Virus record (IMG/VR): IMGVR_UViG_3300044641_002038
Coordinates: 1 to 26,313 of that record
Strand: one strand, 5' to 3'
DNA length: 26,313 nt
DNA from: a virus
The stretch's first letter is position 1. Every line of letters starts with the position of its first letter. The notes under the pieces were generated by a model. The model worked only from the letters and a program-made list of their open reading frames with translations, made no database searches and had not been told where the DNA came from. The position numbers and the translations under genes were made by a program. Shown in pieces: positions 1 through 26,313 of this stretch.

Positions 1-13
1 GCGTCATTTGCAT
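1..13 (-). CDS. Start of a further leftward gene, cut by the window edge
   Basis: An ATG at 13-11 on the minus strand lies just after the TGA of the collar-fibre gene (18-16). It is preceded, inside the end of that gene, by AAGGA at a 6-nt spacing, a good ribosome binding site. Only four codons are visible, so the product cannot be named. It suggests that the leftward late operon continues beyond the window. Confidence 0.35.
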
Positions 14-15
14 GG

Positions 16-600
16 TCAGTCCTTAGTCGCAATGATGACATCCACGTACTGCACGGCCAAGTCAATAGCGGTGCCAGTGAACGAATGGTTGTGTGAACCA
101 CCGCCACCAGTTGACCGCGCATACGCCGCAGAAGTCGAACCGCCTGGGCCGCTTTCGTTGTGGGTTCCTTCTGCGGTGTCCGCAAATCCATACCAACTTC
201 CATCGCCACCAGCTTGCGCGGGCTGAAAACCCAAGTCTCCGGCAAAACCGTAGGTGGTCACAATGTGCGTGTGACCAGGAATCTGGCTGGTGGTCAGCGT
301 AGTTGAACCAACAGTGCCGCTGACGCCTTGAGACGCAAACGCAGTGGTGAAGGCCACCGAACCGCCGGAACTTGCACTCCCCGACACGACACGAAGCGCC
401 TTATTGTTGTGAGTGGTGCTTTTTGTCCAGCCAGTTGGCGCAGATGTTTGCACAAACATCATGGCAGTGCCAGATGGGAAAGCGTCCAATGTACCGGAAG
501 CATTCGGCAGCGTTACCGTTTGATCTGTATTGCTGTTCGGCGCGGCAATTGTAAAGATGCCTGTGCCGCTGATATTCCCGGATACTTTGACAACGCTCAT
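16..600 (-). CDS. Tail-collar-type fibre protein, 194 aa
   Basis: This is a short tail fibre or receptor-binding appendage. The N-terminal ~40 residues have the beta-structured style seen at fibre attachment ends. Residues around 43-60 (GTAMMFVQTSAPTGWTK) match the phage tail-collar pattern, in which a Gly-Trp pair follows a hydrophobic strand. A Gly/Ser/Thr-rich His-containing section (GHTH, later SHNHSF) follows, and the C-terminus (VQYVDVIIATKD) is the usual closing strand of such fibres. It is the last complete gene of the leftward appendage block and starts 3 nt after the 85-aa gene. A second collar-type fibre lies at 24222-24965, so the phage carries at least two. The family is a confident call; the receptor is unknown. 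Confidence 0.8.
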   Translation of the reverse strand: MSVVKVSGNISGTGIFTIAAPNSNTDQTVTLPNASGTLDAFPSGTAMMFVQTSAPTGWTKSTTHNNKALRVVSGSASSGGSVAFTTAFASQGVSGTVGSTTLTTSQIPGHTHIVTTYGFAGDLGFQPAQAGGDGSWYGFADTAEGTHNESGPGGSTSAAYARSTGGGGSHNHSFTGTAIDLAVQYVDVIIATKD

Positions 601-602
601 AA

Positions 603-860
603 TCAGCCCAGGGTATTTTGAAGATGTGTCGCACGGCGTTCGGCAGCAGATTCAATTTGCGCGGCCAGAACAATATCGTCTTTGCTGCCCGTAATTGATT
701 CGCCCGCAGCCAGCTTGCGCTGAACTTCCGCAGCCACAATTTCTTCGATGGCAATACGGCAACGCTCATGTACAGCCGTGTTGATCCATTCTTCCGGCGA
801 TACTGCTACATAAGCCAATGCCTTGTACTCGGCGTCAGAAAGAGTGATATTAAATTCCAT
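603..860 (-). CDS. Small phage protein in the fibre block, 85 aa
   Basis: I chose the ATG at 860 over a longer upstream reading because AAAAGG lies about 8 nt before it and because the upstream extension would overlap the C1q-like gene. The protein begins MEFNITLSDAEYKAL, then has a probable helical stretch rich in Glu, Ala and Arg (ERCRIAIEEIVAAEVQRKL). No signal peptide or membrane segment is seen. Its position between two fibre genes suggests a structural accessory or chaperone role, as small proteins next to fibre genes often have. I do not recognise the family with certainty. Confidence 0.75.
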   Translation of the reverse strand: MEFNITLSDAEYKALAYVAVSPEEWINTAVHERCRIAIEEIVAAEVQRKLAAGESITGSKDDIVLAAQIESAAERRATHLQNTLG

Positions 861-874
861 GTTAATACCTTTTA

Positions 875-1549
875 TCAGCTGATTAGCATAATGGAAGTTT
901 GGTTCCACTGAAAATAAAAGTCCGCAGCCGGATCGCATTGAACCTGGATACGAATCTGATCGTTTACAGCGCAATCAACCACCGTCACCACACCAGAACA
1001 TTGCTCGCCGCTTGTCGCAATATCTCGACCTGCCGCCCACATGCTTCCATTCTTTTGAACTTCGATGTTGTGCGCCCCGTTAGAACGGGCCAACACGTTG
1101 AACGCCACCAAATATCTACCCGCCACCGGACATGTAAAAATGCCCGTACCAGTGTTCATGTTGCTTCCGGCATTGATGCGCGTAATAGAGTGAACCCACG
1201 TGGTAAATGTGGTGGAACTCAAATTGCTGGCGCGTTCTACCCCAACATAAAGCGGCTGCCCAGGGGTAGTCATGCGCCCGCTGGCGTCAATATAGGTGCG
1301 GTCGTTGATATTTAAGACATTTGCGGCAGTAGCTGAAATAAAAGCCCACTGCGCGGTCACCGGGTTGTTCGTAAATTGCAATATTGCTGGCGAACCACTC
1401 CCGCTTGGAGTGCGAATGCGAACACCATTGCCATTAGCGGCCACAGTAGTGAAATCTGCCGATTTTGCAACTACGTTGCCCGAAGAATCAGTAAAAACGC
1501 TGCCGTCGTTTGCGGTCAAACCGCTTGAACCGTTAATCGTTACCGTCAT
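875..1549 (-). CDS. Fibre protein with C-terminal C1q-like domain, 224 aa
   Basis: The N-terminal ~85 residues are a Gly/Ser/Asn-rich fibre section (SSGLTANDGSVFTDSSGN). Residues ~97-224 resemble the C1q/TNF-like trimeric jelly roll: a strand with GIFTCPVAGRYLVAFNV, which matches the conserved C1q core in which a Phe, a Pro and a Gly-x-Tyr follow one another, and a final strand QTSIMLIS. Such domains cap phage fibres as trimeric receptor-binding heads. The ATG is preceded by GGTGGTG inside the end of the 910-aa fibre gene, and the two genes are separated by 1 nt, which suggests translational coupling. Function is inferred from fold and position. Confidence 0.75.
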   Translation of the reverse strand: MTVTINGSSGLTANDGSVFTDSSGNVVAKSADFTTVAANGNGVRIRTPSGSGSPAILQFTNNPVTAQWAFISATAANVLNINDRTYIDASGRMTTPGQPLYVGVERASNLSSTTFTTWVHSITRINAGSNMNTGTGIFTCPVAGRYLVAFNVLARSNGAHNIEVQKNGSMWAAGRDIATSGEQCSGVVTVVDCAVNDQIRIQVQCDPAADFYFQWNQTSIMLIS

Positions 1550-1550
1550 A

Positions 1551-4283
1551 TCACACCACCGTCCAAACAGAACCGGAAGAAACCGTTACCGTGATGCCGC
1601 TGGCAACAGACACAGGGCCAAACGATCCACCGTTGTCACCAGAAGCGATTGTGCAATTGGCGCTGATGGTCTGGCTGTTGACCAAAATGCCATTGCTAGA
1701 ACGAACTTGCGGGGCGCTCAAATCCCCAACGCTCGGATTAAATTGCAGCTTCGTGGAACTGACGTTCTCCGTCGTAATGGTGCCCGTCGTCGCGCTGGTG
1801 AACGTCAGGTAGCGCGTGGCGTTGGTTGTGGTGTCGTCAACAATCGTGACGCCAGTTGCCGCAGCAGCTGCCCAGGTGGGCACACCGCCCGCCAGCGTCA
1901 GGATGTATCCATTCGTGCTGGCCGCGAGGAAGGTCGTTGCCCCTGAACCCGTCTGATAAGGCAGCGACCCGTTGGCGCCGCCGGCCAGGTTGGTGGCCGT
2001 GGTCGCGCTGGTGGCCGACGTTGCCGTGGCCGCGTTGCCGCCAATAGACAGGCTTGACGCCGTGCCGGTCAAGCCCGTGCCCGCGCCGCTGAATGACGTA
2101 GAAGTGAATTCACCCGTGGACGGGTTGAATTGCAGCTTGGTCGAACTGACGTATTCGGTACTGATGCTGCCGCTGGTTTGGTTTGCAAACAGCGGATAAC
2201 GGGTCGCGTTCGTCGTCGTGTCGTCAGTGACCGTGACGGAAGCGGTCGGCGTAGTCCATGACGGGGCGCTGGTGCCGTTCGAAGTCAGCACCTGGCCCGC
2301 AGTGCCCGCGGCCAGGAACGCTGTGGTATCCAGCGCGGATTGGTATGGGATTTGACCCGCGCCCCCACCGGCAAGGTTCAGTGCAGTGCCAACGCCGGTC
2401 AGGGCCGAAGGCGCAATGTTCGTCCAATACGTGCCGTTGTACTGAATCAAGTTCCCGTTTGCCAGGGTTCCGAATTCAACGTTGCTGTCGGTGCCGCCCA
2501 GAACTGAACCAGGGGACACGCGAACCTGGATGACGCCGCCACCCGACGAACCGCCGTTGACCACCGCGGCCATTTGCACTTTGACGTTCGGCGCGGAAGG
2601 CTTGGTTTTGGTTAGGCCACCGGTAACCGCGGGGTTGTACCAAAGAATGTCACCATCGACATATCCGCTTGTGTTGACGTTGCGAAGAATGCCGAACTCT
2701 TGCACCAGGCCAAAGGCATTTAGCGCAATGTCTTCAGCGGCCACGCCCATGATGTAGCTGCCATCAGTCACGCCGGTGGCTGGCGCCCCCGTGATGACGC
2801 CAGAACCGCCCACCGAACCGGTGAACATGACAACCTGGCCTTTAGTGATAGCCGAAGACGCCTTGATGTAGTAATACAAATCTTCGCCGACATGCTGCGT
2901 CACCGCAGTGGTCATGCCGATGTTCATGGTGGTGCCGCCGTCCCACCAAATCTTTCCCACCGCGGGCGTGACGGTCGCGCTGGTGTTGAACTGCAAGTAG
3001 TCGGCGCCCAGCTGCGTCAGGCCAGTGATCGTGCCGCCCGTAATCGCCACCGCGTTCGCGTTTTGGGTGGACATGGTGCCCAGGCCCGTAATCGCGGTGT
3101 TTGGGATCGTGGTGGACGCGGTGACCGCGCCGGTGTCGTTGCCGTACAGGTAGCCGGTCAGGCCCAGGGTCTTTAGCGTCCCAACAGCCACCGAACCGCC
3201 CGTGATTGCCACGTTGTTGGCGTTCTGCGTGGACATCGTGCCCAGGCCGGTGATGTCGGTGTTGGGGATGGTGGCGACGGTGCTGAACGGGTTGGTGCCG
3301 TCGGCCTTGACATAGCCCGCGGTCAGCGTAGCCACGCCGGTGCCGCCGTAAGCCACGCCAATGGTGCTGGCGTTCCATGTGCCAGCGGTCAGCGTTCCCA
3401 CGCCCGTGATGCCGGTGTAAGAACCCGACAGGCGGGCCGAATCAATCGTGCCCGATGTAATCTGCGAACCAGCAATCGAAATGCTGGTGTTGGTCACGCT
3501 GGTGACCTGGCCCTGGGCATTTGTCACAAACACCGGAACCTGGGACGCCGACCCGTAGGTGCCAGCCGTGCCCACGTTCGTGATGCTGAACTGGTAGCCC
3601 GTCAGCGTCAGGCCCGTGCCCGCGGTGTAAAGCGCATTGTTCGAAAACTGCGTGAACGTGATGGCCGTGACGCCCAACGTGCCGCCAGGCTGGTTCGTAC
3701 AAACCCAGGCCGACCCGCCATACAAAGTGCCCGACAGAACAAACAGGTATGCGCCCAAATATTCTGCATAGGCGTTGGCATCAGCTGCCCGCGACCAGGT
3801 GCTGGCCGAAGCAACATAAATGCCGTTATTCGCGGCGATTGATTGGTCTTTGACCAGGATGCGGTCGCCCGCGGTCAGCGTGGACGGCCAATCGCCGCCA
3901 GCCTGGACGGCCAGGCCGGACAAAGTGATGTTGCCGGTCGTTGTGTAATTTGCGGGCTGCTTGAAAGACAGCCCCTGCGCCACCGCATCAACATACGCCT
4001 GGTTGACGATAGACGTCGGCCCGGTCGGCGCCGAAGTGATGGTGCCGGTGGTCAAGTCGACATTGGTGAACACGCCGGTGGATGGCGTGATCGACCCAAT
4101 GGGCGAACTGTCAATCGTGCTGTTGGTGATGTGCAACCCCGATTGATTGGGGTTGATGTTGGCGTAAAAAGGCGTTCCAGCTGGGCCGATTAGGGTCACC
4201 AGGGCGAATGTCGGCTCCGGCTGGAAAATCCCCTGGACGGGGACGATGTTGATAGTCTGCGTTACAGCGGCATCATTCGCCAT
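1551..4283 (-). CDS. Large repetitive tail fibre protein, 910 aa
   Basis: This long, Gly/Thr/Ser/Ala-rich protein has almost no charged clusters, typical of a beta-helical trimeric fibre. The segment near residues 90-210 (NQAYVDAVAQGLSFKQPA, then TAGDRILVKDQ, then NNGIYVA) is a pattern shared by many phage and prophage fibres. Two blocks are duplicated. ITGLGTMSTQNAN(N/A)VAITGG occurs at about residues 340 and 395, and VxDDTTTNATRY followed by VSSTKLQFNPS occurs at about 686 and 813. The start is supported by AAGGAAG 4 nt upstream, overlapping the stop of the preceding gene. The duplicated blocks suggest growth by internal recombination. It is most likely the main shaft fibre. Confidence 0.8.
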   Translation of the reverse strand: MANDAAVTQTINIVPVQGIFQPEPTFALVTLIGPAGTPFYANINPNQSGLHITNSTIDSSPIGSITPSTGVFTNVDLTTGTITSAPTGPTSIVNQAYVDAVAQGLSFKQPANYTTTGNITLSGLAVQAGGDWPSTLTAGDRILVKDQSIAANNGIYVASASTWSRAADANAYAEYLGAYLFVLSGTLYGGSAWVCTNQPGGTLGVTAITFTQFSNNALYTAGTGLTLTGYQFSITNVGTAGTYGSASQVPVFVTNAQGQVTSVTNTSISIAGSQITSGTIDSARLSGSYTGITGVGTLTAGTWNASTIGVAYGGTGVATLTAGYVKADGTNPFSTVATIPNTDITGLGTMSTQNANNVAITGGSVAVGTLKTLGLTGYLYGNDTGAVTASTTIPNTAITGLGTMSTQNANAVAITGGTITGLTQLGADYLQFNTSATVTPAVGKIWWDGGTTMNIGMTTAVTQHVGEDLYYYIKASSAITKGQVVMFTGSVGGSGVITGAPATGVTDGSYIMGVAAEDIALNAFGLVQEFGILRNVNTSGYVDGDILWYNPAVTGGLTKTKPSAPNVKVQMAAVVNGGSSGGGVIQVRVSPGSVLGGTDSNVEFGTLANGNLIQYNGTYWTNIAPSALTGVGTALNLAGGGAGQIPYQSALDTTAFLAAGTAGQVLTSNGTSAPSWTTPTASVTVTDDTTTNATRYPLFANQTSGSISTEYVSSTKLQFNPSTGEFTSTSFSGAGTGLTGTASSLSIGGNAATATSATSATTATNLAGGANGSLPYQTGSGATTFLAASTNGYILTLAGGVPTWAAAAATGVTIVDDTTTNATRYLTFTSATTGTITTENVSSTKLQFNPSVGDLSAPQVRSSNGILVNSQTISANCTIASGDNGGSFGPVSVASGITVTVSSGSVWTVV

Positions 4284-4292
4284 GACGCTTCC

Positions 4293-4634
4293 TTAATCGG
4301 CTTGGACTGCGGTAATGTAAAGCGTGTTCGTGCCACTGCTAATCCCTTTGATGTAGAACGGCGCTTTGGGGGCCGCAATCACCAGGGGAAAATTCATACT
4401 GGCGGGAAGAACAAACGAACCAGCGTTGCCGGTGCTGGCGATTGCCGGGGTTTTGACGGTGCCCGATGCGGTGCCCATTTCAATTGCCGCAACACCGGTT
4501 CCGGTATTCAGCAGGGAAACGTAATTGGTTTGGTCGTTGGTGGTGGCTTCAACCAGCAATGCGGCGCTGGCACTGGTCGTCAAATCCAGGGTATATGTGC
4601 GCCCGCTTGGACGAATTGCAGACATATTGACCAT
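4293..4634 (-). CDS. Small structural-type protein, 113 aa
   Basis: This Ala/Thr/Ser-rich, largely beta protein has no membrane segment. A region such as NYVSLLNTGTGVAAIEMG and an ending in TNTLYITAVQAD are features I associate with small phage head or tail decoration proteins. It is the first gene after terminator 4679-4707, so it may open a separate transcript for the fibre block. AAAGGGG lies 5 nt before the ATG at 4634; a second ATG three codons later is also possible. Identity beyond probable virion protein is not supported. Confidence 0.75.
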   Translation of the reverse strand: MVNMSAIRPSGRTYTLDLTTSASAALLVEATTNDQTNYVSLLNTGTGVAAIEMGTASGTVKTPAIASTGNAGSFVLPASMNFPLVIAAPKAPFYIKGISSGTNTLYITAVQAD

Positions 4635-4678
4635 TTTTGCCCCTTTCGTGAATAAGCAAAATTTTACACTTCGAATAG

Positions 4679-4707
4679 AAAAAAGCCACCCTGTTAGGGG
4701 CGGCTTT
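4679..4707 (-). terminator. Rho-independent terminator after the decoration-type gene
   Basis: Read on the minus strand, a 10-bp stem (AAAGCCGCCC paired with GGGTGGCTTT, one G-U pair) with a short TAACA-type loop is followed by six T residues. It lies about 20 nt after the stop of the 140-aa gene (4728) and separates the head genes from the fibre genes. Confidence 0.85.
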
Positions 4708-4727
4708 CCTCAAGTCTTCATTCCGAA

Positions 4728-5150
4728 TTAGGGAAGGAAAGTCAGGTCGTAGCCGTAGACGAAAACGTCCATCGTTGCGGCGGCGCCTTGTGCGGTTCCG
4801 ACATCAAGGTACAGGTTGCCGCCAGTTTGCGCGGCAGTAGATGCCACGGTGCGCTGGGAAACAACGCTGGCTGAAGTCAGACCAGACAGTGCGGCGTCAG
4901 CCACGATTGCGGTGCCGCCGCCGTTGGGGGCGGTAAACACACCAGCGGTTGCGGTGGTCAGGCTGGTGCTGGCGTTGGTGAACACCACGTTAGACACCGA
5001 CCAACGGCCACTGTTCTGGATAGGCAGAACGGTGTCGCCCGTCGATTTGACGTTGACGCCCTGGTACGAAGCCAACAGACGAATTGCCTGGTTGGTCGCA
5101 AGGCCCGAAGGGTGGTTGCTTTGGGTAGATGCTGGCCCGGGATTGCTCAT
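4728..5150 (-). CDS. Probable head decoration or minor capsid protein, 140 aa
   Basis: The protein directly follows the coat gene. It is rich in Ala, Thr, Ser and Gly, with alternating beta-strand stretches (SVSNVVFTNASTSLTTA, GGTAIVADAALSGLTSA) and an ending NLYLDVGTAQGAAATMDVFVYGYDLTFLP. No charged coiled coil, membrane helix or enzyme motif is present. A GGAG ribosome binding site lies before the ATG. The gene lies between a hairpin (5181-5198) and a strong terminator (4679-4707), so its mRNA could be abundant. The decoration role is inferred from position and composition, not from a recognised family. Confidence 0.75.
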   Translation of the reverse strand: MSNPGPASTQSNHPSGLATNQAIRLLASYQGVNVKSTGDTVLPIQNSGRWSVSNVVFTNASTSLTTATAGVFTAPNGGGTAIVADAALSGLTSASVVSQRTVASTAAQTGGNLYLDVGTAQGAAATMDVFVYGYDLTFLP

Positions 5151-5180
5151 GTGAATTCTCCAAAAATGTTGATTGGTTGA

Positions 5181-5198
5181 GGGGGGATTTCTCCCCCC
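5181..5198 (-). other. Strong intercistronic hairpin between coat and next gene
   Basis: GGGGGGA and TCCCCCC form a perfect 7-bp stem with a 4-nt loop, 10 nt after the coat stop codon. On the minus strand it is not followed by a T run, so it may slow or partly stop transcription, or protect the 3' end of the coat mRNA, rather than act as a full terminator. Confidence 0.6.
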
Positions 5199-5207
5199 GT
5201 ATCCGTT

Positions 5208-6449
5208 TTAGGATGCCACGCGGCAAGCCAGTTCGGGGTACAGCGGTGCCCAACCGTACAGGACGTCAAGACGGGTCGGGATACTGTCGTTGTTGATGGT
5301 GTATTGACGCACCACACGAATCGACAGGCCCAGGTCTTTGTCGCTTGCGCGGCCCGCGAAGTGAACGCCATCCGGCAGTTCCAGGTCGGCGGTTGCCAAC
5401 GTGAAAGCATTGCGGTGCATGATGATGTTCTGCGGGGACACCGTGCCGGTGTTGTTGAACGGGGTCACAGCGGCGGTGGCCGAAGTGGACGACACAACAA
5501 CGTTCTGGAACTGACCACCGGTGATGATGGCGGGGCTGACGGTCACAGCGGTGCCGCCAGTGCCAACCGCGGTGGTGGCAGTCACAACGAAGTTGCGAAG
5601 TTTGTTCGAACCGTAAGCCTGGCGGTTCTGCGGGTTGACGGCATAAACGCCAGCGATCTGGATGACATCGCCTTGGTTGATGGTCAGGGCCGCGGAAGCG
5701 GTCAGGGTGATGGTCGAAGTCTGCGCCCAGCCAGTGGACAGCGAACCGGTGAAGGTTGCGGTGTTGGTGGTCAGGGTCTTGCCGCTGTACGAACCGAAGG
5801 TCTGGGGCACAACGTTCTGATCCATCTTCCAGTTCATGCCAGCAGAATCGCGGCCCATCAGGCCTTTGCTGTATTGCTTGCCGATGACATCGGAAGGCAC
5901 AAACAGACCCTTCAGGCTGTCCACGATGGTGGCGCTGGTGAACGGCTCAATGATGCAAGAACGGCGACCGTCGCGGGGTGCGCCTTCGCTGTCCAGATAC
6001 GCACCTGCGGTCAGGTAGGTAATCAGGCCAGTGGGCGGGGTGCCAGCGGTGCCGACAATGTTGGCGGTGTTGTTCTTCGCCATCGTCAGGCCGTCATAGT
6101 CAATCTTGTTGGCAATTGCGGCAATAGCGGGCTTCAGAACGCGGTTGCTGAACATATCCAGGGACAGGGCCAGGTCTTGCGTGGTGAACTGGGTGTCAAC
6201 GTGGAACTGGGTCGACAGGGTGACAGGCACGCTGGTTTCGTTGAAATCTTCAACGTTCAGGGCGGGGCCGGTCGTGCCGATGAAACGGCCAGGGCGACGG
6301 ACGTTCAGGGTGTTACCGATTTTGGCGCCAACCACGGCGAACTGGTCGTCGTAATTGCGGTCAACTTCGGAAGTGAAGGTCAGTTCGTTTTCCAAGACCA
6401 TCAACGCTTCGTTGGTGATCTTGCTAATGGTAAGCAAAGTGTTGGACAT
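5208..6449 (-). CDS. Major capsid protein, P22 coat-like, 413 aa
   Basis: The N-terminus (NTLLTISKITNEAL, ELTFTSEVDRNYDDQF, KIGNTLNVRRPGRF) is the recognised beginning of P22-type coat proteins with the HK97 fold. The usual middle section follows, with a helix over FSNRVLKPAIAAIANKID. Length (413 aa) is close to the P22 coat (about 430). The C-terminal part (GVHFAGRASDKDLGLSIRVVRQYTIN) also fits the family. AGGAAAAATC lies directly before the ATG. It follows the scaffold gene by 27 nt, the standard portal-scaffold-coat order. It forms the icosahedral shell. The family call is firm. Confidence 0.93.
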   Translation of the reverse strand: MSNTLLTISKITNEALMVLENELTFTSEVDRNYDDQFAVVGAKIGNTLNVRRPGRFIGTTGPALNVEDFNETSVPVTLSTQFHVDTQFTTQDLALSLDMFSNRVLKPAIAAIANKIDYDGLTMAKNNTANIVGTAGTPPTGLITYLTAGAYLDSEGAPRDGRRSCIIEPFTSATIVDSLKGLFVPSDVIGKQYSKGLMGRDSAGMNWKMDQNVVPQTFGSYSGKTLTTNTATFTGSLSTGWAQTSTITLTASAALTINQGDVIQIAGVYAVNPQNRQAYGSNKLRNFVVTATTAVGTGGTAVTVSPAIITGGQFQNVVVSSTSATAAVTPFNNTGTVSPQNIIMHRNAFTLATADLELPDGVHFAGRASDKDLGLSIRVVRQYTINNDSIPTRLDVLYGWAPLYPELACRVAS

Positions 6450-6476
6450 GATTTTTCCTATGAAAAAGGTTATTTG

Positions 6477-7433
6477 TCAGCGAATCTTGCCCGCAAGTCG
6501 TGCAGCTTTCCATGCCTGGAACGAACCGTGGAATTCCCCATTGGAATCCACGCCCGTTTCCTTGCCGGTAGCCCCACCACGAATTGGCGTGATTGGCGCT
6601 GGCGCTCTTGATTTTCCAACAACAGTCGTGCCGGTCGGGGCGCGTTCCGTACTGGTCGCTGGCTTTTCCAGCCTGGCTTCCAGTTTTCCGATTTCTCGCA
6701 AGGCAGAAATGACAGACATGCCATTCAGTTTGGTGGCAAATTCGGGGTTTTCGGCCAGGTGATACAGGATTTTCGGCCCCACATCACTTTCCATGATTGC
6801 ATCGCGCACAGGGTCGGAAACCGACACTTCGCTGCTCTGCACCATTTCGTCGAAATCCGGCAATTCGGCCTTCGCTTTGCTGATTCGCTCTGACCAGGCT
6901 TTGAATTTCAATTCCTGTTCAGCCGCTGCTTTGCGTTGAACCTCTTGCTGCTCCCGTTCCATCAACTTCTTGTCAGCGGTGTATTCGGCCAACGCTTTCG
7001 CGTATTCGAACATATCGCTGAACTGTTCAGGCTGGGGTTCCGGGCCTAGCTCATTCGCTTGGGCTTGCGCCGGTTGCGGATTCGCTTTGGCTTCCAGTTC
7101 CTTCAGCCTGGCTTCCAGGGCCAACCGCGCTTCGCGTTCTTGCTGGGCTTCCGCTTTCGCCGCCTCGCGCTGCTTGGTTATCTCTGAAAAGCGCCTTTCG
7201 ATTTTCGGGTTGGGCTTGCGCTCTTTCCCTTGCTCGTCTGCCGCTGTCGCATCATCACCTTCCCCATCTTGTCCACTCTGACCGGCTGCGGTGTCCGGCT
7301 CGTCGGGGGCTTGTTCCTCCGACGCCGCGGGTTCCGCTTGCTGCGGTTCAGCTAAACCAAGTTTCTGGGCCGTGAATTCAGCTAAATTTTCGCTGGTGAC
7401 CACATTTGCGGCCAACCGTTCTTCCAATGACAT
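6477..7433 (-). CDS. Capsid scaffolding protein, 318 aa
   Basis: It lies between portal and coat, the standard place for a scaffold. The N-terminal ~65 residues are acidic and Gln/Ala/Asp-rich. Residues ~70-185 contain charged heptad-like stretches (KQREAAKAEAQQEREARLALEARLKELEAK split by proline, then EREQQEVQRKAAAEQ) consistent with a coiled coil. The C-terminal ~60 residues are basic (TGTTVVGKSRAPAPITPIRGG, ending FQAWKAARLAGKIR), like the coat-binding tail of P22-type scaffolds. Length matches P22 gp8 (about 300). AGGGAAACCT precedes the ATG. Function is supported mainly by position and composition. Confidence 0.85.
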   Translation of the reverse strand: MSLEERLAANVVTSENLAEFTAQKLGLAEPQQAEPAASEEQAPDEPDTAAGQSGQDGEGDDATAADEQGKERKPNPKIERRFSEITKQREAAKAEAQQEREARLALEARLKELEAKANPQPAQAQANELGPEPQPEQFSDMFEYAKALAEYTADKKLMEREQQEVQRKAAAEQELKFKAWSERISKAKAELPDFDEMVQSSEVSVSDPVRDAIMESDVGPKILYHLAENPEFATKLNGMSVISALREIGKLEARLEKPATSTERAPTGTTVVGKSRAPAPITPIRGGATGKETGVDSNGEFHGSFQAWKAARLAGKIR

Positions 7434-7453
7434 AGGTTTCCCTAAGAATTTGC

Positions 7454-7507
7454 CCCGTGTACCCCACGGGTAGGGTTTATTGATTTTCAGCCAAGTTTAG
7501 CTGGCTG
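7454..7507 (-). other. Two small hairpins between portal and scaffold genes
   Basis: The 79-nt gap between the portal stop and the scaffold start contains CCCGTG/CACGGG (7454-7459 with 7465-7470, 5-nt loop) and CAGCCA/TGGCTG (7488-7493 with 7502-7507, 8-nt loop). Neither is followed by a T run on the minus strand. They may set the relative levels of portal (few copies) and scaffold (many copies); this is inference. Confidence 0.4.
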
Positions 7508-7512
7508 TCAAA

Positions 7513-9723
7513 CTATTGCGGCAATCCCATCCCCATTTCCGGCGCTGGTGCGGGCGGCATATTCTCCGGCGTCACCATTTGCGGCTGGGGCTGGGGCTGC
7601 ATCATTGGCCCGCCGTCCATGAATGGGTTGGCATTCCTATGAATTTCCTGTTCGGCCAGGGCGGTGTAATCGGTTTGCTCACGATTGCGCCGCTCGATTT
7701 CCTGCAATAGCCGGTTGGTGTCCATGTTGTGCAGCATCAATTGCACGATGGCGTCCAGTTCGGCCTTGTTTTGGTCGGTGACGGCCTTGACGTTGGTCTG
7801 GTTGACCTTGGCTTCGTTGATGGTTTCGGTGTTGAAGGCGCGAGCGGTGACGTCCATCAGCTTGCGCTTGTTGGCGCCGTCTTCCCGAATCATTGCAACC
7901 TGGCCGCGGTTGTTGATTTCCAGCTGCATGGCGACCAGCTGCTGCTGGGCATCTTGCAGCGCCTTTTCCTGTTGCTTCAGCTTCATTTGCACCTGGGGCG
8001 GGATGTCCGATTTCTCGTCGATCTGCGCCAGGGGGTTCATTGCGGCCAGGCGGTCGGCAATCACATCGGCACCAGGGAAGTCCATGTTGCGGAACATCAG
8101 GTCGCCCGCGGCCTGGAAAATCTCCGGCTGGGCCATCAGCGGGGCCATTGCCTCGACCGCTTGCAATCGCTTGCTGTTGTAGCCCGGGCCAGTGTCCATC
8201 ACAACGTCATATTCGCCCACGGTCACATCGTTCAGCACTTTGCCGATGGCGGTTTTCTCGTTGATGGTCACCATGTCGGCGCGGCCATCCACGCCAATGA
8301 TTCGCATCACCCGCTGGGTGTCGTAAATCTTTGGAATCAAGTCCAACAGGATTTTGCCCGTCTGTTTAATCGAACGGGTCATGTTGTCGTAGAAGTGGAA
8401 ATTTGACAGGTCGACCTGTTGCTGCTGGCCGTTCAGGGCTTTGCCCGAAATGTTGCCGGGAATCTTTTGCGCCGGGTCGAAAATGCCCAGAACGGTTTGC
8501 AGGTCGTCCGAAATCGCGCCCGCGGCGACCATGATGCCTTCGGGCGGCGGCTCCGGTTGCAGTCGCTGCGGCACCGGGGCGGGCTGGCCCTCGATGTCTT
8601 TTTGCTTGTAGCGCAGCACCGGCGTCGATTTGATGTTCGCCTGTGCCCATTCGTTTTCGTGGCCCTCGTCCTGGCCTTCAGCCAACAGCCATTTGGCCTT
8701 GGGCGCCAGGGCAATGCTCTCGGTCATGCTGGTGCGCCAGAAGTTGTACATGCGCTGCGGGTCTTTGGCGAACCGCACCAGGCCGTATTTCTTGCGTTTG
8801 CCCTCGACGATGACCTGGGCGCCGTAGCACGGGATAACCGGAATCCACTTGCCCGGCCATTCCTTTTCCTCCAGCACTTCCATCGCGGTCAGCTTGCACC
8901 ATTTGACAACCTTGCGCCAGCTGGGGCGCTTGTCAATGATGGCAATGCCGCTTTCGTCCATGATTTCTTTGGCGGGCAGTTCGTCTTCGAATGCCTTCGT
9001 GCCGTCCGACAGCATCACCAAGGTGGCTTTTTTGCGTTCGACGTAGAAATACTCGGCGACCCGCACATCCTCTTTGGTCACCCATTCGGCGCTGTCATCG
9101 CCCACGCCGCGTGGCATGAACCCGCTGCCGTCGTCGGCGCCTGGATACATTTGCCGGAACACGCTTTTGGGCATGACCTTAGTAATCAGGCACTTTTCGG
9201 CGTCCGAACCATCAGGGGAAATCGAATTGGGGTCGAAATACACGCTGAACGGGTCGTCGATCTGTTCAATGTAGATTTCCTGGTCGAACGAATCTTCCCT
9301 GGTGTAATCGGTAATCACGCGCCAATAGCCCCAGCCCATGCGAACGGCGTAATCGAACGCGGTGTCGTAGGCCGTGTCGGCGCTGGAATTGACCTCAATA
9401 TGACGGGTGATGCCCTCAATCACCTGGGCAATCTTCAGGTCGCCTTCGTTGTTGACGGGATGCACCTTGATGCGCGGTCGTTGCTGGCGCTGCTGGTTTG
9501 TGACCTGGCGCACATACGCGTCAATTTTGTTGATGGTCAGGCAGGGCCGCGCTTCAAGGTTTCTGCTGTTTTGAATTTCCACCGGCCACTGGTCGCCCGC
9601 GGCAAACTTGATGTCTTGCAGGGCTTCCGTGCGGTTATTGGATTCGGCTTCAGCCGACAGGCGCATGAACTGAATCGCATCGGTGATGCGTGAATCGCCA
9701 TTGTCGTTTTGATAGTCGCTCAT
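7513..9723 (-). CDS. Portal protein, P22-like, 736 aa
   Basis: The portal forms the dodecameric DNA channel at one capsid vertex. The N-terminal region has the conserved P22-portal patterns: FAAGDQWP near residue 40, RPCLTINKIDAYVRQVTNQQRQQRP, then DTAFDYAVRMGWGYWRV, and DPFSVYFDPNS. Length is close to P22 gp1 (725 aa). The C-terminal ~150 residues are Gln- and Met-rich with helical character (QMKLKQQEKALQDAQQQL) and end in a Pro/Met-rich tail, like the barrel region. I chose the ATG at 9723 because AAAAGGGG lies upstream; a start 17 codons earlier would overlap the end of terL. It follows terL directly. Confidence 0.93.
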   Translation of the reverse strand: MSDYQNDNGDSRITDAIQFMRLSAEAESNNRTEALQDIKFAAGDQWPVEIQNSRNLEARPCLTINKIDAYVRQVTNQQRQQRPRIKVHPVNNEGDLKIAQVIEGITRHIEVNSSADTAYDTAFDYAVRMGWGYWRVITDYTREDSFDQEIYIEQIDDPFSVYFDPNSISPDGSDAEKCLITKVMPKSVFRQMYPGADDGSGFMPRGVGDDSAEWVTKEDVRVAEYFYVERKKATLVMLSDGTKAFEDELPAKEIMDESGIAIIDKRPSWRKVVKWCKLTAMEVLEEKEWPGKWIPVIPCYGAQVIVEGKRKKYGLVRFAKDPQRMYNFWRTSMTESIALAPKAKWLLAEGQDEGHENEWAQANIKSTPVLRYKQKDIEGQPAPVPQRLQPEPPPEGIMVAAGAISDDLQTVLGIFDPAQKIPGNISGKALNGQQQQVDLSNFHFYDNMTRSIKQTGKILLDLIPKIYDTQRVMRIIGVDGRADMVTINEKTAIGKVLNDVTVGEYDVVMDTGPGYNSKRLQAVEAMAPLMAQPEIFQAAGDLMFRNMDFPGADVIADRLAAMNPLAQIDEKSDIPPQVQMKLKQQEKALQDAQQQLVAMQLEINNRGQVAMIREDGANKRKLMDVTARAFNTETINEAKVNQTNVKAVTDQNKAELDAIVQLMLHNMDTNRLLQEIERRNREQTDYTALAEQEIHRNANPFMDGGPMMQPQPQPQMVTPENMPPAPAPEMGMGLPQ

Positions 9724-9745
9724 ATTGGCCCCTTTTCTTTCGGAA

Positions 9746-11029
9746 TTATCCCATCCAACTACCAGCTGCGGCAATCACGGCTTGCTTTTTGCGCTTGGGC
9801 GGCTCTTTCACCATCAGGGCAATATAGCGAAAGGCGTCGGCGCCGTGGCTGTATTGGTCATGCAATGGTGTGCGCCCAAACTGGCCGGTGTCCGGGTCAA
9901 CTTCGTAACGGTAATGCCGAAGGCAAGTCAGGCCATCGGCGCAATTCTCGCGGTCAAACCAGCAGTTCGGGAAAACCGTCCTGGCCGCGTTGATCGAATC
10001 AATGACAGGCACCCGCGGCATGATCTGGGTTTTGTAGCCCGCGGCCCGCACGATGTCTTCAATGGATTTGCCAGCCGCCGCCAGTGTTTTGTTCTCGGCG
10101 TCATGCGGCAACCATAGCGTGTCGTAAACATAACCCAGGCTTTGCATTTGCGCCAGGTAATGGCTCATGGTCATTTGACTGCCCGCCATGTAGCGAATCA
10201 GCCTGGTTTCCATGCCGATGAATTGCAGGAACCAAATGGCCGTTTGATCTGACCAGCCCAGGTCGAAGACGGCGTGAACCGGCTTGGTGGCGTCATACGG
10301 CACCCGCGTGATGCGCCCGTCCATTTCGGCTTGCTGCATTTCCCTGGCGAAGATGGCGCCGTCCACCGTCTGGCGGCACAGCCCTTCCCAGACCTGGTTA
10401 TAGGCTTCGGCGTCCCTGGCCTTCAGGGCGTCCTTTTCCAGCCGCAGGGTTTCCGGGAACCAGGGGTTGTCATACCAGTTGATTTTGATCTGGATGCAAT
10501 CCCGCGGCGGGTTGATGACGAACCGCTGGTAGGTTTCATCGGTTTCCAGTTCCGGGTTGAACGACACCCAGATTTCCGACCCTTCCTTACGGATGGTCGG
10601 AATGAGAATGTTCCAGCTAAACCGGCTGACCGTCTGGGCTTCCTCGACCCAGCAAATGTCCACGCCTTCGAATGACTTGATGTTGGTCGGGTTGTTCTTC
10701 AGGCCGATGAACGCGAATTCCGTCCCGTTGCGGCCCCGGATGCTGTTCTGGGTGATTTCGTAGAACCCCAGCAATCCCAGGGCTTCGATCTGGTCGCACA
10801 GCAGCTTGTGGACGGAATCTTTGATGCTGGTCTGGTACTCACGGGCGCACAGGATGCGGATGGGGCTTTTGGCGCCCTTAATCAGCAGCGCCCGGGCAAT
10901 CCCCCATGACTTGGCCCCGCCGCGGCCACCCCAGCAGACCTTGTAGCGGGCTTTCTTGAACAAGCCTTGCAGCTTGACCGGGAATTCGGCCTTGGCAATT
11001 GCCTGGTCAACTGTCTGTTGCTGTTCCAT
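9746..11029 (-). CDS. terL: Terminase large subunit, 427 aa
   Basis: The packaging ATPase and nuclease. Residues 34-41 (GGRGGAKS) are the Walker A loop. VDICWVEEA at 123-131 is Walker B with the catalytic Glu. SFNP at 156-159 is the coupling motif. The C-terminal nuclease carries FDLG (Asp256), LPHDA (Asp310) and SHGADAF (Asp398), the expected acidic triad of the Terminase_3/3C type. Length 427 is normal for that family. The ATG at 11029 lies inside the end of terS (23-nt overlap), so the two subunits are probably translationally coupled. Nothing is missing; I regard it as functional. Confidence 0.95.
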   Translation of the reverse strand: MEQQQTVDQAIAKAEFPVKLQGLFKKARYKVCWGGRGGAKSWGIARALLIKGAKSPIRILCAREYQTSIKDSVHKLLCDQIEALGLLGFYEITQNSIRGRNGTEFAFIGLKNNPTNIKSFEGVDICWVEEAQTVSRFSWNILIPTIRKEGSEIWVSFNPELETDETYQRFVINPPRDCIQIKINWYDNPWFPETLRLEKDALKARDAEAYNQVWEGLCRQTVDGAIFAREMQQAEMDGRITRVPYDATKPVHAVFDLGWSDQTAIWFLQFIGMETRLIRYMAGSQMTMSHYLAQMQSLGYVYDTLWLPHDAENKTLAAAGKSIEDIVRAAGYKTQIMPRVPVIDSINAARTVFPNCWFDRENCADGLTCLRHYRYEVDPDTGQFGRTPLHDQYSHGADAFRYIALMVKEPPKRKKQAVIAAAGSWMG

Positions 11030-11540
11030 TGGGCGTCACGAAAGAAACCTGAATGCCCGTCAGCGGGGCGCCGTCCTTACCGGTGATTTCCTGCTCGGTC
11101 TTGTCGCGCCATCCCAGGACGTTTTTGGCAGTAAAAATGGCGAATGTGCTGTTGTAAGCGCCAGCCAAAGTTCCTTCAACCAGGTTGGCTTCCTGAAATT
11201 CTTTAGCCTTTTTATAGGCGAAAGAAAATTCTGGATGCCTTAGTTCGCCTTCCAGGGTTTTGGCAGTCGCCCAATCGTGCAGGGTTTCGCGTGTTACCCC
11301 AATCATGGCGGCGAAGCGGGCCAGCGTCGGGAAGGTGCCAGGCAGGATTTCCGTTCGCTCGTTGCCCTTGGCGTCACGCACGGTCACTTCCCTGGTTGCG
11401 GGCTGGCTGAAGAATTCCATCAGTTCTTCGCAGAACTTGGGATCGTAGACCGATGGGCGCCCAACTGGCCGAACAGGCACAGCCACGCCCGCGGGCCTTG
11501 TGGCTCTTGGCTTTTTGGCGGGAGCGGCTGCGTCGGTCAT
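11007..11540 (-). CDS. terS: Terminase small subunit, gp3-type, 177 aa
   Basis: The DNA-recognition subunit of the packaging motor. After a basic, Pro/Ala-rich N-terminus, residues ~27-110 carry a helical segment starting VGRPSVYDPKFCEELMEFF and a helix-turn-helix (TLARFAAMIGVTRETLHDWA). The region AYNSTFAIFTAKNVLGWRDK is the hallmark of P22 gp3-like and related small terminases. Order TerS-TerL-portal supports the call. The start overlaps the upstream 57-aa gene by 4 nt (ATGA). Confidence 0.88.
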   Translation of the reverse strand: MTDAAAPAKKPRATRPAGVAVPVRPVGRPSVYDPKFCEELMEFFSQPATREVTVRDAKGNERTEILPGTFPTLARFAAMIGVTRETLHDWATAKTLEGELRHPEFSFAYKKAKEFQEANLVEGTLAGAYNSTFAIFTAKNVLGWRDKTEQEITGKDGAPLTGIQVSFVTPNGTATDS

Positions 11541-11710
11541 TTCTTGTTGGGCTTTTTCAGTAGGGCTGCGGTCTTCTTCACCCCAGCTGCGGCGTCACGC
11601 TTGACGTCGTAGGCAATGGCGACCGCTTGTTTCGGGGGTTTTCCGGCCTTGATTTCGGCCTTCACGTTCTTTTCAAACGCCTTGGGCGTCATTGACCGGA
11701 TCAGCGGCAT
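11537..11710 (-). CDS. Small basic phage protein upstream of terS, 57 aa
   Basis: The protein begins MPLIRSMTPKAFEKN and contains GKPPKQAVAIAYDVKR, a pattern seen in many small phage proteins of unknown function near packaging genes. It is highly basic (Lys-rich C-terminus, KKTAALLKKPNKK). I chose the ATG at 11710, preceded by GGAAAAGAG, instead of a start nine codons upstream. It overlaps terS by 4 nt and the preceding 58-aa gene in another frame by 38 nt. Nucleic-acid binding would fit the charge but is not shown. Confidence 0.75.
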   Translation of the reverse strand: MPLIRSMTPKAFEKNVKAEIKAGKPPKQAVAIAYDVKRDAAAGVKKTAALLKKPNKK

Positions 11711-11849
11711 TGCTCTTTTCCTTGGACAGTTCGCCAATCCAATACTGGGTGTCCTGGATGGCGCCGCTGATCTGCATCAGCTGGGATTCGGTTTGCTTTG
11801 CCATGTTTTGCAGTTCTGCCAGGCGTTTCTGTAAGGCTTCCAGTGTCAT
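11673..11849 (-). CDS. Small coiled-coil protein, 58 aa
   Basis: The reading frame starts at ATG 11849 with AAGGG 6 nt upstream and ends with TGA at 11673. The product begins MTLEALQKRLAELQNMAKQ and continues through QISGAIQDTQYWIGELSK, with regular Leu/Met/Ile spacing typical of a short coiled coil. It overlaps the next gene by 38 nt in another frame. Small coiled-coil proteins of this type often sit beside terS in podoviruses. No known family can be named from sequence alone. Confidence 0.7.
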   Translation of the reverse strand: MTLEALQKRLAELQNMAKQTESQLMQISGAIQDTQYWIGELSKEKSNAADPVNDAQGV

Positions 11850-11880
11850 AACATACCCTTAATTCTTATTTTGTACACAA

Positions 11881-11901
11881 GGGGGCAGATTGACCGCCCC
11901 C
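11881..11901 (-). other. Hairpin after the 97-aa gene, possible weak terminator
   Basis: GGGGGC and GCCCCC form a 6-bp GC stem with a 9-nt loop, 10 nt after the stop at 11912. On the minus strand it is followed by TTGTGTACAAAATAAG, which is only partly T-rich. It may reduce read-through into the packaging genes or stabilise the upstream mRNA. Confidence 0.45.
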
Positions 11902-11911
11902 CTGGCTCTCA

Positions 11912-12205
11912 TCAGGCAACGACAGGGAATTGCCACTTAGTGCCGTCCGAAATGAACAGCTTGCCGGTGCCGGTGGCGTTGGTCGTAGTCGCCAGCGAAC
12001 CGACAGGGGCAGTCGTGGTCGTGCTGTTGGCGGTAATCGCCGTGGTCAGGAAGTACAGACCAGCAACCGCGTTGGCCGCGGCGGCGGTGCTGCTGGTGGT
12101 CACAGACGATGCGGTGACAGCGCCCAGGGTGGACGCGCCGGTGACAACCAGGCTTTCGAATTCTGGGTCGCTGTATGCGACGCCTTGGGCTTTGGTATTG
12201 GGCAT
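11912..12205 (-). CDS. Thr/Ala-rich small structural-type protein, 97 aa
   Basis: The start is well supported by AAAGGAAATTCAA before the ATG. The N-terminal part (MPNTKAQGVAYSDPEFESL) is followed by a long Ala/Thr/Ser stretch (about residues 22-75) and a closing TGKLFISDGTKWQFPVVA. That last pattern, in which Gly, Lys/Leu and a Ser-Asp-Gly-Thr-x-Trp stretch close the chain, is common in phage head-fibre or appendage proteins. Together with the low charge, this suggests a virion surface protein. Codon composition matches the fibre genes. Function is inferred. Confidence 0.7.
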   Translation of the reverse strand: MPNTKAQGVAYSDPEFESLVVTGASTLGAVTASSVTTSSTAAAANAVAGLYFLTTAITANSTTTTAPVGSLATTTNATGTGKLFISDGTKWQFPVVA

Positions 12206-12226
12206 TTGAATTTCCTTTCAGGTGGT

Positions 12227-12499
12227 TTAACAGTTCCAGTTTTTCAGGCTGGCTTTAGCCCGTTCCGCTGGGCCTTTCGCGTTTTTCACCACCCCTTCCA
12301 TCCTGGCGCAAAACGATGCCTTTCTCCCGGCATCGGCTTTCGTCTTTGGATTTGGTGCTGGCGGTTTCAAATTGGCGTTGTTCTTTGCGTTGTATTCTGC
12401 ACGGCCCTTCGCTGTCATGCCAGCGCCTTTTTCGGTCGGGTTGTAGGTCTTGCCTTTCCCGGTCGTTTTGTGCGGAATGGGTTTGTCGTGCTTCTTCAT
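12227..12499 (-). CDS. DUF6321-like small basic protein, 90 aa
   Basis: The C-terminal half, from MTAKGRAEYN through NLKPPAPNPKTKADAGRKASFCARMEGV to the end KASLKNWNC, matches my memory of the DUF6321 pattern: 'AKGRAxYN', 'NLKPP', 'RKxSFCARM', and a final Trp-Asn-Cys. These proteins occur in many phages and have no known function. This one is very basic and has two conserved cysteines (within FCARM and the last residue). It overlaps the 53-aa gene by 4 nt (ATGA). Confidence 0.75.
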   Translation of the reverse strand: MKKHDKPIPHKTTGKGKTYNPTEKGAGMTAKGRAEYNAKNNANLKPPAPNPKTKADAGRKASFCARMEGVVKNAKGPAERAKASLKNWNC

Positions 12500-12657
12500 T
12501 TCTTGGCCGTTTTGGCTGATTGCTTGAAAGCGGCAGTGGTTGGCGCACCTTTGTCCCCAGGTTTCCGCATCTTTTCAACAGGTCGGCCATCGGCCTTTTG
12601 CTGCTTGATGCGCTCTTGCTTGGCGTGAATGTTGGCGTACAACCCCGGTTTGCTCAT
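12496..12657 (-). CDS. Small basic phage protein, 53 aa
   Basis: The frame from ATG 12657 to TGA 12496 encodes MSKPGLYANIHAKQERIK, then EKMRKPGDKGAPTTAAFKQSAKTAKK. The pair 'LYANIHAKxxRI' and 'EKMRKPGxKGAPTxxAFxQSAKTAK' is a widely shared small phage protein that I recognise but cannot give a function. It often lies next to DUF6321 proteins, as here. It starts 3 nt after the GroES-like stop, with the operon tightly packed. Confidence 0.8.
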   Translation of the reverse strand: MSKPGLYANIHAKQERIKQQKADGRPVEKMRKPGDKGAPTTAAFKQSAKTAKK

Positions 12658-12660
12658 TTG

Positions 12661-12921
12661 TCAGTCCCTTTCAACAACGCAAGCAATGTCGGCTTCCTGG
12701 ATGATCTGGTAATCCTGGCCTTCAAACTGGTAAACCGGCCACTTCAGATAGTCGCCGTTTCCGTATTTGATGAAGTCGCCAGGCTTGGCGTCATAGACTT
12801 TCGGGCCGACGGCGACAATCGTGCCCTCGTTGAACGGCTCTTTGTTGTCCACAATGATGATGTCCGACAGCTGGCGCACCAGCGGCTTGACCACCACGCG
12901 GTCACGCAGGGGTTGCAGCAT
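12661..12921 (-). CDS. GroES-like co-chaperonin, 86 aa
   Basis: The sequence aligns with Cpn10/GroES: LQPLRDRVVVKPL at the start, a mobile-loop-like stretch with the hydrophobic tripeptide region DIIIVDN (about 20-26), GTIVAVGPK, PGDFIKYG, and a final EADIACVVE matching GroES 'ESDILAIVE'. In GroES the roof hairpin joins 'VGxGxxxxxGxxxxxxVKxGD'; here only KVYDA lies between GPK and KPGD, so the roof loop is missing, as in phage T4 gp31. The product probably caps host GroEL to fold a phage protein such as the coat. No GroEL gene is seen. It lies in the late operon between small phage genes. Confidence 0.88.
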   Translation of the reverse strand: MLQPLRDRVVVKPLVRQLSDIIIVDNKEPFNEGTIVAVGPKVYDAKPGDFIKYGNGDYLKWPVYQFEGQDYQIIQEADIACVVERD

Positions 12922-13138
12922 TCTTGGGCTTCCTTCCGGGTTTACCTTTGACCGGCACTTGGGCCATCGTGGTTTCGTCGGTCATGATGTCGTAGACCGG
13001 CAGGGTCAGCATGATGGGCTGATGCTCACCACACCAATCGTTCTGGTGCTTGTTTTGCTGGGCCGGATAGCGTCGGCAGCTGCCCATCACCTGGCCGTTG
13101 GCAAAGAAACGGCAATCGCCGCACTTGATTTCAGACAT
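12902..13138 (-). CDS. Small Cys4 zinc-finger-like protein, 78 aa
   Basis: Four cysteines (residues 6, 9, 21 and 36), in the order CGDC, SC, WC, plus a nearby His, form a plausible single zinc or metal site. The spacing CxxC-x11-C-x14-C resembles small phage proteins of the 'KCGDCRFF...C...P' type, whose role is unknown. The C-terminus is a basic Lys/Pro tail (KGKPGRKPKNA). The gene overlaps the GroES-like gene by 20 nt and the 60-aa gene by 8 nt, indicating coupled translation. Confidence 0.7.
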   Translation of the reverse strand: MSEIKCGDCRFFANGQVMGSCRRYPAQQNKHQNDWCGEHQPIMLTLPVYDIMTDETTMAQVPVKGKPGRKPKNAATPA

Positions 13139-13313
13139 TGGGCATCTTGTCCTGGTTGATGGCGCGGTTCAGCGCCGCGGCCATGTCATTCGCCATTTGC
13201 TCGGTCGCCTTTTCGTGCAACCGGCTTTCCCGATGTTCAGCGGGCGTAATCTGCCGTTCCGCGGTAGATGGCTGGCGAAATGGCACCGGTTCGGTGGGCT
13301 TGTTCGAGTGCAT
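13131..13313 (-). CDS. Small hypothetical protein, 60 aa
   Basis: I chose the ATG at 13313 because AAAGGA lies 8 nt upstream. An earlier start 17 codons upstream has no comparable site. The product (MHSNKPTEPVPFRQP, then ITPAEHRESRLHEKATEQMAND) is polar with one likely amphipathic helix in the C-terminal half. It overlaps the 3' end of the zeta-like kinase gene by 77 nt in another frame, long for this operon, so one of the two ends may be shorter in reality. Not recognised. Confidence 0.6.
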   Translation of the reverse strand: MHSNKPTEPVPFRQPSTAERQITPAEHRESRLHEKATEQMANDMAAALNRAINQDKMPNV

Positions 13314-14160
13314 CCTGTAATCCTTTCCGTATTTGATTCTCGTCCAGTTTAGGCAGCTTGTCAAGGGAACTTAACATAGCCTTACCTGGGCCGCGGCTGT
13401 TATCAATGACTTGGATTTTGACTTTCGGATGGTCTTTGTATTTGTCCTGCAACTGCTCGACCACCTTGCGGGCGCCAATGTGGGTCTTGGCATGCTCGGA
13501 CAACGGGACGGTGCGGCCAGTGCCGATGTCCTGTTCCATGCGCGTGGCCCGCTTCAACGCGCCATTGGTCAGGGCTTCCACCGGGTCGCGGTAGGTGTAG
13601 ATGATCGACACCTTGCGGTTGGCATCCAGCGCCTGGCGAATCTTTTTGTCGGCGCTGTCGAAACTGTTCATGTTGGTGTCGTACACCATTTCGGCGTTTC
13701 GGACACCTTCCGACACTTGCCTGGACGCTTGTAACGCGGTGGTTTTGCCAGCCCCCGTGCCGCCCGCGGTGAACACTACGGTGTTGTCTTTGCCCTTGGG
13801 CGTCGGCTTGGAAAGTTTGTCGGCGTACAGCTTTTTCATGAACGCGCTGGACGGCTCATGAACGTCAGCCGACCTGGTGCGGTCGGCCTTGTACTCTGGC
13901 GACATTTCCCGGGCAATGTCGGTGTTGATGATTTTGCCGCCTTCGGATTCCGGCTCCTGGGCGTATTGCGCGACCAGGCCAGGGTAGTCATTCGTCAGCC
14001 GGTCGAAATACGCTTGTTCAATCGGGTTGGCCGATTGCGGCGTTTGCGGTAGTACGGGCTGGGGAACAAGTGCGGCCAGCCGTGTTTGTTCAGGGCTGGC
14101 CGATGGGCCTGGGGCAACAGGTCTTTGTCCCGCCGCCGCCATTTGCGACAGGGGAATCAC
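13237..14160 (-). CDS. Zeta-toxin-like P-loop kinase, 307 aa
   Basis: Residues 133-141 (GGTGAGKTT) are a Walker A loop after a hydrophobic strand (TVVFTA). Next come YDTNM (Asp161), IYTYRDPVEAL (Arg191) and ALKRATRM followed by GRTVP, matching the order of the second half of zeta-type toxins. The segment NTDIAREMSPEYKAD with HEPSS, which in classical zeta proteins follows the P-loop, lies before it (about 79-105), suggesting a permuted layout. The N-terminal ~45 residues are Pro/Gln-rich. It starts at GTG 14160 (ATG 14142 is an alternative). No antitoxin is visible next door. Possible roles are a sugar-nucleotide or protein kinase carried in the virion or acting on the host; substrate unknown. 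Confidence 0.75.
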   Translation of the reverse strand: MIPLSQMAAAGQRPVAPGPSASPEQTRLAALVPQPVLPQTPQSANPIEQAYFDRLTNDYPGLVAQYAQEPESEGGKIINTDIAREMSPEYKADRTRSADVHEPSSAFMKKLYADKLSKPTPKGKDNTVVFTAGGTGAGKTTALQASRQVSEGVRNAEMVYDTNMNSFDSADKKIRQALDANRKVSIIYTYRDPVEALTNGALKRATRMEQDIGTGRTVPLSEHAKTHIGARKVVEQLQDKYKDHPKVKIQVIDNSRGPGKAMLSSLDKLPKLDENQIRKGLQDALEQAHRTGAISPAIYRGTADYAR

Positions 14161-14163
14161 GGC

Positions 14164-14373
14164 TTACTTTTGGTAAGACTTGCGGTCGTGCGTGTAGCAC
14201 ATGCCGCTGGAACGGCCACCGTCAAATTTCTTGTCGGCGCCCACGGCATCCATCTTGCCCATGCCGATGCCGTTGCGAACCTTTTCCATGCGCTCGCCGG
14301 ATTTGTCGGATGCGGTCACACCGCTGGGTGCTTTGGCGTTGGAACCAAAACCGTAGCCTTTTGCTTCTTTCAT
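14164..14373 (-). CDS. Small Gly/Lys-rich protein, 69 aa
   Basis: Two starts are possible: ATG 14388, which overlaps the previous stop (ATGA), and ATG 14373, which has AAAGGG 6 nt upstream; I prefer the latter. The protein (KEAKGYGFGSN, then SGERMEKVRNGIGMGKMD, ending SSGMCYTHDRKSYQK) is basic and low in hydrophobic residues, with no recognisable domain. It is located between the ferritin-like and zeta-like genes at the head of the late operon. Function unknown. Confidence 0.65.
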   Translation of the reverse strand: MKEAKGYGFGSNAKAPSGVTASDKSGERMEKVRNGIGMGKMDAVGADKKFDGGRSSGMCYTHDRKSYQK

Positions 14374-14384
14374 GGTCTGCCCTT

Positions 14385-14744
14385 TCATTTCAGGAATCGA
14401 AGTTTGTACAGGGTGCTGTTCACCAAATCCGCGATTTCATCAACGATGTTTTGCAGTTCAGTGTCTTGCGGCAAGTCTTCCCGGCATTCTTTCACAAAAT
14501 CCTTCAGCCCCGTGAAGTATTTGACGGGGTTTTTGGCGCTGTGAAACTCACTTGGGAATTCTTTGATTTGCTCGTATTTGCCCATGTAGGCTTCGGCAAA
14601 TCGGTCGGCCAGGTCAACGATTTCGTCGTAATACTGGCCCAAGGCTTGGTGTTCGGAAAAAGACGAAGTGGACAGGTGCATAAAGTGTGCAACCGTCGCG
14701 CTGTGCAGCAATGCCGCAATGAATTCAGCTGTTTCGTCTTCCAT
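14385..14744 (-). CDS. DUF5856-like, ferritin/Dps-fold small protein, 119 aa
   Basis: The helix pattern AHFMHLSTSSFSEHQALGQYYDEIVDLADRFAEAYMGKY recalls the Dps/ferritin-like helices seen in DUF5856 phage proteins, in which a His-x-x-His and a nearby Tyr-Tyr-Asp-Glu could bind metal. I chose ATG 14744, which has GGGTG just upstream; ATG 14753 lacks any ribosome binding site. It is the first gene after terminator 14761-14788, 17 nt away. Its biochemical role is not known; DNA binding or protection is only suggested by the fold. Confidence 0.7.
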   Translation of the reverse strand: MEDETAEFIAALLHSATVAHFMHLSTSSFSEHQALGQYYDEIVDLADRFAEAYMGKYEQIKEFPSEFHSAKNPVKYFTGLKDFVKECREDLPQDTELQNIVDEIADLVNSTLYKLRFLK

Positions 14745-14760
14745 GTCACCCATGATAGCG

Positions 14761-14788
14761 AAAAAAGCGGGGGCATGATACCCCCGCT
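14761..14788 (-). terminator. Rho-independent terminator ending the early-right operon
   Basis: On the minus strand AGCGGGGG and CCCCCGCT form a perfect 8-bp stem with a 7-nt loop, followed by six T residues. It lies 17 nt after the stop of the HNH nuclease gene and directly before the late genes, so late expression needs antitermination or another promoter. It is the clearest terminator in the window. Confidence 0.9.
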
Positions 14789-14804
14789 GAAACTGGCAAC
14801 TGCC

Positions 14805-15164
14805 TTAGAGAAGGCGCTCCAATTGTGCTTCGGTTGGTATGGGAACGTCAACAGGCCAGGTTCCCGCGTCGGTCAGCGCCTGGACGGTCTTCATGTGCGC
14901 TAGCACCCAGGCTTGCTGCCGCTCTCGCTTTGACCACTTGGCGCCCTGGTCGATGTCGTAATGGCAGGACATGCACAGCGCGGCCACCAGGTTGTCGTCG
15001 GCCTTGATGCCGCGGCCCTTGCCGCCGCCCCAATTAGTGTGCGCCGCCTGAACCATGTGCGGGTTTCCGCAAAACTGGCACGGCAGTTCGGCGACCAGGC
15101 GCAGCAGCTTTTTCGACCGAATATACTGATGTTTGGGAAGTTTGTAATGTTTGGAAATTTCCAT
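14805..15164 (-). CDS. HNH/NinG-like zinc nuclease, 119 aa
   Basis: Residues 29-32 (CxxC in PCQFCGNP), His42 (VQAAHTNW), and CMSCH at 64-68 form a zinc-bound HNH-type core; the GGGKGRGIKADDNLVAALC stretch is the usual pattern of DUF1364/DUF968-like phage nucleases. In lambdoid phages such nucleases lie in the nin region and help process recombination intermediates, consistent with NinB next door. I chose ATG 15164 with AAAGACAG upstream rather than a start inside ninB. The product is small but complete in motif terms. Confidence 0.8.
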   Translation of the reverse strand: MEISKHYKLPKHQYIRSKKLLRLVAELPCQFCGNPHMVQAAHTNWGGGKGRGIKADDNLVAALCMSCHYDIDQGAKWSKRERQQAWVLAHMKTVQALTDAGTWPVDVPIPTEAQLERLL

Positions 15165-15187
15165 AATCTGTCTTTTGCGCCAAACAC

Positions 15188-15589
15188 TCACGCGTCGATT
15201 CCCTTTTCCGCGCACCAGGCTAACAGCCATTCAATAAATTCGGTGGCGTCCGGGATTGTGAATTTGTGGGTTTGCCAGCCCAGCTGCACCACCCGCTGAC
15301 CGTCCAGGCTGGGCGCCACCTTGCCGATCTTGCGGTCGGTTTCGTGTGCCCACTGGTCAATCAACAGGCGTTTCCAATCATCAGCCGACCAGGTAGACCC
15401 AGCCGCCCGCATCGCCAGGTAAATTTGGTGGATGATGGCGTGGAACATGTCGTTTTGGTCGGATGACCTGGTGGCCCGCTTAATCTCCAGGCGCATTTTG
15501 TTTCCGGCCATCAGGTTGGCTTTGACATCGGGCCAAATGTTGTCCATCAGCACCTTGGCCTGTTGCGGGTTGTGAAGGTCATAAATCAT
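15188..15589 (-). CDS. ninB: NinB recombination protein, 133 aa
   Basis: NinB (lambda Orf) binds single-stranded DNA and helps load RecA-like or annealing proteins. The segment LEIKRATRSSDQNDMFHAIIHQIYLAM at about 34-60, then SADDWKRLLIDQWAHE, is the conserved family pattern ('R..R.S.xQNxxxHA..', 'WK.ll...'). Length is close to lambda NinB (146). The ATG at 15589 has GGAAGG 6 nt upstream; the longer reading is not needed. It lies between the 44-aa membrane protein and the HNH nuclease, as in nin regions. Confidence 0.85.
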   Translation of the reverse strand: MIYDLHNPQQAKVLMDNIWPDVKANLMAGNKMRLEIKRATRSSDQNDMFHAIIHQIYLAMRAAGSTWSADDWKRLLIDQWAHETDRKIGKVAPSLDGQRVVQLGWQTHKFTIPDATEFIEWLLAWCAEKGIDA

Positions 15590-15713
15590 CAGAACCTTCC
15601 CAGGCCCACAAAGCCACCGCGAACACCGCAAAACACAGCAGGAACCAAAACGCCATGTCATCGGACATGTTCAGGCTTTTCCACCTTTCCAAATCGACCA
15701 GGTGTTTGTTCAT
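15579..15713 (-). CDS. Tiny one-TM protein, 44 aa
   Basis: ATG 15713 (overlapping the VRR-NUC stop as ATGA, with GGGGGTGA just upstream) to TGA 15579 encodes a short polar N-terminus (MNKHLVDLERWKSLNMSDD) and one strongly hydrophobic segment (MAFWFLLCFAVFAVALWAW) ending in EGSDDL. It overlaps ninB by 11 nt. A small inner-membrane protein fits; role unknown. Confidence 0.65.
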   Translation of the reverse strand: MNKHLVDLERWKSLNMSDDMAFWFLLCFAVFAVALWAWEGSDDL

Positions 15714-16000
15714 TTCATCACCCCCAACATTCGAAGCGCGGCATCAGGCCCGTCGACCACGGCAAGCGGGCCACCACGCCAAGCCCCATGCCACTTCAGC
15801 TGGTCTTCGGTCAGGCGTCTTTCCGAAGGCGGTTTGCGACCGTCTTTAACTTCAAGCAAAAGGGTTTTGCCCTGGAAACCCACCAGCAAATCAGGGACGC
15901 CTTTGCCAACTGCCGCCAAAGTCTGTACTGAAGCCCCAGCGGCCCGTAGTGCTTCAACCACTTGTTCTTGATTTGCATCAACTTTTGCCGCCCGTCTCAT
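15710..16000 (-). CDS. VRR-NUC domain nuclease, 96 aa
   Basis: GKGVPDLLVG (Asp37), TLLLEVKDG (Glu50, Lys52), the PPSERRLTEDQLKWH segment and the final helix give the complete PD-(D/E)xK fold of the VRR-NUC family. Stand-alone viral members cut branched DNA such as Holliday junctions. Length fits the family (90-120 aa). It overlaps the upstream gene by 23 nt and the small membrane gene by 4 nt. It probably works with NinB and the HNH nuclease on recombination intermediates. Confidence 0.88.
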   Translation of the reverse strand: MRRAAKVDANQEQVVEALRAAGASVQTLAAVGKGVPDLLVGFQGKTLLLEVKDGRKPPSERRLTEDQLKWHGAWRGGPLAVVDGPDAALRMLGVMK

Positions 16001-16247
16001 TTTTGACCTTGTTCATATCGTCCCGCAACATACGCGCTGCACCAGGGCCGCGGGCTTTCTCGATTTTGTCGATCATCTGCGCCCACCAGGCATTCGCCAG
16101 CCGTGTCCCGTGTTCCCGCTGGTAAGTCTTCCAACGGCGAAACCATTCCCTGGCTTCGCATTCCCGCCGCCAGGCTTCCGACCAGGTGGGTTTCTCGCCA
16201 TCCTGCAAGGTCGCCTGTTGCGACAAGGGCGTCGGAAATTTGGTCAT
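15978..16247 (-). CDS. Small phage protein with Trp/Arg-rich core, 89 aa
   Basis: The product starts MTKFPTPLSQQATLQDGEKP and has TWSEAWRRECEAREWFRRW, then KIEKARGPGAARMLRDDM. The 'W.EAWRxECEAR' and 'RGxxAAxxLRxD' pattern recalls small DUF7696-like phage proteins. A GGAAGG site lies 12 nt upstream of ATG 16247, somewhat far. A longer overlapping frame from ATG 16308 (stop 15997) has the better ribosome binding site but mostly unconvincing composition; see findings. Function unknown. Confidence 0.65.
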   Translation of the reverse strand: MTKFPTPLSQQATLQDGEKPTWSEAWRRECEAREWFRRWKTYQREHGTRLANAWWAQMIDKIEKARGPGAARMLRDDMNKVKNETGGKS

Positions 16248-16304
16248 AACTTGAAATTTGGCCTTCCAGCAAAGAATTTAAAAGTTTGTTGCCTTCATTT
16301 CTGG

Positions 16305-16547
16305 TCATTGCTGCCCCCTTGCGCGGATGGCGTCGGCGCACCATTGACTTGCAACCCGCTCCGCTATATCAGCAGGCCAAGCGTACTTGGCGTTAATATC
16401 TTCACACACCCTTGCGCACGCCTCGCGCTCGGCTGCGGCGACAAGGGCGGCGAAGCGTTCAAGCTGGCCCTCCCAGCATGTCCAACCAAGTCCGTACTGG
16501 GCAATGCCCGCCTTCCGCGCCATGCGGATGATGTCGTCTTTAGTCAT
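16305..16547 (-). CDS. Small Burkholderiales-phage-type protein, 80 aa
   Basis: The protein has the pattern MTKDDIIRMARKAGI near its start, ERFAALVAAAEREACARVCEDI in the middle and AIRARGQQ at the end. I recognise this as a common small prophage protein of Comamonadaceae and relatives, often found with the upstream type of gene. It is mainly helical and has no known function. The start overlaps the preceding stop by 4 nt (ATGA). Confidence 0.8.
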   Translation of the reverse strand: MTKDDIIRMARKAGIAQYGLGWTCWEGQLERFAALVAAAEREACARVCEDINAKYAWPADIAERVASQWCADAIRARGQQ

Positions 16548-16975
16548 GCCCCACCCCCGATCCCGTGGGCGCGCTCGATGGCGCGTGCCAAATTAAAAAC
16601 GCCACTTACCTCATACGGCTCTGGTTGATAGAACAAGTGCGTGTCTGCAAGTTTTTGAATCTCCTCATCCGTCAGCGGCTGGCGCTGGGGCGGGGCGGCT
16701 AGTGAGGCAGGCGACAAGTCGCCAAAAAGGGCTGCATAGGCATCAATCGTTGCAGCAATATGTTTCTCTGTTGGCTCGATACCCGGGCGGTATCGGCGGC
16801 AGAATTTAATTGCCTCTTCGTGGGTGAGAAATGATCCCACCGGCTCCTGCCGCTCGGCCTGCTCAATGGCGAGGCGCAGGGCGGCGACCTCTCGGTCAAA
16901 CTCCCCAGCAAAGATGGAGTCTTCGTGGTTCATCCTCTCAAAAGTTTCCAGCGCCTGCTTCATTACGTCGATCAT
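16544..16975 (-). CDS. Conserved phage protein, 143 aa
   Basis: The N-terminus is helical (MKQALETFERMN, then ALRLAIEQAERQEPVG), a linker around residues 90-100 is Ala/Pro/Gln-rich, and QPLTDEEIQKLADTHLF begins the C-terminal part, which ends in ARAIERAHGIGGG. The 'RLAIEQAE...EP' and 'PLTDEEI' pieces are common in prophage proteins of Burkholderiales. No catalytic motif is visible. It overlaps both neighbours by 4 nt, so the four genes 15978-17379 form a tight translational unit. Confidence 0.75.
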   Translation of the reverse strand: MIDVMKQALETFERMNHEDSIFAGEFDREVAALRLAIEQAERQEPVGSFLTHEEAIKFCRRYRPGIEPTEKHIAATIDAYAALFGDLSPASLAAPPQRQPLTDEEIQKLADTHLFYQPEPYEVSGVFNLARAIERAHGIGGGA

Positions 16976-17379
16976 TTCTGCATCCTCATCTTTTCAGTCA
17001 ATTCCCGCAGCTTCGCCATCGCTTCGGCCTTGGCCTTTTCTGTTGCAATTTTTTCGTGCAAGGTCGGTTGCCGCGTGATGACCGAATGCGGCCTGTCAGG
17101 AATCCGCGGGCCATCGTTCAGCAGCTTTTTGAACGCCAGGGCCGACGGCGGCCGGTCTGGGTTCATGTGCTGCAAGGCATAGTCCAGTTTCGGTTTGTAG
17201 GTCAGCATGCGCCCGCATTCTTCAGCCCATACCTGGCGCACCAGCTGGTGATCGACGCCTTCCCAATGCCGAACAAAGACGGCCCCGTAAATCGCGCCCA
17301 TCCTGGCAAAGATGTAATCCAGGCCTTCATCAATCGCGCAAAAGTCCTGGTCGCGGTATTCACTTGAGTAGCTGGACAT
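16972..17379 (-). CDS. Replication-associated (P-like) protein, 135 aa
   Basis: I chose ATG 17379, which has GGAGG 8 nt upstream; a GTG three codons earlier sits too close to that site. The central part (FARMGAIYGAVFVRHWEGVDHQLVRQVWAEECGRM, DYALQHMNPDRPPSALAFKKLL) resembles the small domain of prophage proteins found directly after DUF1376 genes, in which 'RPPxxxEFxxLL' is usual. The C-terminal ~35 residues are charged (EKIATEKAKAEAMAKLREL). By position it corresponds to lambda P, a helicase-loader, but I cannot confirm that activity from the sequence. Confidence 0.7.
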   Translation of the reverse strand: MSSYSSEYRDQDFCAIDEGLDYIFARMGAIYGAVFVRHWEGVDHQLVRQVWAEECGRMLTYKPKLDYALQHMNPDRPPSALAFKKLLNDGPRIPDRPHSVITRQPTLHEKIATEKAKAEAMAKLRELTEKMRMQK

Positions 17380-18085
17380 TTTTGCCACCTCCGATCAATC
17401 CGCGGGTTAACCCTTGCATCAAGTCGCGGTTGCGCTCCCCAACGTTCTTGGCCTGTTTTTCAGCGACCCAATCGGCCTTGAACCCACGCCAGCCCCGGGC
17501 GACACATTCAGCCAGGGCGTTTTCCAGCGACCAACCCGCTTTTTGGGCCTCCTGGGCGATTTTTTTGACCACGGTAGGGGTTACCACAGCCCTGGATGCT
17601 TTTCGCTGTTGCAGGAACGATTCCCAGACTTCCTGGGAAACGCCGTCAGGCGCAGCGGTGACAACCGCTTTATTCTTTGTTTGGTTGTTGGTTAGTGGTT
17701 GTTGGTTAGTGGTTAGTTGCACATCGGTTGAACTGTTGTTCAACACCTGTTCAACACCTGTTGCGCTGCTGTTCTTCCGTCGTTCAGCGGATGCTCGACC
17801 GGCGTTGGATTTTTTCTTCAGAAATGCGTGGTATTCCTGAATTTCCTGGTCGCACCGCGTGTGATGCCAGCCGTTTTCGGCCAGCCAAAAGAACGATTCC
17901 AGCAGCAGTTCCGTTTCTTCCACGGTCGCGCCAATCTGAAACGCCAGCAGCTTGCTGTCAGGCTTCAGCGGTTTTTCGTTGTCGTAGTACATCCACAACA
18001 GCCGCAAATAGGCCATTGTTTGGCTGTCGGTCAGCCTGGCGGTGGCCTTGATGAAGTCACCAATGTGATGTTGGTAGTAATGCAA
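17360..18085 (-). CDS. DUF1376 (YdaU-type) replication protein, 241 aa
   Basis: The N-terminus (HYYQHHIGDFIKATARLTDSQTMAYLRLLWMYYDNEKPL) is the DUF1376 pattern, a winged-helix-like domain used by lambdoid phages in place of O. A low-complexity linker rich in Thr, Asn and Gln (about 105-138) joins it to a C-terminal domain ending in GWRGFKADWV, also typical of the family. The start is TTG at 18085: AAGGGG lies 7 nt upstream, no ATG fits, and the family always begins within a residue or two of the Tyr-Tyr. It probably binds the origin and recruits the helicase. The linker DNA contains a 14-bp tandem repeat (17682-17716). Confidence 0.85.
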   Translation of the reverse strand: MHYYQHHIGDFIKATARLTDSQTMAYLRLLWMYYDNEKPLKPDSKLLAFQIGATVEETELLLESFFWLAENGWHHTRCDQEIQEYHAFLKKKSNAGRASAERRKNSSATGVEQVLNNSSTDVQLTTNQQPLTNNQTKNKAVVTAAPDGVSQEVWESFLQQRKASRAVVTPTVVKKIAQEAQKAGWSLENALAECVARGWRGFKADWVAEKQAKNVGERNRDLMQGLTRGLIGGGKNVQLLK

Positions 18086-18158
18086 TCCCAGCCCCTTTTT
18101 CTCCCACCCAAAAGGAAATCGCGGCAGGCGGGGTGGGTTCGCTTTTCGGTTGGCTCAT
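18057..18158 (-). CDS. Possible 33-aa ORF overlapping the DUF1376 start
   Basis: ATG 18158, preceded by GGAAG, opens a 33-codon frame (MSQPKSEPTPPAAISFWVG and onward) that ends at 18057, 28 nt inside the DUF1376 gene. It could couple translation to the TTG start. The product has no recognisable family and the frame may be chance. Confidence 0.3.
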   Translation of the reverse strand: MSQPKSEPTPPAAISFWVGEKGAGIALLPTSHW

Positions 18159-18189
18159 GACTTCCAACCTAGCCGGATTCCAAACCATT

Positions 18190-18348
18190 CTAGCCCTTGA
18201 ACCATTTCGGGCGCAACGCCCGCAGCTGCCAAACCCTAGCCTGGGGAATCTGCTTGCCCCATTGGCTGACAGCTGCGCGTGTGATGCCCAGCAGTTCGGC
18301 CAGCGCCTTCGCTGACCCGGCTTTTTCAATTGCTTGCGCTTTGTCCAT
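18190..18348 (-). CDS. cro: Cro-like repressor, 52 aa
   Basis: ATG 18348 to TAG 18190 encodes a small helix-turn-helix protein: MDKAQAIEKAGSAKALAELL, then GITRAAVSQWGKQIPQARVWQLRALRPKWF. The 'SAxALAxLLGITRAAVSQWGK.IP..R...L' pattern is that of P22 Cro-type proteins; length 52 is close to P22 Cro (61). It is the first gene of the leftward early operon, directly downstream of promoter P_R. The predicted transcription start is the A of its ATG, so its mRNA is probably leaderless. It most likely binds the GTTAAGC-type operators of this region and lowers early transcription. Confidence 0.85.
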   Translation of the reverse strand: MDKAQAIEKAGSAKALAELLGITRAAVSQWGKQIPQARVWQLRALRPKWFKG

Positions 18349-18383
18349 CTTCCGATGTTAAGCCACCTTGCGGCAGCTGTCAA
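18348..18383 (-). promoter_or_regulatory. P_R promoter of cro, leaderless
   Basis: Reading leftward, TTGACA (18383-18378), a 17-nt spacer, TAACAT (18360-18355), and then exactly six bases before the cro ATG at 18348. The predicted start of transcription (7 nt after the -10) is the A of that ATG. The spacer and -10 carry operator O1. Confidence 0.8.
18357..18372. promoter_or_regulatory. Operator-like site O1
   Basis: GTTAAGCCACCTTGCG has a perfect left arm (GTTAAGC) and a poor right arm compared with the consensus GTTAAGC-N2-GCTTAAC. It covers the -10 and spacer of P_R, so binding there would block cro. Confidence 0.6.
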
Positions 18384-18403
18384 CGGGGTCAAATCCCGAC
18401 AAA

Positions 18404-18419
18404 GTTAAGGGGGCTTTAC
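18404..18419. promoter_or_regulatory. Operator-like site O2
   Basis: GTTAAGGGGGCTTTAC matches the consensus palindrome in 6 of 7 positions on each arm. It lies between P_R and the rightward promoter P_A, like the middle operator of lambdoid control regions. Confidence 0.6.
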
Positions 18420-18428
18420 AAATAGTTG

Positions 18429-18464
18429 TTGCAATGCCTGTTTAGTTGGCTTAACATTCAGTCA
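18429..18464 (+). promoter_or_regulatory. Rightward early promoter P_A
   Basis: TTGCAA (18429-18434), 17-nt spacer, TAACAT (18452-18457), predicted start at A18464 in CATGCC. The TGGCTTAACAT around the -10 is identical to that of P_R on the other strand. It serves the 55-aa gene and probably the whole plus-strand operon. Confidence 0.75.
18440..18455. promoter_or_regulatory. Operator-like site O3
   Basis: GTTTAGTTGGCTTAAC has a perfect right arm and 5 of 7 matches on the left. It overlaps the -10 box of rightward promoter P_A. Confidence 0.6.
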
Positions 18465-18505
18465 TGCCGTAGCGAATTGCAAGCGGTCTTTTAAAGGAAA
18501 TCAAA
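18464..18505 (+). other. Conserved 5' leader with terminal hairpin (copy A)
   Basis: The predicted transcript starts AUGCCGUAG, an AUG-Pro-stop minimal frame. GCCG (18466-18469) can pair with CGGT (18484-18487), an arm lying just before CTTTTA. Compared with copies B and C, the fourth pair is G-C instead of C-G. AAAGGAAATCAAA then leads into the ATG at 18506. Confidence 0.6.
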
Positions 18506-18673
18506 ATGGAAAATCAAGCACTCATCCCGAACGCAAACTGGCAAACCCAGCAACGCGGAACCAATGACCAGGAATATCAAATTTACCTGGCATGCGCCGA
18601 CAACGGCCAGGGGGGCGACATCACACGCGGCGGCGCCCCTCTCCTAACTTACGAAGAATGGATGGCCGCGTAA
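18506..18673 (+). CDS. Small hypothetical protein, 55 aa
   Basis: First gene of the rightward early operon, with AAAGGAAA upstream of ATG 18506. The product starts MENQALIPNANWQTQQRG, has a single Cys, a Gly/Asp-rich middle (DNGQGGDITRGGAPLL) and ends TYEEWMAA. The 'LTYEEWMA' ending occurs in some small prophage proteins, but I cannot name a function. Unlike lambda, no cI-type repressor occupies this place. It is followed after 5 nt by promoter P_B. Confidence 0.7.
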   Translation: MENQALIPNANWQTQQRGTNDQEYQIYLACADNGQGGDITRGGAPLLTYEEWMAA

Positions 18674-18678
18674 AAATG

Positions 18679-18715
18679 TTGACAGCCCGTGTTAAGCGGG
18701 CTTACAATCAAACCA
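18679..18715 (+). promoter_or_regulatory. Rightward early promoter P_B
   Basis: TTGACA (18679-18684), 18-nt spacer, TACAAT (18703-18708), predicted start A18715 at CATGCCC. It carries operator O4 across spacer and -10. Confidence 0.75.
18691..18706. promoter_or_regulatory. Operator-like site O4
   Basis: GTTAAGCGGGCTTACA has a perfect left arm and 5 of 7 matches on the right arm. It covers the spacer and -10 of P_B. Confidence 0.6.
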
Positions 18716-18746
18716 TGCCCTAACGGGTCTTTTAAGGAGAATCAAG
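18715..18746 (+). other. Conserved 5' leader with terminal hairpin (copy B)
   Basis: The transcript would begin AUGCCCUAACGGGUCUUUUA: GCCC pairs with GGGU over a UAAC loop, leaving only two unpaired bases at the 5' end. AUG-CCC-UAA is a minimal start-stop frame. AAGGAG then lies 8 nt before ATG 18747. Confidence 0.6.
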
Positions 18747-19013
18747 ATGGTCAAGATGATGAAGTTCTACGTTACCAACGGCGTCGAAAAGGCCCGTGTC
18801 TGGTACAGCCGCGGCAACCTGGTTGATGGCCGTGATTGCGTCACGATCTACGCCAAGGATTACACCGGCGCCCTGGGCCGCGTGTTTGCCGATCAGTCGG
18901 CGCCCTACGAAAACAACACCGACATGATGACCGACTACTTCGAAAAGGGTCGGGTTCGCGTGTTTCCCGATAGTCCGCTGTGGGCCGACGCTTGTGCGCG
19001 GGCCGTTCGTTGA
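18747..19013 (+). CDS. Conserved small prophage protein, 88 aa
   Basis: The start has a strong AAGGAG site in leader B. The product (FYVTNGVEKARVWYSRGNLVDGRDCVTIYAKDY, then FADQSAPYENNTDMMTDYFEKGRVRVFPDSPLW) is a compact alpha/beta protein, probably one domain, without catalytic motifs. The 'ARVxYSxxNxxDGRxCVTIYAK' pattern is common in prophages of Burkholderiales as a hypothetical protein. Two alternative ATGs lie three and four codons in. Its own operator-bearing promoter suggests that its dose is controlled separately. Confidence 0.75.
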   Translation: MVKMMKFYVTNGVEKARVWYSRGNLVDGRDCVTIYAKDYTGALGRVFADQSAPYENNTDMMTDYFEKGRVRVFPDSPLWADACARAVR

Positions 19014-19023
19014 AGGGGGCGCC

Positions 19024-19122
19024 ATGAACCGCGAACCGACCGATTGGGAAGTGGTACTGATGGCGCTGGTCGCGGCGCCCGTCCTGTACGTTTTACTGTG
19101 GCTTGCAATGGCCCTGTTTTAA
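19024..19122 (+). CDS. Tiny one-TM protein, 32 aa
   Basis: GGGGGCGCC precedes ATG 19024. The product has a polar start (MNREPTDWEV) and one hydrophobic segment (VLMALVAAPVLYVLLWLAMALF) running to the end. It fits a single-pass inner-membrane peptide. It lies 10 nt after the previous stop. Function unknown. Confidence 0.6.
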   Translation: MNREPTDWEVVLMALVAAPVLYVLLWLAMALF

Positions 19123-19132
19123 GGGAAACGAC

Positions 19133-19300
19133 ATGGAATTGAAAATCACCAAAGTGCATCGGGGCGGCGTGACGTACTACGCCACCACCATCGGCGGCGT
19201 CTACATCGAACGCCGCACCCGGGAAGAACTGCGAACCGCGCTGGCCGTGCGCGGCAACCTTGGAAAAATTTTTGCGAAATGTGTTGACGGCGCAAGTTAA
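19133..19300 (+). CDS. Small beta-rich protein, 55 aa
   Basis: ATG 19133 has AAGGG 7 nt upstream. The product (MELKITKVHRGGVTYYATTIGG, then YIERRTREELRTALA) looks like a small beta sheet followed by one helix. No family recognised. The 3' end contains the -35 and part of the operator of promoter P_C (19284-19320), so coding sequence and promoter overlap; its TAA stop lies within operator O5. Confidence 0.65.
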   Translation: MELKITKVHRGGVTYYATTIGGVYIERRTREELRTALAVRGNLGKIFAKCVDGAS

Positions 19301-19320
19301 GCCAGCTTATAATTCACTCA
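19284..19320 (+). promoter_or_regulatory. Rightward early promoter P_C
   Basis: TTGACG (19284-19289), 18-nt spacer, consensus TATAAT (19308-19313), predicted start A19320. It overlaps the end of the 55-aa gene and carries operator O5. Confidence 0.75.
19296..19311. promoter_or_regulatory. Operator-like site O5
   Basis: GTTAAGCCAGCTTATA has a perfect left arm and 5 of 7 matches on the right arm. It lies across the spacer and -10 of P_C and contains the stop codon of the preceding gene. Confidence 0.6.
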
Positions 19321-19354
19321 TGCCCTCACGGGTCTATTACGAAAGGAAATTGAA
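19320..19354 (+). other. Conserved 5' leader with terminal hairpin (copy C)
   Basis: The transcript begins AUGCCCUCACGGGUCUAUUA, with GCCC/GGGU pairing over a UCAC loop. Unlike copies A and B, the AUG at +1 opens a 12-codon frame (MPSRVYYERKLK) whose TGA overlaps the next ATG (ATGA at 19355), which could couple translation. GAAAGGAAAT lies upstream of ATG 19355. Confidence 0.6.
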
Positions 19355-19609
19355 ATGAATGCAAACATCACCAGCCGCGACAGCCAAGTTTATGGCTGCA
19401 ACTTCCAGGAATTCCTGGCCGGTGTCACCGATTCCATCACCTACAAACTCAGCGGCGCCAACATGATCGTTGCGGGCCTGATGTCGGATGCCCAAGAACA
19501 AATGGCGTTCGGCGACACCGAAGGCGCCCGCCAGACCCTGAACCGCGCCAAGGGCGTTTTGTTTGCGGTTATGGACGGCCAACTGAACGCTGGCGGGGTG
19601 GCAGCATGA
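19355..19609 (+). CDS. Small hypothetical protein, 84 aa
   Basis: AAAGGAAATTGAA precedes ATG 19355. The protein starts MNANITSRDSQVYGCNFQEFL and has two likely helices (TYKLSGANMIVAGLMSDAQEQM and TEGARQTLNRAKGVLFAVMDGQL). It looks soluble and mainly helical. No family recognised. It overlaps the next gene by 4 nt (ATGA). Confidence 0.7.
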   Translation: MNANITSRDSQVYGCNFQEFLAGVTDSITYKLSGANMIVAGLMSDAQEQMAFGDTEGARQTLNRAKGVLFAVMDGQLNAGGVAA

Positions 19610-19809
19610 ACGCCACTACGAACCCCAACCAGATTGCAACCTTCACCAACCCCGAACTTGGCATTGCGTCCACTGTGACCGCCACGCAAAGGGGTTTTGC
19701 GGTCACGCTGTTGGACACCGACGCCGAAATGATTGTCGGAACCTACATTTACCCGACCGCCATGCTGGCCCAGGCCATCAACAAAGCCCAGGAACTGGCG
19801 AATGTCTAA
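19606..19809 (+). CDS. Small hypothetical protein, 67 aa
   Basis: Start overlaps the previous stop (ATGA). The sequence (NQIATFTNPELGIASTVTATQ, then FAVTLLDTDAEMIVGTYIYPTAMLAQAINKAQELA) suggests three or four beta strands and a C-terminal helix. Small proteins of this shape occur in early operons of prophages. Function unknown. It overlaps the following 36-aa gene by 8 nt. Confidence 0.7.
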   Translation: MNATTNPNQIATFTNPELGIASTVTATQRGFAVTLLDTDAEMIVGTYIYPTAMLAQAINKAQELANV

Positions 19810-19912
19810 CTGGCCCTTCCCCCCGCCTGGGGGGCCTGTCCCGCTGACGCCCGCGGAAGAACGCGAATACCAACGTCAGCAGCGCAACAAACTTCCCGCG
19901 GCACCGTTTTGA
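19802..19912 (+). CDS. Tiny Pro-rich protein, 36 aa
   Basis: ATG 19802 to TGA 19912 encodes MSNWPFPPPGGPVPLTPAEE followed by REYQRQQRNKLPAAPF. The N-terminal half is Pro-rich, the rest charged. It begins inside the end of the previous gene, a common coupling pattern in this operon. It may be a real small protein or a chance frame. Confidence 0.5.
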   Translation: MSNWPFPPPGGPVPLTPAEEREYQRQQRNKLPAAPF

Positions 19913-19924
19913 AAGGAACGCACC

Positions 19925-20056
19925 ATGTCCAAACTGCCCTACAACATCGAAGGCCCGTACACGCGCACCAGGCGCCTGACCACCTTCCAAAAAATATGGA
20001 TAACGCTTGTCGTTGCCGTATTCGCCGCCATCGCCGTGATGGCCCTTTCCAACTAA
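19925..20056 (+). CDS. Small one-TM protein, 43 aa
   Basis: ATG 19925 has GAAAGGAACGCACC upstream. The basic N-terminus (PYTRTRRLTTFQK) is followed by one membrane segment (IWITLVVAVFAAIAVMAL), so the N-terminus should lie in the cytoplasm. Function unknown; probably an inner-membrane peptide. Confidence 0.65.
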   Translation: MSKLPYNIEGPYTRTRRLTTFQKIWITLVVAVFAAIAVMALSN

Positions 20057-20069
20057 CCAGGAACAACAA

Positions 20070-20672
20070 ATGGAACCCATGACTTTCGGCAAAATCGCAT
20101 CGGCGCTGGTCAAGGCGCAAAAAGCATTTGGCCCCGCCCTGAAGACATCCAGCAACCCGCATTTTCGTTCGCGTTATGCCGACCTGTCGGCATGCGTTGA
20201 AGCCGTCATCGACGCGCTCAACGACAACGGCATCGCCATGATGCAACGCGTGACGCCATCGGACAACGGCGTGATTGTGGAAACCGTGCTGATTCACGAA
20301 TCGGGCGAAACGATCACCAACGGCCAGCTGCACGTTCCGGCCACCAAACACGATGCCCAGGGCTACGGCTCCGCGCTGACGTATGCCCGCCGTTACAGCC
20401 TCATGGCCGCTTGCGGGATAGCCCCTGAAGATGATGACGGCAACGCCGCCAGCAGGCGCCCGACCGCACCAACCGCACCAGCTGTGCCCACGCCTGACAT
20501 CACCGATTTCCTGTCGGCCATCCAAGCCAGCGCCAACAGCGACGAATTGGCCCGCGTCTACAAAGAAGCATTCGACGCATGCCAAGGCAACCAGGCGCTG
20601 CAAGCCAAAGTGATGGCCGCAAAAAAAGCCCGCGTTGATCGCGCCAAAAAGGAAAAGGCAAATGACAAATAA
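20070..20672 (+). CDS. erf: ERF family single-strand annealing protein, 200 aa
   Basis: ERF proteins anneal complementary single strands during phage recombination. The N-terminal domain has KIASALVKAQKAFGPALKTSSNPHFRSRYADL (about 8-39), and AQGYGSALTYARRYSLMAACGI (96-117) is the family signature. Asp/Glu-rich EDDDGN, then a Pro/Ala/Thr linker, separate it from a C-terminal helical domain (VYKEAFDACQGNQAL) as in P22 Erf (204 aa). It stands upstream of a YqaJ-type exonuclease, making a two-component recombination system. The ribosome binding site (CCAGGAAC) is acceptable. Confidence 0.9.
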   Translation: MEPMTFGKIASALVKAQKAFGPALKTSSNPHFRSRYADLSACVEAVIDALNDNGIAMMQRVTPSDNGVIVETVLIHESGETITNGQLHVPATKHDAQGYGSALTYARRYSLMAACGIAPEDDDGNAASRRPTAPTAPAVPTPDITDFLSAIQASANSDELARVYKEAFDACQGNQALQAKVMAAKKARVDRAKKEKANDK

Positions 20673-20883
20673 ACAAGACATTGATCTTCTTTTTTGTGTC
20701 AACAGCGCAGATTTAGAAGCATTGCAAGATGCTCAGTTCACGCTTGAAGCCATTAAAAATGCAGACCCTGGCACTTACGACGGAATCATCGATCAATCTT
20801 TACGATTGATTAATCAGGCGCTCAACATGAGTTGTACAGATGCAATTGAAAGAATTGCCGATAAATTGGGGGTGGAAGCATGA
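20662..20883 (+). CDS. AT-rich small protein of unknown origin, 73 aa
   Basis: ATG 20662 overlaps the end of erf and has AAGGAAAAGGCAA just upstream. The product (MTNKQDIDLLFCVNSADLEAL, then QFTLEAIKNADPGTYDGIIDQSLRLINQALNMSCTD) is acidic and mainly helical. Its codons are clearly more A/T-rich than those of erf or the exonuclease, so it was probably acquired separately. No function is recognised. Confidence 0.7.
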   Translation: MTNKQDIDLLFCVNSADLEALQDAQFTLEAIKNADPGTYDGIIDQSLRLINQALNMSCTDAIERIADKLGVEA

Positions 20884-21134
20884 AATCTTCACGATTGCGC
20901 GGAAAAGTAAATACAGAACACCCAATGCATAAACTTTGGGAGGCAGCATCAGACATTGTTGGAAGAACAGTTCAGGCTTACAACAACGCCAAAGTACCCG
21001 TGCCGCATGAAATTGCGATTCCTGTATGGGTTGATGGCGATCCTGTCATGAAAATAACTATTGAAATTGGCTCAAAAACCACCGCAAATTACGCCATTTT
21101 TAAAGCGCAAAATAAAGGAGATAAAAATGTCTGA
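20880..21134 (+). CDS. AT-rich small protein, 84 aa
   Basis: Starts at ATG 20880 with a 4-nt overlap (ATGA) on the previous gene and shares its A/T-rich codon use. The product begins MKSSRLRGKVNTEHPMHKLW and contains EIAIPVWVDGDPVMKITIEIG, which looks like two to three beta strands. It overlaps the exonuclease start by 8 nt. Unknown function; the pair is likely a small inserted cassette. Confidence 0.65.
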   Translation: MKSSRLRGKVNTEHPMHKLWEAASDIVGRTVQAYNNAKVPVPHEIAIPVWVDGDPVMKITIEIGSKTTANYAIFKAQNKGDKNV

Positions 21135-21753
21135 AGAAATCGAACAACGAACCGACGAATGGTTTGCCGCCCGCCTGGGCAAAGTCACCGCGTCCAAGGT
21201 GGCCGATGTGATGGCCCGCACAAAGACGGGTTACAGCGCCAGCCGCGAAAACTACATGGCCCAGCTGGTGGTCGAACAAATCACCGGCACCCGCCAGGAA
21301 TCGTTCACCAATAGCGCCATGCAATGGGGCACCGACCAGGAACCATTTGCCCGCGGCGCATATGAAGCGGCCACCGGCAACATGGTCGAAGAAATCGGGT
21401 TTGTGAATCACCCGGCCATTGAAATGGCTGGCGCCTCACCTGACGGCTTGGTCGGCGACGATGGCTGCGTGGAAATCAAATGCCCGAACACGGCCACCAT
21501 GATTGAAACGCTGCTGACCGGCACCATCCCGCAAAAGTATTTCGCGCAAATGCAGTTTCAAATGGCTTGCACTGGCCGCGCCTGGTGCGATTACGTGGTG
21601 TTCGACCCGCGCATGCCCGCCAAGGCCCAGCTGTTCATCAAACGTGTTCCGCGTGACGATACGTTCATTGCTGACATGGAAGCGGAAATTAAAAAGTTCC
21701 TGGCCGAAACCGCGGTCAAGGTCGATCAACTGAAACAAATCATTGGGGAATAA
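21127..21753 (+). CDS. YqaJ/lambda-type exonuclease, 208 aa
   Basis: A 5'-3' exonuclease that exposes single strands for the ERF protein. The YqaJ family motifs are present: QRTDEWFAARLGKVTAS (7-23), WGTDQEPFAR (67-76, Glu72), AGASPDGLVGDDGCVEIKCP (101-120, with Asp106, Glu116 and Lys118 as the PD-(D/E)xK core), and a late QMQFQMACTGRAWCDYVVF. Length matches lambda Exo (226). The start (ATG 21127) has AAAGGAG 7 nt upstream, so a longer reading into the AT-rich region is unlikely. Confidence 0.93.
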   Translation: MSEEIEQRTDEWFAARLGKVTASKVADVMARTKTGYSASRENYMAQLVVEQITGTRQESFTNSAMQWGTDQEPFARGAYEAATGNMVEEIGFVNHPAIEMAGASPDGLVGDDGCVEIKCPNTATMIETLLTGTIPQKYFAQMQFQMACTGRAWCDYVVFDPRMPAKAQLFIKRVPRDDTFIADMEAEIKKFLAETAVKVDQLKQIIGE

Positions 21754-21756
21754 ATC

Positions 21757-22032
21757 ATGTCGAAAATTACTAAAGAAATCACCGCCATCACCGGCAACTA
21801 CACCAATGCCCAGGGCCAGCAGAAAAACCGCTACCAGCGCATCGGCTCAATCATTGAAACGAAGAATGGCCCCATGCTGAAACTCGACGTCATCCCGCTG
21901 AAGGAAGGCGGCTGGGACGGCTGGGCTTACATCAACGAACCCCGCGAACGCGACGAACAGCCCCAGCGGTCGCGCCAGGCCCCGCAAAACAGCGGGTTTG
22001 ATGACATGGACAACGATCTGCCGAACTTCTAA
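21757..22032 (+). CDS. Small SSB-like protein, 91 aa
   Basis: Three to four predicted strands (ITAITGNYTNAQG, RYQRIGSIIE, MLKLDVIPL, GWDGWAYIN) resemble a minimal OB-type fold, followed by a flexible Arg/Gln-rich tail. The last ten residues (DDMDNDLPNF) match the acidic tip of bacterial SSB (consensus DDDIPF), which binds partner proteins. It lies 3 nt after the exonuclease. Together with ERF and the exonuclease it would give a full recombination set: resection, annealing, strand protection. The OB fold is inferred, not proved. Confidence 0.65.
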   Translation: MSKITKEITAITGNYTNAQGQQKNRYQRIGSIIETKNGPMLKLDVIPLKEGGWDGWAYINEPRERDEQPQRSRQAPQNSGFDDMDNDLPNF

Positions 22033-22041
22033 GGGGGCATC

Positions 22042-22191
22042 ATGGGTCACATCATTGGCTGGCTTTGCTTCTTTGCCTGGTTGACCCACATCTTCACCTG
22101 CTTCGCGCAGGGATTGTGGGGGTTCCTGTTGGCTGGCGCGATTTTCTTCCCCATCGGAATCCTGCATGGGTTCTATGTTTGGATTAGTTAG
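22042..22191 (+). CDS. Small two-TM protein, 49 aa
   Basis: GGGGG precedes ATG 22042. Two hydrophobic segments (HIIGWLCFFAWLTHIFTCF and GLWGFLLAGAIFFPIGIL) leave a short loop. The 'THIFxC' and 'GAIFFPIGIxHG' pattern is a common small membrane protein in Burkholderiales prophages near recombination genes. Function unknown. Confidence 0.7.
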   Translation: MGHIIGWLCFFAWLTHIFTCFAQGLWGFLLAGAIFFPIGILHGFYVWIS

Positions 22192-22200
22192 GGGGACGCC

Positions 22201-22722
22201 ATGCAACTGGATTTTTTTGGCGACGAAGGGAAGTATTTAGACCAGCTGAAAAAGAACTGGCGCGACACCATCGAAGGGGACGGCGGGCATTGCCCGTGCT
22301 GCGGCAAGTGGGGAAAAATCTCGCCGTTCCCAATGACGGAAATCATGGCCCTGGGGCTGCTGTGGCTGTCCAGGGCGACCGCTGATGCTGATGGGTGGGT
22401 GGATGTACCTAACACGGCCCCGCGCTGGATGCTGCGCGGGAAAACCTACACCACCATGCACCGCTGGGGTTTGATTGAAAAGGCCGACCGGCATGAAGAC
22501 CAGACCAAAAAGTCCGACGGGCTGTGGCGCGTGACCGCAAAGGGGCTGCACTTCCTATGCGGCACCACCAGCATCCCCAAAAAGGTCTTCATCTACAACA
22601 ACACAATCGAAGGCTGGTCGGATGAAACCGTTTATTTCCGCGACTGCTTTGGCAAGCATTTCGACTATGAAGCGGTGATGGCCGAAAACTTCAACATCAA
22701 CGCAATCAAAGTCGGGACGTAA
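22201..22722 (+). CDS. Conserved phage protein with CxxC, winged-helix-like, 173 aa
   Basis: Near residue 31 HCPCCGKWG gives a CxxC site. The middle (MALGLLWLSRATADADGWVDV, then PRWMLRGKTYTTMHRWGLIEKAD, DGLWRVTAKGLHFLCG) has the shape of a winged helix with a late wing. The closing part (VFIYNNTIEGWSDETVYFRDCFG) is typical of this prophage family in Burkholderiales. It may bind DNA, but no function is established. It ends 1 nt before the oppositely oriented endolysin gene, with no visible terminator between them. Confidence 0.75.
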   Translation: MQLDFFGDEGKYLDQLKKNWRDTIEGDGGHCPCCGKWGKISPFPMTEIMALGLLWLSRATADADGWVDVPNTAPRWMLRGKTYTTMHRWGLIEKADRHEDQTKKSDGLWRVTAKGLHFLCGTTSIPKKVFIYNNTIEGWSDETVYFRDCFGKHFDYEAVMAENFNINAIKVGT

Positions 22723-22723
22723 A

Positions 22724-23062
22724 TTACACGTTCCGTTCGAAATGCGGGCAGTCGACCAGGCTTTTGAAATTGCCGCCCCATCGGTTCTTGGGGTGTAGGC
22801 TTTCCCAATATGCCCCCAGGGGCGCAATCGTGGCCTTGTCCCAAACGATGGCGCCGTCCTTAAAGAAATTCAGGTCAATCGCGCATCGCTTCAGGTGAAT
22901 GCTGTTCATGGTCTTTGACCGGCCAGCCTTGAAATGAATGGCTTGCTGTTCAGGTGTGCGGGCCAGTTCGCCGCCCGTGACCATAAAGCCCTGTTCGGTG
23001 GCATACTGGATCAGCTTGCATGCGTCCAAGAGGAATGCGGCTTGCTCTTTTGAAAGGCTCAT
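22724..23062 (-). CDS. M15-type peptidase endolysin, 112 aa
   Basis: Zn-peptidase of the VanY/L-Ala-D-Glu peptidase group that cuts cell-wall stem peptides. SIHLKRCAIDLNF (54-66) carries His56 and Asp63, Glu87 lies in LGAYWESL, and DCPHFE (104-109) carries His107: the complete metal-binding set. Size (112 aa) is slightly short compared with T5 endolysin (137), and no signal peptide is seen, so a holin must release it. The holin gene directly upstream supports this. Confidence 0.9.
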   Translation of the reverse strand: MSLSKEQAAFLLDACKLIQYATEQGFMVTGGELARTPEQQAIHFKAGRSKTMNSIHLKRCAIDLNFFKDGAIVWDKATIAPLGAYWESLHPKNRWGGNFKSLVDCPHFERNV

Positions 23063-23583
23063 TTGTCTTTCCCCTTATTCCGCATTTCCATGACCTTTTC
23101 GACGGTGCGCCCGCCGAAGTACGCGGTCATCACCAGCATGCCCCACTGGCCCAGCAGGGTCACGTAGGCTTCGGCAACCCTGTACCCGCCGCCATCCAGC
23201 AAGGCAAACAAGGTGTAAGCCCCCAACAGGTAAATCAGCGTCATGGGCCGGATGTTCTTTGACAGCCAGGAATCCGAAGTCATGTCGGCTTTCCAGCGGT
23301 CGCTGATGTTGTTTTCCTGGTTGGCTTGCGCGGCCAGCAGCGCGGCCAGTTCTTCCTGCTCTAGCCTGGCTTTTTCAATGCCCAATTCGATCAGGCGTTC
23401 TTCGTGTTCAAACTGAAGACGCCGCAACGTCACCACTTCTTCGGGGCTGGGGTTATCAGAAATCTTGATGCCCAGCTTTTCTTCAACAACTTGTTTGCCT
23501 TTGGCCTGGATGGCGCTTGCCAGCAAGCCCAAACCGTTTTCAGCAAGTGTGCCCAGCAAAGCGCCGACGATTGGAATCATCAT
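23059..23583 (-). CDS. 3-TM holin (GTA_holin_3TM type), 174 aa
   Basis: The N-terminal segment (PIVGALLGTLAENGLGLLASAIQ) is hydrophobic, a coiled-coil stretch follows (RLQFEHEERLIELGIEKARLEQEELAALLAAQ), and two more hydrophobic segments close the protein (SWLSKNIRPMTLIYLLGAYTLFALL and LLGQWGMLVMTAYFGGRTVEK). The 'SWLSKNIRPMTLIYL' and 'YFGGRTVEK' pieces are hallmarks of the 3-TM holin family. It forms pores for endolysin export and overlaps the endolysin gene by 4 nt. Confidence 0.88.
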   Translation of the reverse strand: MMIPIVGALLGTLAENGLGLLASAIQAKGKQVVEEKLGIKISDNPSPEEVVTLRRLQFEHEERLIELGIEKARLEQEELAALLAAQANQENNISDRWKADMTSDSWLSKNIRPMTLIYLLGAYTLFALLDGGGYRVAEAYVTLLGQWGMLVMTAYFGGRTVEKVMEMRNKGKDK

Positions 23584-23987
23584 TCCCCCCTTTTGGTTGT
23601 AAACGATTCATCGCCTTTTTTGACCACAACCTTGTCGCCCTCAACAGAAACCGACATTGGGTCACGATCAGCCATGCGATCCAGGCGCTCGATCAATTGC
23701 TTCATGACTTCAAATTCTGGCTTGTCTTGCTTGGGCGTTGCACCGGCAATTCCGTTCAACATTGAAATCAACGCGACCAATGCAGAACCCAGCAGCCCCA
23801 TGACGGCGGCAATTTTGCCTTCCTCAAGAAACAGCGAAGCCCCCACGCCAATCACCACAATCAGCGTGATGTAGAACAACCCTTGTCGGCCAATCGCTTT
23901 GCCCGCCACCTCTTTTGCTGTGGTTTGCGCTTCGATTTTTTCGATTTCAATTTTTGCCAGCAATGCAGCTTTTTCGTGTTCTTCCAT
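23580..23987 (-). CDS. Two-TM lysis-associated membrane protein, 135 aa
   Basis: After a charged helix (EKAALLAKIEIEKIEAQTTAKEV) come two membrane segments (GLFYITLIVVIGVGASLFL and IAAVMGLLGSALVALISML), then a basic/acidic C-terminal part (KQLIERLDRMADRD, VSVEGDKVVVKKGD). ATG 23987 has AGGGG nearby. Located between the coiled-coil/TM gene and the holin, it likely helps lysis, as a second holin, antiholin or spanin-like part. No definite family recognised. Confidence 0.7.
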   Translation of the reverse strand: MEEHEKAALLAKIEIEKIEAQTTAKEVAGKAIGRQGLFYITLIVVIGVGASLFLEEGKIAAVMGLLGSALVALISMLNGIAGATPKQDKPEFEVMKQLIERLDRMADRDPMSVSVEGDKVVVKKGDESFTTKRGE

Positions 23988-23995
23988 CTCGCCCC

Positions 23996-24220
23996 TCACT
24001 TATGAAAATAGCTGGAAAAAAAACCAATAGCGGATGAAATGGCCGACACCAGCGCCATGCCAGCCCAAAACCCACCGCGCCCCTGGTTGGCAAGGGCCAC
24101 CAGGTTTTCGATATGGCGCTCCATCTTGTCCATCTTGGCCTCCATCTGGTCGAAGCGGCGCTCGTAGTCTTCAACCTTTTGCCAGAGAACGCCGTATTTC
24201 ACTGGATCAATTTCAGCCAT
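23996..24220 (-). CDS. Coiled-coil/one-TM small protein, 74 aa
   Basis: A long heptad stretch (LWQKVEDYERRFDQMEAKMDKMERHIENLV) is followed by a hydrophobic segment (FWAGMALVSAISSAIGFFSSYF), ending in His-Lys. This layout is like XhlA-type and other small lysis-cassette proteins. Its place at the head of the lysis genes agrees. The stop overlaps the region where the next gene begins. Role (anchoring or holin assistance) is inferred. Confidence 0.7.
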   Translation of the reverse strand: MAEIDPVKYGVLWQKVEDYERRFDQMEAKMDKMERHIENLVALANQGRGGFWAGMALVSAISSAIGFFSSYFHK

Positions 24221-24221
24221 T

Positions 24222-24965
24222 TCACGCCTTCATCACGTAAGCCAGGGCATAGTACGGCGGCAGGTTGGCGTTGACGCCAGACACACCAGCAGAATTGACG
24301 GTGGTAGAAGTTGCCACCGTAATGCCGGTCGTGGAAACGCCGGTATTTTCGTTCGGCAACGAAGAACCGCCCGTTCTCCCGAAAACAGAACCACCAGAAA
24401 CACTTGCCAACGGAACGGTGTGTGAGTGTCCCGGATCAGTAACAGAGGAAGTCGACGAAGCGGTGTGCGTGTGACTAACCACAATCGCATCAGTGGAACC
24501 GCCAGTTTGCGAAACGGAATAAGTGGAACCGGCGCCGACAATAAATCGGTCGCGCAAATCGGGGGTTCCATTGCTGCCGTCGCAAAGATACCAGCCCGTC
24601 GGGACAGACCCGATAGAACCATACCAAAGCGAAATCATGCCCGCGGGGATGGTGGTTCCCACCGCGGTTTGAACGCCGACAATTCCGTAAATGTTGTCGT
24701 AGGTTCCAATGGTCACGCCGCTGGAATCCTTCAGGACAAACTTATAAAAATACCCGTAGGTCAACCAAATTTCGGTGGCGCTGCGACCGCTGGAATCCAA
24801 CACGATGGGGTTGGCATTGGCAATCGTGCCGTTGATGTCGGTGTAAGTCGCAAGGGGGGTGCTGGAACCAGCCTGGTAGACATACAGCAGACCACCATTC
24901 AGCGGAATGCCGTTGTTGTCGAAAAACTGCTGGGCATTCCCAATTGGTGAAAGGTTGACGCTCAT
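24222..24965 (-). CDS. Tail fibre with collar domain, 247 aa
   Basis: The N-terminal part (LSPIGNAQQFFDNNGIPLNGGLLYVYQAGSSTPLATYTD, NPIVLDSSGR, EIWLTYGYFYKFVLKDSSG) is a conserved attachment domain of podovirus fibres. Residues ~103-150 (TTIPAGMISLWYGSIGSVPTGWYLCDGSNGTPDLRDRFIVG) are the phage tail-collar domain. A His-rich region (SHTHTASSTSS, PGHSHTV) and an ending LPPYYALAYVMKA complete it. GAGGAAACC precedes the ATG. A second collar-type fibre sits at 16-600; they differ in N-terminal part, so they probably have different attachment sites. Confidence 0.85.
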   Translation of the reverse strand: MSVNLSPIGNAQQFFDNNGIPLNGGLLYVYQAGSSTPLATYTDINGTIANANPIVLDSSGRSATEIWLTYGYFYKFVLKDSSGVTIGTYDNIYGIVGVQTAVGTTIPAGMISLWYGSIGSVPTGWYLCDGSNGTPDLRDRFIVGAGSTYSVSQTGGSTDAIVVSHTHTASSTSSVTDPGHSHTVPLASVSGGSVFGRTGGSSLPNENTGVSTTGITVATSTTVNSAGVSGVNANLPPYYALAYVMKA

Positions 24966-24985
24966 ATGGGTTTCCTCATTTCAAT

Positions 24986-26313
24986 TTATTGTTGGCCTTT
25001 TTTGCTGATGTCTTGCAGCGTAGACCCAGCGCCAGGCTCCAGTGCCCGCTTGACTTCGGCACGCTCTCGGGCGCCCTGGATGACGCGCCGCCCTTCGCTG
25101 CCCAGCGGGTAACCGATGGTCTTCAGGCCAATGACGTTTCCAGCCGTTTCCAGCCCGCCAGCGGCCTTGTTCGCCAGATACCCCACCAGCGTATTGCTGT
25201 TGTTCACAAACGCGCCACGGGGCTGGAATTGCGTGTAATTCGCCACGTTGCCCAGCGTCTTCAGCTGCAAACTGGTTTCTGGGTCAAAAATCGCCCCGAA
25301 ATTGTTGACATCATCCAGGCGTTTGATTGCCTTGTTGTAGTTGGCCTGGCTGAAGTTTCCTTTGCCGTCCACAATGCCAGCGCGGTCGGACAGCCAATTG
25401 ATGGTTCCAGCCTTGATGTGCTGATGCGCGGGGCTGTCGCGGCCCAGCGTTTGAATCATCGTGTTGATGTTTTTGTTGTGACCGCCAATGACGTATTTGT
25501 CGAAATACTTGTCGGCGGGCACAGTCTCATCAACCGCGGCTTTGTATGCGGGGTCTTTTCTCAGCGCCTCAAATCGTTCACGCGCCAGTGACCGGGCTTT
25601 ATCGGCCAGGGGCTTCAATGCAGCGGCTTGGCCTTGAATCGGCAGCTGCTCCATCGCATCGCGCACAATGCTTGCCGCGGTGGCCGCGTTGCCATCACCG
25701 GTGCGCTCGGCCTTGCGGATTTCTGCCGCCAGGTTGGTTCGCATGGCTTCGAACTGCTCAAACGTCATCGGCTCACCAGCCTTGAATCGCTCCAATTGCG
25801 ACCTGATGCTGGGCGACAGAAATTCTGTCTTCAGTTTTTTTGCCAGCATCGTGTCGGCGGTTCGTGCAATTGCCGCGCCGTCTACCGGGAATGACCCGCC
25901 GTTGGCGTCTTCCAGGGCCTTGTAGGCCGCGCTGATGGCTCCGCTTCGCTCACTGTCCAGGGTTCGGTACGCATCAATGATGGCCTGGCTGGAATCAATG
26001 GTCTTGGGCGCGTAAACGTCCGGCGCGGCGCGTTCACGAATGGCGGGCACGTTGTCCACCAGCGCCTGGTTTTGCTGCTGGAATCGGTAAGCAAACTCGG
26101 GGTTTCTGCCCCGCAAATTCTGCTCGTTCGAAATTTTCACCAGGTCACCGGTGGCCTGGCCTTCGGTCAGCCGTACCGGAACAGGCAAAGAATCGCCTTC
26201 CAGGTGGCGCAACACCACAGGCGTGTTCACCTTATCCAGCGGCATGTTGGAATACAGCTGCTGGAATTCAGGCGTGGCCCCGGTCAGGGCCTGTTGAATG
26301 ATGGTGGCATCAG
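24986..26313 (-). CDS. Ejection/internal virion protein, 5' truncated
   Basis: The frame is open to the right edge: in-frame codons before the first visible ATG (26245) read DATIIQQALTGATPEFQQLY, so the true start lies beyond the window. The visible part has repeated helices (DSSQAIIDAYRTLDSERSGAISAAYKAL, MTFEQFEAMRTNLAAEIRKAERTGDGNAATAASIVRDAM) and a Gly/Ala-rich, slightly amphipathic C-terminal region (VGYLANKAAGGLETAGNVIG). Large, helical, Ala-rich proteins at the end of the structural cluster and before fibres are usually DNA-ejection proteins. The role is inferred from features and place. Confidence 0.7.
   Translation of the reverse strand, partial: DATIIQQALTGATPEFQQLYSNMPLDKVNTPVVLRHLEGDSLPVPVRLTEGQATGDLVKISNEQNLRGRNPEFAYRFQQQNQALVDNVPAIRERAAPDVYAPKTIDSSQAIIDAYRTLDSERSGAISAAYKALEDANGGSFPVDGAAIARTADTMLAKKLKTEFLSPSIRSQLERFKAGEPMTFEQFEAMRTNLAAEIRKAERTGDGNAATAASIVRDAMEQLPIQGQAAALKPLADKARSLARERFEALRKDPAYKAAVDETVPADKYFDKYVIGGHNKNINTMIQTLGRDSPAHQHIKAGTINWLSDRAGIVDGKGNFSQANYNKAIKRLDDVNNFGAIFDPETSLQLKTLGNVANYTQFQPRGAFVNNSNTLVGYLANKAAGGLETAGNVIGLKTIGYPLGSEGRRVIQGARERAEVKRALEPGAGSTLQDISKKGQQ

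Follow-up and report, generated by a model that had tools for sequence, protein, structure and literature searches.

Stem-loops at the extreme 5' end of an mRNA are known to act as stabilizers in ompA, papA and engineered bla transcripts (Emory, Bouvet and Belasco 1992, reviewed in PMC3997798). A hairpin at the 5' end hinders conversion by RppH in E. coli and stabilizes bla mRNA (PMC3997798), while the RppH of B. subtilis requires at least 2 unpaired 5' nucleotides (PMC3997798, PMC4227774). What is known of 5'-terminal hairpins lengthening mRNA life has come for the most part from engineered constructs and a handful of E. coli genes. In phages, cluster K mycobacteriophages carry Start-Associated Sequences (SAS) and Extended SAS (ESAS) (PMC3203893, PMC12699233).

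We analyzed a viral record of IMG/VR, 26,313 bases long, from an uncultured phage, hereafter called the window. Its switch-like region is flanked on one side by a block of leftward genes and on the other by rightward genes encoding a YqaJ nuclease and an annealing protein of the Erf type. A divergent gene passes the Pfam cut-off as a P22 Cro-like regulator (PF14549, 49.8 bits versus a cut-off of 30.2), and to its right come 3 rightward promoters, every one with a short leader and then a small gene without assigned function behind it (Table 1). All 3 promoters overlap a palindrome close to GTTAAGCNNGCTTAAC, which is presumably bound by the Cro-like protein; allowing up to 3 mismatches, the palindrome matched 6 times in the window versus 0.58 expected, with 4 of the 6 in the switch-like region. 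P_B and P_C are the 2 best promoter-like sites in 15000-26313 (11 of 12 matches), and P_A has a weaker -35. Start sites throughout are predictions. The Cro-like gene itself is predicted to have a leaderless mRNA, its ATG being +1 of TTGACA-17-TAACAT-cggaag-ATG (window about 18192-18390, minus strand). Directly after this gene, at 18103-18179 on the minus strand, Rfam gave a match to the int-alpA RNA (RF02996) of 38 bits, above the gathering score.

Table 1. Positions of the promoters, operator-like sites, leaders and genes of the switch-like region in the window.
Feature	Position	Strand	Description
P_A	18429..18463	+	-35 TTGCAA; operator-like GTTTAGTTGGCTTAAC (18440-18455) overlaps -10 box TAACAT; TTGCAA-17-TAACAT-6 nt-ATGCCGTAGCGAATTGCAAGCGGTCTTTTA at 18464
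P_B	18679..18714	+	operator GTTAAGCGGGCTTA; TTGACA-18-TACAAT-6 nt-ATGCCCTAACGGGTCTTTTA at 18715
P_C	19284..19319	+	operator GTTAAGCCAGCTTA; TTGACG-18-TATAAT-6 nt-ATGCCCTCACGGGTCTATTA at 19320
Further operator-like site GTTAAGGGGGCTTTAC	18404..18419	.	between divergent promoters
Leader A	18464..18505	+	predicted start A(18464); stem GCCG(18466-18469)/CGGU; long loop UAGCGAAUUGCAAG; then CUUUUAAAGGA
Leader B	18715..18746	+	stem GCCC(18717-18720)/GGGU(18725-18728); UAAC tetraloop; CUUUUAAGGAG
Leader C	19320..19354	+	stem GCCC(19322-19325)/GGGU(19330-19333); UCAC tetraloop; CUAUUACGAAAGGA
Gene A	18506..18673	+	55 aa; Pfam and PHROG: no match
Gene B	18747..19013	+	88 aa; PHROG 18717 (function unassigned); homologs in 33 viral loci
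Gene C	19355..19609	+	84 aa; no family; homologs in at least 80 viral loci
Cro-like regulator, divergent	18192..18350 (approximate)	-	52 aa; P22_Cro 2.9e-13; YdaS 3.7e-10

The 3 leaders share one layout, AUGCC-hairpin-GGUCUWUUA-SD-start, with ATGCC beginning at the seventh base past the -10 box. A preliminary description of this DNA had predicted transcript starts at these ATGCC of P_A, P_B and P_C and had given the pairings, a CTTTTA or CTATTA after the stem and a larger loop in copy A than in copies B and C; its sequences, coordinates and pairings were found to be correct. The long-loop form of leader A has homologous counterparts in many contigs. RNAfold gave the expected stem from +3 in A, B and C (-6.9, -4.9 and -4.9 kcal/mol, respectively). 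Single-sequence folding of the 3 leaders was no better than chance (z 0.1-0.8), an equally stable 5' hairpin arose in 12-14% of shuffles, and the leader pattern had 2 matches versus 0.41 expected by chance. Therefore, the hairpins alone are not significant, and their significance comes from comparative data on related contigs. A search of Rfam 15 gave no family match at the leaders, even with E up to 5.

Homologs of genes B and C were gathered by protein similarity from viral contigs, and promoters were collected by operator and promoter pattern, leaving the leader unconstrained. One earlier leader-pattern scan had fixed the fourth pair as C-G and was thus unable to create G-C forms; a further scan, which fixed just ATGCC, GGTCT and part of the promoter, gave at least 119 stretches and raised the set to 152 distinct promoter-leaders. 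Results showed that more than 100 related viral contigs carry such leaders. Protein C had no relative among GTDB genomes by the protein-similarity method used and no match in the phage collection, where protein B had distant matches only (a Shewanella phage and a Variovorax phage, both without the leader); the 3 leader-pattern matches in GTDB genomes all looked like chance.

Applied to all collected loci, the operator/promoter rule gave 143 distinct promoter regions. Part of the loci had been gathered with the leader pattern, so the proportions below should not be read as unbiased for viruses in general. GCC was located at +3 in 111 of them and the same stem at +16/17 in 13; the last 19 regions, outside these 2 classes, were sorted by eye. 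Among those, 11 are divergent promoters where +1 coincides with the start codon of a small protein that appears Cro-like, the same leaderless arrangement as in the window, 4 are likely chance matches and 1 has the same stem at +4. Another one, MW202520 (Manatee Spring), combines the same operator type with a sequence-unrelated hairpin at +1, GUAGCA-AUU-UGCUAC, and 2 have no hairpin (L019 at 4192 and L151 at 7144). When folded, every distinct leader form among the 111 had its stem at +3 or +4. In 158 of the 161 promoter-linked copies, the bases of the stem from +4 to +6 were all Watson-Crick paired, and over the ensemble the mean unpaired probability was 0.98 and 0.97 at +1 and +2 and 0.20, 0.04, 0.06 and 0.06 at +3 to +6. 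Hairpin energies are weak, mostly -4.5 to -9.8 kcal/mol.

The covariation evidence comes from the fourth pair, G-C in copy A and C-G in copies B and C, for which the preliminary description had proposed covariation. As MAFFT on the bare leaders misaligned the 5' arms, we anchored the alignment at its left end on the -10 box and at its right end on the TCT motif, neither of which uses pairing. APC-corrected G was compared with a null of alignments simulated by IQ-TREE/AliSim on the maximum likelihood tree, which includes the stem columns, making the test conservative. In 93 distinct promoter-leaders, the pair +6:R4 was C-G in 62 and G-C in 31, with zero exceptions, and it alone exceeded 300 simulated alignments (G of 105.3 versus a simulated maximum of 92.7). 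In the set of 152, this pair was C-G in 100, G-C in 48, A-U in 1, G-U in 1 and mispaired in 2, and it was again the sole column pair beyond the null (170.6 versus a simulated maximum of 151.2 in 500 alignments, the next best observed pair reaching 45.5). Pairs 1 to 3 (G.U, C-G, C-G) are invariant in this set, by row selection or by nature, and give no signal for or against pairing. Pairs 5 and 6 gave no significant covariation in the anchored alignment, because the tetraloop forms have loop in those columns. Among the distinct hairpins, of which at least 64 are known, 62 of 64 keep the fourth pair intact. The covariation proposed from 3 copies thus holds in the related phages, and stem bases varying without pairing were looked for and not found.

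Beyond this pair, stems reach 5 to 7 pairs via matched changes (GCCGCA/UGCGGU, GCCGUU/AACGGU, GCCCUGA/UCGGGGU), and loops interchange among UMAC, GNRA and UNCG types: we found UAAC, UCAC, UUAC, UGAC, UAGC, UCGC, GAAA, GUAA, GCAA, UUCG, triloops and loops of 5-15 nt. With UUCG and many others among them, the loops argue for retention of stability and not of one particular loop. Relatives of gene C in other lineages have promoters of another kind, and the hairpins that occupy the same place there also differ. A second leader type (L061, L065, L022, L253) has A-CUGACA-CGU-UGUCAG, A-CUGCA-CUUU-UGCAG or A-CGGUC-ACUUGA-GACCG ahead of GGACAGCGAA, a third type has hairpins at +1 (AUGCCAACGAAAUUGUUCUUGGCAU, AUGCCACGAAAUUGUUCAUGGCAU, AUGGGCAGGG...UUCUCUGCACAU), and the sequence-unrelated hairpins starting at +1 or +2 include AUGCCAA/UUGGCAU. 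Two 5' nucleotides are unpaired in the window's leaders and one or none in the other types. That other lineages place unrelated hairpins at +1 or +2 is expected if the 5' end matters; taken with the covariation and the free exchange of loops, these hairpins indicate that in these sequences the RNA structure is kept for its shape and not for its sequence. We also considered whether identical hairpins are avoided within a genome, since copies were identical in 1 of 82 within-genome pairs (62 contig groups with at least 2 copies); this effect had P 0.0004-0.009 in a first set and P 0.077 in a larger set with promoter rank controlled, and it was set aside as weak.

The hairpin is not found everywhere. 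As a negative control, L272 carries about 15 TTGACACAAAT promoters with very short leaders and no 5' hairpins, and several other gene C relatives have no 5' hairpin, suggesting that the hairpin is a recurrent solution in some lineages and not a general requirement for phage early mRNAs. Scoring generic hairpins over 79 promoter clusters, a peak at +2 to +4 was visible, and small.

With moderate confidence, we consider that the best explanation is a 5'-terminal stabilizing hairpin joined to a compact ribosome-binding site (RBS), carried on promoter-leader cassettes under a Cro-type operator. Each cassette consists of a promoter overlapping the operator and of a predicted 5' UTR of about 32-42 nt, made of the 5'-terminal hairpin, a short U-rich strand and the Shine-Dalgarno/start region. 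The hairpin would act by its shape, leaving 0-2 unpaired 5' nucleotides, so that pyrophosphate removal by RppH and 5'-tethered attack by RNase E should be slow. As leaders of the window's type leave 2 free nucleotides, the minimum for B. subtilis RppH, the shield would weaken and not abolish processing. Where a promoter-linked copy has its stem at +3, a stretch of 14-23 nt (17-21 in most) separates the 3' foot of the stem from the start codon downstream. A bound 30S subunit extends to about -20, thus little free RNA would remain between hairpin and ribosome. By analogy, protecting the 5' end and abutting the upstream edge of the ribosome would then be the most likely function, by which the early mRNA may be stabilized while its RBS stays open. 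The architecture of the cassette, the covariation, the exchange of loops and stems and the position relative to the predicted start and to the start codon are directly observed; the actual 5' ends, the protection from RppH and RNase E and the gain in mRNA lifetime are what we infer. More doubtful is an extension of this reading, in which the 5' hairpins would be interchangeable parts that structurally cap the mRNAs of the entire Cro-operator early regulon, letting phage early mRNAs outlive those of the host during infection, with copies within a genome being kept different in sequence.

The main rival to 5'-end protection concerns translation. A hairpin at a fixed distance before the start would bound the RBS, keep it single-stranded and insulate it from upstream RNA, its 5' position being incidental. 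The narrow distance from stem to start codon is in agreement with this and looks similar in copies with the stem at +16/17 and in copies without a promoter, and other hairpins (GGGGCUACGGCCCC) stand just before the RBS in some promoterless intergenic regions. These copies bear on the proposal that the hairpin is 5'-terminal behind 2 unpaired bases: the stem stands at +3 of the predicted transcript in most copies, while in 13-14 copies an insert of 13-14 nt after the predicted start shifts it to +16/17 and 7 more copies are promoterless, so that 5'-terminality is not universal. The promoterless copies lie between genes, each behind a second hairpin of type GGGGCUUCGGCCCC (L003, L005, L011, L019, L115, L134, L152). 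On the other hand, unrelated leader types converge on +1 to +3 and not on one distance to the RBS, a second hairpin being nearer the RBS in family 3. Moreover, stems weakened to U.G pairs were 2 of 7 in promoterless copies versus 0 of 161 in promoter-linked ones, which hints, on small numbers, that constraint relaxes away from the 5' end. We regard translation insulation as unlikely to be the explanation by itself; it may act simultaneously with 5' protection.

We also observed a conserved GGGAACCGTA(C/G)TAGATGACAAC-type insert ahead of the hairpin after the first promoter of L004, L010, L011, L018, L035, L114, L144, L171 and L173. Intergenic hairpins of type GGGGCUACGGCCCC or GGGGCUUCGGCCCC are located just before an RBS or a promoterless leader, and between genes in L072, L076, L086 and L113.

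Very unlikely, in our view, is that an RNA-binding protein of phage or host binds the hairpin, for example as a boxB-like element of an antitermination system. The commonest tetraloops, UAAC, UCAC and GAAA, invite the comparison, as UMAC and GNRA loops share a common fold recognized by N peptides (phi21 boxB, PMC12550061). Loops nonetheless differ within one phage, including UCGC, AUCG, triloops, UUCG and loops of 7-15 nt. The stem GCCC/GGG is reminiscent of lambda boxB. A boxA-like match (YGCTCTTTA, up to 1 mismatch) was absent near 18400-19400, and the order would be reversed since CUUUUA is downstream of the hairpin. An Arg-rich N-like ORF was not seen in the early region, where ORFs with a Shine-Dalgarno have at most 4 Arg in their first 30 residues, N proteins being themselves widely divergent.

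Still less probable is a co-transcriptional role, where the nascent hairpin at +3 to +14 would aid promoter escape or prevent backtracking: the position is indeed fixed at the transcript start in most copies, yet the +16/17 and promoterless copies do not fit, and loops of 3-15 nt alter the folding time. We give very little credence to a second operator just past the start site, since the inverted repeat does adjoin the promoter but its invariant bottom G.U pair would be a mismatch in a DNA palindrome, its half-sites are spaced by 3-15 nt, its covarying pair changes freely and the promoter already has a suitable overlapping operator, GTTAAGCNNGCTTAAC. Control of the downstream gene by a leaderless start-stop uORF (AUG CCC UAA etc.) at the extreme 5' end is scarcely credible either. 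In its favor, most copies have AUG at +1, and a truly leaderless mRNA is predicted for the divergent cro-like gene; against it, several copies have ACG or AAG with the stem intact and the frame ends variously in UAA, UAG, UGA or a read-through to the start codon.

Compared with known systems, nut sites of the lambda type resemble these leaders in their small early-transcript hairpins with UMAC/GNRA loops and differ in that here the loops do not belong to one uniform class and the element adjoins the RBS. SAS and ESAS are likewise multi-copy phage elements with an inverted repeat and a variable spacer, and they lie immediately ahead of where non-structural genes start; ESAS, however, has 17-bp repeats, and the SAS 13-mer GGGATAGGAGCCC had no match in the window with up to 2 mismatches. 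The leader of T7 gene 10 also has a 5' hairpin, a U/A-rich spacer and a strong Shine-Dalgarno, a likeness in layout, and differs by its late promoter for T7 RNA polymerase and its longer spacer. Closest are the ompA, papA and bla stem-loops, which stand at or a few nucleotides from the 5' end, before an unstructured RBS, and where pairing appears more important than sequence. Here, the stem lies about 0-4 nt from the 5' end, by predicted start, in the 111 operator-defined promoters, and at +16/17 instead in 13, and the pairing of +6:R4 is what is conserved. Unlike these examples, the phage hairpin is part of a cassette repeated ahead of several early genes in one phage, all under the same type of operator; its stems are short (4-7 bp), the UTR is very short and the stabilization is predicted. 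In a limited search of the open-access literature we found no description of such a leader. In conclusion, the element as we read it works like the known 5'-terminal stabilizing hairpin, and its multi-copy, operator-linked version in uncultured phages is new. These contigs provide natural evidence, from more than 100 viral sequences, that what selection preserves at the start of early mRNAs is the shape of a hairpin, even as its stem, its loop and indeed its full sequence are replaced. With short synthetic leaders, the relation of 5'-end structure to early expression in phages can now be tested directly.
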